Shown piece after piece: positions 1-64,000 of a stretch of 64,000 nt of DNA. Position numbers and translations under genes: made by a program. The DNA is from Labia minor (taxonomy: Eukaryota; Arthropoda; Insecta; Dermaptera; Spongiphoridae). The stretch lies in contig OY720344.1 of assembly GCA_963082975.1 (NCBI GenBank), forward strand, positions 8,171,580 through 8,235,579. The letters are read 5' to 3'. A model generated the notes under the pieces. It was not told the origin of the DNA, ran no database searches, and was given only the letters and a program-made list of their open reading frames with translations. The first letter of the stretch is position 1. Each line of letters begins with the position of its first letter.

Positions 1-370
1 TATATCGACTATTCGAATATAATTGAAACTCTTTCTCTCCCTCTATTTTAAATTTTAAAAAAGGGAGTGTTAAGACATTATTTTGCCTTATGTAACATGG
101 ATAGTTAAATGAATTGGGCTCCCTACCTCCCTGAGAAATTTCCACTAAAAATGTTTATAATATTTTATTTTAGTTTATTAAATCAAACTATTATTTTTTA
201 TTTCAATATTTTTAATGTTAATACAATAATTTTTATTTTATAATCTTTAAAATAATTTAATTATTTTAAAAAACGGCGGTGTTCAATTACAATTTTTTTA
301 CTCTCTACTGACTGTTCATTTCATAACTGAAAATAGTGTCGAATAGAAATAGACGATATTACTTGGATTA
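1..370. other. Unassigned AT-rich DNA
   Basis: I see no open frame with family motifs, no RNA-like fold and no paired repeat ends here. It is AT-rich sequence leading into the dispersed repeat that starts near 371. Confidence 0.5.
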
Positions 371-629
371 ATCTTATTATGCTAGCTAAAATTGTTTGTT
401 TGTATTATTGAGGTCCCCAGTTCAATTCATTTTAATCAGATTGATGCAATGATGCAACATTTAATAATTGTAATAAATAATTAAAGAATTATATATTAAT
501 ATTTTTTAAAGGGTCGAGCGACAGCTCGGTATCCCAGGTATTAATATTACCAGCCAAACCCAATAATAATGAATCATTTTTTTTAACTTAAGTACCGAGC
601 CGAGGCTCGGGGTCCCGGTACTATATACT
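371..629 (+). repeat. Dispersed repeat family R3, copy 1 (hairpin end)
   Basis: This segment is closely matched by 19925-20155, and in pieces by 18558-19165. It contains two GC-rich marks in otherwise AT-rich DNA: a CGAGCGACAGCTCGGTATCC motif near 515, and at 592-621 a hairpin with CCGAG and CTCGG arms inside a larger GTACC...GGTAC palindrome. A variant of the hairpin, ACCGAGCCGCGGCTCGGT, occurs near 31850. A terminal hairpin on a non-coding repeat suggests a rolling-circle (Helitron/Helentron-like) 3' end, but I could not place the other end. Confidence 0.55.
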
Positions 630-679
630 AATTGAATATTTAGTATATAATATTTTATAATATTTACCGGAGTATAATA

Positions 680-935
680 AATTGATAACGTCATTTAATT
701 CTCCTATATATCGAATCGAATATAAAGATAAATCTTCTACTAAACATTGTGTAAAAAAAATCAAATATGAATATAATATGAATATTTTTAATTTTATTTT
801 AAGAATAGATATATATATCTCACAGGCGGTGGTTGTGACGTCATCCATATATAAATTTAAATTAAGAAAAACTAATGAAGATGTATTTTTTCAGAGATGT
901 GATCAATAAAACTCAATTTTTCTTTATAAATACTA
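680..935 (+). repeat. Fragment related to HINE family 2
   Basis: The stretch shares the ordered words TGACGTCAT, a run like AATTAAGAAAAACTAATGAAG, and a TTTTTCTTTATAAATACTAT tail with the family-2 copies near 15600, 41450, 45070 and 59130, and, reverse complemented, with 18611-18786. No end structure is visible here, so it is a truncated or diverged relative. The open frames across it are shadows of the repeat. Confidence 0.4.
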
Positions 936-939
936 TATC

Positions 940-1190
940 TATATACTAGCCTTTTGAACGCCCGCCGGCCCGTTGAAAAAGTTGGCTCTTATTTTGATTT
1001 TTCGTTCAATGTCTCTTAAAAAAAAGATAAATTTTTTTTATTAGTGTTTTCGAAATATGGTCCTCCGGCCAGGAAGACATTTTGAAAATTTCATTTTGGC
1101 CCGAGCTTAAAAGTATTTGCCCACCCCTGAACTAATGAAAAGTACTAAGCCCGTGTAAACTAGGCTTAAAGGTAACTTAATACTGAACAG
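940..1190 (-). mobile_element. hAT-like terminus (degenerate)
   Basis: On the minus strand, beginning at 1129, the sequence reads CAGGGGTGGGCAAATAC, which has the CAG(G/T)GG start typical of hAT inverted ends. The same end, CAGGAGTGGGCAAATAC, occurs in the other orientation at 25394. The roughly 50 bp outside the end also match between the two loci, so the insertion happened inside an older repeat or the whole unit was copied. No second end or target duplication is visible. Confidence 0.4.
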
Positions 1191-1451
1191 TGAACAAAAA
1201 AATAAAATCATATTTCTGTGCTCAAGAAATGACGAGACGACAATGGCTGTCAGATTCTGTGCCTTTACATTCCAAGATGCTATATAAAGCAACTTTTTAG
1301 AATATACTTTACTTTACTTATTACTTTTTAATTACTAAACATACATATATCAAGAATGTTATCGCTTCATATAAGATAAAAGTTAATTGACCCTAATCTT
1401 ATTAAGCAATATATCATATATATATTTATATCACATAATTTTACTACTAGA
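1191..1451. other. Unassigned AT-rich DNA
   Basis: Nothing supportable is seen between the hAT-like terminus and the target duplication of the hAT element at 1460. Confidence 0.4.
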
Positions 1452-1919
1452 ACTCTATACAGTGGCGCAACCAGGGGGTGTTTTGGGGGTTAACCCCCCC
1501 CCCCCCAGGAGAGAGAAATATAAATTGCTGTATATTATGTACAATATTACAAATAGAAAAGAAAAAATATAATCCTTCTTTTTATTTGAAAAAAAAAATT
1601 AATTCCTAAAGTAAAACTTACTGTATAATAAGTAAGTTTATTTTATTTTAAAAAAATTTTAACAAAAATTGCTTATTTTTTCGTACAGAATTAAATATAA
1701 GAAATAAAAAATGATTTTATTATTTCTCCTAAATAATAAAAAACAAAAGACTTTAATATGATTACTAGATGATTGTGAAATTTTCCAATTTGACTGTTAT
1801 TTAAATATAAAATAAATAAAAATACTACTCAAATTCTAAATATTTTTTATTAATAAAACATTAATTACTAAATTCATAAAAATTATGAAGGGAAGACTAA
1901 TTTTTTCAAAATGGAAACG

Positions 1920-2990
1920 GGTAAAAATCCCTAAAACCGAAAATCCCCAAAAGCGAAAATCCCTAAAAGAAAAAATCACTAAAAACAATTTTTTTCATTT
2001 TTGTATTAATTTTAATTGTGATTCAGAAAATTAAATCACAAGGTGAGCATGACACCCAGTTGCCTGAGACATGACCTCCCAAGGAGGTAATCGGGCCTGG
2101 ACCGAAAGTAGGGAAAAATAGGTCAAAAAATACATACATAGGGCCCACACACGTGATTTTTCCAAAAAAATAGAGGTGTCAAATTCGTATGTAAAATAAA
2201 GGGAATTTACTCAAATTCCGTTTATTAGCATACGTTTTAATAGCTTAATGATTCCAAATACAAGATACACCATTTGCACCGTATATTTCACCAGGGAATA
2301 TATAACGCAATTTGTGAAATTTACTATCATCAGAGGTTGTCTTTTTCATTTTGCTCAATGCATTTATAGAAACATCAAATCAATGCCAGAAGTTTTGAAG
2401 CTCTATAATGATATACGTAGATAATCCTGACAACTCCACTCATTTACGAACTCTTGCAGCTTTGGTTTTGGTACCACCATCAAAAGTCATTGTAGCCTTC
2501 CAAGCATTAGCTGGACGACCAACTTCGAGCGCACTTGGCTAGGTGAACAATTTTTGGCTGGCTTTTATGACCACGATTCGACATTGAAACATTGGAACAT
2601 CTACGATGCCACTTTGATGGGTTTGCCTCGAACAAACAATGCATTGGAAGGTTACAACAATGCGTTCACGCTTAGGAGGTTACAAGACATCAGTATGGGA
2701 CCTGATTAAGCAAATCCATATTGAGCATAACCTTATCTCTTTGGAAATCTGTGGTGATGTTCGTGGTAAGAAGCCTGATCCACCAAGGAAACGATTCAGC
2801 GACTCGCATGATGAGCTTCTGACCATAATGAAGACAAACCATGAAAAATGGGACGCTAAAAAACCACCTCATTCAAGTCTCTTCGGTTATTCATTATTAA
2901 ATAAGAAAAAAAAATAGGGAAATTTTTTATTTAGGGATTTATTCTTTTAGGGATATTTGCATTTAGGGATTTTTTCTTAGGGATTTTTAC
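1920..2990. mobile_element. MULE-like transposon nested in the hAT element
   Basis: The left side (1920-1990) holds four imperfect repeats of an AAAATCCCTAAAA-type word. The right side (2915-2992) holds the reverse complement, TTTAGGGATTT, four times. Tandemly repeated inverted ends of this kind are seen in some Mutator-like elements. Between them lies the transposase remnant at about 2500-2915. The whole unit is about 1.07 kb, far shorter than an autonomous MULE, so it is an internally deleted copy. I found no clear 9-bp target duplication. Confidence 0.6.
2500..2915 (+). pseudogene. MULE-type transposase C-terminal fragment
   Basis: Two plus-strand frames read through a MULE transposase C-terminus as found in insect FLYWCH-associated MULEs. 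The first contains LPRTNNALEGYNNAF (about 2620-2665), matching the family motif PRTNN.hEGhHnAF. The second, at 2690-2872, contains SVWDLIKQIHIEHNL followed by a basic stretch rich in K, R and P. The change of frame between them, the missing catalytic N-terminal part and the lack of a start show a dead fragment. Its place between the TTTAGGGA-type inverted ends supports ownership by that element. Confidence 0.65.
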
Positions 2991-3677
2991 ATTATTTCTT
3001 TCAAAATATCCTGCCACTACGGGCGGACGAAAAGCTTTCAAAATTTTAAAGTAGTTTTTATAAATAACTCCTTTATTATTAATTAAGTTTAGGTAAAAAT
3101 GAATATAATGAAACTTTTAGTAAATTCGATTTCCTATAAATTTAATACGATAGTATGATAATTCTCATAAAAATCGGTATTTATTGAGAAAATCAATAAA
3201 ATGTGCTTTGACACCTCTTTAAACTACCCTTACTTTTGGTCCGATCTTGTCCAAAAACAATCCAATCCCAGCCCATCATTCCAAAAAAAAAACATCTAAA
3301 TATCAAATTTCAAGACAATATCTCATTTTGTTTAGACGTAATCTCGGTAACGAGCCGGTTCAAAAATTTTTTTTTGCAGTTTTGAATTCAGAACCGTCTG
3401 AAAAGTGGAAATCTCGAAAAATCCCGGAGTAAAAATTTTCAAAATTTTCCGACCATCGTATAAGCTAAGCTAGTGAATACGAGTAAATAAAATACAAAAT
3501 TAAATTTTTTTGCCAGATCAGTGTTTCATTTACAAAACTTTTTTAAATATTTAATATAAAAAAAAAATCTTAATGAAAATTTGTCTTTGAAAGAGCTCGG
3601 GGGGGGGGGGGCACCATAAGAAGGTGGAGCTGCTAGTCAAACCCCCCCCCCAGGATCAAATCCTGGTTGCGCCACTG

Positions 3678-3925
3678 ACTCTATACATTCTTTAAATGCT
3701 TCATCCAAAATTATGTATTTTAAGGAAAATCAATTATTTAATTCATTTCTTTATTTGGGGTAAAGGATACTTTTATGATTTTGCCAGATGAAAAAGATTC
3801 TAATGAAAAACAAAAGAAAAAAAAATTACAGAAAGAAGAAACTGATAAAATAAATGTGAATTTTAAAATGGAAGAATTAGAGATTCTTAAAAAAAGGTAA
3901 AAAATCACAAAAGTCCAGACTGTTT
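3678..3925. other. Unassigned AT-rich DNA
   Basis: Short AT-rich spacer between the hAT target duplication and the LINE remnant. No feature seen. Confidence 0.4.
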
Positions 3926-3929
3926 TATT

Positions 3930-4510
3930 AATTTTTTTTTATTTAATACTTTCATATAAAAGTACGACTTGAACATAATTATTTTTTTTTTTATTTGACA
4001 TCCATATACAAGGCAATAATACATGGTTTACAATCATACAAAGATTAATAAATGGGGAGGGAAGGTAAAAGGAAAATAAAGAGGAGGTTAAGGAAAGTGA
4101 ATCATTGGAAGTTTTGGGTAGGAAAATAGTCAAGGAGGAAGAAGGGAATGTCACTGAATTATTGAACTGAAGGTTAATCCCAGTAAGGGCACCATCGCCG
4201 GGTCTATTTTTTAATGTCTCTTGTCAAGTCATGTGGTTTGAGTCTTTTGAGTCGTCTCAATTGTCCTTGAGTGAGTAATAGATGTCGGGCTTTGGGATTA
4301 GGGTGTTTATATAAGGAGTCTGTCTTTGTAGCGAAGGCTGTAATTTTTAATTTCCATATCTACTGTATCTATTCCGAGAACCCTATGAATCAGACTGTTA
4401 AGGACATACCAAGGAGCACCGACTATTAGTCTAAGAATTTTGTTTTGAAACCGCTGAATTTGGTCTCTATTGGATTTGCTAGCGGTTCCCACAACTAGAG
4501 GGTTATCCCT
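3930..4510 (-). mobile_element. Jockey-type LINE, 5'-truncated 3' end
   Basis: Read on the minus strand, 4492-4307 encodes GTASKSNRDQIQRFQNKILR, then APWYVLNSLIHRVLGI, the conserved tail of Jockey-clade reverse transcriptase ORF2 (family pattern W.TAS.SNI..IQ.FQNK.LR.I..APWYV.N..IH.DL.I). The next frame continues with HPNPKARHLLLTQGQLRRLKRLK and ends near 4165. The minus strand then runs through a 3' UTR to about 3930. Everything upstream of the C-terminal domain is missing, as usual for LINE insertions that stop early. At least one frame change is present. Confidence 0.7.
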
Positions 4511-5003
4511 GGAAATTATAAAAGATACTAAATTTGTTGTGAAAATTGTAAAAGTTTTACGAAAAAGTTAAATAAATGTTGATTTTGCCAAAATATAAAA
4601 TAAATTTAATTCCAAAATAAAAAAAACAAAATTCAGTAAGATATAATATATAATCATTAAAATATAACATAAACATAATTATTTTCTTTTACTTGTTTGG
4701 AAAATAACATTTTAGAAACTAGAGGCAATCAAACTGAGATCCTTCATATTAGAGGAGTAACGATTAGTTATTCCTTTTTGAAGTGAAACTTCTTTAGCGG
4801 CGTCCTGACATTTGGTTGAGAATGGAGAGTGAATTGAAAAATTGAAATTTCGTAACGCAAGAGAGAAAGAAGATATAGGTATAACGAGTGAGAATGAGAT
4901 AGCCTCTATCTGCGTCTCCCTTTTGTGCTGTCTTTCGTTCTAATCCCCACTCTAGGTCCAAAGTCCATGACGCGCATGCGCGCTAGTTAAGTCATATATA
5001 ATT

Positions 5004-5620
5004 AGCTGGAGTGTCTCCACTCGACTATCTCGCAATTTGAATTGGATTAAATAACATAATATATTATATTTAAATTAAATTTAATTAATTATAAATTATA
5101 AATAATAAATATTAAACCAGCGCATGTTTGGCTTTTTGTTGATGGCACCACGTTACGTGTTGGCGCGTGAGATTTGCAGTGTTAAAAAATTAATTCTGGT
5201 AATTTTAGCGAATCAATCAAGCTGAAATTCTATATATAGCAGTTTTATACAATTATTAATCATGTGAAAAATTATCAAACATATATCTTTATTTTTACGG
5301 TCACTTTAGAGGAAAAAAAATCAAAACGTTGTAGGTAATGACCCTCTTCCGGTTGACCTACATTTCTCAAAAGTTGATAGAAAACTATGAATTTTGAATA
5401 ATGTCCATGTACCAAATTTCATCATTCTAGCTCAAACCGTTTTTGCGTAATCTTGCCTACATACATACACACACACACACACATACACACAAACACACAC
5501 ATACAGACATTTTTCTCAACCTTAGTGAAAATGATTCAGGAACCTTCAAAACGTATAAAAACATCAAAATCTCAACATCGAAAATTTTCGTGATCGCAAT
5601 ACTATCTCTGGCGAGATAGT
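5004..5620 (-). mobile_element. HINE family 1 (H1), full-length copy a
   Basis: Strand is set so that the subterminal repeat next to the T-run is 5'. On the minus strand the copy begins TTTTTACTATCTCGCC at 5625, passes through a (TG)n microsatellite near 5470-5500 and ends with GCGAGATAGTCGAGTGGAGA then CACTCCAGCT at 5004. The 10-11 bp subterminal repeats ACTATCTCGCC and GGCGAGATAGT, the microsatellite core and the terminal stem (TGGAG, loop ACA, CTCCA) recur in about ten other copies in this window. It carries no gene; the apparent VCVCVC open frames are the TG repeat. It lies inside the H5 element. Confidence 0.75.
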
Positions 5621-5723
5621 AAAAATTGATATTTATATATATATATATATATATATATCGTGAAATAATTAAAATTCTCAAGTCAAATATACAGCGTGCA
5701 CGCATACCGACGCATGTAATTGT

Positions 5724-6293
5724 GTGTGTGAACATGGTCGGCGATTCACACGCCAACACATAAAGTTATGTGCGTCGATGACCATTCACGTTATTTATCC
5801 GAATCTCAACATTACTTTAACACTACTAAATCAATTTAAAATTATTATTGCATTTAAAACTGCTTTTCTCTACTCCACAGATTTCACTATGCCGAAAAAA
5901 AATAACGACCAAAATTTAGACGATATTATTTATTTCATACACCGTTCACTACTGGTTTATAGCCACACAGGTGCTAATGCACTTGAACGAGGCGAAGATA
6001 AAATCCCTCTAATTCTCGGGGGAGATTTTAATGTAAATTTTGGATCTGATGATTCGTTGCCGTTGATCAACTTTCTTCGAGAAACATTTGGACTGCTTAT
6101 AAATAACGATCCCAAGGAATCAACAACAAAATCTGGAACTACAATAGATGCTGTTTTTACACGTTATATAGAAAATATCGAATCACGAACATATATATCT
6201 TATTTTAGTTATCACAAGCCATTAATATCAGTATTACCAATTGAATCACCAACCGACAATAGTACAGGCAATGTAGATATGATGATAGAGTAG
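5724..6293 (+). CDS. Endonuclease/exonuclease/phosphatase-type protein fragment, probably Helentron EN domain
   Basis: A 189-codon open frame; the recognisable part begins near codon 65 (DIIYFIHRSLLVYSH). It contains PLILGGDFNVNF, the GDFN motif of the AP-endonuclease-like fold, followed by STTKSGTTIDAVFTRY, with the conserved Asp of this fold, and YFSYHKPL, in the position of the SDHkP motif that ends the active site. The N-terminal catalytic Glu region is missing and the first 60 residues look like non-coding sequence read through, so the ATG at 5724 is arbitrary. The same motif set occurs in the C-terminal EN domain of Helentron Rep-Hel-EN proteins and in LINE endonucleases; the surrounding Helentron-like ends favour the former. 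It ends at TAG 6291-6293, about 140 bp from the stem-loop end. Confidence 0.6.
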   Translation: MCEHGRRFTRQHIKLCASMTIHVIYPNLNITLTLLNQFKIIIAFKTAFLYSTDFTMPKKNNDQNLDDIIYFIHRSLLVYSHTGANALERGEDKIPLILGGDFNVNFGSDDSLPLINFLRETFGLLINNDPKESTTKSGTTIDAVFTRYIENIESRTYISYFSYHKPLISVLPIESPTDNSTGNVDMMIE

Positions 6294-6485
6294 ATAATAA
6301 TAATAATAAAGCGAATATTTGTTACGAAAATTTTATACTGTTATATGTCTTTCGAAATGATCCCTTTCTTTTTCTCTATTTCTCTCTCACTCACACTCTC
6401 AACTAAAATTTATCTTATTCTCTAGATTGTAAGAAGTTTCACTTCCGCCACGTGTACGATGCTGCACATTTTGCTTTTTTATTTT

Positions 6486-7140
6486 TTTTTCTTTCTTTGT
6501 GGTTTTTTTGCTTTATTTTCGATTTATTTTTTTTTTGGCATTTTTTTTGTATTTTGTTTTTCTTATTTTGGTTTTTCTTTACTGTATATATCTAAAAAGA
6601 TGGAAAACTGAAACTCTGAGTCTGTGATTATGTGTGTCCTCAATTAAAGACATTTATGATCGTTGATTACAGAGTGTTAGTTATTATGTAAATATGTAAA
6701 TATGTTTTGCTTTTTTTTGTTTTTGTTTGCTTTTTGGATGTTTTTGTCACCACCCAAAAAGGTGGACTGAAATAACATACAGAATGATTGTATATATATT
6801 TCTTGAATAAATAAATAATAATATTTATTTATTTATCAAAAAATATAATTATGTCTTTACCTTACTCGCTCTCAACGACAGCTGATTTATATTAATTCAA
6901 GTTAAGGGGCAGGTTAATTTGAAGGGTGTAAGGAAAATTACTTCCTTTCCAAATGGTCAATTGCAATAGTGTAATTTATTTTTGTTATTCAAGAACTATT
7001 TTATATAGAACCATTACCAAGGTGTCAGGTATGGCAATTAAAACAGACCCAAGCTTGTGAAATCGAATTTTAAGTCTAAAAGTTGATTGACAGTTATAAC
7101 TTATGCCAATTTCTATTACACGTGCAGATATATAACTATA
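6486..7140. other. Unassigned T-rich and AT-rich DNA
   Basis: T-rich tract (6470-6600, 6710-6740) followed by an AATAAATAAATAA tail near 6805-6835 that could be the 3' tail of an old retroposon. No coding similarity was found. Confidence 0.4.
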
Positions 7141-9521
7141 CTAGCTGCTCAGAGCGCCTTCGGCGCTCTTAACACCTTGACGGGGGCTCCGCCCCTGTAC
7201 CCCCGAGTGGTACATAGTATTTGGTTGAAAGTAGTAAAAGGTTTTCGTCCATTTTGTTTCAATCCGTATATTACATAAAACATTCATTTCTTTTTGTGTT
7301 CTTATTCAAAATCTATTTTAATTTAATCAGTAAATTAATTATATATATTATTATTTAATATGGTATATCTATCTATCTATGTGGCTCAAAGATACTCGAA
7401 AGTTCTTGGCCGTCATTGGTTTTCCAAGCGGACGTTTTCCAATCGGTCTCCCCACCAATATCTTTTTCCTCTCCCATTCTAGCCACGTGCCCTGCCTATC
7501 GCAGCCTTTTCCCTTTTATAACCCTAACTATTTCTGAAGATGCAGAGAGGCCATGCAATTTCTTGTTATGCAGTCTTCCCCATTCCCCGGTGACCTCATC
7601 TTTCTTTGGCCAATAAATGCAGGGAAGAATCCTATTCTCAAATACTCTGAATCTACTCTCATCTCCCAGGGTCATAGTCCATGCCTCCCACCCATATAAT
7701 GCAACAGACAAAATAATTTTTTTATATATTCCCTTTGATAATAATTTTGAAGAGATAAGCCTCTTTATTGCAAGATAACAGGCGTTTCCCGATTGCAACA
7801 CCGATTTAAATTCTTCTCAAATATTATTATCCTTCGTGATTACATTCAATTTTTCTACATATTCAAATTCTACATTTTGTATGTTAATACTGCTCCTGTT
7901 TGTTTCTAAATATATTTATTTATCATTATTCATTTCAAACCTCATCTCTTTTCCTAACTCGATTAATTTTTCCTCGCTATCTGCAATTGCAATTTCCTAA
8001 TCTCCTATTATATTTAAGTCGTCTGGGTAACCTAACATTTTACAATTGATTTCTTCATCTTATTCTTTCTTTACTACCTTCAAGACAAATTTGAAGATCA
8101 AAATTTGAAAAAGTTTATGCTCATCTATATTGAGTCATGTGTATGTTTTACTAAAGTCTACAAATAATTAGTGAACAGAAATATTGAATTCGCGGTTTTT
8201 TTCCTATTATCTGTCATAATTTAAATATCTTAATTAATGTTGATCGATTTGGCCTGAACCCGCAATGATATCTCCTAATATTTCCTCCGCCTATGGTTCT
8301 TAAGTATTTTCTATGTTATAATAGTGAAATAGAGTATAATATTTCTTGATCATTACATTTTGATATTTTATTTTCATTGCTAGATTATTATTGAATATTT
8401 TTAATTATAATGAAACTTGAGAAAATGCAAAAATAGAGACTTGAGACAATATATAAAAATTAACGGTATAAAAGTATTGATTGAAACTAAAGATAAATTA
8501 CCAATATATACATTCATTAATAGTATTAATTTAAATTAATTGATTTATTTGTTTTTTTTTATTATTAAGTTCAATTATTAATTTTTTTAGATCATAGTTA
8601 TTTTCCTCCCTTAAAAGAAACTTATCTAATTCTATGGTGCTAGGGGATTTGAAAATTATTAGTCGCAATATGAAGATTTCGCTTACAGTTTCTGTCATGT
8701 CCGACCTCCGTCCAACAGTTATTTCCCTCAAGTTTCTTGCTTCGCTTAATCATGTGATCTATATATTTAATTTTTTTTGATTCATTGTAATAAGATTTAA
8801 ACAAATAAAAATTTTCACTTTGTTAATTTATATAAATTTCAATTTACACTGATTGTGAGTGATACGCTTTGCCAATACTCTGAATAATTTGTGTATAGAA
8901 ATATTGAATGTCTTAGCGAGATTTTTTAACCTTTCACTTTCAAATAGAAAAGAAGAAATATTCCAATATATAGAAAGAATAAATAAAAATTAAGTTAATA
9001 TAAATATGATCTAAATATTTTATTAAATTAATTAAAATGGGAACTTTTAGAATAAATGATTTAATTGAATTGATATTTAAATATTAGAATTTAAAATAAA
9101 AAGTGAAATATTATAATAATTCTTTTATTGGGAATCGCTATGAAAATTCATTGTTTAAAATGATTCCGCTAGAGCCAGTGGGCCACGCCAGGCTCTTGAA
9201 TGAACAACACGGAGAATTATATAAACTTTAAAAAATTAATTTCTGCGGTAATTGTTGACATATAAATAAAATTTATAGCCTATGTTACTCTAGGTTTATA
9301 TAAGAATATTGTGATGTAATTTCAAAGAAATCGGTTCAGCCAATTCTGAGTCTATAAAATAGTAATTTTCCGGACAGACAGACAGACAGACCGACAGACA
9401 GACAGACATGAAAAATTCTAAAGTCACTTTTGGATTCTAGAGGTCATGAAACGGGAAGATATGCAAAAATTTTTAAATTCTGAGCAATGTGCAGACAAAA
9501 ACCTTTTTTTATATATATAGA
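7141..9521 (-). mobile_element. Non-autonomous Helitron with canonical ends
   Basis: On the minus strand the element starts TCTATATATATAA (from 9521) directly after an A, and ends with the hairpin GAGCGCCGAAGGCGCTC, TGAGCAG and CTAG (7144-7141) directly before a T. TC at the 5' end, a GC-rich hairpin about 10 bp before CTRR, and insertion between A and T define Helitrons. Just inside the 5' end are a GACA-type microsatellite (9375-9410) and a CAATTCTGAGTC/CGGTTCAGCC region common in insect Helitrons. A second copy of the 3' end lies at 16575-16781. The interior is taken up by a LINE remnant and I see no Rep/helicase. Confidence 0.8.
7366..8330 (-). mobile_element. LINE (non-LTR) reverse transcriptase remnant inside the Helitron
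   Basis: Minus-strand frames give, in order, LFVDFSKTYT (palm start), LGYPDDLNIIGD (catalytic box; the usual YADD reads YPDD), ETNRSSINIQNVEFEYVEKL, then the open frame 7801-7496 with YGWEAWTMTLGDESRFRVFE and NRILPCIYWPKKDEVTGEW, and finally RWAGHVARMGEE-like sequence. The copy ends in (CTAT)n at 7366-7380, the complement of a GATA-type LINE tail. It has many frame changes. The Helitron sequence resumes on either side, so the LINE inserted into it. Related tails lie at 17878, 37930 and 51235. The clade (I, LOA or relatives) is uncertain. Confidence 0.7.
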
Positions 9522-9947
9522 TATAAGATATATATACAAAAAAATTTAAATACAAAATAATTTGGCAATGGCAACTGCCTTCTGCCAGAGTTCACTTTAA
9601 AAAAACAAAAAATAGAAAAATTATAAAGAAAAATTAAAGGGAGAGAAAGAAAGAAAAGGAAAAAAAAATTATAACAAAAGACAAATGGATGTACACTTGT
9701 ATTTTATATTTATTACGATTATTTCAGTTAATAAATAAAGATTTCGGTATCGGCATCATAATAATAATAATTTGTTTTTTTTCCCGGGAAACGGGAAATA
9801 AAAATCGAAGGATTTTCCCGGGAATTCCATAGGACCAAATGGGTTTTAGGATCATATTGTAGATAAGAAGTTTATTGTCAATCGTTGAGATTTTTGTCGG
9901 AGCAGCCAGTATAATTTGTTAAGTTTAAGTCTCAGTTGTTCCTTTTT
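9522..9947. other. Unassigned AT-rich DNA
   Basis: No gene or paired ends were seen. There is a short GC patch near 9780-9840 with CCCGGGAA and TTTCCCGGGAA repeats, which might be a diverged repeat end. Confidence 0.4.
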
Positions 9948-10557
9948 ACTATCTCGCCAGAGATAGTATTGCGATCACGAAAATTTTCGATGTTAAGATT
10001 TTGATGTTTTTATACGTTTTGAAGGTTCCTGAATCATTTTCACTAAGGTTGAGAAAAATGTCTGTGTGTGGGTGTGTGTATGTATGTAGACAAGATTACG
10101 TAAAAACGGTTTGAGCTAGAATCATGAAATTTGGTATATGGGTATTATTCCAAATTCATAGTTTTCTATCAACTTTTGAGAAATGTAGTTCTTTCGGAAG
10201 AGGGTCATTACCTACAACGTTTTGATTTTTTTTCCTCTAAAGTAACCGTAAAAATAAAGGTATATGTTTGATAATTTTTCACATTATTAAAAATTGTATA
10301 AAACTGCTATATATAGAATTTCAGCTTGAATGAATTGCTGAATGTACCAGAATTAATTTTTTAACACTGCAAATCTCACGCGCCAACATGTGACGTGATG
10401 CCATCAACAAAGAGCCAAACATGCGCTGGTTTAATAATTATTATTTATTAATTTTAATTTATCATTTATAATTAATTAAATTTCATTTAAATATAATATA
10501 TTATGTTATTTAATCCAATTCAAATTGGCGAGATAGTCGAGTGGAGACACTCCAGCT
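9948..10557 (+). mobile_element. HINE family 1 (H1), full-length copy b
   Basis: The best reference copy of the family. It begins ACTATCTCGCCAGAGATAGT at 9948 (preceded by TTTTT), has a TG microsatellite at about 10060-10085, and ends GGCGAGATAGTCGAGTGGAG followed by ACACTCCAGCT at 10557. The 11-bp subterminal repeats are perfect inverses. The first one also forms its own hairpin (ACTATCTC, GAGATAGT). No target duplication is visible, as expected for rolling-circle transposition. Confidence 0.8.
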
Positions 10558-10566
10558 AATTTGACT

Positions 10567-10755
10567 TGATATGCATCTCCCAGGTTAGGCGTCTCTCAAG
10601 GTGCATACCGAGTTACTTTACAGTACTTTTAATCGGAATGGGTTTGTCTAAATTTACGCCGGGGCAGGTTTGTCTAATTAAAGTAATAGTCAAGTGTGCA
10701 GATTTGTCTTCGTTTACTGCTATCCTCCATTTCTCAAGCCAAGGCCTTAATTTGA
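10567..10755 (-). mobile_element. Jockey-type LINE reverse transcriptase fragment
   Basis: Read on the minus strand, the segment gives RPWLEKWRIAVNEDKSAHLT, then PVNLDKP-like sequence and LGMHLERRLTWEMH, matching the Jockey-clade thumb region (WRIKLNE.KS.HVTFTL ... VKYLGMHLDRRLTW). One in-frame stop replaces the Tyr before LGMHL. The fragment abuts the stem-loop end of HINE copy b. The plus-strand open frame at 10566-10787 is only its shadow. Confidence 0.7.
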
Positions 10756-10757
10756 AC

Positions 10758-11045
10758 ATAATTATGACCATGAAATATTTAATTTGATTATTTATATATA
10801 AAAATAAATAAATTCTAATTTCTAATTATTAGTAGTTTCAATAGCTACATATGTATATACTTGTTCTCATCTAACATTAAATCCATGAAAAAAGGCGTAT
10901 AGAATTTTATTCTTTTTAGTCTATTGGAAAAACGTTATTTTATAATTTTTTTTTATATTTATATTTAAATTATATAATTATAAAATATTATGTATAAAGA
11001 ATTATAAAAAAATAATTTTTCTAGATGTTGGTCAATATAGTGCTC
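10758..11045. other. Unassigned AT-rich DNA
   Basis: Nothing recognisable. Confidence 0.4.
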
Positions 11046-11049
11046 CTCC

Positions 11050-11125
11050 AAAGTGGTGGCTTCAATTCAACATAGACTGAACTTGATTGGAACATTATGA
11101 TGCATCCACCATATAGTCCAGACCT
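11050..11125 (+). mobile_element. Mariner transposase scrap
   Basis: The plus strand encodes LDWNIMMHPPYSPDLA, the mariner block that ends with the third catalytic Asp region (family HPPYSPDLAPSD). Only about 25 codons remain and the flanks show no inverted repeats. Confidence 0.55.
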
Positions 11126-11829
11126 TGCGACATCCGTTCTAGATCGTTCACCCATAGATAAAACGTAAAGGATAACCCAAATCTCATAGTCAGTTTTAAT
11201 CTTGATCTCATAATTCCCCGTTAACCTGTAAGTGCTACGATAGGGTAGAAAATTAAACAAGATTTAATTGAAATTTATTTAAAACAACACAACAACATTA
11301 ATGAATTTATATATTTATATAATTTATTATTCTTACATTTTTTTTACAGATCATATCACATAATCAGTTTTAATACATATTTATATATATATATACGTAT
11401 ATATTTAAATAAAATTTCTATAGAAATATTTATTTTGATGAAATGTATTATTAGGACCAAAAGGATTTTAAAATATTGAAAAAATATTCCTTTTTAGGTC
11501 CTTTCTTATTAATTATCATTCTTTAAACATTTATATATATATATAAATATATATAAAGTTCAGTTACATAACAAATTAACATTGAATTAATAATATACAT
11601 TTAATATAATATTAAGACCCGAAAAAATCCATTGAATTAGTATATTTTTTGTTTATTTGAATTTGTTGATACTGTTTAGTAGTTTGATTAGATAGAGAAA
11701 CATTGAAGACAAACGTTTTCACAAACTACACATTTTTTAAGTATTAAGTTATAAGTTAACATTTTATATAATAATATTTAGAGAAAAAGAAGAGTATTAG
11801 TGAAAAAGTGTAAGGGAAGAGGGGTGTGC
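11126..11829 (-). other. 3' flank of the allatostatin-A gene
   Basis: AT-rich sequence after the stop codon at 11830. The minus strand has several possible polyadenylation words; AATAAA at 11657-11652, about 170 bp past the stop, is the first I would consider. I see no other gene. Confidence 0.35.
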
Positions 11830-11954
11830 TTAGGGAGAAGGAGTCTCGGTAGAAGCGACTTCATGCTCAAAAGTTTCGCGTTTGTCAATGCCAAAATTCA
11901 GTTGATGCAATTGATTGCCACTCATGCGTTTATCTCTTGATGGGAGATCTTCTT
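11830..11954 (-). CDS. AstA: Allatostatin-A coding exon 3 (C-terminal)
   Basis: Follows the acceptor tatattgcag (ends 11955). In phase 1 it reads EDLPSRDKRMSGNQLHQLNF, GIDKR, then a 15-residue acidic tail and TAA at 11832-11830. The frame is too short to appear in a plain open-frame scan. Support: the phase matches exon 2, KR sites are present, and NFGIDKR looks like a decayed FGLGKR copy. In phase 0 the exon would stop after ten codons. Confidence 0.7.
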
Positions 11955-14900
11955 CTGCAATATAAACAGACACATAAGTATTTTTATATATAAATATAAA
12001 TAAAAAAAAACAACAACAACATTAATATATATCACACTTAATATACTTAGTAGAATAGTCTATTATAAAATAAGTTATAAGTTTTAGCTAAATGTTGTTA
12101 AAAATTAATTAACATTGATAAATAATAATTATCATAGATCGGAAATTATTAATTTTTGTATCAAAATCAAGATTTCACAAAAGTTAATGGAGAAATAAAA
12201 ATTATTTTACAGAAATACGTTCAATTTAGAATAAATTATTAGGTAAATATATATTTCTATTTTTAATCACTTAAAATCACTTTTATAATATGTATATATG
12301 TAATAAACTATTTAATATAAAGTTGATCACATTAAATATTTTATAGTGTAAAATTTTAATGATTATATGTTATTTATTTTTATGTTTTTGACACCCAAAT
12401 TTTGTCTCAATAAATGATCATTTAATGATAAATTTTATTTACTGACTAATAGAAGTAATTTTTAAATAATAGAAACAATTTTTTCAAAAATAAAATACAA
12501 TGAATTTGTTGTATTTATTCAATCAAATAATAATAGTATGTTTTCAGTTTATTACGTAAAATCATTTAAGTTATTCAAGTAACAAGATTTAAGGTAAAAC
12601 CATGGAATATAACGCGGTAAAGGATATGGCACGTTTTCCATATCTCGAAAACTAATCATTTTAGTGTAGGAAAGGGATTGAGGAATGATAAAAGAAATTC
12701 CATCATTTAATTATATCAAAGGCTTGTAATTTATTTTCTTTTGCAATTTTTATAAGTATAATGTATTCTATGTTTTTGCACATTCTTTAAAATTAATATT
12801 AAAACATATTTATTCACATATCCCTCATTGTTTAATATTTCAAAGTCTATATTTAAAATTGTGTCGAAGGAGTGATATCATACATTGTATATGCGAGGGA
12901 TATGGCGTGCGACTGCTTAACAGTGAAAAATCGAACCCCCAAAACAATTTAAAAAGACAACTGAAATATTTATAATCACAAACGTGTGTAAATATATTAT
13001 TTAAGTTTTATACTCTTTTAATTCATAAAATTTAGCCAATTAAATATTCAGATATTTCAACTTTGTTAGTTTTAATTTTTGTGTTTCTCTTAAGCAATAT
13101 CCTTCATATCGGCTAAATTTTAGTAGTTCTTCTTTTAAGAATAAAGCTGCAATTTTTACTATAGGTACGTAATAGGTACAATTAATACTATGTCAAAAAT
13201 ACGAATTGTGTGTCATATACCTCGGTTTTACATTATAAAATTGATAATTAAGCAGTAATGTTCTATTGTTCATCAATATTATCATCCTCTTATTACAATC
13301 TAATTTTATTTAATATCATCGGAAAATCACGAGACAGATTTCTTTGATTTCGATTGACTATTCTAAGACTCTCCCAATGTTTATTCAATCAATCAAGGAT
13401 AGGAATGAATAGTTAAGAACTTTCGAGTTCATTTAGCTCCTTGATTTAAATTCTTGTTTAATTTATCCATATCAATTTTTATCATACTATTTAGCCAGAT
13501 AATAAATAAATTTTAAAAGTCTGATTTAACAAGGAATTATATATTCTTAACCCTGATAAAGTTTTGTTACATTAGAGTTTAATTTATTTATTTTACCTGA
13601 TACCTCCCGTTTTCCAAGTCCAAATCCGTACATTCGATTTCCTGATCGTTTTCCAAGACCAAATGAATACATAGGTGGTACTCGTTTACCTAAACCAAAG
13701 GCATAGGGGCGCAATCTTTTGCCAAGGCCGAACGCATACAACCGACCATTGCCATTGCTGGAACGTTTCTCCAAGGAAGATGCCATATAATCAGGATCAA
13801 TCTAAAATTGAATACAATCAAAAAAAATTTAAAAAATCCAAATGTGGAGGTTAACTAAGTTATTATTTGCACAGTGTATTCTAATAAAATGTATTACTTA
13901 TTTAAATATTGGGAATTTGAATTAATAATGAGCGTTTCGCACAAGAATGTTTCAATATTTCAATTTGCAATGTCTTCCCGCTAAAACCTACAGTCTATGG
14001 TCGTCTTGAACAGCTTGTATCATTTGGTTGAAACGTAATCAACAGTACTAAATATTGTTTCGTACATGTCCAATTTCGTACCAAATAAAGTATTTTTGTA
14101 GGGAGTTTTTCTTCATTATTTTAATATGAAGAAAAGTGAGGCCTAGAGTCATCATATCTTAGTGTAAGTTTACAGTGTTTGGAGATGGATTGGTCGCTTT
14201 AAAAGTGGTGATTTTGAACAAGGAACGGTCTGGTCAATTCAAAAATTTTGAAGACGAAGAATTAGAATCACCATTCAATAAAACGCTTTCGGAATCAACT
14301 CATGCGTTTAAGCTGCGAACTGAAACAAAAACGGCCGGAATTCGAAGAAAGGCACGACAAAGTGATTTTACACCATGACAACGCTCGGCCACATGTTGCA
14401 AAACCGGTGAAAACCTATCTAGAAAAACTCAAATGGGAAGACCTACCTCACTCGCCGTATTTTCCAGACATTGCTCCTTCAGATTTTTACTTGTTCCGGT
14501 CAATGATACGTGATCTGTCCCAGCTAGAAGTTCACTTGAACAATATGAACAATGAAAAAAATAGATCGATGATTGGATTGCCTCAAAAGACGAGTTGTTT
14601 TTTGGAGCTGGTTTCCAAAAATTGACAGAAAGATGGGAAAAAGTAGTGGCCAGCAATGGACAATATTTGTAACCATTATTTGAAAATATTTCGAAAAGAA
14701 CGCTCATCATCAATTCAAGTTCCCTATATTTTATTTAAATTTAGGAATAAAAGAATCAGTACTTAAATGGATGAATGTAACTTACCTCATAAATATCTTC
14801 ATCTAGATTGTTTTCATCGGTGTCAATATAATCTTCGTAATCTCTCTTGCCTAATCCGAAGGAATACATTCTGTCTGTCGCACGTTTTCCAATTCCAAAA

Positions 14901-15277
14901 CTGTAGAGCCGATCGGATGTTATGGGTCTCTTGCCAATTAAGTTTTCATCTCCTTCGTATCTTTTTCCAAGACGAGGTGAGTACACTCTATCCGACCCCG
15001 TCCTCTTCCCTAAACCAAAACTATACATTCGATTGGAATCTCGTTTTCCTAATCCAAAATTATAAACTGGCAAACGTTTGTATTGGGAGTAAATATTCCT
15101 TTTGCCAGATCCATAATTATATAATCGTTTTGAAAATTCTAATTCATTGTCAGATGGTGGTGATAAGTCAATGATCTCATTTTCTGAAGCGGAAATCGGA
15201 TCCAAATCCGCCGAGTTGGATTGACTTAATCCAAAGAAAATAAGAACTAAACAAGAGGACACGAGGCTTGATAACAT
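11830..15277 (-). CDS. AstA: Allatostatin-A (FGLamide) neuropeptide precursor; coding exons 15277..14786, 13801..13597, 11954..11830
   Basis: Encodes a secreted prohormone cut at KR sites into FGLamides, insect peptides that act on the allatostatin-A receptor (inhibiting juvenile hormone synthesis in some insects; gut and feeding control in others). The joined protein has 273 residues: hydrophobic signal peptide about 1-23, acidic spacer to K50-R51, then LYNYGSG (52-58), NIYSQY, LPVYNFGLG (69-77), DSNRMYSFGLG, TGSDRVYSPRLG (93-104), YEGDENLIG, PITSDRLYSFGIG, ATDRMYSFGLG, a second acidic spacer (146-174), SSNGNGRLYAFGLG, LRPYAFGLG, VPPMYSFGLG, SGNRMYGFGLG, and MSGNQLHQLNFGID (243-256) before a short tail. 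That is seven FGLamides and one FGIamide. Splice sites are GAG|gtaagt to ttttag|ATT (phase 0) and CAG|gtaaaa to attgcag|AAG (phase 1). The Met at 15277 opens the signal peptide. The family and first two exons are near certain; the last exon is a good inference. Confidence 0.93.
11955..13596 (-). other. AstA: Allatostatin-A intron 2
   Basis: A 1642-bp AT-rich intron between exons 2 and 3. I see no further FGLGKR-like coding piece and no clear transposon in it. Around 12600-12960 there is slightly more GC-rich sequence (GGATATGGCACG and GGATATGGCGTG repeated) of unknown nature. Confidence 0.5.
13597..13801 (-). CDS. AstA: Allatostatin-A coding exon 2
   Basis: 68 codons plus one base, starting IDPDYMASSLEKR and carrying four FGLamide copies (RLYAFGLGKR, LRPYAFGLGKR, VPPMYSFGLGKR, NRMYGFGLGKR). 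The acceptor is caattttag at 13802. For the donor I prefer CAG|gtaaaa at 13597 over GAG|gtatca seven bases earlier, because only the former (phase 1) opens the downstream exon. Confidence 0.88.
13930..14715 (+). mobile_element. Mariner relic in allatostatin-A intron 1, antisense to the gene
   Basis: The plus strand shows a mariner transposase start, MSNFVPNKVFL (from 14066), NMKKSEA, then WRWIGRFKSGDFEQG and KNFEDEELE of the DNA-binding half. It then jumps to MRLSCELKQKRPEFEERHDK, VILHHDNARPHVAKPVKTYL (second catalytic Asp) and LPHSPYFPDIAPSDFYLF (third Asp), ending KLTERWEKVVASNGQYL near 14670. This wording is typical of the mauritiana/cecropia-type mariners. The middle with the first Asp is deleted, and there are stops and several frame changes. 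The intron 1 span is 14785-13802. Confidence 0.85.
14786..15277 (-). CDS. AstA: Allatostatin-A coding exon 1
   Basis: 164 codons, from the initiator Met to Glu164, with the signal peptide and the first peptide cluster. The open frame would run nine codons further into the intron (to 14756), but GAG|gtaagt at 14786/14785 is a near-consensus donor and lets the acidic spacer continue in the next exon. It holds the two oddest copies, LYNYGSGKR and VYSPRLGKR. Confidence 0.93.
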
Positions 15278-15290
15278 ACTGTCGGCTTCC
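15278..15290 (-). other. AstA: Allatostatin-A 5' UTR part and upstream acceptor site
   Basis: On the minus strand, attttcag at 15298-15291 is followed by 13 bases and then the start ATG. This is a good acceptor, so the transcript probably has at least one further non-coding 5' exon upstream (beyond 15300 on this strand). I could not locate that exon or a promoter. Confidence 0.5.
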
Positions 15291-15450
15291 CTGAAAAATA
15301 AAATAAAAATTTTATATCATAATTAATTTAAAAAAATAAGAACAAATTATTTTTAATTTCATTCACCCACAAAAAAATCTATCTATATAAATTTATTTCT
15401 AAGAAATATCTTATATATATTATAAATATAATAAAATTACAAATAAATAA

Positions 15451-16050
15451 GTTGATCTGTGGCCAGGCGCAGAACCGACCGACGGTTTGAAATAAATTAA
15501 CTTCCAGCTACAGAAACAATTTAATGCAATAAAAAATAGATATGGATATAACATAAATATTTTAAATTTTATTTTATTTAGAATATATAAGTAAGAGCTG
15601 GCTGTGACGTCATGAAGGGGTGGGTGACGTCATATAATTTTAAATTAAGAAAAAACTAATGAAGATGATTTTCCCGAGGATAAAACCAATGCATGATTTG
15701 TGGAGATATGTAAAAATATCTCCTCTTGTGAAATTTGGTGTGAAAAAAACGCTTCCCTTCCTATTGTCCATCGGTAATACTACCACTTCCGGTTTCCGGA
15801 TATACACCAAAAGTTGATCAATTCATCATACTGATGCATTAAGTAACTACACCAAATTTCATCAAAATCCGTTGAGCCGTTCAAGCTGTACACATCTATA
15901 CGGACACATAGCGGATGGACAGACGGACAGACATCATGCTAAAAATACTTTTTCTGTTAAGAAAATGCATGATTCGTGGAGATATGTAAAAATTTCCACA
16001 TGTGAAATTTGGTGTGAAAATAATACCTCTCTTACTATCGTCGGTCGGTA
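15451..16050 (-). mobile_element. HINE family 2 (H2), copy A, upstream of allatostatin-A
   Basis: On the minus strand it starts TTTTTACCGACCGACGATAG (16054 downward) and ends CGTCGGTCGGTTCTGCGCC followed by TGGCCACAGATCAAC at 15451. The subterminal repeats ACCGACCGACG and CGTCGGTCGGT are perfect 11-bp inverses. A GGACA/GACAGAC tetranucleotide tract sits at 15900-15935, and TGACGTCAT occurs twice at 15605-15632. The layout is that of HINE family 1 with different sequence. It lies 160 bp upstream of the acceptor before the start exon, so probably within the 5' UTR intron or promoter region. Confidence 0.7.
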
Positions 16051-16054
16051 AAAA

Positions 16055-16570
16055 TTCAAATTTGAAATTTTAATGATTTCAAAGTCAAAAAATATCACAC
16101 TTAAATTTTTATATTTATGGAAAAATTCTACAAGATAAGCATGGAGCAAAAAAGTCTTTTGAGCCATTAACTCAACGTTTACCACAAAAAGATTCTCATA
16201 AGTGAAGATGGTGATTAAAAGAATTATATTAACATCTGCGATGAGTCCTATCTGAAACTTGTTATATCCGATGATGTGTGTGTGTGTGTGAAAAATTGAT
16301 TAGGTGTGAAGCATAAAAGTTTATGAATGGATAAGGGATGGTAAACAATCATGTGATGAGACTTTGAATTAATTTACTGATGAATGAATAACCAAAATTG
16401 AATAACATCAAATACATTTTTTGAGAAAAGTCAAAAAATAATTTTTTTCTTACTTTTTATTATTTTTGACGTCATTTCTGACGTCACATCCAGTGCCTCT
16501 TATATCTTAGAATATTTTTCAATCTTTCGCGTTTCAATTTCTTTGCGTGTGAGGGCTCTCACACTGGTCC
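16055..16570. other. Unassigned DNA with TG microsatellite
   Basis: Contains a (TG)n run at 16276-16290 and a TGACGTCA pair near 16469-16488. No gene seen. It could include promoter sequence of allatostatin-A, which I cannot show. Confidence 0.35.
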
Positions 16571-16574
16571 GCTA

Positions 16575-16781
16575 ATATATAATTAATTTACTGATTAAAT
16601 TAAAATATATTTTAAATAAGAACACAAAAAGAAATGAATGTTTTATGTAATATACGGATTGAGACAAAATGGATGAAAACCTTTTACTACTTTCAACCAA
16701 ATACTATGTACCACTCGGCGGAACAGGGGGCGGAGGCCCCGTCTAGGTGTGGAGAGCGCCGAAGTAGCTCTGAGCAGCTAG
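16575..16781 (+). mobile_element. Helitron 3' end fragment
   Basis: Reverse-complement match to 7141-7340: the same words (ATGAATGTTTTATGTAATAT, CTTTTACTACTTTCAACC, ACTATGTACCACTCGG) lead to a hairpin remnant GAGCGCCGAAGTAGCTC, TGAGCAG and CTAG at 16778-16781, followed by T. The hairpin right arm has mutated. Only the 3' end is preserved. Confidence 0.7.
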
Positions 16782-16784
16782 TTT

Positions 16785-17870
16785 CTTATTATTTTATATA
16801 TATTTTATTATTTTATAAATATCTACACACACCTTTCTTTGAATTTGACAATTGTGTAAGATTTTGCTCGTGATCAGACATCAAGTTTGTTCACTACCAT
16901 ACATGGCAACTTAATTAATTAATAAAAGTTGAAATGATATATGAAAAAATTCTGTCTTCATAAGTCTGTACCATCTCTTGTGAATTCCCTCTTTAAATAA
17001 GATACTTAAGAAACACTCTATCTAATCTAATTAATTATAATCATAAGTATATCTAATGAATTTAAATTATAAAATGAAGATTATATATATTATATGAAAA
17101 TAAACTTATAAATTAATTTTCAAGTAGCTATCTACCCTTAAACATTATTATATTATGTATTTAGTAGAATCGAATAATCGATAATAGTCATTTATGAAAA
17201 ATATTAACTTACACCTACAGATGTGTTTTAAATAGTAAATTATAATACAAAATTTCGATTAATATTTCTATAAAATATTGTTTATTGAAAAATTTAAATA
17301 AAATGAATTTGAAAACCATAACACAGACAGATCTTGACAATAATATAAAATATAAATAGATTTTTTTAATATATAAATAAATATATATGTATTTTTTAAT
17401 ACTATTAATAAATCACAAAATGACAGATGATAGTATTATAGAATTTTGAAAAAACAAATCAAATTTATTTTCTAATTGAGATATTTTGATATAATGGAAA
17501 AAGAAAAAAAAAATTATAAAAATAAAAACACCTGTCATTTTTATGATATATATTTCTATATATGTAGTATGTAGTATATTAAAATGTATTTCTACTCTTA
17601 TTTTTATATTTATTATTGAAGAGTAATGTTTATATTATAAATTCTTCCTTGTGAGTGGGTATTAAGCTAATCACACACAATGTTTGTTGTCAAAACAAAC
17701 AATAAATAAAAATATTATATGAAATAGAATCTACAATATATTAAAATAAATTAAAAGAAAATAATTTTTCTATCTATCTATCTAATTGAATATAATCTTA
17801 TTATAACTATAGTAGTAGCAATTGTATATAAATATTCATATTTCTAATCCGATGATTATAATGTAATTAA
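16785..17870. other. Unassigned AT-rich DNA
   Basis: More than 1 kb of very AT-rich sequence without a coding pattern; CTAT repeats lie at 17772-17784. Confidence 0.45.
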
Positions 17871-17877
17871 TCTTTTG

Positions 17878-18147
17878 GAAGATTTATGAACAAGGAGAAT
17901 CGATCTGCATAAGAGGCAGGGCACGTGGCTAGAATGGGAGAGGAAAAGAATGACGAAAAATATATTAGTGGGGAGACCGATTGGGAAACGTCCAGTTGGA
18001 AGATCAAGGACGCGGTGAACCGGAAATGTAGATGTGTAGGGACGTGAAAGAGATTGTTGTAGCTCAGGATAGGGATAGTTGGAGAAATGTGGTTGCTGAG
18101 GCCAAGAACTTTCGAGTTCCGCAAAAAGCAACAGAGATAGATAGCAT
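17878..18147 (+). mobile_element. LINE 3' end (GATA-tailed family), fragment
   Basis: The plus strand carries sequence equivalent to HVARMGEE, KNILVGRPIGKRPVGR, then a frame-broken DRDSWRNVVAEAKNFRV-like end and a GATAGATAG tail at 18137-18145. It matches the C-terminus and tail of the LINE at 7366-8330 and fragments at 37930 and 51235. Confidence 0.65.
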
Positions 18148-18263
18148 AGATGTTAAAGTTATACATTTATCTATAAAAAAAAATATTATATAATATAATA
18201 TAAATTATATTATAATTTTTTTGTATTATAAATGATTAACGTGTTGATAGAGATACTATAGAT

Positions 18264-18454
18264 CAGTATTTCCCAACGTGGGGCCCACGCACCACAGGGG
18301 AGCAATATGATTGTAAAGGGGGACAATTTGAAAATGGACTCAGCACGAGTCTAATCGTTTTTAATATTAAAAATGATGTATTTGTTACATAGGGGGCATA
18401 AGAATTTTAGAAGGGCTTAGGTGGGGCATGGCAAAAAAAGGTTGGGAAACACCT
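18264..18454. mobile_element. hAT-type MITE
   Basis: The left end CAGTATTTCCCAACGTGGGG is mirrored at the right by AAAGGTTGGGAAACACCT. The flanks CTATAGAT (18256-18263) and CAATAGAT (18455-18462) form a 7-of-8 target duplication. The length of about 190 bp and absence of coding sequence make it a MITE. Confidence 0.6.
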
Positions 18455-18610
18455 CAATAGATAGATAAGTTTCTTCTAAGGAGGAAATATAACTAAAAAA
18501 AACGTTATAATATTATTATAAAATGAATTTCAAGGATTATGTGGTTTTTGATTATCTTATCTTATTATGCTAGCTAAAATTGTATATATGTATTTATCTA
18601 TATATATTGG

Positions 18611-18786
18611 TTCTCAAAAACCGCTCTAACGATTTTTTTCAAATTCACACTAGATATAGTATTTATAAAGAAAAATTAAGTTTTATTGATGATATCTCTT
18701 GAAACATACAGCTTCATTATTAATTTCTTAATTGAAAATTATATATGGAAAACGTCAAAATTTTTAATACTGCCTGCTAAGACAGT
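18611..18786 (-). mobile_element. HINE-like element, family H6 (nested in R3)
   Basis: On the minus strand it opens TTTTTTTACTGTCTTAGCAG followed by GCAGTATTAAAAATTTTGAC, laid out like the H1 start (T-run, ACT..., own hairpin, ATTTT). It ends near GGTTTTTGAGAACC, a terminal stem of GGTT and AACC. The core words (ATCAATAAAACTTAATTTTT, CTTTATAAATACTATATCTA) recur at 895-945. No microsatellite was seen. Confidence 0.4.
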
Positions 18787-18820
18787 AAAAAAATGACAAT
18801 TTTTTATCTAAATACATATA

Positions 18821-18890
18821 GTCCAGCGGTTGGACTGATGTTTTAACGAGTGGATTTCGTCGGTTCGAAACTCGCCGGGTGAATCGTTAT
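18821..18890 (+). other. tRNA-like segment
   Basis: TAGTCCAGCGGTTGGACT resembles an A-box arm, and about 30 bp on, GTCGGTTCGAAACTC contains a good B-box (GGTTCGAAACTC). I could not fold a full cloverleaf with an acceptor stem, so this is more likely a decayed tRNA or SINE head than a working tRNA gene. Confidence 0.3.
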
Positions 18891-19275
18891 TTAAAAATGA
18901 AAATAATGATTTTGTTATTTTTTTTTCTTTTTATCTATTGTTTACTTTTTAATAAATTACTATTCTATATTTATTTATTCATTGTTCTTTTATTAATAAA
19001 GTTTTAGATAGTTTTATAAGTTTTAATATTTTTTCAATAAAATATTATTCAATATATTTATTAATATTATTTTATTTATTATTATTGAGTACCCGAAGTT
19101 CCATTCATTTTAATCAGATTGATGCAATGATGCAACAGTTAATAATTGTAATATTGTAATAAATTTCTATCTTGAAAATTGTTACATATTATTCAGGATA
19201 TTTTAAAAACTATTTCTTTCTTTAATTAATATTCATTTTTTCTATAAGTCAGATATATTTCCAAATATTAAATAA

Positions 19276-19800
19276 TTTTTGAAGTGAAAACTTCTTTAGC
19301 GGCGTTGAGCACTTTTGCGGGATGGGGAAAAAGTATAGAACTCGCGTGATCGTGACCAACACCATGAAACCATCTGCTTTCAAATTTCTTATAACAGAGC
19401 GCGAAATTTGAATTGTCATTAGAACTGTTTTATAAATTATCTCTAACATATAAATATATATTTATTATGTAAAGTTCATTTCATATATACATATATAATC
19501 AAAATTATACGAAATGAACTTCACATAATAAATATATATTTTATGTTAGAGATAAGAATTATAAAACAGTTCGTATTGCAATATTTTAAACAAAGTTGTG
19601 TATTTATATATATATAAATATAAGTTACAAATTTGTTTAAAATATATGTTTAAAATAATATATAAGTTATATATATATACATGCATATGAAATTCATCTT
19701 TCTCGTGAAATAGCGCGAATTTCGTCTGTTTTAAAATTTCTTACGCAGAAGTTTTCACTTCTGTCGGCCAGTCCCACGACTGCCAATTTTGCTTTTTTAA
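19276..19800 (+). mobile_element. Helentron-like element H5, short non-autonomous copy with internal palindrome
   Basis: Starts TTTTTGAAGTGAAAACTTC, TTTAGCGGCG (19276), matching 4776-4800. The right edge has GAAGTTTTCACTTC (19748-19761) and then a stem CAGT, loop CCCACG, ACTG. The subterminal repeats are inverses of each other. In the middle, 19404-19570 forms a long palindrome (see separate entry). No endonuclease frame. Confidence 0.55.
19404..19570. repeat. Long inverted repeat (hairpin)
   Basis: GAACTGTTTTATAAATTATC at about 19422 is mirrored by GATAAGAATTATAAAACAG ending near 19570. The arms continue through TCTCTAACATA, ATATATATTTATTATG and AAGTTCATTTC with few mismatches, leaving a loop of about 30 bp (ATATATACATATATAATC). 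Arms are about 65 bp. Confidence 0.75.
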
Positions 19801-19924
19801 TTCCGAAAAGCTGCAAAGCACGTTTTTTTGTCTTTAGTTTGTTTTATAACCACTTGGGGCGCTAAACAGTTTTTCAAAAAAACACTATAGAAAAAAAATA
19901 TATGTACCTATATATTATATATTT

Positions 19925-20155
19925 ATGTATTATTGAGGAGCACAAGTTCATTAATTTTAATCAGATTGATGCAAATGTGTAACATTTAATAATTGTAATA
20001 AATAATTAAAGAATTGTGTATCAATATTTTTTAAAGGGTAGAGCGAGAGCTCGGTGTCCCAGGTATTAATATTACCAGCCAAATCCAATAATAATGAATC
20101 ATTTTTTTTAACTTAAGTACCGAGCCGAGGCTCGGGGTCCCGGTACTATTATATT
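19925..20155 (+). repeat. Dispersed repeat family R3, copy 2
   Basis: Near-identical to 410-629 over more than 200 bp, including GAGCTCGGTGTCCCAGG and the GTACCGAGCCGAGGCTCGG hairpin at about 20116-20146. Confidence 0.65.
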
Positions 20156-20617
20156 ATATACAATATCATAAGTACTATATATTATTAAGTAATTTATTGA
20201 TTAAATTAAAAAATAAATAAGAAAATAAAAATAAAATTAAGATAAAATCAAAATTTCATCAAGTAAAAATAATAATAATACTGATTTGTATTTTATGTAA
20301 TTATTGTTTATTTATTAATATAATTATGAAAAGTAAATTCTTTTTGAGATAGCTTTTAGTAAATCTTGTAAAGTTTAACAGATGTAACCTAATTAGTATA
20401 ATAAGTACATAATAGTATTAGATGTACTACATTGGATTTGAGGAAAATACATTGGGATTATCAAATCAAGGCACTTTATCCATTTTAAACCATGGTTTAG
20501 ATTGAATTCAAAATTAATAATTTGAAATTATTATATGATAGATATGTATTATATATAAATTTATATCAAACCACACTATATCTATAAATTTTTTATTGAA
20601 TATATATATATATATAT
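20156..20617. other. Unassigned AT-rich DNA with (TA)n
   Basis: No feature other than a (TA)n run at 20600-20624 that forms the SINE insertion site. Confidence 0.45.
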
Positions 20618-20630
20618 ATATATACAATAG

Positions 20631-20918
20631 AAGGCGCCATTGGGTGTGTGGGTAGTGAACGTGCCTCACATACACATGGTCCCGGGTTCAAGTCCCGGGC
20701 TGGCAAGGGAATTTCCCTAGCTGGGGTCTATGGGACGGAGTCAACCCAGCCTCGGGGAACAACATTGGGGAAAAGCTACTATAGCGCCTCCGATCAAGAA
20801 AATCAAGGTAAAGGTTGAGAGGACCCGTTCTACTGATCATAGGACACCTCATTGGTATAACTATAACCGGATTGATAGGCGTTGTCCTTGCGTAGGACTT
20901 ACAAAGTCAGGGTTTTTT
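20631..20918 (+). mobile_element. tRNA-derived SINE with 13-bp target duplication (copy 1)
   Basis: The tRNA-like head includes an A-box-like GTGTGGGTAGTGAACG (20647-20662) and a perfect B-box GGTTCAAGTCC (20685-20695) inside a CCCGGG...CCCGGG T-arm. A non-tRNA body follows (AACATTGGGGAAAAGCTACT, GATCAAGAAAATCAAGG, GGCGTTGTCCTTGCGTAGGA), ending in a T-run. The flanks ATATATACAATAG at 20618-20630 and 20919-20931 are identical, so insertion was recent. Open frames across SINE copies (giving words like GPGFKSRAGKG) are shadows. Confidence 0.88.
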
Positions 20919-20931
20919 ATATATACAATAG

Positions 20932-21540
20932 TATTGATCAAAAGGATTTTTTTTATTTTATTTATATGATAAAAAACTATAAATTTAATAATATTCTATA
21001 TCATCATTGTTTTTTTTTATTTAATAAAAAAAAAAATAAATTATTAAAGAAATTTGATTTTATAAATTCTTTATATTATTTAATAATAAAACATAATAAG
21101 TATATATTTTTGTATCGATAAATTAGAATTTTAAATAAATTTTATTTTTATTTGAAATATATTTTTAATATGTATAAGATATATAATATACTATATGATT
21201 CATTTGTGAAATCATTCAACATTTGAATAAAATTAAAAAAAAAAATAAATTAAATTTTTAATTAATATTTTCAATTTCTCTTTAAAATTTAAATGAATTA
21301 AATTTGAATATCTATAATTTATATTATTAAAATTTACATAATTATTTTACAAAGTAGGTATAATATATTGTAATATTATACCATAATAAAATAATAGTGA
21401 GATTTAAATTAAATTAAGAAAAAATAAAACCGTTTTGAAATAAATTAAAAATGTTTTTATAATTGTATAAATCAGATAAACAACTTGTGTATTTTTTGCA
21501 ATTTTCTTTTCTTAGAACTATAGCACGCTGTGTTATCTTG
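20932..21540. other. Unassigned AT-rich DNA
   Basis: About 600 bp of extremely AT-rich sequence between two oppositely oriented SINEs. Nothing else seen. Confidence 0.45.
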
Positions 21541-21542
21541 TT

Positions 21543-21820
21543 AAAAAAAACCTCCGACTTAGTACGTCCTACGCAAGGACAACGCCTATCAAGCCAGTTA
21601 TACCAATGAGGTGTCCTATGATCAGTAGAACGGGTCCTCTCAACCTTTACCTTGATTTTCTTGATCGGAGGCGCTATCAAGTAGCTTTTCCCCAATGTTG
21701 TTCCCCGAGGCTGGGTTGACTCCGTCCCATAGACCCCAGCTAGGGAAATTCCCTTGCCAGCCCGGGACTTGAACCCGGGACCATGTGAATGTGAGGCACG
21801 TTCACTACCCACACACCCAA
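21543..21820 (-). mobile_element. tRNA-derived SINE, inverted copy 2
   Basis: Reverse complement of copy 1, slightly 5'-truncated (starts at TTGGGTGTGTGGG instead of GGCGCC). It has the B-box at about 21766-21776 and ends with AAAAAAAA on the plus strand at 21543. Together with copy 1 it makes an inverted SINE pair about 620 bp apart. No clear target duplication. Confidence 0.85.
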
Positions 21821-23260
21821 TTTTTTTTAAAAATATTTTATTGTTGCTTGCCAGATATAAAACAAAACACTATTGACTACTATTTAAATCTGTTATTCTC
21901 AAACTTATATTAGATTCTTCGCGAAGTTTCTAGCCCTTTTCTAGATGACTTTGATTATGCAAATGGCTTATTAAGCCATCGACAAACTTCCGGGCACTAA
22001 ACAACACAAGCACATTGTATAGAAAATGTATAGAAAATATGAAATATAAAAAAATTGTAAATATAAATTTAACATTTTATTAACATCAATCATTTAAATT
22101 CACAAATTTTAAAAATTCGTATTTTTGAAAAATTCAAAATATTTCTTTTTGATTATTGAAGTGTCATCGACTTTCAATATACGTTTCAATTTTTAGCGAA
22201 ATCGCTTAACTAGAAGTGGATTAAAATCCAATTACAAATTAGTAACATTACAGACAGACAGCAAAGTATAGTTAATAAAAAGCGTATAATAAAATAACAC
22301 AAGATACTCAAAATAAAATTAAATATTAGCAACTAATTGATAATTTTGATATAATATAATAATCTATTAACTGATAAGAAATTATTCATTATTTATGTTT
22401 TATCCATCCAACCATATTTTCCCATAATGATTTCTTTCATTAACTTGATTAATATTATTCTTGTGTCATTTGTGCTAATTGTTTTGAACGGAGTCTTTTT
22501 ATTCCTATAAAAACAGTTTTCTCATTAATTGACCCTTCTTGAACAATATCTCGCCTTAAGCTAAATTATTATATCGTCACGCCCACTCATTCAATTCTAC
22601 TTTTGAAAATAAATCTTGATCCCTCCTTTCCTTCACACTTTATACTTCTTGAGTTATTTTAACTTTTCTTTGGCTATCTCTCATACATAAACCATTTTCA
22701 CACACATGCATCGACCCTCTTATTTTCACTTTCTCTCTCTCTCTCTCCATTATGTCTTTTAAAAATTTAATAAAAATAAAAATAAAACAACAACTATTTC
22801 TATATTTTAATTTTAATTAACTTTAATTTATTGAATATTTATTTTTCTAATCCTTATAAAATTACATTAAAATTACATTATATCGAAAAAAATACGACAC
22901 CAAAATCTCTCAATCTTAATAATCTTTAAAATTATATTTAATTAGTTAAGGAAAAAGTTTTCACATTATCTTTCGCTCTTTCACTTTAAATTTGATAGAT
23001 CCCGTCACTTTAATGCCTACTTATTAATTTAAAAGTAAAAAAGTGTGTTTAGTAAGAATCTAGATTTATAATCTAGCTTAATTAAACGTCTATTATTATT
23101 GAAAACTTGAAATCGAATATTTAATCTATCGCATAGGTATTGACTTTATATCTTTTTAGAAGTAAGGGTACATCTCTTACACCCCCCCCCCCCACGCCCT
23201 CCCAATGGATGGGATTATTTTACTATATAATTTTCCTTTGAATATCATTATATATTTATA
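21821..23260. other. Unassigned AT-rich DNA
   Basis: Includes (CT)n at 22731-22748 and a C-run at 23186-23199. Around 21910-22010 and 22150-22260 there is moderately complex sequence (TTCGCGAAGTTTCTAG, AGCCATCGACAAACTTCCGG) that might be a diverged repeat. No coding similarity found. Confidence 0.45.
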
Positions 23261-24027
23261 CGCGAGGTTTGTTCAAAAGAAAAAGTGAAATTTGAATTAT
23301 TTGGAAATATTTATTCATCAATAATATCCATTTTGTCCCCATCAAAGTAATTCTTCTCAGATATAAGATATAATGCACTTATGCTAGCGCTTCTTCCCTT
23401 CGTCGAAGCACTTCTGAATTGCACTTTTCAGTATGGCCATCAATCATTCGATTCCGACTTTATCTCATCAATTGTGGCCAAACGCTTTCCTTTCATTGGT
23501 CTCTTCAGTTTTGGGAATAGGAAAAGCAATGAAGTGTGAGCTGGTGTATTATCGTGATGCAGAATCCATGATTTGTTTTTTCACAATTCCGATAATTTAA
23601 GTCGTATTGATTCACGTAAACATTGCATAACTTCCTTGTATTATAGTATTCCTTATTAACAGTACGAACTGTTGGCAAGAACTCATGATGCACCACGACA
23701 TTATAATCGAAGAAAACAGTGAGCAAAACATTACATTTGATCGAACTTGACGTGATTTTTTAAAGCGCTTGTACCACTTATAAACATTTTTTTTTTTGAG
23801 ACTAAGTAGACTCGCCGAATTAATTCAGATTCTTTAAAAAATCAAAGAACACACAAAAACGTGACTAACTTTTTCATTTGTCAAAAGCAACCTACTAAAG
23901 CAAAATGGCTGAAAATGTCAACATATGAGAAACATATGTGTACCAACATAACAAAAAAAAAAAAAAAAATCGAAAATCGAATGTACACAACTCGCTAAAA
24001 TTCACCTTTTCTTTTTAACTGACCTCG
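23261..24027 (-). mobile_element. Mariner transposon, internally deleted, both ends present
   Basis: Inverted ends: CGAGGTTTGTTCAAAAGAAA at 23263 and, on the other strand, CGAGGTCAGTTAAAAAGAAA at 24027, with TA on the outer side of each. The minus strand encodes VFFDYNVVVHHEFLP and TVRTVNKEYYN (first catalytic Asp region), then, in another frame, ILHHDNTPAHTSLLF (second Asp). The TIR-to-TIR length of about 767 bp against the usual 1.3 kb shows internal deletions, and several frame changes are present. A scrap of the same family lies at 63595. Confidence 0.85.
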
Positions 24028-24597
24028 TATATCTACTAAATGGTAAATTAAATATAGATTTATGAAAATTATAAATAAAAAAAAAGATATCTTACCTTAT
24101 TGATTGACTTTATATTGAAATAAAATAAATGTACTATACATATATGCCCGATAATATTCGTTACACTTTTTCATTAATTTGTCAATATATTACATATACA
24201 TATATATTCATAGATGAGGATGAAAAACAATAATTAATTTAATGATTATGTTTTTCATCAATGGGAAATAACTTTATATTTATTTAATTTGAAATGGATA
24301 AAAGAGATAACAGAAAATGAGGTCTTTATCATTTCAAGAGTTTTCTCAATTAAGGCTATAATAATAATAAAAATAATAATAAAAGAGTAGAGTACTTGAG
24401 AAATAAATAAAGAAATAAGTCATCAACTGAATAAATACCATCAATGGTCAATGTTCGATCTTTTTAGAATTAGAATAACAACAACCTTTGCTAAATTTGG
24501 CAAAGAGAAACAAAGAGATTCAGTAGAAATAAAATAGTCCCGATCTTTAATTAATTAATTGAAAAGATTTATTTATTTCATTAAATTATTTATTAAT
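24028..24597. other. Unassigned AT-rich DNA
   Basis: Nothing recognisable. Confidence 0.45.
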
Positions 24598-24834
24598 GGT
24601 AATTGTTTACAAAATGGGAAACTTCAGGGATTTGGATGAAACTTTGCCAATAGATTCCTTTTTTAATTCCAAAGAAACTTTCCTTTATCCTTTTCCTTTA
24701 ATAATTTTTATCTCGTAAACTAGAAGAGATCGAGAAATATTGTATAAGGAAATTTCCTTTGGAATTAAAAAAAAGAGTCCTTTGGCAAAGTTTCATCCAA
24801 ATCCCTGAAGCTTCACGTTTTGTAAACAATTACC
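24598..24834. mobile_element. Foldback MITE family FB1, copy 1, with 8-bp target duplication
   Basis: The arms of about 90 bp are inverted copies: GGTAATTGTTTACAAAA at 24598 and its mirror TTTTGTAAACAATTACC at 24834, continuing inward through GGATTTGGATGAAACTTTGC and TTCCAAAGAAACTTTCC. The flanks TTATTAAT on both sides (24590-24597 and 24835-24842) are identical. Relatives at 43197-43726 and 62228-62590 have longer middles (AATTTGCATAT, ATCCATTGATATTC). An 8-bp duplication fits hAT or a related superfamily; the GGTAATTG terminus does not let me choose. Confidence 0.75.
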
Positions 24835-24842
24835 TTATTAAT

Positions 24843-25361
24843 TTCCCAATAATCAGTATTTTTTGTGAAACTTAGATAAATAATACAGTGAAATGTAATG
24901 AAATGATTTTTTTTTTCCACTGAAAAAATTTTTATCATTAGTCAAACATAAAACATTATAATAAACAAATTTAATGATTTAAATTTGATAAAAATCGAGA
25001 TTTTATTTATTTTAAAATTTAAGAATATTTTATGTTGAAATAAAAGAACCAATTATATAAGATGACACTGGTGAATTGAATTTAGGTATTATATTATATA
25101 GGTATATCGTATATATTTTTAGTGTATTTCTTTAACAGTCTAACATTATTATTTCAACTGAAAGTTATTAACCATTTTAAATTATACATATTAATCTATA
25201 AGTTCTGAATAGAATTTTATAAAATTTTACAAGTTTTATCATTGTGTTGCTGGGTGGTTTCAAATGAAACTACTTTAAATAAGTTTCTGCTACGTGTTAT
25301 TTCTTGTAAATTAACGGAAGCAGTAAGGAGAATATCGTTTAGAATTTACTTTATTAAGTCT
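24843..25361. other. Unassigned AT-rich DNA
   Basis: Nothing recognisable. Confidence 0.4.
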
Positions 25362-25440
25362 AGTTTATACGGGCTTAGTTCTTGTCATTAGTTCAGGAGT
25401 GGGCAAATACTTTTAAGCGCGGACCTTTTGAATTGGTTAA
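25362..25440 (+). mobile_element. hAT-like terminus, second copy
   Basis: CAGGAGTGGGCAAATAC at 25394 with the same outside flank (AGTTTATACGGGCTTAG) as the inverted copy at 1105-1180. The inside is cut off by the SINE at 25462. Confidence 0.4.
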
Positions 25441-25461
25441 TAATTTTGAATGAGCAACCTC

Positions 25462-25736
25462 AAGGCGCCATTGGGTATGTGGGTAGCAAACCTGCCTCAC
25501 ATTCACATGGTCCCGGGTTCAAGTCCCGGGCCTGGCAATGGAATTTCCCTAGCTGGGGTCAACCCAGCCTCCGGGAACAACATTGGGGAAAAGCTACTTG
25601 ATAGCGCCTCCGATCAAGAAAATCAAGATAAAGGTTGAGAGGACCCGTTCTACTGATCATAGGACACTTCATTGATATAACTGGCTTGATAGGCGTTGTC
25701 CTTGCGTAGGACGTACAAAGTCAGAGGTTTTTTTTT
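25462..25736 (+). mobile_element. tRNA-derived SINE, copy 3
   Basis: Full head with B-box GGTTCAAGTCC (about 25515-25525), the shared body and a T-run end near 25736. Relative to copy 1 it lacks about 14 bp around TATGGGACGGAGT and keeps the TTGATAGCGCC wording also seen in copy 2. Confidence 0.85.
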
Positions 25737-26789
25737 AGTTCTACCACCACCACACACCCTCCCTATAATGCATTCCCCGTCACATACAACTAAAAAGGCT
25801 CTGAGAGCGGTGTTTATTTAATTTTATCCGAGGAGTTCGAATTGTAATAGTAAACAAAATCACGATAAGTTAGATAATAACATTTTGGCACAAAGCCACT
25901 TGACTTTCCTAATGAGCTTATTTTCCATTCACTTTAAATTGTTTAGTTTGGTGGATTATAATGAGATCATTACACATAAGACAACAGAAAAGGCTTTGTT
26001 TCTACAATTTCAAATTGATCTATTTTGTTATTAATTTGGTAATCTCTTTATTATCATTATTATCCTCATCATTCAAATTATTAGTAGATAAAGACATAAT
26101 AAACTTTAAACACTTATTAACATATGTATTTTTTCTTTGAAATACCTTCACATTGATTTTGTTATGCTTTTATGTATAATGCATAGAATATCTATAATAA
26201 TTGTTTACAAGATATGCATGTATATATATATGTACATACCTATTACTCTTATTATTTACCTATTAGTATTTACATCATTTATTGTTGTTTTAAATCATTA
26301 TTATATCATTATACATATATAATAAAATATTTATACTAATCTCTCTTAGAAATCAATCTATCTTATTTCCATATTAATTAATATTAATTTTGTTAATGAT
26401 TTATGTAGGCCTTCGTATATCTCATATATCATTGAAATTATACTCACAAAGTCAGTTATGAATATTTTGTGATATCTAATTTGACGTATGTGCTTAGGAT
26501 CAACATCATTCAATTATTAAATTATTATTAAAAATTAACAAATTTAATTAATAATTGAATTTAAATTAATTTAATTATTTCGATTAATCATTCATGAATT
26601 AGAAAAATCATAGTGATTCGAGATTATAATGAGAAAAAAAAAACTGAGAAAAAAATAAAAACAAAGCATTTAATATTTAGCATTTAATATTCTTTATATT
26701 TAATTGAACAATTCTAAAATATGTCACGAGCGAAACTTATTTAATTAATTTTACATAAATTGATATTTTTAAATTTGGGTAATTCTTCC
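25737..26789. other. Unassigned AT-rich DNA
   Basis: About 1 kb of AT-rich DNA; no gene or paired repeat found. Confidence 0.45.
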
Positions 26790-27035
26790 GCTTGATTTGT
26801 CTCCCGTGAGGTGCCGCCCTGCGGAACAAGCTAGACCCATAGAGGGATTCCCAATAATGCGTTGACCTGCCCTCTCTCCCGCCAATGGAAAGAGTCGGGA
26901 CACAGACTATCCGTATCCTACTTGATCACTCCAGGTTAATTTTTGAAATAAAGTTTTTGGCTCCATCTGGTGTCAGAAGCCTTGTACTAATTGAAGGAAA
27001 AAAAAACGGGCTTGTTTGTATGTTTTTTTTTCTTT
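26790..27035 (+). repeat. Fragment of repeat family FB2
   Basis: Contains AAAGTTTTTGGCTCCATCTG and later CTAATTGAAGGAAAAAAAAA with CGGGCTTG, which match one arm of the foldback repeat at 57540-57785 and parts of 37020-37070. The GC-rich left side (GAGGTGCCGCCCTGCGGAAC) has no match I could find. Confidence 0.45.
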
Positions 27036-27274
27036 TTTTTTTAGAAATTGTATTTGGAATATTATTTATTCAGAGATAAAACTAACATTTCAGAAATCAA
27101 TTATGCTTTTTTCAAAAATGTTGGTTTTATATCCAAATAAATAATTTTTCACTTACAGGAAATTCTACAATCTTTTATGCAATTTACCAAACTAAAAGAA
27201 ACGAATATACTGTTATATTATTTCAGAAATGTACCCGGCTATTTAAAAGGTTGAACTATCCTTTTAATATAATT

Positions 27275-27590
27275 CAGTGCTCCACAACCTTTTCTTACCT
27301 ACGGCACACAAAAATTGTTTCTAGAATTTTGCGGCACATCAAAAGCTGAAATATATATATATGAGGTTTGTATGTAGAAATTAATTTAATACGTTTGTTT
27401 ACGCGAGTGTGTTATAAAAGTGAGAAGCGCTTGTAATTATAATCTCAGAAAAATGACACTAATAGAAATGACAATAAACTTACATATAAAATTATGCGGA
27501 TTTCTAAAAGTTTCATTTGATCGCGGCGGCACACCTGTATCTCCTTTAAGGCACACCAGTGTGCCGCTGCACACCGGTTGCGGAGCACTG
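27275..27590. mobile_element. hAT-type MITE with perfect target duplication
   Basis: Ends CAGTGCTCCACAACC (27275) and GGTTGCGGAGCACTG (27590), flanked by ATATAATT on both sides (27267-27274 and 27591-27598). The inside carries GGCACAC-rich subterminal repeats (CGGCACACAAAAATTG, CGGCGGCACACCTG). 316 bp, non-coding. Confidence 0.85.
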
Positions 27591-27598
27591 ATATAATT

Positions 27599-27960
27599 TA
27601 TGAACTGAGAGTATTATTTTAAGATTATTGCGGATCTCTGTATCTTCTTCGTTGTCGATAACTTCCTAGCGGAAGTGTCGTGGCCCTAATAACTCCAAGG
27701 AGTCATAGGGCGTTCATGGGAAAATTTGACCGAAGTGGTTTCCCCTTGCCTTCTTCGGTGGGGCAGCCGATGTTAAATTGAATTAGATTTTTATATTTAT
27801 TAATTTATTAATTTATTAATTAATTAATAAATTAATTAAATAAATAATATCTCTGTATATATAATATTAATTAATTTTCTCGACTAATTATTATAAAATA
27901 GCTTATATTCTACTATATTCTTCATATTTAATAATTATTATTATCTCTTATCATCCATGG
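27599..27960. other. GC-raised unassigned segment and AT-rich spacer
   Basis: At about 27640-27775 sequence such as ACTTCCTAGCGGAAGTGTCG and GTGGTTTCCCCTTGCCTTC is clearly richer than its surroundings. It resembles tails of non-coding retroposons by feel only. No other copy occurs in this window. The rest is AT-rich. Confidence 0.3.
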
Positions 27961-27984
27961 GCCTCTTTGATTAGGAGCAATGCT

Positions 27985-28402
27985 ACAGGGGCCGCATTTT
28001 AGGGAAACGAATTTAAACTTTACAATGTATTAAAAAAAACTTTCAATACTTTCTTTATGCTTAATGTTTAATGTTTTTATTTATTATTTTTCGGCTATTT
28101 TTATTAAATAAAAATAATAATAACAATTTAAAATAAAAAAATATATTCTCTATTAATTACTATTATTTCTAACTTGTTTCTTCGAATTTATGGAAACAAA
28201 TATGTAGTTTAAATATTGTAGGGCATATTTTAAATAAAAAAATGAATTAATTATAATTATTTCAATTATATTCTCTGTTTTTTAATATAAAGACGAGAAA
28301 TGAAAGTTGCAAAAGAAATATAAAGTTAACTGGCGGGCCGCACAATTTTTCACTGTGGGCCGCATGCGGCCCGAGGGCCGCGGGTTGGCCAAGCCTGATC
28401 TA
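27985..28402. mobile_element. hAT-like element, one good end
   Basis: The right end reads CGCGGGTTGGCCAAGCCTG (28402); reversed, this is CAGGCTTGGCCAACCCGCG, a hAT-type terminus seen in many animal genomes. Subterminal GGGCCGCATGCGGCCC lies at 28357-28372. The left side has CAGGGGCCGCATTTTAGGG near 27987 but not a matching end, so the copy is decayed or truncated. Confidence 0.5.
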
Positions 28403-28444
28403 TAGCAATAGATCATCAATAAATTAATTTATATATCCAAAATA

Positions 28445-29289
28445 CTTTATATAAAAAAAAAAACTTTTTTAAAAAACCACGTTTTTAACGCACTAAAAAG
28501 AAGAAAATAATTTTTCTGAAACCCCATAGGTACTGACATTACAAACAAGAGATATGATTTGAAGAAAATTTTCTATAACGTAAAACGTGGGGCGCAAATA
28601 ATAATAAATTTTTTAAATGCAATATAATTTCTTTGATTAATTTATTTCAATATCCATGGATTTATATTTTAAGTTTTATATTTTTTACCAGACTTTTTGT
28701 AAAAGGGAATATTATTAGTAATCCAACAGAATACTTTTATTAATGTAAATTTTTTTTGGAAAATTAATTCCTTAATATTAAATAAACATCTTCAATTTAC
28801 ACTTTAGAAATTTTATTAACATAAATATTAAATATTTGCTAGAAGTTTTGCAGTAGCAAAATTTAGTTTTAGATTTCTTCAAGTTAAATTTCTTATATTA
28901 TTTACCAGAATATTGTTAGGATGTCATTTTTTATCAGAATTTTTTAAAAGTGAATATTATTAGTAATCTAAAGGTAATCTTTTCATAAATTAAATTTACC
29001 TCTTTTAAAAATTTCGATAAGTTATAAGCTTTACTTTTTAAAGCTAATTAAAATATGAATTCATTTATCCTATTAATTTGTACCTAATAACATTTATTTA
29101 TAAATTTTTATACGATACAGAATATTTTAGCCATAGTTGCGCCCCACGTTTTACGTTATAGAAAATTTTCTTCAAATCATATCTCTTGTTTGTAATGTCA
29201 GTACCTATGGGGTTTCAGAAAAATTATTTTCTTCTTTTTAGTGCGTTAAAAACGTGGTTTTTTAAAAAAGTTTTTTTTTTTATATAAAG
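28445..29289. mobile_element. DNA transposon with 150-bp-plus identical inverted ends (TA-flanked)
   Basis: Bases 28441-28597 are, as far as I can read, an exact reverse complement of 29137-29293 (157 bp, including an 11-base A/T run). They start CTTTATAT and carry AAAAACCACGTTTTTAACGC and AAACGTGGGGCGCAA. TA borders both sides of CTTTATAT...ATATAAAG, which would fit a Tc1/mariner-type target. The 540-bp middle has no open frame of note, so the element is non-autonomous. Perfect arms imply a very recent insertion or gene conversion. Confidence 0.8.
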
Positions 29290-29293
29290 TATT

Positions 29294-29651
29294 ATTTTCT
29301 ACTTTTTAGTCTTCATATATTGCAATCGATTTCACTTGACCTATACTACTTTTAAGTTTTTTGATTGACTTTAATAGTCATGAAATACTATTATCCTGAA
29401 AGTAATAAATTTAAATTGAATTATAAAGAGAAATTTTTAAATTTGTCATATTTTAATTCTTTATTGCCTAAAACTCATCATAAATTTAAATTTTGTTTTC
29501 TAAATTACAGTACAAAACATTAATATACCTTCTTTCAAATTTATTTACATTTTAAATATTATACATATTATATTATTCTTTTAACGGGTTTTTAACGGTT
29601 TTTTTCAAATTTAAATATTTACACTTTTTGTTTTGATTTTCCCATACAAAA
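29294..29651. other. Unassigned AT-rich DNA
   Basis: Nothing recognisable. Confidence 0.4.
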
Positions 29652-29866
29652 TTATATTCATTAATTATGCTCTAATTAAACACTTGCAAGCTACGAATGT
29701 GTTATTTTATTGTATTGTCATCCAGAATACATTACTCTGAAAAGTTTCAGAGCGATTGGATGACTGGAAGTGGTCGAAATTTCGATTGCAAGATTTGACC
29801 CGAACAGATAAATAAACAAACAAACAAACAAGAAAGCAAGCTAAGAAAAACGTGGTAAAATACACT
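29652..29866 (+). repeat. Direct repeat D1, left copy
   Basis: About 210 bp (ATTCATTAATTATGCTCTAA ... AAGCTAAGAAAAACGTGGTA), almost identical to 30968-31169. Contains AGTTTCAGAGCGATTGGATG and an AAAC/AAAT repeat near 29808-29834 that is longer in this copy. This core plus short repeat resembles the inner part of Helentron-like elements, but no ends were found. Confidence 0.65.
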
Positions 29867-30035
29867 CAGTTAGCAAGAGTGCTAATGATGACTTGGTGAG
29901 ATGCAGAGAGCAAATGATAGCTGAAGGAAATTGAGGGTGGCGTTTAAGTCGAAAAAAGGTGTGTCGAAACAGGCAACCAATCAGAAGACCCGTTAAGTAA
30001 AAATAAGAAGAGGGGAGTTTGAACCTTTTTTCTAC
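29850..30035 (-). pseudogene. Possible LINE RNase H-region scrap
   Basis: The minus strand encodes YLTGLLIGCLFRHTFFRLKR, resembling the TGLLTGH..L..HL..LG pattern near the end of RNase H domains of some non-LTR elements. No flanking conserved block supports it. Confidence 0.3.
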
Positions 30036-30039
30036 CACC

Positions 30040-30967
30040 TATTATATTTTTTCAATATTTTGATTTTATTAATTTTTTATCTCTCTTTGTAAAGACGAAA
30101 TTATAACTTTAAAATGATTTTAAATGTAATCAATCAAAAGTCAGAAATTATAATTTAAAAAAATCAAAATTCTTCATAAAAAAAAAATGGCTTTTTATTT
30201 TTTCTAATACATTTACCGTGTATATAATATATAGAGATTCTTTATTTCATTAGATTGAATATTATTTATTAGTAATTCATTTAATAAATATCTAATCGTT
30301 ATTTGAAATTTATTTAATTATTATTTTAGAATTTATGATGCTTAATCCAAATTTAATTCGCAGCATGGAACATACGATCAGGACTGTCATTTAGTTGGAG
30401 GGGAGCGACCTGAACATTTTTTCAAACTTCTTATTTAAACGGATTTTAATATTTTGATTATTATTATTAATTAATGTATTATATTTGCATCCCGCCTCGT
30501 TTTTGTATTAGATATTGTATCAATATTTTTTATATTTCAAATATTTTAAAATTTTTTAATTAATTTCGAAAGAAAATTAAAAATATATTTATACAATTTT
30601 TGCTAGTATAATAAAATAAGATCTAATGAAATATATTTATTTTTATCGTCAATTCACAATGTGTCATTTATTATATTATTAATTTGTGAAATGATTACAA
30701 ATTTTATGTAAAATCCATTCTCTATTCGTTTAGATCAAAAATAATATATTTAATATTTAATATATTGAATATATTTAATACATACTAGAATCAACTCTTG
30801 AATATTTTTTTAAACAAGCGGACTATGGACATCTGTATTATTTATTTTTAATGTTTTGACAAAGTCCCTTTTGTTGTTTTCTTCTTTTGTATTATGTATT
30901 GAGAAAGGTAAGTTTTGGAAAGGGCCTTTTGTTGTATTATTATTGTTTCTCCTTTTTAAGTTAACAA
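30040..30967. other. Unassigned AT-rich DNA between direct repeats
   Basis: No gene seen. A more complex patch at 30361-30415 (AGGACTGTCATTTAGTTGGA) could be a diverged repeat end. Confidence 0.4.
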
Positions 30968-31169
30968 AATACAAATATTCATTAATTATGCTCTAATTAA
31001 ACACTTGCAAGCTACGAATGTGTTATTTTATTGTATTGTCATCCAGAATACATAACTCTGAAAAGTTTCAGAGCGATTGGATGACTGGAAGTGGTCGAAA
31101 TTTCGATTGCAAGATTTGACGCGAACAGATAAACAAACAAGAAAGCAAGCTAAGAAAAACGTGGTAAAA
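30968..31169 (+). repeat. Direct repeat D1, right copy
   Basis: Matches 29652-29866 with only a few substitutions and a shorter AAAC tract. Confidence 0.65.
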
Positions 31170-31837
31170 AAGAAACATTTTTTTTGAGTTATTATTTTAA
31201 ATGAAAATCAATTAAAGGAATCGATTATTTTTTTCAAAACCACTTTAAATCATTGGAATGTTTGATTTGTATATATAATGACACCTAAATATAATTAATA
31301 AGTTTAATTAAGAAAAAAAACAATTAATTAAGGATTTAATTATGCAAATGAAACCTAATAGATATACCTTCAATATTTCCACCAATACATGTAAATTTTC
31401 ATAAGAATTTTATCGATAATTTTCATGATCAGAAAGACATTAGCAGTTACAATTTTTATATTATAATAAAAGAGGTAACATTTGAATTATTTTATTTTAT
31501 TTTATTTTTTTTTTTTTGTAATGAATGTATGTGATGAATACATTTTATTGTGTTATTTTTAATATTTATTTGATTTATAACTTTAAATACCGTATCGCCT
31601 CGTTATTACGTTTCTTTCCCTCTACTGTGAATTACGAAAATTCTCAAATAATTAATAGGTTTTTAAAACGCCTATTTTTTATGATATATTATATAAACTA
31701 GTACTTCCTAAACACATTCTAAATTTCATTAGTATTTTCTTTTTTTTAATTAAATATTAAGGCCATTAAATTAATTATTTAATTAAATTTATGATAAATG
31801 AAAAAAATTTCATCATATCTTCTTTAATATATCTAGT
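31170..31837. other. Unassigned AT-rich DNA
   Basis: Nothing recognisable. Confidence 0.4.
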
Positions 31838-32335
31838 ACCTGGTTCACCGAGCCGCGGCTCGGTACTTTAAAAAAATTATTCCATGTGAATATTTAACAT
31901 TCAGATTATTATTTAAAATAAATAGACGACAAAATATATGAAACAATTTCAAATAATATTAGAAGAACATAAATTAAAAAACAAAACAGTCATAAAATTA
32001 TAGTCCTTAAACGTACGTGCACATATTAATGCACTGAAAGACAGAAAAGTATGGCCTGTGGATATAACATAATATATATTTCGTAATTTCATTACAAAAT
32101 ATTATTAAAATAAATATTTTTAATTTTATTTGATTTATAATTTTTTGTATTTAAGGAAGCGGTGTCCTGTGCCAATTTTTTTAATTATTAAAATTTCTAT
32201 TTTAATTTAAGAAACAACTAACAAAGATGATTTTGCACGAGGCTGAAACCAATACAGATCGATATTTCTTTATAAATATTATTTATGATGTGAATTTCAA
32301 AAAAATCCTTCGAGTGGTTTAATATTTCAAAAATA
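31838..32335 (+). repeat. R3-type hairpin followed by H2-related fragment
   Basis: Starts with AGTACCTGG and the 18-bp palindrome ACCGAGCCGCGGCTCGGT (31849-31866). At 32195-32335 come the words TTTAAGAAACAACTAACAAA, GATGATTTT and AAACCAAT of HINE family 2. The same order (hairpin, then H2-like part) is seen at 590-935, so the two may be parts of one larger family. Confidence 0.45.
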
Positions 32336-32879
32336 CAAATATATATTTATATACACCATTTTTGTTAGTATGATAAGATAATATATATTTTTAAATGATT
32401 CATTGATCTAATGCAGTGGTTCTTAAACTGTGGTCCGCGGACCCCTGGGGGTCCGCGAAGCCTTTACTGGGGGTCCGCGGTCCTCGGAAAAAAATCATCG
32501 TAAAAATATATACATATATAAATATTTAAAGTTCATTGTTTAACTATATCCTCCTAGAGAATTACGGCTATAATTTAATACTATTAATAATACTATTTTA
32601 TTTTATTAAATTGATAATTATGTCAATTAATTTTTTGTGAATAAATAAACATATATAAAAAACTATATATAAAATTTGAATTTTCATCCATTCATTCATT
32701 TAAAATCATTTTTCGATTGTTCCTTTAAAATAACCCCTCTTAGGGGCTCGGAAGGGGAGGCATATAAGGGAATTTTCTTTCACTTTGTTATTGGGGAAAA
32801 CCAGGGGAGGGGACAGTCTTACCCGGAAAAACCCAAATTGTCAGCGTCCACTCTGGGGTTTTAAACAGTTTTAAAGCAA

Positions 32880-32990
32880 ATGTTAATTATAAGTTCATTT
32901 CTCAACGAGTTGTATCTTTAAATTATTTTTATTAATGTTAATTATAAGTTCATTTCTCAACGAGTTGTATCTTTAAATTATTTTTATTAA
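32880..32990. repeat. Two tandem units of about 55 bp in the hAT 5' region
   Basis: TGTTAATTATAAGTTCATTT and CTCAACGAGTTGTATC are repeated at a spacing of about 55-56 bp with no visible change. Confidence 0.8.
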
Positions 32991-33175
32991 TTTAATTAAT
33001 TATAATTAAATTATAGCTAATAATAGTTTATTATAGCTAATAATTTTTTTTAATTTTTAGTGTAATTTGCATGATCATTATTTTATAAAAACACTAAACA
33101 CATTTTGCAATTTCCCAGAAAGGCTGTTTTTGAGAGTAAGTATAAGTTAGTTTTATGAATAAAAAATATTTATTT

Positions 33176-33295
33176 TAATAATATTTTAGAATCAAATTAC
33201 GAAATTAATAATATTTTAGAATCAAATTACGAAATTAATAATATTTTAGAATCAAATTACGAAATTAATAATATTTTAGAATCAAATTACGAAAT
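33176..33295. repeat. Four tandem 30-bp units in the hAT 5' region
   Basis: The 30-bp unit built on AATAATATTTTAGAATCAAA and TTACGAAATT is repeated four times exactly. Together with the two 55-bp units it makes a repeat-rich 5' leader, which could bind the transposase or have arisen by slippage. Confidence 0.85.
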
Positions 33296-33524
33296 ATATT
33301 TATTATATAAATTAATATTCATTTAAAATGATATTAAATCATTTATTTAAAATGATTTAAAACATTTATTAAAATGATTTAAAACATTCATTTAAAATGA
33401 TATTAAAACATTCATTTAAAATCATATTAAAACATAGCTAGTAAATAATAATTCGTTATATTTATATTATATTTATATTATATTTATATTATTGTAGTTC
33501 AATGTTAATAAATTACTCCATAAA

Positions 33525-35384
33525 ATGGATCGTTGGCTACAAACTGGTTCAACACAGAAACGGAAAGAATCAGATGATGAGGCATCAACAGCAAACTCTA
33601 CCAAGAAACGCAAAACTAGAAAATATTCGGATGATTATTTATCATTTGGATTTACTTATATTTGCAACAATGATGTGGAAAGACCAGTCTGCGTTCTATG
33701 TCAGAAAAGTTTATCCAATGAAAGTATGAAACCTGCTAATCTCAGACGTCATTTACAAACAAAGCACAGCGAGCATGTTAGTAAGTCTATCGAATTTTTT
33801 AAAATGAAAAAAGAAGAACTTAATTCAAGTCAGAAATTGATGGTAAAGACGGGATCTGGTGGTATGAGTAAGAAAGCAGTAATGGCATCATATGAAGTAG
33901 CTCTACTTATTGCTAAAGCAGGAAAGCCGCATAATATAGCAGAGCAATTAATTCTTCCTGCTACAAAAGTAATTACAAATATAATGTTAGGAACTAAAGC
34001 AGCAAACGATATAAATTTGATTTCATTATCAAATGATACGGTTAAGAATAGGATTGAAGACATGTCATGTAATATAAAAGAAGAATTAATATCGAGAGTG
34101 CGCAAAAGTCACTATTACTCATTACAATTGGATGAAAGTACTGATGTCACTAATAATGCCAATTTGTTAGCTTTCATTAGATATGAGTTTGAAAATCAAA
34201 TACAAGAAGATGTATTGTTTTGTGATTCACTACCTTCACGAACGACAGCTAATGACATATTTAACAGTTTGAATAATTTTATAACCGAAAATGAAATAGA
34301 GTGGCCAAAATGTGTTGGAATTTGCACTGATGGTGCTCGTGCAATGTCAGGTACAAGAACTGGATTGATTGCTCTTATTAAAAATGTTGCGCCTCAGGTT
34401 GTTTGGAATCATTGCTGCATTCACAGAGAATCATTAGCAGCCAAAAATATGTCACCAGATTTGAAAAGAACATTAGACGAAGTAGTTAAAATTGTCAATT
34501 TCATTAAGGCTCGTCCACTTAATTCCAGAGTTTTTAAAATTTTGTGTGAGGAAATGGGTAGTCAACATACACATTTATTATTACATACAGATGTACGTTG
34601 GTTGTCCCGCGGGAAAGTACTCATTCGCCTTTTTGAGCTTCGAGATGAAATACGATTGTTTTTAATAGATGCGCATTTTGAACTGACCGAATGTTTCAAT
34701 GATTTTATCTGGTTAGCTAAGGTGGCTTACTTGACTGATATTTTTACAAAATTGAACGAACTTAATTTGAGCCTGCAAGGTACTGTTGTAAATATATTTA
34801 AAGTTGAAGATAAAATAGAAGCAATGATTAAAAAAATCGACTTGTGGTCGAAACGCATCCAGAACGGTGTATATGAGTCTTTTCCAACTCTCAATGATTT
34901 CATAGAAAGCTCCAGTGAAAAATTGCTTAATCAAACGCGTCAATTATTTGTTGAACATTTAATTACTTTGAAAAGCAACTTCAGGAAGTATTTTTCTACT
35001 CCTGATCCTTGCAATAACTGGATCAGAGATCCATTTAATATGGAAATTACAAATGCTAAACATTTATCTGCACCTGAACAAGATATTCTCGTGGAATTAT
35101 CATGTGATACAACTTATAAACTAAAATTTAACAAAACTGAATTGAGCAACTTTTGGTTACTTCTCAGGTCAGATTATCCTGCGCTTGCAAATAAAGCACT
35201 TCAACACTTGATTCCATTCTGCACAACATATTTATGCGAACAAGCTTTTTCGGTACTATTTTATATTAAGTCTAAATATAGAAACAAATTAAATGTAGAG
35301 CCGGATCTTAGATTAAAAGTTTCCAATATTAAGCCAGATATTGAGATTCTTGTTTCAAGAAAACAACTGCATACATCTCATTAA
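33525..35384 (+). CDS. hAT superfamily transposase (BED zinc finger, ZBED5/SCAND3-like)
   Basis: A 619-residue transposase that would cut out and reinsert its own transposon in the nucleus by a hAT DDE mechanism. Order: basic N-terminus with KKRKTRK (27-33, possible nuclear signal); BED-type finger C56-x2-C59 ... H76-x4-H81 in VCVLCQKSLSNES and LRRHLQTKH; catalytic Asp203 in LQLDESTDVTNNANLL; Asp269 in GICTDGARAMSG; the C/H motif NHCCIHRESLAAK (295-307), WLSRGKVL (359-366), and the C-terminal dimerisation region with Glu572 in YLCEQAFSVLFYIKSKYRN. Length, start (Met at 33525 next to MDRWL, a common start in this group) and stop fit a complete protein. No stop or frame change is seen. An antisense open frame at 33830-34105 is a shadow. 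Confidence 0.95.
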   Translation: MDRWLQTGSTQKRKESDDEASTANSTKKRKTRKYSDDYLSFGFTYICNNDVERPVCVLCQKSLSNESMKPANLRRHLQTKHSEHVSKSIEFFKMKKEELNSSQKLMVKTGSGGMSKKAVMASYEVALLIAKAGKPHNIAEQLILPATKVITNIMLGTKAANDINLISLSNDTVKNRIEDMSCNIKEELISRVRKSHYYSLQLDESTDVTNNANLLAFIRYEFENQIQEDVLFCDSLPSRTTANDIFNSLNNFITENEIEWPKCVGICTDGARAMSGTRTGLIALIKNVAPQVVWNHCCIHRESLAAKNMSPDLKRTLDEVVKIVNFIKARPLNSRVFKILCEEMGSQHTHLLLHTDVRWLSRGKVLIRLFELRDEIRLFLIDAHFELTECFNDFIWLAKVAYLTDIFTKLNELNLSLQGTVVNIFKVEDKIEAMIKKIDLWSKRIQNGVYESFPTLNDFIESSSEKLLNQTRQLFVEHLITLKSNFRKYFSTPDPCNNWIRDPFNMEITNAKHLSAPEQDILVELSCDTTYKLKFNKTELSNFWLLLRSDYPALANKALQHLIPFCTTYLCEQAFSVLFYIKSKYRNKLNVEPDLRLKVSNIKPDIEILVSRKQLHTSH

Positions 35385-35778
35385 ATATGTAAGTTATATT
35401 TAATGAGATAGATGCAGTTATTTTTTAAAATATTTCTTATTTAATATTTTCTGAAAAAAATTATAAAATATTTATATGAATTTAATGTAAGTACCCATTA
35501 TAATTTGTGAGATTTGTTGCTATGACAATGTTTGTATTTTCTTTCTTCAATATTATAATTTCTAATAAAATGTGTTCTACAATATGCAAAAAAATCGTTA
35601 TTCACCAATCACTGTTAGAAATATTCATCATATATCCTTGTCCTTATGAGATCGTAAGCCAGAAATTAATTAATAAAATGACGTAAAGTACCTAAAGTTG
35701 TGATGGGGGTCCGTCAAAAAAAATTTTTTCAAGTGGGGGTCCGTGGAGTACATAAGTTTAAGAACCTATGATCTAATG

Positions 35779-36690
35779 TATACTATAGAAGCTATACTAT
35801 ATCCTATCCCTATAATAAATAATTTTTAGAACTATTATAGAAATCAAATCAGAAATTGTTATGCTGTTCACGTATGTAACATATACTAGTGTAGATATAA
35901 ATTCATAGTGGATTAGAGAACATATGATGATTATTATTATTATAGCTAATCGTGAGTGATAAAAGCATCGTCTTTAGAGAGCACATTAACCCCATCAAAA
36001 TAATTATATTAAGCATTAACACGTTTCTCAACAAGTCACCCTTTAAACTGAATGATAAGTTCGATAATATTTAAGTATCATTCAACATGCTATCATTATT
36101 ACTGTCAGTAAAAATTGTACCATATGCTAATTTTAGCATTTATACAAAATAGGTACATACATCTACGTATCCTCGGATATTGCACCACTCAAAAGGATTA
36201 ATAAAACATTTACCTACTTTAACTAATATTTATCTATAATAGGGATTGAAAATTAACACTGCACTTTAACAGTTTATGTTTATTAATTTTTTATTTTGAA
36301 AATTCTTTTAATAATAACTCTCAATATACATATATAAGTATATATATATTTATTTAATTTATTTAATTAAGTAATTGATTTATAATTTAGCGAAAAGGCT
36401 TGTTTAATTAAATCTATCGCTTAAACTTTTAATCCAATAAGAATGAAATTAGTAATTAAAAGGTTGTGAGTAATTCTTTTGAAAGGAGAATTTTAATCAG
36501 CCTTTGAATAAACGATATTCAAAACAAATCAAATGAAAAAAACTTACTATAGTTTCAATGGGTAAACTTAAAAATCCTTCAATAAGGGATGGCTAAATTG
36601 TATATCCAAGTCATCCATTGATTGCAGGTTTTTATTTATAATATTAAAGATCCAAATAAAAACGCCTCACCCACCAGCAATTCTTGTGTT
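35779..36690. other. Unassigned AT-rich DNA
   Basis: Nothing recognisable. Confidence 0.45.
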
Positions 36691-36773
36691 TCTTAATGAA
36701 GCAGAAGGTTATTGTAATAAATGAAACGAATTAGATCCAGTTTTCTTATTATAAAATATATAGATTTATGAAA

Positions 36774-37780
36774 AGTTATTTCTGGGTTATTTTCACGTTT
36801 AATTGCGAGATTTGAGTTTCTCGACGTTTCGGGGTCCATTTTGGCGTTGTTTTCAAGGAAGTATTTTAAGAGGAAATTTTTAAGATTCTGGGCAGGGCCC
36901 CCCAACTCCTTAGAAATCGGTGAAACCATTTTTTTTAATATGATGTCTCTATGTGGCACCCCTAAGAGGCGCTGGAGGCGCATAACCGATAACTCTGCAT
37001 GCAAAAACCAGGCAAAAACACACACACGCACACAAGCCCGATTTTTTTTTTCAATTAGTTACTGCCTGTATAATGTCAAGCTCCCACATGTGTCCATTAC
37101 AACTAAGAATAAGTAAGTTATGTTAGTCACGTTCATACTTCCACATGTGAACATTAATTAAGGTTCTTAGCATTTAGCAGGTAAAACACATGGCAAGGCT
37201 CATTCAATTGAAAATTGCAAGGGTGCACTTGTTAAATGAAATATTCTTTGTAGGAGAGGGCAGTGTGGTTTATTGTTTGCAGTTGCTGTCAAGCACTGAT
37301 CCTTTTGAGGAGAAATTTCAACATGTGTCTGAAAAAAAAAAACACTCTTCATTTCATCCCTCACCCCTACCTTTCTCCTTCCCTTATTTCGGTGATATAA
37401 AAGAAAAAAGCATGACTAGCGATCAGTTATTATGACACTAGATGTAAGGAGTGACGAGAGATATTTTAGACTAGACGGGAGTGTGTCCCTATGTATGATT
37501 GAATTTGTATCTTCAAACTCATAATAAATTTCTTACTCTTTCTTAAATAAAATTGCCTTTTATTTCTTTACCGTTTAATTACCCATTAAACCCGTGGGTA
37601 AGGTAAAATATATAATTCCTGCACTCGCATGGTGGCGCCAAAACCTTCGTTTCAGCAATGACAATAGAGTTTACTAGTCTTATATATGGTCTGTGATTCT
37701 GGGTTTTAGACGGATTAACATCGGACTCAACTCTCACAATTAAACGTGAAAATAATCCAGAAATAACTCCACATTTCACG
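36774..37780. repeat. Inverted-repeat unit related to FB2
   Basis: GTTATTTCTGGGTTATTTTC and ACGTTTAATTG (36776-36807) are mirrored at 37738-37770. Inside, 37036-37068 (AGCCCGATTTTTTTTTTCAA, TTAGTTACTGCC) and 37615-37695 (GGTGGCGCCAAAACCTTCG, CAATAGAGTTTACTAGTC) match the arms of the foldback repeat at 57540-57785. It looks like a larger, decayed member of FB2 with about 1 kb between arms. The part at 37250-37560 has TATA-like and AATAAA words but no paired copy in the window. Confidence 0.5.
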
Positions 37781-37929
37781 GAAATCTAATGTACTCATAA
37801 ATGAATTTAAATTTACAAAAAAGAGATTATCTTCATTAAATTATTATATAAACCAAAAATTACATATATAATATAATATGTTATTATATAAAATTTAAAC
37901 TATTTGGGAATAGGGTTCTTCGCAGCATT

Positions 37930-38180
37930 TATGAAATTGCATGAACTCTATGCATCTCCAATTATAGTTAGGGTTATAAAATCGAGAAGGCACGTGGCAA
38001 GAATGGCGAAGAATATATTAGCAGGGAAACCGATTGGGATACGTCCGCTTGGAAGACCACGTGAGAGAGATGGGAGAGAGTAGGGATTGGATGGATATGG
38101 CTGAGGATAGGAACACTAGGAGAAATGTGATTCCTGCGGCCAAGAACTTTCGAGTTCCGTAGAGCTACAGAGATAGATAA
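37930..38180 (+). mobile_element. LINE 3' end fragment (GATA-tailed family)
   Basis: Plus-strand frame ELYASPIIVRVIKSRRHVAR then MAKNILAGKPIGIRPLGRP, matching the C-terminus of the LINE at 7366-8330, with a broken tail equivalent to AAKNFRVP and GATAGATA at 38171. Several deletions. Confidence 0.7.
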
Positions 38181-39168
38181 ATAATTATATTATATAAATT
38201 TGAGATCGTTTGAAATGTATAAGAAAATATTCCTCAATTGTCCACAAATAAAGTTCTAAACTATTAAATGGATTTGAAACAAAATTAATAATAAATTCCC
38301 ACAAGTTTTTTATAATGTTCTTATACCTATATATAGAAAAATATAAACATGTAGATATATTTAAATAAAATGAATTATTAATTGTACTTTGATGAGCCTT
38401 CTAGCCAAATGATATTGGATATCTTAAGATCCTTAGAGAGAGAGAGAGAGAGAGAGATGGAGAGAGAAAAAAAAATCAAAAACATCAATATTTGGGTGGG
38501 TGTACAGTTAGATTTTGAAGAATATTTCTTAGTCCAAATAAATATTAGCAATAAATAAATAAATAAATATATAAAAAGAAGTAAGATAAAAATAAAGGAC
38601 ATGGATGGGATTTCCAATGGATGCAAATCACATAACATTATACAGGGATATTCCTACATATATGTTAATAAAAATATGCGAGTTGTTGACATTTTTCTTA
38701 ATATACTCAAAATACTATAGAAGTATAGAAAGTAGTAAGTATATAAGTAAGTTTATGATATTATATATATATATATATATATATATAAAAACCAATTTTT
38801 TCATATTTGTTATTTTGACAGTGCTTTCATCATCAATAACTATTAATACATATAGATATCATTGATTTTTGTTTGAACATTTATTTTATGAATATTAGAT
38901 ATAATAATATTCAATATCATTGATTAATTTATTATAAAATTAAAGACAAAGTAAATATGATTTAATATTTGTTTTTTAATTTTTTTTTCCAATTACTTTT
39001 TTTCCAATACATAATTTTTGACATTTTGACGATGATATCGAATTAAATAATGATTGCATTATGAATATTATTATTATTATATTGTATGATATGTTGATCA
39101 CTTGAATGGATTTGATTTATATTTAGGCATAAAATTGAATTTTACAAATTCAATAATAAATTTAAATT
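38181..39168. other. Unassigned AT-rich DNA with microsatellites
   Basis: (AG)n at 38436-38456, AAAT repeats near 38550, (TA)n at 38762-38787. Open frames across them are low-complexity shadows. Confidence 0.5.
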
Positions 39169-40053
39169 AGCTGGAGTGTCTCCACTCGACTATCTCGCAA
39201 TTTAAATTGGATTAAATAACATAATATATTATATTTAAATTAAATTTAATTAATTATAAATTATAAATTAAAATTAATAAATAATATTTATTAAACCAGC
39301 GAGTATTTGGTTCTTTGTTGATGGCACCACGTCACGTGTTGGCGCGTGAGATTTGTAGTGTTAAAAAATTAATTTTGGTACTTTCAGCGATTCAATCAAG
39401 CTGAAATTCTATATATAGCAGTTTTATACAATTATTAATCATGTGAAAAATTATCAAACATATATCTTTACTTTTACGGTCACTTTAGAAGAAAAAAAAT
39501 CAAAACTTAGTATGTAATGACCCTCTTCCTGTTGAGCTACAATTCTCAAAAGGATAGAAAACTACGAATTTTGAATAATACCCATGTACCAAATTTGATG
39601 ATTCAAGTTCAAACCGTTTTTACGATCACGAAAATTTTCGATGTCGAGATTTTGATGTTTTTATACGTTTTGAAGGTTCCTGAATCATTTTCACTCTGGT
39701 TGAGAAAAATGTCTGTGTGTGTGTGTGTGTGTGTGTGTATGTAGACAAGATTACGCAAAAACGGTTTGAGCTAGAATCATCAAATTTGGTACATGGGCAT
39801 TATTCAAAATTCGTAGTTTTCTATCTACTTTTGAGAAATGTAGGAATGTAACTCAACCGGAAGAGGGTCATTACCTACAACGTTTTGATTTTTTTTTTCC
39901 TCTAAAATAACCGTAAAAATAAAGCTGGTTTAATAAATATTATTTAATAATTTATTTATAATTTATAATTAATTAAATTGAATTTAAATATAATATATTA
40001 TGTTATTTAATCCAATTCAAATTGCGAGATAGTCGAGTGGAGACACTCCAGCT
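39169..40053. mobile_element. HINE family 1: two copies fused as an inverted dimer
   Basis: Both outer ends carry the H1 stem-loop end: AGCTGGAGTGTCTCCACTCG at 39169 and its reverse complement ending 40053. The left half reads inward to CAAACCGTTTTTACG (39612-39626) and then switches to GATCACGAAAATTTTCGATG, the region just inside the other end of the family, reading outward again through (TG)n (39714-39738) to the second stem-loop. The T-run/ACTATCTCGCC end is lost from both. The right half also lacks an inner block (39925 onward). Confidence 0.75.
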
Positions 40054-41350
40054 TATTTTATTATACCTCGCTCAGTTCATAATACTTTTAATTTATCAAC
40101 TATATCTTAAATACAGTTATCCTTATTTTAGCCTTAGATAAAATAGTTAAAATCATTGATATATACTTAATAAATCGGCTCGAAAAATATCATTCGAGAA
40201 AAGTTATTAAAAAAATAATTAAACTAATTATAAAATAAATCTTTTAAACATGAAAGAAGTATTTAATTTCTTCAGCTTATGTATTAGTAATATTTTATTA
40301 TCTTCACAAACTACTGAAATTTGATACATTATTTTTTATTTTATCATTTAAACTATTTTCTGTATCCACAACCAGTGTCTAGGACCCGTATACTATTTAT
40401 ATGCCAACGGTGGCCAAACCGTGGCTCGCTAAAAAAACTGTTGACTAATCTGCCACTGTCCACAACAGCAGAATATTTTTTTTTATTTTTCATTATTTGT
40501 ACATTAATTTATTGATATTAAAATTGAAATTCAATATTTTATATAAAATAATAAGTAATATCATTTAAAATCCTAATTTAAACATAAAAAAATTATAATA
40601 AAAGAAAATAATTATTGTAATATGATACTTTTCGTTAAATCTCTTTTTTTTATTTTACATTTTTTTTTACTTATAAAATCTATTATATATATGATATTTA
40701 TTAATAAATTTATAAATATTATGTCTCCCTATTAGCAGAATTAGTTGATACGGTTATTATGAATATCCTCCATTAATAATCATCAATTCATTTTGGTACA
40801 TACCGCCTGAAGATACAACATACAACGATTACATAATAGAAAATTATTAGTATTAATTTTAATAATTTCCATCAAGCATTTTATTTAAAAATAATATCAA
40901 TTTTAATTTCCTATAATCAAATATCATTTAAATTCATTAATTTATTTGAAAAATATTTATGAAATTATTTATATTAATTTGAATATAAATATAATGTTTT
41001 CAATGGCCACCTTGAATTATTTGAATATTTGAAATATGTCTATTCTTTAATAGACACCTGTTATTAATTAATTTAATTATGAAAAAATAACAAATAAAAT
41101 GATTTTTCTCATTAAGAACGATTCAACATATCACATCCAATCCCAGAGCAAAAATAAAAAGTTTACATAGATATTTAGTATCGTAGAACACTAATAAAAA
41201 CCTTATTAAAATTTTCTTTTATATTAGGCCTATATAATAGTACCTGGTTTACCAAACAAAGTATAGTATAGAAAATGATTCTTAATAAGTATTGCATCCC
41301 AATTCTAACATACACTCTTAAAGTTTATTTTGGAAACATTAAATTAAAAA
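40054..41350. other. Unassigned AT-rich DNA
   Basis: A GC patch at 40412-40440 (GGTGGCCAAACCGTGGCTCG) resembles a hAT subterminal region but is alone. Otherwise AT-rich without features. Confidence 0.4.
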
Positions 41351-41353
41351 ATA

Positions 41354-41873
41354 AAAAACAGATATGGATACATAAATAATAAATATAAACATTTTTAATT
41401 TTATTTTATTTATAATATATATGCAAGACCAGGCTGTGACGTCATGAATGGCTGGATGACGTCATATAATTTTAAATCAAGAAAAAACTAATAAATATGA
41501 TTTTCCCGAGGATAAAACCAATAAAAAGTGCATGATTCGTGATGATATATAAAAAAATCTCCTCATGTGAAATTTTGTGTGAAAATAACCCTTCCCTTCC
41601 TATCGTCGATCGCTAATACTACCACTTCCGGTTTCCGGATTTGCACCAAAAGTTGATCAATTTATTCCACTGATGCATTAAGTAAATATACCAAATTTCA
41701 TCAAAATCGGTTGAGCCGTTCACGGACGGACAGACGGAATGACGGACGGACGGACATCATGCTAAAAATACTTTTTTCTGTTAAGAAAATGCATGATTCG
41801 TGGAGATATGTAAAAATCTCCACATGTGAAATTTGGTGTGAAAACAATACCTCCCTTACTATCGTCGGTCGGT
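41354..41873 (-). mobile_element. HINE family 2 (H2), copy B (stem-loop end missing)
   Basis: Shares with copies at 44878 and 59021 the words CAGATATGGATACATAAATA, CAGGCTGTGACGTCATGAAT, CCACTTCCGGTTTCCGGATT, a GGACGGAC tract (41722-41755) and the end ATCGTCGGTCGGTAAAAA (41873). It lacks the stem-loop end and its subterminal repeat. Confidence 0.7.
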
Positions 41874-41880
41874 AAAAATG

Positions 41881-41938
41881 AGCTGTGGTCAGGCACAGAA
41901 CCGACCAACGATTTGAAATAAATTAATTTCCAAACAAC

Positions 41939-41974
<36 letters not shown>

Positions 41975-42387
41975 ACAAAAAAAAAATTTTAAAAGTTGAT
42001 TTAAAATGACTAAATTATATTATCTTGGTATTTATTTTTAGTTTAATTACTCAATTATTAATACCTACTATATTTTAAGTGATAAATATCCGACAATGAA
42101 TATAAAATTAATACACCAAAAGTTGATCAATTCATCATACTGATGCATTAAGTAAATATACCAAATTTTATCAAAATCTGTTGAGCCGTTCATGCTGTAC
42201 ACGTCTATACGGACACACAACGGGTAGATAGACAGATGGACAGACAGACAGACGAAATACTTTTTTCTGTTAATAAAATGCACAATTCGTGAAGAAATGT
42301 AAAATCAATAAGAACAGATAATTGTAAAAATCTCCTCATGTGAAATTTAGTGTGAAAACAATCCTTCCCTTCCTATCATCGGTCGGT
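41881..42387 (-). mobile_element. HINE family 2 (H2), copy C, directly abutting copy B and with altered core
   Basis: The stem-loop end GAGCTGTGGTCAGGCACAGA and ACCGACCAACG (41879-41910) starts 6 bp after copy B ends. The core from 41940 to 42110 is replaced by (TA)n and unrelated AT-rich DNA. From 42112 the family sequence resumes (CACCAAAAGTTGATCAATTC) to CATCGGTCGGTAAAAA at 42387. Confidence 0.65.
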
Positions 42388-42392
42388 AAAAA

Positions 42393-43196
42393 AAAAAAAA
42401 GAAAAATAGAATAAAGAATTTAATATACTGATTGAGATAAATTCACTTTCAACAAAATTTTATACATCATTCCAGGGATCTAAGCAATTATATATATATA
42501 CTTATAATGGAAAGAAAAAGTATAATTTTTTCTTCTTTTTACTACTTTCTTGTTGTTTATCTAAAAATTTACCACTGCATCTTCCTTTTTATTTCAATAC
42601 TTAGTGTCATCTTCACTATTATTTTTATACTACTATTATTTTATTATATTATGTTTATTATTAGCTCTTGAATTTTGCAGTTGACATGTCATGATAAATG
42701 GCAAACGACAATAAAATAATTTAAAGTTATTTTGACTACAAAATTATGAAGAGTAAAAAGTATGAAATAACTTTGAAATACTAATATAAAATCAGAAACT
42801 TCAATAGTCATTAAATTTTTTATTTATTTAAATATTAATCATATGATTTCATATTGGTTTATAAATTTTTAAGAAATCATTCATGTTTATATAAATTATT
42901 ATTTATTATTATTTAATATAATAAAAAGTATTTTTCTATAAAAAGTAAATAAATCAGTATTAAAATATTGAAAAACAATTTATGCAAAGATTTATTCTAT
43001 CTATTTGATTTTTTAATGATATTCCAATAAATATGTAATACTTGTATAAAAATTTCTTCCTCTTAACGTTCTAATATAATAATATTGATTATTAATTTAT
43101 AAAATTTTATAATACGAGAAATAAAGATCACTATATATATATATTTATTTATTTATGTTTTTAATGTTGATTTAAAAAAAGATATTAAGGGGCATT
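42393..43196. other. Unassigned AT-rich DNA
   Basis: Nothing recognisable. Confidence 0.45.
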
Positions 43197-43726
43197 CATG
43201 TTTATCAGCGATACACAAACTTTCGGAAATTAAAGGGATTTGGATGAAACTTTGCCAGTGGGTTCGTTTTTTAATCTCAAAGAAACTTTCCTCATGCAAT
43301 ATTTCCTGGTCTCTTCTAATTTACGAGATAAAAAATTATTAAAATTTGCATATGTATCCATTGATATTCTATTTATATACCATGTTATATTTATTTAGCC
43401 ACCAGAGGGCTCCACTAATTTTAGGGTTATTTTTCAGTTAAAAAATTAATTAATTAAATAATTTTCTTATATCCAATCCTAACCGAAAAAACCGAAAATT
43501 GGTGAATAATTGAATAATTAGTGAATTAGTCAATAAACATTACTTAATCGCTGTCATTTCGACGTTAATAACCAGCTAATTTGTCTAATTTAAAATTTTT
43601 TTATCTAGTAAACTAAAAGAGACAGGGCAATAATGCATAAGGAAAGTTTCTTTGGAATTAAAAAAGGAATGCATTGGTAAAGAGTTTCATCCAAATCCTT
43701 GAAAATTAGTTTTTGTAAACAATTAC
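43197..43726. mobile_element. Foldback MITE family FB1, copy 2
   Basis: Left arm GGGATTTGGATGAAACTTTG (43229) and right arm CATCCAAATCCTTGAAAAT (43687) with GTAAACAATTACC at the right terminus. The middle includes ATATGTATCCATTGATATTC, CCAGAGGGCTCCACTAATTT and CGAAAAAACCGAAAA, shared with copy 3. The left terminus has diverged. Confidence 0.6.
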
Positions 43727-44463
43727 CGCTATTTTCTTACTTATTACGAGTATTAGGTTGTTTTAATCAATTATATCTTTACGGTTTGTCTATCCCTGGG
43801 GTATATAAATAAAATTCATATGTCTAGTTTAATCACACATTTCGTTTAGTTTTTCGTTCTCTTCTCTTCATTTAGAATTCGGAAGATAAATGATATTTTT
43901 GATAAATCTTTTATTTACCCTTATAATATGATTCCTGCCTATTTCGGCATTTTTGGTTAAATTTGCCAAGTAAAAAGAATCTTCTTCACAACCCTCCCCC
44001 TCTTTCTCTCTCTCTCTGAAAAAAGCGGCTGGAATAAAAGAATAAAAAAATAAAACTTGCATGACTTTTTGGGGGAAGGTTGCTTTGGGATTTGGCTGTC
44101 AAGATTCCTTTGTTAGATGCCATTTCCCACTCAGTAAAGACTTGGGAAAAGGAATTCACTTTTGCCTACTTGTATAAAAATGCAATGTCAACTTCCTTCA
44201 TGGACAATTTATGTACAATATACAATATACAATGTACTGATAAAAAAAAAGAATTATTTTATATATCTATATATATAATATATAGGTATATTATTTAGTT
44301 ACCTGCTCATAAAAAATATTTTGTTAATTATATTCTAATTAAAATAAAATCGTCGTTATTTGATATATTAATTTTTGTAAATTTTTATGAATTATATTTA
44401 TATTTGATTATTATTAATTAATATATATATATAATCATGAAATAAAAATGATTTTCAAAAAAT
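43727..44463. other. Unassigned DNA
   Basis: At 44060-44220 there is more complex sequence (GGATTTGGCTGTCAAGATTC, AAGACTTGGGAAAAGGAATT) with an open plus-strand frame of about 70 codons that matches no family I know. (CT)n lies at 44003-44019. Confidence 0.3.
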
Positions 44464-44785
44464 CTGGAGTGTCTCCACTCGACTATCTCACAAACTTGAA
44501 TTGGATTAATTAACATATATTATATTAAAATTAAATTTAATTAATAATAAATTATAAATTAAAATGAATAAATAATATTTATTAAACCAGCGCGTGTTTG
44601 GCTCTTTGTTGATGGCACCACGTCACGTGCTGGCGCGAGCTTTGCAATGTTCAAAAATTAATTCCGGTACTTTCAGCGATTCAATCAAGCTGGAATTCTA
44701 TATATAGCAGTTTTATACCATTTTTAATCATGTAAAAAATTATAAAATATACATATATCTTTATTTTTACGGTCACTTTAGAGGA
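44464..44785 (-). mobile_element. HINE family 1 (H1), stem-loop-end fragment
   Basis: From TCTGGAGTGTCTCCACTCGA (44465) through GATGGCACCACGTCACGTGC to CGGTCACTTTAGAGGA (44786), where family similarity stops; the microsatellite and T-run end are missing. Confidence 0.7.
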
Positions 44786-44877
44786 ATGACTTTATCACTT
44801 ATAAATAATTAAATTTAATATAAATAATTAAAAACTTAGTCTATAAAATATCATAATATATAATATAAAATAAATAA

Positions 44878-45524
44878 GTTGACCTGTGGCCAGGTCCGAA
44901 TCGACCGACTGTTTGAAATAAATTAATTTCCAGCTACAGAAACAATTTCAAATAATTTTAATATATCTATTAATGTAATAAAAAACAGATATGGATACAT
45001 AAATAATAAATATAAACATTTTTAATTTTATTTTATTTATAATATATATGCAAGACCAGGCTGTGACGTCATGAATGGCTGGATGACGTCATATAATTTT
45101 AAATCAAGAATAAACTAATAAATATGATTTTTCTCGAGGATAAAACCAATACAAAGTGCATGATTCGTGGTGATATATAACAAAATCTCCTCATGTGAAA
45201 TTTGGTGTGAAAATAACCCTTCCCTTCCTATCGTCGATCGCTAATACTACCACTTCCGGTTTCCGGAATTGCACCAAAAGTTTATCAATTCACCCCACTG
45301 ATGCATTAAGTAAATATAATATAAATTTCATCAAAATCGGTTGAGCCGTTCAGGCTGTACACATCTATACGGACGGACAGACGGACAGACGGACGGACGG
45401 ACAGACATCATGCTAAAAATACTTTTTTCTGTTTAGAAAATGCATGATTCGTGGAGATATGTAAAAATCTCCACATGTGAAATTTGGTGTGAAAACAATA
45501 TCTCCCTTACTATCGTCGGTCGGT
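44878..45524 (-). mobile_element. HINE family 2 (H2), full-length copy D
   Basis: Stem-loop end GTTGACCTGTGGCCAGGTCC at 44878 (GACCT and AGGTC pair), subterminal TCGACCGACTG, TGACGTCAT twice (45064-45092), a GGAC/GACA tract (45374-45405) and the end ATCGTCGGTCGGT at 45524 followed by AAAAA. This copy best shows the terminal stem of the family. Confidence 0.75.
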
Positions 45525-45703
45525 AAAAATTGTTTCTAATGTAATTGTAAAAGAAAATATGTATACATTTATAAATTATATATATAAATCGATAGATTAT
45601 CTATTTCTAATGAAAAACATTCTTTAAATTATTTTCTTTATCAATTTAATTATTAATATATAAAAAATAAATGATATTATATATAATATTTTATAAATGC
45701 AGG
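45525..45703. other. Unassigned AT-rich DNA
   Basis: Spacer between an H2 copy and a possible exon. Confidence 0.4.
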
Positions 45704-45905
45704 AGGGAAACGGGCACAGCCAGAATAATTCGATTGTTTATATGATTGCATTGAAAAGCGATAAGCGACTCGGCCAATTCTTTGAAAAATAATATTAAAA
45801 TAATATAAATAAAAGAAAAGAAAAGAATTGTAATTTTTAGTTTTCATTGAACAGTGAATAGAAAAAGATGCCTAAATTACTGAGTGAACGTTCTAACAGG
45901 TAATT
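45704..45905 (+). CDS. Candidate host exon or exons (unidentified)
   Basis: A GC-raised island after an acceptor-like ATAAATGCAG (45694-45703). In frame it reads EGNGHSQNNSIVYMIALKSD, KRLGQFFEK and TAA (45791-45793), which would be a terminal exon. Alternatively the island is a 5' UTR, since further on ATGCCTAAATTACTGAGTGA (45868) opens MPKLLSERSNR and meets AG|gtaatt at 45899-45900. Neither reading matches a family I recognise and the acceptor tract is weak. I cannot tell whether this is a gene, so the confidence is low. Confidence 0.25.
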
Positions 45906-46214
45906 AACAACTGTTATATTGTATATACCGACTAATAATCCCTTTTTAATTATAAATATTAAATCAAAGTTATTCGTTTAATAAACTTCCTCTAGGAATA
46001 TAATAATTTATTAATTACGATTATAATATTATTTTTCATATTCATAAACTCGTATAGTTATAAAAATACTTTATATACTTCAATTACTTATTACAAGGTG
46101 AATTACAAATGATTTGTATTTGATATTCTTTGAATAATGTAGGAAAAACTAAAATAATGATCAATAATATTATAGTTAGTCATAATATGATAGTTATAAT
46201 TTATAACTACAAAT

Positions 46215-46401
46215 TTTTTAAATGCTCGTGTACCAAATTTCATTATTCTAACTCAAACCGTTTTTGCTTAATCTTGTCTACACACACACACACAGACAGA
46301 CATTTTTCTCACCCTTAGTGAAAATGACGTATGGACCTTCAAAAACGTATAAAAACATCAAAATCTCGACTTCGAAAATTGTTTCACTGGTGAGATAGTA
46401 A
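46215..46401 (-). mobile_element. HINE family 1 (H1), T-run-end fragment
   Basis: Contains ACCAAATTTCATTATTCTAA, CAAACCGTTTTTGC, (AC)n and CATTTTTCTCACCCTTAGTG, ending TGGTGAGATAGTAA at 46401. The stem-loop half is missing. Confidence 0.65.
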
Positions 46402-46794
46402 TAAATAAAATTGTTACATTAATTCATAATTTTACCATTGTATTATTTTAAATATTGAGAATTTGGAATACAATTATTCAAATGTGTTTTCCAATATTCC
46501 AATATTATTTCATCAATAGAAATAGAAACAATACGCGCATTAGAGAAAGAAAATGAAAATGAAACATTTTTCCATTGCATTGAATTTATTTAGGATTAAT
46601 CGTATATAATTATCATTCAATGTCAAATATTGATACTAAAATGTTTAAATACAAATTATCAACCTATAATCTCTATTTAATTAATAATTTTAATTTACTA
46701 GAAAATGTTTAAATATTTAATTACACATTAAATATTATATTTAAATCAATTAAAATATTTTCCTTGATCACAACCCACATTAAAAAAAAAAAAT
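46402..46794. other. Unassigned AT-rich DNA
   Basis: Nothing recognisable. Confidence 0.4.
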
Positions 46795-47395
46795 AGCTGG
46801 AGTGTCTCCACTCGACTATCTCGCAATTTGTATTGGATTAAATAACATAATATATTATATTTAAATTAAATTTAATTAATTATAAATTATAAATAATAAA
46901 TATTAAACCAGCGCATGTTTGGCTTTTTGTTGATGGTACCATGGCACGTGTTGGCGCGTGAGATTTGCAGTGTTAAAAAATTAATTCTGGTACTTTCAGC
47001 GAATCAATAAAGCTGAAATTATATATATAGCAATTTTATACAATTATTAATCATGTGAAAAATTATCAAACATATATCTTTATCTTTACGGTCACTTTAG
47101 AGGAAAAAAAATCAAAACGTTGTAGGTAATGACCCTCTTCCGGTTGAGCTACATTTCTTAAAAGTTGATAGAAAACTACGAATTTTGAATAATGCTCATC
47201 TACCAAATTTCATCATTCTAGCTCAAACGGTTTTTCCGTAATCTTCCTTACATACACACATACATACACACATACACACAGATATTTTTCTCAACCTTAG
47301 TGAAAATGATTCAGGAACCTTCAAAACGTATAAAAACATCAAAATCTCAACATCGAAAATTTTCGTGATCGCAAAACTATCTCTTACGAGATAGT
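46795..47395 (-). mobile_element. HINE family 1 (H1), full-length copy
   Basis: AGCTGGAGTGTCTCCACTCG at 46795, TTGGCGCGTGAGATTTGCAG near 46950, an imperfect (AC)n/(ACAT)n tract at 47252-47282, and ACTATCTCTTACGAGATAGT at 47376-47395 followed by AAAAA. Confidence 0.75.
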
Positions 47396-47931
47396 AAAAA
47401 TATAAAATTTTTTAATTTAACAAAATACTAAAGTAAATTTGTAGTTTAAACATTTCAATTTGCAACGTTGCTTCATTTTTTTTCAATTTATTTGTTTGAT
47501 GTTTTTCTATGCAAACCAAGTTATGAATTTTATAACGTTTTTATTTTTGGAAGTTTTACTAAAAGTTTTATAGCTTGAATAAACTAAATTTTTAAGTTAA
47601 TTACGATATTCATGTGCAGATTGATTATAAAATGTTAATTTAATGTTCTGTACAATCCACAAAATATGAAAACTTTTTTATTATACATAAGTTTAATTCA
47701 TATTTCAAGAGAATATATATATATATATATATATATATACTTTACACTATTACTTAATCTAAGTGATTTTTATTATATATCAGATAATTGAATAATATTA
47801 ATAAATACTATTTAAAATTTTATTTCTTTTCATTGGTGTGTGTGGCTGTTGGTTTTGAATTTTTAAGATTATTTTTCTTCTCTTTATTCACAATAATTTA
47901 CCTTTCTTTAATGATCTTTTTACAATCTCGC
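47396..47931. other. Unassigned AT-rich DNA with (TA)n
   Basis: (TA)n at 47713-47740; no other feature. Confidence 0.4.
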
Positions 47932-48779
47932 TAGAGATAGTATTGCGATCTCCAAAATTTTGGCCCTGAGTCATTTTCACTAATTGTAAGGTTGAATAAA
48001 TGTCTGTCTGTGTGTGTGTGTGTCTGTGTGTAGACAAGATTACGCAAAAACGATTTGAGTTAGAATAATTAAATTTGGTACACGGGCATTATTCAAAATT
48101 TGTAGTTTTCTATCAACTTTTGAGAAATGTAGCTCATCCGGAAGAGGATCATTGCCTACAACGTTTTCATTATTTTTCCTCATAAACTGACCGTAAAAAT
48201 AAAGATATATGATTGAAAGTTTTTCACATGATTAAAATTTGTATAAAACTCCAATCTCGTATATAGAATTTCAGCATGATTGAATCGCTGAAAGTATCGG
48301 GATTACTTTTTTAAATTTTGACTTAAAATGAAGGTAAAGGTTTTATTTACGTTGAAAAAAATCAAAACAATGTTGAAATTATTTGATTGCCTTCTTATTA
48401 CAATTAAATGTTATTGTTTGCGCATGGCTCCAACATTTGTTGGCAAATTTTAAATTTGCCACTCCCTTCCTTCATAATTTTTAATTTAAAAAAAATTGTA
48501 TTGTGTATATATTATTGTGTGTATATATTATTAATAGATTGTTGTGGACAAAATATCAAAAGGAAATCTGATTTAATTATTATAATTTTTTAAAGAAGAA
48601 AAATAAGGGATGAAAAAGGAAATTTTCTAGGTCTTTTCAGTTATTAGTGAAAATTATGTTCAAAACCTTAAATTCTATGTCATCGGATAGAATAAAATTT
48701 TAATTAATTTTCAAATAAAGGAAAAAGGTTGATTATCCATTTCAAATTTGAGAGATAGTCGGGCGGAGGCACTCCAGAT
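47932..48779 (+). mobile_element. HINE family 1 (H1), copy with inserted core
   Basis: Starts ATCTCGCTAGAGATAGTATT (47935), has (TG)n at 48007-48031 and family sequence to about 48310 (GAATCGCTGAAAGTATC), and ends GAGATAGTCGGGCGGAGGC then ACTCCAG at 48778. About 420 bp of unrelated AT-rich DNA (48320-48740) replaces the inner block. Confidence 0.65.
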
Positions 48780-49367
48780 TTTTTTAATCTATCAACAAAA
48801 TTTTTATATTATCGCTTTATGTTAATCAGAGAGTGTGAATGATCATTTATATAAATATTCATTTCTATATACCAATTATGAAATAAAAAAAAGATTTATC
48901 ATCGTTAGTATATAAAAACAAAAGCTGTCTAAGCTTATTCAATATTTTACATTCTCAGAGAGATAAAATCAATCAAATTAGAGGAGAGTAAAAAGAAAAA
49001 AAAGAGTAGAAAAAGAGAGGAAAGTAGAATACATAAAAAAGAACAATGCTAAATCTACGGGATTGTGAATAATTGTGAGTGGTGAGATATTATAATTTAT
49101 ATATCTATCTACCCACCTACACGTCAATTTATTTCTCATTTTCATAATACATTCCCTCCCTCTCCTTTCCAATTGATAATAATTTACAAAAAAAAAAAAA
49201 ACAAAATCTGATGGAAATTTATAAAAGAAATAAATGTTATAGATATACGTACGTATATAGTATGTAATAAATAAACCAATATGTGAATGAATGATAAAAT
49301 ATATGTATCATATTTATTTGGAGATAGCTATTTACTACAATAATACTCATACATTTACTTATACATA
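48780..49367. other. Unassigned AT-rich DNA
   Basis: A-rich and AT-rich sequence without features. Confidence 0.4.
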
Positions 49368-49490
49368 TCTCGCCAGTGATATAATTGCGATCACGAAAAT
49401 TTTTGATGTCGAGATTTTGATGTTTTTATACGTTTTGAAGGTCCCTGAGTCATTTTCATTAAGATTGAGAAAAATGTCTGTGTGTGTGTG
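49368..49490 (+). mobile_element. HINE family 1 (H1), T-run-end fragment cut by a mariner
   Basis: ATCTCGCCAGTGATATAATT, GATCACGAAAATTTTTGATG and (TG)n to 49493, where the sequence changes to the mariner copy. The mariner probably inserted in, or the element broke at, the microsatellite. Confidence 0.65.
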
Positions 49491-49496
49491 TGTTTG

Positions 49497-49985
49497 GATT
49501 AAAAATTATTTTATTTTTCCACATAATCTCCTTTGAGCTCGATACACTTTGTCCAACTTTTCTCTAATTTTTTTTATCCCTTCCAAAAAATAAAATTTGT
49601 CAAGGATATAAAAATAGGTATTTGTTTGTGAGAAGATTTCATCGTTGGAGATAAATCTCTTTCCGCCAAACAATTTCTTCAAGTTTGGAAACAAGAAATA
49701 GTCACTCGGGGCTAAATCCGGAGAATATGGCGGATGAGGGAGCAATTCGTATCCCAATTCATGGAGTTTCATGGAAATTCACTTTTTTCCATTTTCTTCT
49801 CCAATCACGAGGTAGTCTGCTAATAATGGATGTCAGACAAAGACTAAAACACCCAGCTGGTTCAAATTTCAACCGGAGTCAGCTGATAGTTACCTACTGG
49901 CAGGTGGAGTGTTGCCATTTCATTTAAGAGACGGGAAATCCACAAAGTTACGGACTTCTTGACGTGGCTTTGTACATAACAAGAT
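49497..49985 (-). mobile_element. Mariner transposon, strongly deleted
   Basis: On the minus strand a 5' leader (GAATTTGAACCAGCTGGGTG in the reverse reading near 49860) leads to MEKSEF (49777 region), the usual start of irritans/mellifera-type mariner transposases. This is joined directly to KLHELGYELLPHPPYSPDLA, PSDYFLFPNLKK (third catalytic Asp), FISNDEI and a degenerate C-terminus. So nearly the whole DDE core is deleted. The plus-strand open frame at 49685-49927 is a shadow. Confidence 0.8.
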
Positions 49986-51234
49986 AAGAATAAATCATGA
50001 AACACACAGATAATTAATGATTATCAAATTAAAAACCGAATTATATCATCAAAAAGATTAAATGTTATCTCTTGCTTTTTTAGTTGTATATACATATAAG
50101 AATATTAAATATTTCATGAATTGGATCTACATACGCTATTATATATATATACATGTATATATGTAAAAATGTATTTGTAATTAGTGATATATAGTACAAA
50201 TCTGATATAAATACCTAATTAAGATTTAGCAAATGAGATAAACTAGTTTTTATTTTTTGTTGCGTGGGATAATGATTTTCTGTAGAAATATAATCTCAAT
50301 CTCTTCCTATTTGATATGTTGATACTATCAGTGGTTGCTACTTCGTAAGATAACATTGCATTTGACTGATAATTATATTATGAAACACAAAGTAGAGCAT
50401 TACTAGTATTAGATTTGGGTCAAAACATGCAGATAATATATATGTATCTCTTTATCAGTTTCTTTTTTAAGAATTATACCGCCTATTTTTGCGTTATTTA
50501 AATCAATCAATTTATAAAAAAAATGATAAACTCTCTTTTTAAATGATATATACCTATAATAATTGATAATTGTATTGAATAAGGATATCAATCCGTGGTT
50601 CATGACTTTAATATTTAATATATCATAAAGTATCTAGAAAAGAAATATCTCATTATAATTTACATATAGATGGAATTAAAACCACAATTAATATATAGAT
50701 TTAATATAAATATTTAAAAATTTATTTTGGTATTATTTTCTTTGCTTAAAGTCTTTTTGTATTTTGTATTATATAGATATTATAGAATATGAACAATAAA
50801 TCTAATTATAAAAAGTTTTTAGTATATCTAATCTAAAAAGAAATATTTTTTTTTCTTCAACTTTTAACTTTTAAGTATTCACTTACTCCTCGTCCCTAAA
50901 AAGTTTTAAATATTATTACTTATAATATTTTTATTTAATATTTAAAATGATTTTTAGATTTCTCTTTTCTATTTTCTAATGTTTTTTTTATGAAAACAAA
51001 TACAAAAAGTAAAAATAAAAAATCTTAATTCGATTCATTAACATATGATCTCAAGAACTAACTACCTTATAAAAATTTAAAAACTTATTTTTTCTTTTTA
51101 TTACTTTTGGATTTTTAATTACTATTTCAAAGACAGAAACTTTCAAAATAAAATAGAAAGAGAATTAATTCTGCAAGTTATTTTGTTCTCTTTTATACTC
51201 TGAAGATATGACAACATTTGTTAGTATGTATGCT
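49986..51234. other. Unassigned AT-rich DNA
   Basis: Over 1.2 kb of AT-rich sequence with no gene or repeat ends that I can support. Confidence 0.5.
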
Positions 51235-51476
51235 GATGTCACCATGGGCAGAGCTCGTGGCTAGAATGGGAAAGGAAAGAATGGCGAAAAATATATTGGT
51301 GGGGAAACCGAGTGGGAAACCAAGGACGAGGTGGGTGAATAATGTGGGGAGGGACGTGAGAGAGATGGGAGAGAGTAGGGATTGGATGGATATGGCTGAG
51401 GATAGGAATACTTGGGAAGTGTGGTTGCTGCGGCCAAGAACTTTCGAGTTCCGTAGAGCCACAGAGAGATGCTAGT
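51235..51476 (+). mobile_element. LINE 3' end fragment (GATA-tailed family), open frame retained
   Basis: The plus-strand frame includes LVARMGKERMAKNILVGKPS, GKPRTRWVNNVGRDVREMGE and SRDWMDMAEDRNTW, the basic GRPRTRW tail typical of this LINE family's ORF2. A 10-aa stretch is missing before KPRTRW relative to the copy at 17878, and the end is out of frame. Confidence 0.75.
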
Positions 51477-52663
51477 GTCTATGTATTAGTCTCAAATAAA
51501 CATATAATAAATATCGAGTTCTAGATTAGAATTACAAAAATAATATAAAATACAAAAAGTATAATAAGTAATTGACAAGAAGTCTCAAGACTCAGTTCGT
51601 CTTCAAAACAAAAAAGCTAATCTACAATAACTTTTTTTTGGAAAATCTATGAAAAGGTCATCTTAAAGGTTTAAACATGCATAAATTTCCAACAATAATA
51701 AATTCAGAGACCCTACATCGATATTCATGCCAAAAGTTAAGGTATAAATAAAAAAAAATATTTGAAGGAGTAAAAATGATATTTAATTTTCAAACCATAC
51801 TTTATATATAAATATATATGAGTTCTAAAACACTATAGAGACCTTTAATTCCAATATCCAAAAAATCTTGAAATATTGCATCGAGAATATTCAGAATAAT
51901 AGAACTAGAATTCGCTTCGGTAAATAAATTTAATAAATAAGATAAGTAATATAACTTAGGCGGCGCGGACGATTTAATTTCGGGGACCTAGTTCTAAGAA
52001 AACAAAATGTTTTCATTTACATATACATTATAATATTAATTCTGAATCACCTTGTATATAATAGGTATATTTTATGTTTTTTTCACATGCCAAATTTATT
52101 TTCTTTTTTTAAATTCTCTTACTTTTGATATTTGAAAAAAATTATCCGCACTCAAAAGCTTCTATGTGATTGAAAAGAAAAATATAATAATTAAATTTGA
52201 CTATTAATTAGATAATATCTTGAATGTTAAATTCTTCTTTTTTGTGTCACCGAGCTCTTACATATTTATTAACAATAATTATGGAAATAATATCCCCTAA
52301 TCTTTAGTAAAAATAATATGTCTGTATAATTTAATTCAATTTTGTCAGATGTTTCTGCTCTTTTGTTATCTTCTATCAATTGATATTTTTTTTTATCCAG
52401 AAAGTTTAAATTTTTAAGAAATTTTTTTCTTTAATTATATTAATTTTTGACTAAATTATATTTTAAAATAAAATATTCACAAAAAGATATCATGTTATTT
52501 TATTTATTAATCAGTATTTAAAAAGAAATTTCATTAAAAAGATAAGAGAGATTCTTTTTTGTTGTTTGGGATAGAGGAAATATAATGGTATTATATTATT
52601 TTCGTATAATCGCGTGTATACGCTTCATATATTTTGGAAAGAAAGTACTTAATGAGATTAGGC

Positions 52664-52697
<34 letters not shown>

Positions 52698-52734
52698 ATA
52701 GTTTACGTTATAACAAATTCGCACTAGTCCCTGA
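51477..52734. other. Unassigned AT-rich DNA
   Basis: No feature apart from (TA)n at 52669-52694 and a short GC patch at 51960-51990. Confidence 0.45.
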
Positions 52735-52890
52735 GTTCATTAATCATTGCATTGTTGAAGAGAGGATAGCTAGACGATGAGGGTGTGTCGTCAGGTGTGC
52801 TGATATGCGAGGCTGATAATCCAGAGCATATGCCAACAAACACGAAGGGAGCACCACGTGTTGCTCGCGCCCTCCGGTGATCCTTAACGC
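52735..52890. other. GC-raised island, unassigned
   Basis: Sequence such as GAGGGTGTGTCGTCAGGTGT and CACGTGTTGCTCGCGCCCTC stands out from the surrounding AT-rich DNA. I see no matching copy, no splice pair and no long frame. It might be a diverged repeat, a regulatory patch or an exon remnant. Confidence 0.25.
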
Positions 52891-53012
52891 GTGGATAATA
52901 TAAAATACATATGATCGTAAATATGGAAATTAATTAATCTTTTTATTAAATTATAACACTTTTTTTTATGTAAGAAATCATTTTAATATGGTAATTTAAG
53001 GTAATAATAAGC

Positions 53013-53630
53013 TGGAGTGTCTCCATTCGACTATCTCGCAAATTTGAATTGGATTAATTAACACATATATTATATTTAAATTAAATTTAATTAATTATAA
53101 ATATAAATTAAACTGTTAAAATTTTATACAAATCCATGACATCACAATTAATCTGAACTATCACCAATAATTTCAATAATAAACTTAAATAAAAATTATT
53201 TCAATAAAAATTAAATTTTATAAAATATATCTGTATCATTTTTTAGTGATATCTCTATATACTTATATATTTATAAATTTTTCATTATGATCTTTGACTA
53301 GAATTTACCTTAAGTTTTCTATCGATCTAATTTAAAAATTCATTAATTGAATTTTATTAAAGGTTAAATAAAATATTAAAAATTATAAGATTCAATTTTC
53401 TTTAAAATATAATTTTTTTTTTAAATGAAAATTATCCTAAATAATTTTAAATTTTAATGAATTTTAGTAATTTAATATTACAGAAATTAAATAATGTCTT
53501 GTCTACATACACACACACATTTTTCTCAACCTTAGTGAAAATGACTCAGGAACCTTCGAAACGTATAAAAAGATCAGAAACTCGACATCGAAAATTTTCG
53601 TGATCGCAATACTATCTCTGGCGAGATAGT
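53013..53630 (-). mobile_element. HINE family 1 (H1), copy with replaced core (part of duplicated block)
   Basis: Stem-loop end at 53013 (AGCTGGAGTGTCTCCATTCG), family sequence to about 53113, then a 380-bp AT-rich insert, then the family resumes at 53497 (TGTCTACATACACACACAC) and ends GGCGAGATAGT at 53630. The insert and everything after it recur at 62574-63050. Confidence 0.7.
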
Positions 53631-54216
53631 AAATAAGCTGGAGTGTCTCCACTCGACTATCTCGCAATTTGAATTGGATTAGATAACATAATATATTATA
53701 TTAAAATTAAATTTAATTAATTATAAATTATAAATTCAAATCAATAAATAATATTTATTAAACCATCGCGTGTTTGGCTCTTTATTGATGGCACCACGAC
53801 ACCTACTGGCGCGTTATTTGCAGTGTTAAAAAATTAATTCCGCTACTTTCAGCGATTCAATCAAACTGGAATTCTATATGTAGCAGTTTTATACAATTTT
53901 TAATCATGTGAAAAATTATCAAACCTATATCTTTATTTTTTCGTTCACTTTAGAGGAAAAAAATCAAAACGTGGTAGGTAATGACCCTCTTCCGGTTGAG
54001 CTACTCAAAAATTGATAGAAAACTACAAATTTTGAATAATGCCCGTATACCAAATTTTACTATTCTAGCTCAAACCGTTTTTGAGTCATCTTGTCTACAT
54101 ACACAAATTCACAAACACAGACATTTTTCACTTAATGTAAATGACTCAGGGACCGTCAAAACGTATAAAAACATCAAAAATTTTCGTGGTCGCAATACTA
54201 TCTCTGGCGAGATAGT
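53114..54216 (+). repeat. Duplicated block, copy 1
   Basis: From TGTTAAAATTTTATA (53114) to the H1 end at 54216, the sequence runs in parallel with 62574-63547, including an AT-rich insert (CAATAATTTCAATAATAAAC, TTTCTATCGATCT) and the join between two H1 copies (GATAGTAAATAAGCTGGAGT). The two copies lie about 9.5 kb apart in the same orientation and differ by substitutions and small indels. Confidence 0.75.
53636..54216 (-). mobile_element. HINE family 1 (H1), copy joined head-to-tail to the previous one
   Basis: Starts AGCTGGAGTGTCTCCACTCG only 5 bp (AAATA) after the previous copy ends and finishes ATCTCTGGCGAGATAGT at 54216. The microsatellite is decayed (ACACAAATTCACAAACACAG). Confidence 0.75.
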
Positions 54217-54438
54217 AAAAAGTGTACTTGCATATACATATACGTATATGAATAAGAGATATACTTTTTATTTTTAACTTGTCTTTTAGGACTACTAACA
54301 GAATCATATAATTTGACAAAGAACGTTCTGTATACTTGCAAAGTGTTTATTAATAGATTAAATGGTTCTGAAAAGGATAGGACACATAAATTTATAATAA
54401 ATATTAAATTATTAAAGCTTTGGTGGCTGTTTTTATTG

Positions 54439-54683
54439 ATAAGGGAATTTTGTAAATAAAACCACATATTGATATTTGTTATTGTAAATTTATTAAAAAA
54501 ATACAAAAAATACACAACGTTTCGATTGCTACTTCTGCAATCGTTATCAAGCGACTGCACTGCCCGAGCGTCCAGTGACGAGTGACGACTGATAGTTAAT
54601 GTTATTAATTAATTTTTATTTTTGTATTTTTTTGAATAAATTTACAATAACAATATGTGGTTTTATTTACAAAATTCCCTTAT
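54439..54683. mobile_element. MITE with about 70-bp inverted ends
   Basis: ATAAGGGAATTTTGTAAATA (54439) and AAACCACATATTG are mirrored at 54600-54683 (CAATATGTGGTTTTATTTAC, AAAATTCCCTTAT). The middle contains ACGTTTCGATTGCTACTTCT and GCAATCGTTATCAAGCG. No convincing target duplication, so the superfamily is open. Confidence 0.7.
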
Positions 54684-55134
54684 TTATAATAAATAATTTA
54701 AAAATCAAAAAAATGTACTAACTCTGTGTGCAAACTAAACAAAATAATTAAAAATGTATATATTGTTATGTATTGGAGGTTTTTATATGGATTAGATTTG
54801 GTGACAAATGAGTTAAAATTATAAAAATTTGATCGGTAGCAGCATTCTGGTGTATTATATAAGTAGAAAATACAAATGTGAATCCAGTGACGGTTAATCA
54901 AGCAGAAGGAAAAGTTGAACTCGTTCAGAATAATAAAAATATATTCAAATTATTATAAAATTAATATTTATTAAATTATTTAAAGAAATTAATTACTGAA
55001 AAATATTCACAATTGGTGGTGAATTACAATTTATAAAACAAATAAAATATAAAGTTCGTAATACGTGATATCGATGTAATTTTCGATAGCTTGTTTTATG
55101 ATACTCGCACTATGAAATAAGAGTCCTTTATTCG

Positions 55135-55166
<32 letters not shown>

Positions 55167-55181
55167 TTACGATATACCTTT
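54684..55181. other. Unassigned AT-rich DNA with (TA)n
   Basis: (TA)n at 55143-55167; no other feature. Confidence 0.4.
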
Positions 55182-56084
55182 AGTAAGAGGGGCAAAGATC
55201 CGCACCCTCATTTTAAAACTACTGGCAAAGTTCTAAATATTTATGTTATGTTCGTAACAACAAGAATAGAAGACGCATCGAAATTCATTAGATACTATGA
55301 GCTAATTTATGTTTTTGTCACATTCCACCTAATATTTATGGATTTTTGCATGATTGTAACACATTCATTAGCATACACTTTTCAAAATATTTAATGTCTT
55401 TGATTAAAAGCTGATACCCTTAAATTATATATATTAAAACCTGTTTCTTGGCTAAACTAAAGTAAACAGTAAACATTTTTTAGGCATTTCGGTAAAAATA
55501 GTTAAATGGAGCAAATATCTGTAGTGTCGTCGAGAGAAAAGTCCGCAGCTCTCAAAGGTACTTAAGTTTTTAATATTTCCCATCTTATTTTTCTTCATAT
55601 AAATCATACAAAAGGAAAACAAAAACAAATCCTCTCTTTATACTCTCAGACAGGCAAAAAAAGACCTTTCAATACTTAAAATTCAATTAAAATTAAGATT
55701 CAATCAATTTTAGCCATCTGACTCTGAATCAAGCGCAAATGTTTCATCAGGAGATTGATTCTGTTTGGTATAAATCATCTAATTTCGAATACAATGGCGA
55801 AAATTCTGGATCGATTGTTTCTTGTTGAGAAATGAATGGATGTATGAAAATGAATTGTTTCTCGGCGTTTTTATTGGAGTTTCGGGGTGGGACAAATGTC
55901 CGCAGATGCAAGAATTTGTTTAAATGCCTCTACTACGCTTATGTTTCTGATTTGGAAACTTATAAATTCATGTAAGATGGCTAAAATATCAGGTTATCAG
56001 GTGATGTTTCAACCTATATTGTATCTTTCATAAGAAGGTAAAAAAACAATCACAAACAAAAACTGCGGATCTTTGCCCCTTACT
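55182..56084. mobile_element. DNA transposon with AGTAAG(A)GGGGCAAAGATCCGC ends
   Basis: AGTAAGAGGGGCAAAGATCC at 55182 is mirrored by GGATCTTTGCCCCTTACT at 56067-56084 (one base shorter in the G run). The inside contains related words (AAAGTCCGCAGCTCTC, ACAAATGTCCGCAGATGC). There is no open frame of size and no clear target duplication. Superfamily unknown. Confidence 0.65.
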
Positions 56085-56099
56085 CTCCTTACTCTATAG

Positions 56100-56275
56100 C
56101 AGGGATGTCAAACTCATAGGTACATTTGGACAAACAAACAAGGTTTAACTTTAGACAGGCCGCAAAAATATCAATATTCATAGAAACGTAGATTTATTTC
56201 GAATAATAGTCGGAAATGGTCGCGGGCAGCAAAAATAGTTGTCGCGGCCCGCGGGCCGTGAGTTTGACACCTCTG
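56100..56275. mobile_element. hAT-type MITE
   Basis: Ends CAGGGATGTCAAACTCA (56100) and TGAGTTTGACACCTCTG (56275), flanked by CTCTATAG and CTCTATAA (7 of 8). The subterminal part is GC-rich (GCGGCCCGCGGGCC at 56243-56258). 176 bp; this end sequence is widespread among animal hAT elements. Confidence 0.8.
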
Positions 56276-56283
56276 CTCTATAA

Positions 56284-57309
56284 TCTATATGAAAATAGCA
56301 ATATTGGTTGAAAACCTCGCTATTAATAAACAGTCCATACTAAAATTAGATTAATGGCCACCAAAAAAATAAACTAAATTATAAAATCATCCAAATAAAG
56401 AAATTAAAGGGATTAAAACTTACTAAATTTTAAAATAAAAAAAAATTAATAAATAAAATAAAAATAAAAAATATATATGCAATTTTTCAACAGACAGACA
56501 AATAATATCCATAAAAAATTGCAGAAAAAAACGACCCCATTTGGCAAAGAAAAAAGTGCAACACACTGGCTCACACGTCAGCCCTCGCCACAGCTAAATT
56601 AGTCGAATTGTGTGTGCTACAAACTGAATTTATCTTGTAAATATATTTTATTTTAAATTATTACTAAATTAATTTCAAAAGTTATAATCAATGATGAATT
56701 ATTTGCATTTGTGTGTCGGTATTGAATAAGAAAATCAGGTTGCATAACCAAGTGAGCTATAAAAAAAAATTCGATTTTTTTTCTGTAATAATATAAATCT
56801 ATGATATAAATATATTATAATATATTTATATTTATAATTTAAAAAAGTGAAAATGCGGAAAAAAATAACGGAAAGATCTCTTCTATTAAAAAAATGTAAC
56901 ACGTCTCATTTAAAAATAAAAATATATATTCTAAAAAAGGACTATCGAGATTTTTACTTTTAATCCATAATAAACTTGACACGTATAATCCAATTCTACT
57001 TAATCCAATGTTAAAATAAAAAAGAAAATAATAATCATAACAAAAACATGACAAGAATTATTTCATTTAAAGTGTTTATTAAATATATATGTGGGTATTT
57101 TCTGCCAGAAGAAATTATAAATATTAATTATTATATATCCCTGATATATAATGAAGAGGCTGTGGAGAGGAGGTTATGTGTCTAGGGGTAAATTTTTCTG
57201 AGAGCAACAGGAAGACCTCTTTGGGATTTTCAATAAAAGCTTATAGGTTTCTTAAAAACGATTTATTTTCAATAAATATACAAATTATTTCACAATTCAG
57301 AGACTCTCA
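56284..57309. other. Unassigned AT-rich DNA
   Basis: Around 56565-56640 there is mixed-composition sequence without a match. Nothing else recognised. Confidence 0.4.
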
Positions 57310-57860
57310 ATATCTCCGGTCATAGTGATCTCTCTTGTCAACGCAATCTCTTTTGTTGGTCCGCGCTCCAATTTATATATCCATTTAAACCGCTTACCGA
57401 GCATAAATTGTGATGGTAGAAGGATCGGGAGACTTTCTCTTGGATGCCACCAAAGGCCCTGTTTAGGCATGATTGGGGAGGGGAGACTGCGGCATTTCCG
57501 CTTGCGTGGGTTATTGTGGGTAGAAAAACATTTTATAACACAGAATCAGGCCCCCTAAACTCTATTGTTCTACGTGAAACAAAGTTTTTGGCGCCATCTG
57601 GTTATGCTGGCATTAGAAAATATAATAAAAAATCGGGCTTGTGTGTGTGTTTGGTCTTTGCAGAGACCAAACACACAAGTCCGATTTTTTTTTCAATTAG
57701 TTACTGCCAGCATTCGCATAGTGGCACCAAAATCTTTGTTTCACGGAGAACAATAGAGTTTAGCAGTCTGTTAGATGGTCTGTGCACAGGGGATGTAGAC
57801 AATGCCCTGTCCAGAGTGTTGGGGTGAGAAGGTAGAAGGTCGCGATACCCCCGTCACCGC
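57310..57860. repeat. Foldback repeat FB2 with near-central palindrome
   Basis: 57547-57655 (AACTCTATTGTTCTACGTGA, AACAAAGTTTTTGGCGCCAT) is mirrored by 57662-57766 (GTGGCACCAAAATCTTTGTT, CACGGAGAACAATAGAGTT). The centre GTGTTTGGTCTTTGCAGAGA with CCAAACAC closes the hairpin. The arms differ by some substitutions and small indels. Relatives: 26790-27035 and 36774-37780. Flanking GC-raised sequence (57310-57540, 57790-57860) may belong to it. Plus-strand open frames here are shadows. Confidence 0.65.
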
Positions 57861-59020
57861 CTTACATATATATTAATTGAACTATTTTTTCTGATCTTTT
57901 TATTGTGCTATTTTTGTTATTTATTTAGAATATTTTTATTAAATATTTAAAGATCCTTTGCATGGTCTTTTAATATAATAAAAAAAAATGAAGAGATTTT
58001 GTTAGATTCTAAAAAGAGGAGGTATAAACTTATATAGTCACTCAGATTTTAAACTTTTTGTATTTTTTGTCTTTATAGAATGTAAAGAATTCATTTGTCA
58101 CATCATAAAAATGGTATCATCGTAAAACAGGTAAATAGCTAATAACATCCCTAAAAAGTATAATAGATCGAAATTTTCGCAATAATAAATAGAATCTGTT
58201 CAATTAAAAGAAAATGTTTGTTTTGTTTTTTTTTAAATAAAACAATTATGAATACATACTAAAAGTTTTAATATTTTTTCTAATTTTAATTAAATAAATA
58301 TATATATATAAATGTTAAAGTAAAATTAAATTATTTAAAGAATAGAATAGAAGAGACAAATAAAACTAGTAGTTGAATTTCTAATATAATATTTTTTGCC
58401 CTTGTTGAAAACTCAAGTAATTAATAATAATAAAAATAATGATAAAATTTGAGTTTTATGTTGGCATTTAAAAATTACATGAGAGAAATTATATAAGCCT
58501 TTCAAAGAATCGATGATAATGAACCCAATCATTGAAACGTTTAGATCAAAGAGAACATTTTTTTTTATAAACGTTCAAACTAATTAAAATATTTCTTTGT
58601 GAATCAACTGAAATAATAGATGGCTTCTTTGTGTGCAACTTACAGTTTTATTTCCATGGCACGTATATATTAAAACATACAAAAAAAACTTAATTAAATC
58701 AATGAACATTGATTAATAATACAATTTTCCATTTACAATATATCTTTATTTGATAGAGATTATATAGTTTATGTATTTACAACTACTATTTAGTATTATG
58801 AATATAAGATTAGAATGCATCATGGTTAGGCGCTTTCCTGATTCTCTTTTTTAAGAGGATAGACACATTCAAGCAGATCTGCAAAGGCCACCTCCTTAGA
58901 TATTACTCTACGTGGACAATATAATGTTGTTGGCATGCGAGAGTAGATCTGAATTGCAGGATCTTGTAGTCAAATGGTAAGGTTGCGAGTACTGAACTAA
59001 ATAAAACCTTATCCGACAAT
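57861..59020. other. Unassigned DNA
   Basis: AT-rich to 58800. At 58815-59005 the sequence is more complex (AAGGCCACCTCCTTAGATAT, GCATGCGAGAGTAGATCTGA) and might be a decayed repeat or old coding scrap; I could not assign it. Confidence 0.35.
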
Positions 59021-59571
59021 AAAACAATTTCAAATAATTTTAATATATCTATTAATGTAATAAAAACACATATGGATATAACATAAATATTTTTAATTTT
59101 ATTTTATTTATAATATATATGTAAGACCAGGCTGTGACGTCATGAATGGCTGGATGAGGTCATATAATTTTAATTAAGAAAAAACTAATAAAGATGATTT
59201 TTCTCGAGTATAAAACCAATGCAAAGTGAATGATTCGTGATGATATGTAAAAAATCTCCTCATGTGAAATTTGGTATGAAAATAACCCTTCCCTTCCTAT
59301 CGTCGATCGCTAATACTACCACTTCCGGTTTCCGGATTTGCACCAAAAGTTGATCAATTCATCCCACTGATGCATTAAGTAAATATACCAAATTTCATCA
59401 AAATCCGTTCAGCCGTTCAGGCTGTACACATCTATACGGACGGACGGACAGACATCATGCTAAAAATACTTTTTTCTGTTAAGAAAATGCATGAGTCGTG
59501 GAGATATGTAAAAATCTCTACATGTGAAATTTGGTGTGAAAACAATACCTCCCTTACTATCGTCGGTCGGT
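59021..59571 (-). mobile_element. HINE family 2 (H2), copy E (stem-loop end missing)
   Basis: Family words from AACAATTTCAAATAATTTTA (59024) through CAGGCTGTGACGTCATGAAT, CCACTTCCGGTTTCCGGATT, GGACGGACGGACAGAC (59440-59455) to ATCGTCGGTCGGT (59571) followed by AAAAA. About 90 bp at the stem-loop end is absent. Confidence 0.7.
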
Positions 59572-60425
59572 AAAAAATTGAAAAGAAATTTTATAAGATA
59601 AGTTTTTTATCTAGAAAATAAAAGTTTTCTGAAAAGATTTTCGTGTGATCCAAAAAATTGTTGAACTTGTATTTGTATTTCATTTTCCAGAGATTTATTC
59701 AACCTGTGATTGAATTTCAATAAATTGAAAGAAAACATTTTATATTTTATTTTCTAAATCATAATAAAAATGTAGTTGATATTCTCCAATATTTTGAAGA
59801 AGAAGAAGAATACGATAGTAAGTATATTTAAATATATTCAGATGTCATAGAATATTTGAATACATATGTTATATGCATTTTTTTTTTTGTAATTAAAATG
59901 ATCAAATGATAAAAAAAAAATGATTGTGATAGACAAGCTTTTTTTTCTCTTTTAATAGATATTTCAAAACAGTTATTTTTTTTTCTTTTTTTTCGAGTTG
60001 CGAAAGAATCGATCGTTATAAATTTCCACTCCATCTCTCTTCTTGTGTATGCCAACCAACTCTTTTTAAAATGTATCTTTCTACAATTTATCTACGAGTT
60101 TTTCTTTTCTTCACTAAAGAAAAAAAGAATCTCAAGTGGATCGTATTTGATTCCCACATATCTAATAAATTTCTCTCTCTATTCTTATTTTTCTTTCTAT
60201 GGATCTTTTTGTTCGATTTAAGTTTTATTTTATAAATATAAATCACATAAAACAAAAAATTTAATAAATTTCCATCAGGCTTTAAAAGTATATTTTTGTA
60301 ATTTTTATTATTATTATTATTATAAAAGTATAGTATATTTATGTTCAACGACCTTTGTGATTTCAAATAAAAAGAAAAATAATTTTTAAAAAAATTAATG
60401 TTCTAATTAACTGATAAAAAAAACC
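59572..60425. other. Unassigned AT-rich DNA
   Basis: Nothing recognisable. Confidence 0.45.
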
Positions 60426-60426
60426 A

Positions 60427-60677
60427 TCTACGTCCAACGCAAGGACAACGCTTATCAATTTGATGAGGTGTCCTATGATCAGTAGAACGGATCCTATCAA
60501 CCTTTACCTTGATTTTCTTGATCAGAGGCACTACTTTTTATCAAGTAGCTTCCCAATGTTGATCCCAGAGTCTGCGTTGACTCAATCCTATAGACGCCAG
60601 CTAGAGAAATTCCCTTGCCAGACCCGGGACCACGAGATTGTGAGCCAGCTACGCTACCTCCCACCCTGGGGCGCCTT
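60427..60677 (-). mobile_element. tRNA-derived SINE, old copy 4
   Basis: Reverse-strand copy with GACAACGCTTATC, TTGATTTTCTTGATCAGAGG and CCAGCTAGAGAAATTCCCTT; the B-box region has decayed (GACCCGGGACCACGAG, the spacer lost). Clearly more diverged than the other three. Confidence 0.75.
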
Positions 60678-61914
60678 CTTTTTTCTGAGAATATTATATT
60701 TATATGTCTTTTATAACACAATTTATTATATTATTCTTAAATTAATATATTTTAATTTTAATTATTTACAACCATAAAGGTAGACATATAAAATATTTAT
60801 ATAAACGAGTTGAAGAAAAATACATTTATTTATTTGGGAGATGGAATTTTTTTTACTCTAAGGGATTATTAATATTATTATTATTATTATTACAATAATG
60901 TTATTTTCAAGATAAGTTTGTTGTTTGTTTTATTATTTTTTTTAATCAGCCTATTTGTTGTTTAAGAGTTGAGCCAATTTGCTTGCATTGATATAGTTCA
61001 CAGTTCCTATCACCAATAAGAAATATTTACTCTATTGATCAATGTTTTTTGATCAAGAAAATCCAATATGTCTGAAGTAAAATGTAACAAACACCTCGTT
61101 TAACCTGTCAAGTGAATTTTATCACTGACACTAAATAATTAAAAGAAAATTACAATAGATCTAGTTTTTTAGACTAATAGAAAGATAGTTTATATTTTAA
61201 ATCTTATAGTATATATATATAAGATTTAAAATTATATAATTAATCCAATTAATCGTAGTTATATTAAGTTAGTGATTCTATAATCAAGAATTAATTGACA
61301 ATTTATTTATTTTTATAAATTAAAACGAAAATTTTATTAGCAAACTTTAAAATAATTTTTATAAAATTTTTTTATTAATATCACATCGAAAAAGATAATT
61401 TATTTAAAGTAAAAAATAAACAAAAGAAACCTATTAATTAATAATAAAAGAATATTATCATTTGTATTTAAAACATATTTAAAAAAATTACTCAATTTAA
61501 AAAAAGATAAAAATTTAAAACAACTTTTTTATAATAGTTATCATTTGTCTAAAAAATAATATTTTAATTTTTATATAACCAATAAATCATTTTTGCACTT
61601 AAAATATAGTAGTAATTAATAATTGAGTAATTAAACTAAAAACAAAAACAAAAATAATTTAATTTAGTTAATTTTTTGAATATATATTTGACTTCATAAA
61701 ACATTAAAAAAAATAATTTCTGTTTTATTTTATTAAACAAAGATAAAATGTATACCCTTCTTGGATAGTAACAAGAAAAATTAGTTGGTATTTTTATATA
61801 ATAATTCATTTAGATTATTTTTTATTTAAAAAAAAGATAATCCGATTAGTAAGAAAAGAAGTTTTTCTAAGAAAGGATTATTCTATTATTATTTAAATAT
61901 AATAGAAATATACT
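60678..61914. other. Unassigned AT-rich DNA
   Basis: About 1.2 kb of extremely AT-rich DNA upstream of the candidate promoter. No features supported. Confidence 0.45.
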
Positions 61915-61965
61915 CGTATATATAGTCTGTCAGTCTATTGGGAACTATCAAACAAGTCAGTCAAG
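61915..61965 (+). promoter_or_regulatory. Candidate RNA polymerase II core promoter
   Basis: TATATATAG at 61917-61925 is followed by CTATCAAAC (30 bp on) and GTCAGTCAAG (A at 61959), both resembling insect initiator sites (TCAKT-type). In DNA this AT-rich a TATA word alone means little; the initiator-like words and the exon-like segment right after it raise the odds slightly. Confidence 0.25.
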
Positions 61966-61988
61966 TGTTTTTCTATTACTTGTTTTAG

Positions 61989-62066
61989 ATAAGTGAACAT
62001 CAAGAATGCAGCAAAATGCTAGAAAATCTTTCAAGTGACATGTCAGCCTGCTGCATGCCAAACAAC
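61989..62066 (+). CDS. Candidate host exon, unidentified
   Basis: Bracketed by an acceptor-like ACTTGTTTTAG (ends 61988) and a donor gtaaga at 62067. As an internal exon it is 78 nt, open throughout in phase 0, reading ISEHQECSKMLENLSSDMSA then CCMPNN. As a first exon, ATGCTAGAAAATCTTTC (62013) would start MLENLSSDMSACCMPNN. Composition and three Cys in the short peptide differ from the surrounding AT-rich shadows. I do not recognise the protein and no partner exon is visible before the window ends. Confidence 0.35.
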
Positions 62067-62227
62067 GTAAGATTTTTTACTCTCTTTTTCTCATTATAGA
62101 TATTTACATTCAGTTTATAGTTATATTACACTTGCTAAACAATAAATCATTATTTAAAATTGAACAATTTTTAGCAAACCAAAAAAATATAATAATTTGA
62201 TAATTGTTCAAATTAGTTGACATGTCA
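62067..62227. other. Unassigned AT-rich DNA
   Basis: Would be intron if the preceding exon is real. Confidence 0.3.
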
Positions 62228-62590
62228 TATCATGTCTTGAATAAAACTTTACTAGTGGATTCCTTTGTCAATTGCAAATTAACTTTTCTTATGCAATATT
62301 TCTTGTTTACGAGATAATAATTATTAAAATTTGCATATAAATCCATTGATATTCATAAAAAATTAATTAATTAAATAATTTCCCTAAATCCAAACCGAAC
62401 CGAAAAAAACAAAAATTAGTGAATAATGAGTGAAATAGTTAATAAAACATTATTTAATGGCTGCACATTTCTACTAGCTAATCTCTCAAACTTAAAAGTT
62501 ATCTCGTAAACTAGAAGAGATCAGGAAATATTGCATAACGAAAGTTTCTTTGGAATTAACAAAGAATCCACTGTTAAAATTTTATAAAAA
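62228..62590. mobile_element. Foldback MITE family FB1, copy 3
   Basis: Left part ATAAAACTTTACTAGTGGAT (62242), middle AATTTGCATATAAATCCATT and CGAACCGAAAAAAACAAAAA, right part GAAACTTTCGTTATGC in the reverse reading near 62540. Both outer ends are eroded; the right end runs into the duplicated block at 62574. Confidence 0.55.
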
Positions 62591-63547
62591 TCACAACTAA
62601 TCTGAACTATTACTAATAATTTCAATAATAAACTTAAATAAAAATTATTTCAACAAAAATTAAATTTTATAAAATACATATATTATATTATATGTATTTG
62701 TATCATTTGTTAGTGATATATCTATAAACTAATTTACCTTAAGTTTTCTATCGATCTGATTTAAAAATTCATTAATTGAATTTTATTAAAGGTTAAATAA
62801 AATATTAAAAATTATAAGATTCAATTTTTTCTTTAAAATATAATTTTTTTTTTAAATGAAAATTATCCTAAATAATTTTAAATTTTATTGAATTTTAATA
62901 ATTTAATATTACAGAATTTAAATAATGTCTTGTCTACATACACACACATTTTTCTCAACCTTAGTGAAAATGACTCAGGAACCTTCGAAACGTATAAAAA
63001 GATCAGAAACTCTACATCGAAAATTTTCGTGATCGCAATACTATCTAGTAAATAAGCTGGAGTGTCTCCACTCGACTATCTCGCAATTTGAGAATTGGAT
63101 TAAATAACATAATATATTATATTTAAATTAAATTTAATTAATGATAAATTATAAATTAAAATTAATAAATAATATTTATTAAACCAGCGCGTGTTTGGCT
63201 CTTTATTGATGGCACCACGACACTTGCTGGCGCGTGATTTGCAGTGTTAAAAGATTAATTCCGATACTTTTACCGATTCAATCAAGCTGAAATTATTTCT
63301 ATATATAACCGTTTTAAACAATTATTAATCATCAAATTTTGAATAACGCCCGTGTACCAAATTTCATTATGCTAGCTCAAACCGTTTTTACGTAATCTTG
63401 TCTACATATATTAGATACAAACTCACAGACAGATATTTTTCTCAAACTTAGTGAAAATGACTCAGGGACCTTCAAAATGTATAAAAAACATCAAAATCTC
63501 CACATCGAAACTTTTCGTGATCATAATACTATCTCAGCCGAGAGAGT
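62574..63547 (+). repeat. Duplicated block, copy 2
   Basis: Parallels 53114-54216: AT-rich insert, H1 remainder ending CAATACTATCTAGT at 63050 (with a short deletion in the hairpin), the AAATAAGCTGGAGT join and a full second H1 copy. Confidence 0.7.
63055..63547 (-). mobile_element. HINE family 1 (H1), copy in duplicated block 2
   Basis: AGCTGGAGTGTCTCCACTCG at 63055 through CCAGCGCGTGTTTGGCTC to ACTATCTCAGCCGAGAGAGT at 63528-63547. The inner block around TAATGACCCTC is missing, and the microsatellite is eroded. Confidence 0.7.
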
Positions 63548-63594
63548 AAAAATGGAATAAAGTGCTCCAACGTACTTAAAATGTTGACTGTGGC

Positions 63595-63690
63595 ATTAGG
63601 CGAGTCTACTCAAAAAAATGTTTAAAAGTGATTAAAAAAGCACACCAATTTCCATCAAATATGAAGGTTTCGCTCACTGTTATTCTTTCC
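63595..63690 (+). mobile_element. Mariner scrap, same family as 23261-24027
   Basis: GGCGAGTCTACTCAAAAAAA and GTTTCGCTCACTGTTATTCT match, in the other orientation, the N-terminal half of the mariner at 23700-23825 (GGCGAGTCTACTTAGTCTC, GTTTTGCTCACTGTTTTCTT). No ends. Confidence 0.45.
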
Positions 63691-63698
63691 ATATAATA

Positions 63699-64000
63699 CA
63701 GAGATGGGCATTAAGTCGATCGCGATCGACTGGTGGACCGCCGAGTCATTTTAAAGTGATCGCCTTTACTCATTGCCTTTTTTACTTAAACTACTCCTTA
63801 GCATATAAAAAATTCCATTTCTCGGGGAAGAAATAACCAAAAATATAAACGAATTGTTTTCTATAACTATTGAGGAAGATGAAGTTCTTCTTCTTCAAAA
63901 TGACATAATTTTAAAAGCACATAATTCAGATCCTAAAAATATTTTTTGGAATTTAATGGACGAAGTTAAGTATCCTAATTTAAAAGGTCTCGCATTAAAT
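63699..64000 (+). mobile_element. hAT (ZBED-type) transposon, running off the window
   Basis: The left end CAGAGATGGGCATTAAGTCG and palindromic CGATCGCGATCG (63699-63730) form a hAT-type terminus. From 63827 to the window edge an open frame of 58 codons reads EEITKNINELFSIT, EEDEVLLLQNDIILKAH and FWNLMDEVKYPNLKGLALN, the region just before the CESAFS block of ZBED-type hAT transposases. Only about 130 bp separate the end from this C-terminal region, so the copy is internally deleted. The right part lies outside the window. Confidence 0.65.

Follow-up and report, generated by a model that had tools for sequence, protein, structure and literature searches.

Allatostatin-A (AstA) peptides carry the C terminus Y/FXFGLamide (PMC9263205), and that of PK2 pyrokinins is FXPRLamide (PMC7255104), a tail described in a passage of one review as the minimal requirement for activity (PMC10755894). 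By our own reading of these motifs, aromatic-X-F-G-L and aromatic-X-P-R-L differ at two positions. Departures from the AstA consensus are described for Heteroptera, where off-consensus AstA slots have kept their processing signals: in Rhodnius and Halyomorpha the first AstA copy ends in LGLamide, and the AstA precursor of two stinkbugs holds an extra amidated peptide that is not an AstA (cited passages of PMC6250713). In mantis tryptopyrokinin precursors, a few mutated copies are termed no longer active (PMC11874938, cited passages). A survey in Drosophila concluded that paracopies never fully escaped selection and passed through no phase of neutral mutation, and it counted AstA copies among those varying consistently little from species to species (PMC2575521). 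The same survey also counts against sub- and neofunctionalization as fates of Drosophila paracopies; because its cited passages speak against free decay as well as against neofunctionalization, they back neither decay nor new use outright.

In the Labia minor sequence analyzed here (the window, a stretch of 64 kb at positions 8171580-8235579 of its contig), the minus strand encodes an AstA precursor gene in which one slot has both of the differing positions changed and the rest of the motif kept. The PRL ending is real in the DNA and may either be used by the animal or belong to a worn-out copy.

Layout of the AstA precursor gene

The gene comprises two exons, A and B, and its frame, the PRL slot, and the processing signals are open to direct reading (Table 1). 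Exon A starts with the ATG at 15277, preceded by an acceptor-like TTTTTCAG, and ends with the donor GAG/GTAAGT at 14786, both read in the sequence. For the 3' end of exon B there are two candidates, the stop at 13549-13547 and a splice near 13605. The hydrophobic stretch at approximately residues 4-19, a candidate signal peptide, reached a 10-residue Kyte-Doolittle mean of up to 2.8. The segments of exon A, each followed by GKR, are in order LYNYGS, LPVYNFGL, DSNRMYSFGL, TGSDRVYSPRL, YEGDENLI, PITSDRLYSFGI, and ATDRMYSFGL; those of exon B, likewise each followed by GKR, are SSNGNGRLYAFGL, LRPYAFGL, VPPMYSFGL, and SGNRMYGFGL. LPVYNFGL is preceded by NIYSQY, whose terminal KR has no Gly before it. 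Over both exons, an FGL or FGI tail is present in eight of the 11 GKR-ended segments and absent from three.

Table 1. Coordinates of the AstA precursor gene and of its off-consensus segments in the window
Feature	Position	Strand	Basis
AstA exon A	14786..15277	-	Translation; 7 GKR-ended segments; hydrophobic N terminus, acidic spacer
Intron between exons A and B	13802..14785	-	Predicted, phase 0; GTAAGT donor and TTTTAG acceptor read in sequence
AstA exon B	13547..13801	-	Open frame; starts after TTTTAG
Slot TGSDRVYSPRL-GKR, residues 93-106 of the frame from ATG 15277	14960..15001	-	Codon translation
PRL codons CCT CGT CTT, replacing FGL	14969..14977	-	Translation
YEGDENLI-GKR, segment without AstA core	14927..14959	-	Translation; 11-17/33 bases identical to 8 canonical units
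LYNYGS-GKR, first slot, YGS replacing FGL	15098..15124	-	Translation; 16-23/33 bases identical to 8 canonical units

The gene thus presents several Y/F-X-FGL-amide copies with dibasic flanks, as is typical of an AstA precursor, and a scan of both strands of the window found no FGL-GKR beyond exons A and B. Exon B matched the Pfam family Allatostatin (PF05953) with an E value of 3.7e-06 and 27 bits, which is below the curated cut-off of 33.5, and exon A matched no Pfam-A family at E values up to 0.1. For this reason, the AstA name was taken from the recurrence of Y-X-FGL-GKR, in agreement with the AstA definition in the cited part of PMC9263205. A pattern search of viral contigs for sequences related to exon A gave 10 matching stretches, none of which was confirmed, and tRNA and Rfam scans of the 64-kb window gave no matches.

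A transposon relic of approximately 830 bases lies in the AstA intron (13904-14731); its inverted ends of 33 nt (13904-13936 and 14699-14731) are 88% complementary. Within the relic, an open stretch on the plus strand (14266-14625) was assigned to no Pfam family; we take it to be a mariner-type transposase. A 620-aa open frame at 33522-35384 is probably a hAT-like transposase: in Pfam it matched the hAT dimerisation region with 19.5 bits (cut-off 21.4) and a BED zinc finger with 18.9 bits (cut-off 20.6), both below the curated scores; no convincing terminal repeats for this frame were present among the 25 of 68 inverted pairs listed. The open stretch at 5673-6293 may be part of a LINE-type element; its matches to endonuclease/reverse-transcriptase domains (PF14529, PF03372) are below curated scores. 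Just below the window, a region of 9,980 bases contains two frames: one of 244 aa on the plus strand, presumably a WD40-repeat protein (WDR70-like), and one of 223 aa on the minus strand, which we assume to be a mariner-type transposase.

The PRL slot and its descent

Residues 93-106 of the precursor are TGSDRVYSPRLGKR, encoded by the codons ACG GGG TCG GAT AGA GTG TAC TCA CCT CGT CTT GGA AAA AGA (15001-14960, minus strand). The KR pairs and the Gly of the slot are intact, and codon translation confirmed the initial annotation, which had described the slot at these residues with KR on both sides and a Gly for amidation. The change from FGL to PRL via two codons, Phe to Pro and Gly to Arg, was likewise borne out by the translation and requires at least three base changes versus a TTT GGT sibling. 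The slot had been placed between two normal FGLamide copies; this is correct for the upstream neighbor, DSNRMYSFGL-GKR, and incorrect for the downstream side, where YEGDENLI-GKR intervenes before PITSDRLYSFGI-GKR. The product had been given as VYSPRLamide (calculated MH+ 733.44), a peptide that requires an additional cut after the single Arg97, whereas cleavage from KR to KR yields TGSDRVYSPRLamide (calculated MH+ 1249.66).

The tail YSPRL lacks the Y/FXFGLamide ending of AstA peptides. It also deviates from the pyrokinin ending FXPRLamide by Tyr in place of Phe, the remainder fitting. The pattern VY-S/T-PRLGK, which was degenerate, permitted a few other third residues, and is blind to an FGL allele, had a single match in the whole assembly (604,477,936 bases, 71 contigs), located at the slot. 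The reversed control of this pattern gave 0 matches in the whole assembly.

Within its last 11 residues, three of which are accounted for by GKR, the slot is identical to each of the eight canonical units at 6-8 positions. The highest value (8/11) was obtained with unit c6, and DR-x-YS-xx-L-GKR is retained in register, as seen in the alignment of SDR-V-YS-PR-L-GKR with the sibling SDR-L-YS-FG-I-GKR. At the level of the last 11 codons, 15-22 of 33 bases of the slot are identical to those of each of the eight canonical units, compared with 17-25 of 33 among the canonical units themselves; by descent, the slot therefore belongs to the repeat set and is no late duplicate of a present sibling. The position in register with the siblings is that of a former AstA copy, and the sequence supports the earlier statement that an AstA copy has gained a PRLamide end. 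Descent from a pk/pban or capa precursor does not agree with a slot lying in register among AstA copies, and derivation from a pyrokinin gene was rejected on these grounds. A wrong reading frame was rejected as well, the frame being open throughout exon A.

Of the other off-consensus segments, YEGDENLI-GKR is either a spacer or a lost copy. Both this segment and LYNYGS-GKR are amidation-competent, with predicted amidated MH+ values of 951.44 and 715.34, respectively.

Explanations for the altered copy

The explanation that we consider probable is an altered AstA copy no longer belonging to the AstA family, presumably still processed, with relaxed constraint as the most likely cause. Frame, exon boundaries, KR, and Gly are intact, and the GKR-ended segments are canonical in eight of 11 cases and not in three, both of which argue for this explanation. 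The base identity with the canonical units, which suggests that the slot belongs to the repeat set, points in the same direction. With regard to expression, processing, receptor behavior, and the cause of the change, we infer the following sequence of events. In an otherwise intact AstA precursor gene, the substitutions Phe to Pro and Gly to Arg would have deprived one old paracopy of its FGLamide core. As cutting at KR and amidation should persist in the PRL slot, TGSDRVYSPRLamide would leave the AstA-releasing cells together with AstA. The activity of AstA depends on Phe and Leu. With Phe and Gly missing from the slot, a loss of this activity is expected, and the peptide would act weakly on the AstA receptor or not at all. 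As for the cause, a relaxed constraint on single copies of a precursor with many copies would be the likeliest, and the LYNYGS slot would be explained in the same way. Since the remaining skeleton is aromatic-Ser-Pro-Arg-Leu-amide, the peptide might happen to activate a PK2-type pyrokinin receptor.

The initial annotation had stated that the slot could equally be a decayed copy. Decay is in line with the two other GKR-ended segments without FGL and with the parallels in Heteroptera and in mantis tryptopyrokinin precursors. Against relaxed constraint stand the retention of frame, Gly, and KR in the slot and the rarity of Pro-Arg with Leu or Ile kept in a simulation (38 of 23,576 runs). The conclusion on selection and the low variation of AstA copies in Drosophila would also count against free decay of the slot.

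The chance estimates were obtained with simple substitution models, in which the exon piece used for the base composition of the random tails was one base off the codon boundary, with a slight effect. Three sibling FGL/FGI triplets were mutated, with transitions and changes to A/T favored, to the endpoint that F and G were both replaced and L or I was kept. This endpoint was reached in 23,576 of 60,000 runs, and the Pro-Arg outcome, again with L or I kept, made up 0.16% of them. Random tails generated with three base compositions contained Pro-Arg in 0.10-0.30% and the exact PRL in 0.01-0.04% of cases; 1.1-1.3% of them matched some ending on a hand-made list of known neuropeptide tails. The PRL motif was chosen after the fact, and an honest figure for a coincidence is in the range of a few per cent, because the 1.1-1.3% of matching tails has to be combined with three altered segments. 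The chance estimate is not decisive.

We favor the altered copy through relaxed constraint over a new ligand established by selection, which we regard as rather unlikely. According to the latter, the AstA precursor would yield both AstA and a pyrokinin-like peptide, so that one cell type would send two messages to two receptors. Both replacements indeed give residues of the pyrokinin core while Tyr-Ser and Leu are unchanged, and Pro-Arg is rare under blind replacement as well as in random tails. Among the predicted peptides of Argochrysis armilla, SPSLYSPRLa is listed under PK and SSQGQLTLGGYTPRLa under PVK (Table 1 in PMC5831470); YXPRLa tails therefore occur, at least as predictions, and the Tyr form is not unheard of. 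All three PK receptors of Tribolium respond strongly to PK2/PBAN peptides (PMC4210869, cited passage), which would also suit a new ligand. On the other hand, the slot has Tyr in place of the Phe of FXPRLamide, the tail called a minimal requirement (PMC10755894), and in Drosophila the cited survey (PMC2575521) disfavors a sub- or neofunctionalization of paracopies. In addition, the two further precursor segments without FGL resemble no hormone tail known to us. Published receptor work points in both directions; activity of TGSDRVYSPRLamide on a pyrokinin receptor is therefore possible and not readable from the tail.

The further-reaching proposal of a copy that changed family, by which the AstA precursor acquired a working ligand of a pyrokinin receptor, released along with the allatostatins in brain and gut and connecting one gene to two receptors, appears unlikely. 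In a literature search covering paper listings and passages of selected papers, no report of a PRLamide copy within an AstA precursor was found; VYSPRLamide and fragments of six copies of the present precursor were not found in the literature search either.

A polymorphism or a very recent mutation of the sequenced individual would be compatible with the single assembled copy seen and with an assembly-wide pattern that is blind to an FGL allele. It is improbable, since the two adjacent codons differ from TTT GGT by at least three bases and, together with the synonymous choices TCA and CTT, fit better to an old divergence than to a single recent event. That the segment is a mere spacer, with a meaningless PRL and degradation following cleavage, might be suggested by the adjoining YEGDENLI, which resembles a spacer with GKR, but is very unlikely for a segment that ends in an amidation signal and whose DR-x-YS-xx-L-GKR is in register with the siblings, as expected for a former copy. 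A sequencing or assembly error in the slot, which was read in the assembled sequence, is hardly credible: the frame is open over the whole exon with intact splice signals, the assembly comprises 604 Mb in 71 contigs with the present contig at 126 Mb, and three substitutions that leave a meaningful motif are improbable.

Comparison with known precursors and peptides

If the PRL slot is used, it would exemplify concretely how a multi-copy precursor yields a ligand for another receptor system, by a visible route of two residues. If it is decayed, it would show how small the gap between the two cores is, and would advise caution against naming PRLamide peptides pyrokinins from the tail alone.

The present gene shares with insect AstA (FGLamide allatostatin) precursors the hydrophobic N terminus and the many Y-X-FGL-GKR copies, and differs from them in that one copy ends in PRL and the first in YGS. 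The slot shares the YSPRLamide tail with a predicted pyrokinin of Argochrysis (SPSLYSPRLa, PMC5831470); in contrast to pyrokinins (FXPRLamide), it is encoded within an AstA precursor and descends from an AstA copy, and the consensus Phe is replaced by Tyr. Mantis tryptopyrokinin precursors likewise contain single copies that lost the core while most copies are intact, but the cited passages of PMC11874938 describe none that turned into the motif of another family, as in the present slot. Among Heteroptera, there are likewise AstA precursors that are normal apart from off-consensus amidated slots (LTELGLamide in Rhodnius and DLGKDSQPKSLYDLGLamide in Halyomorpha; PMC6250713). In the heteropteran slots described there, one core residue is changed (FGL to LGL), whereas in the present slot two are changed, and the motif of another family is reached.
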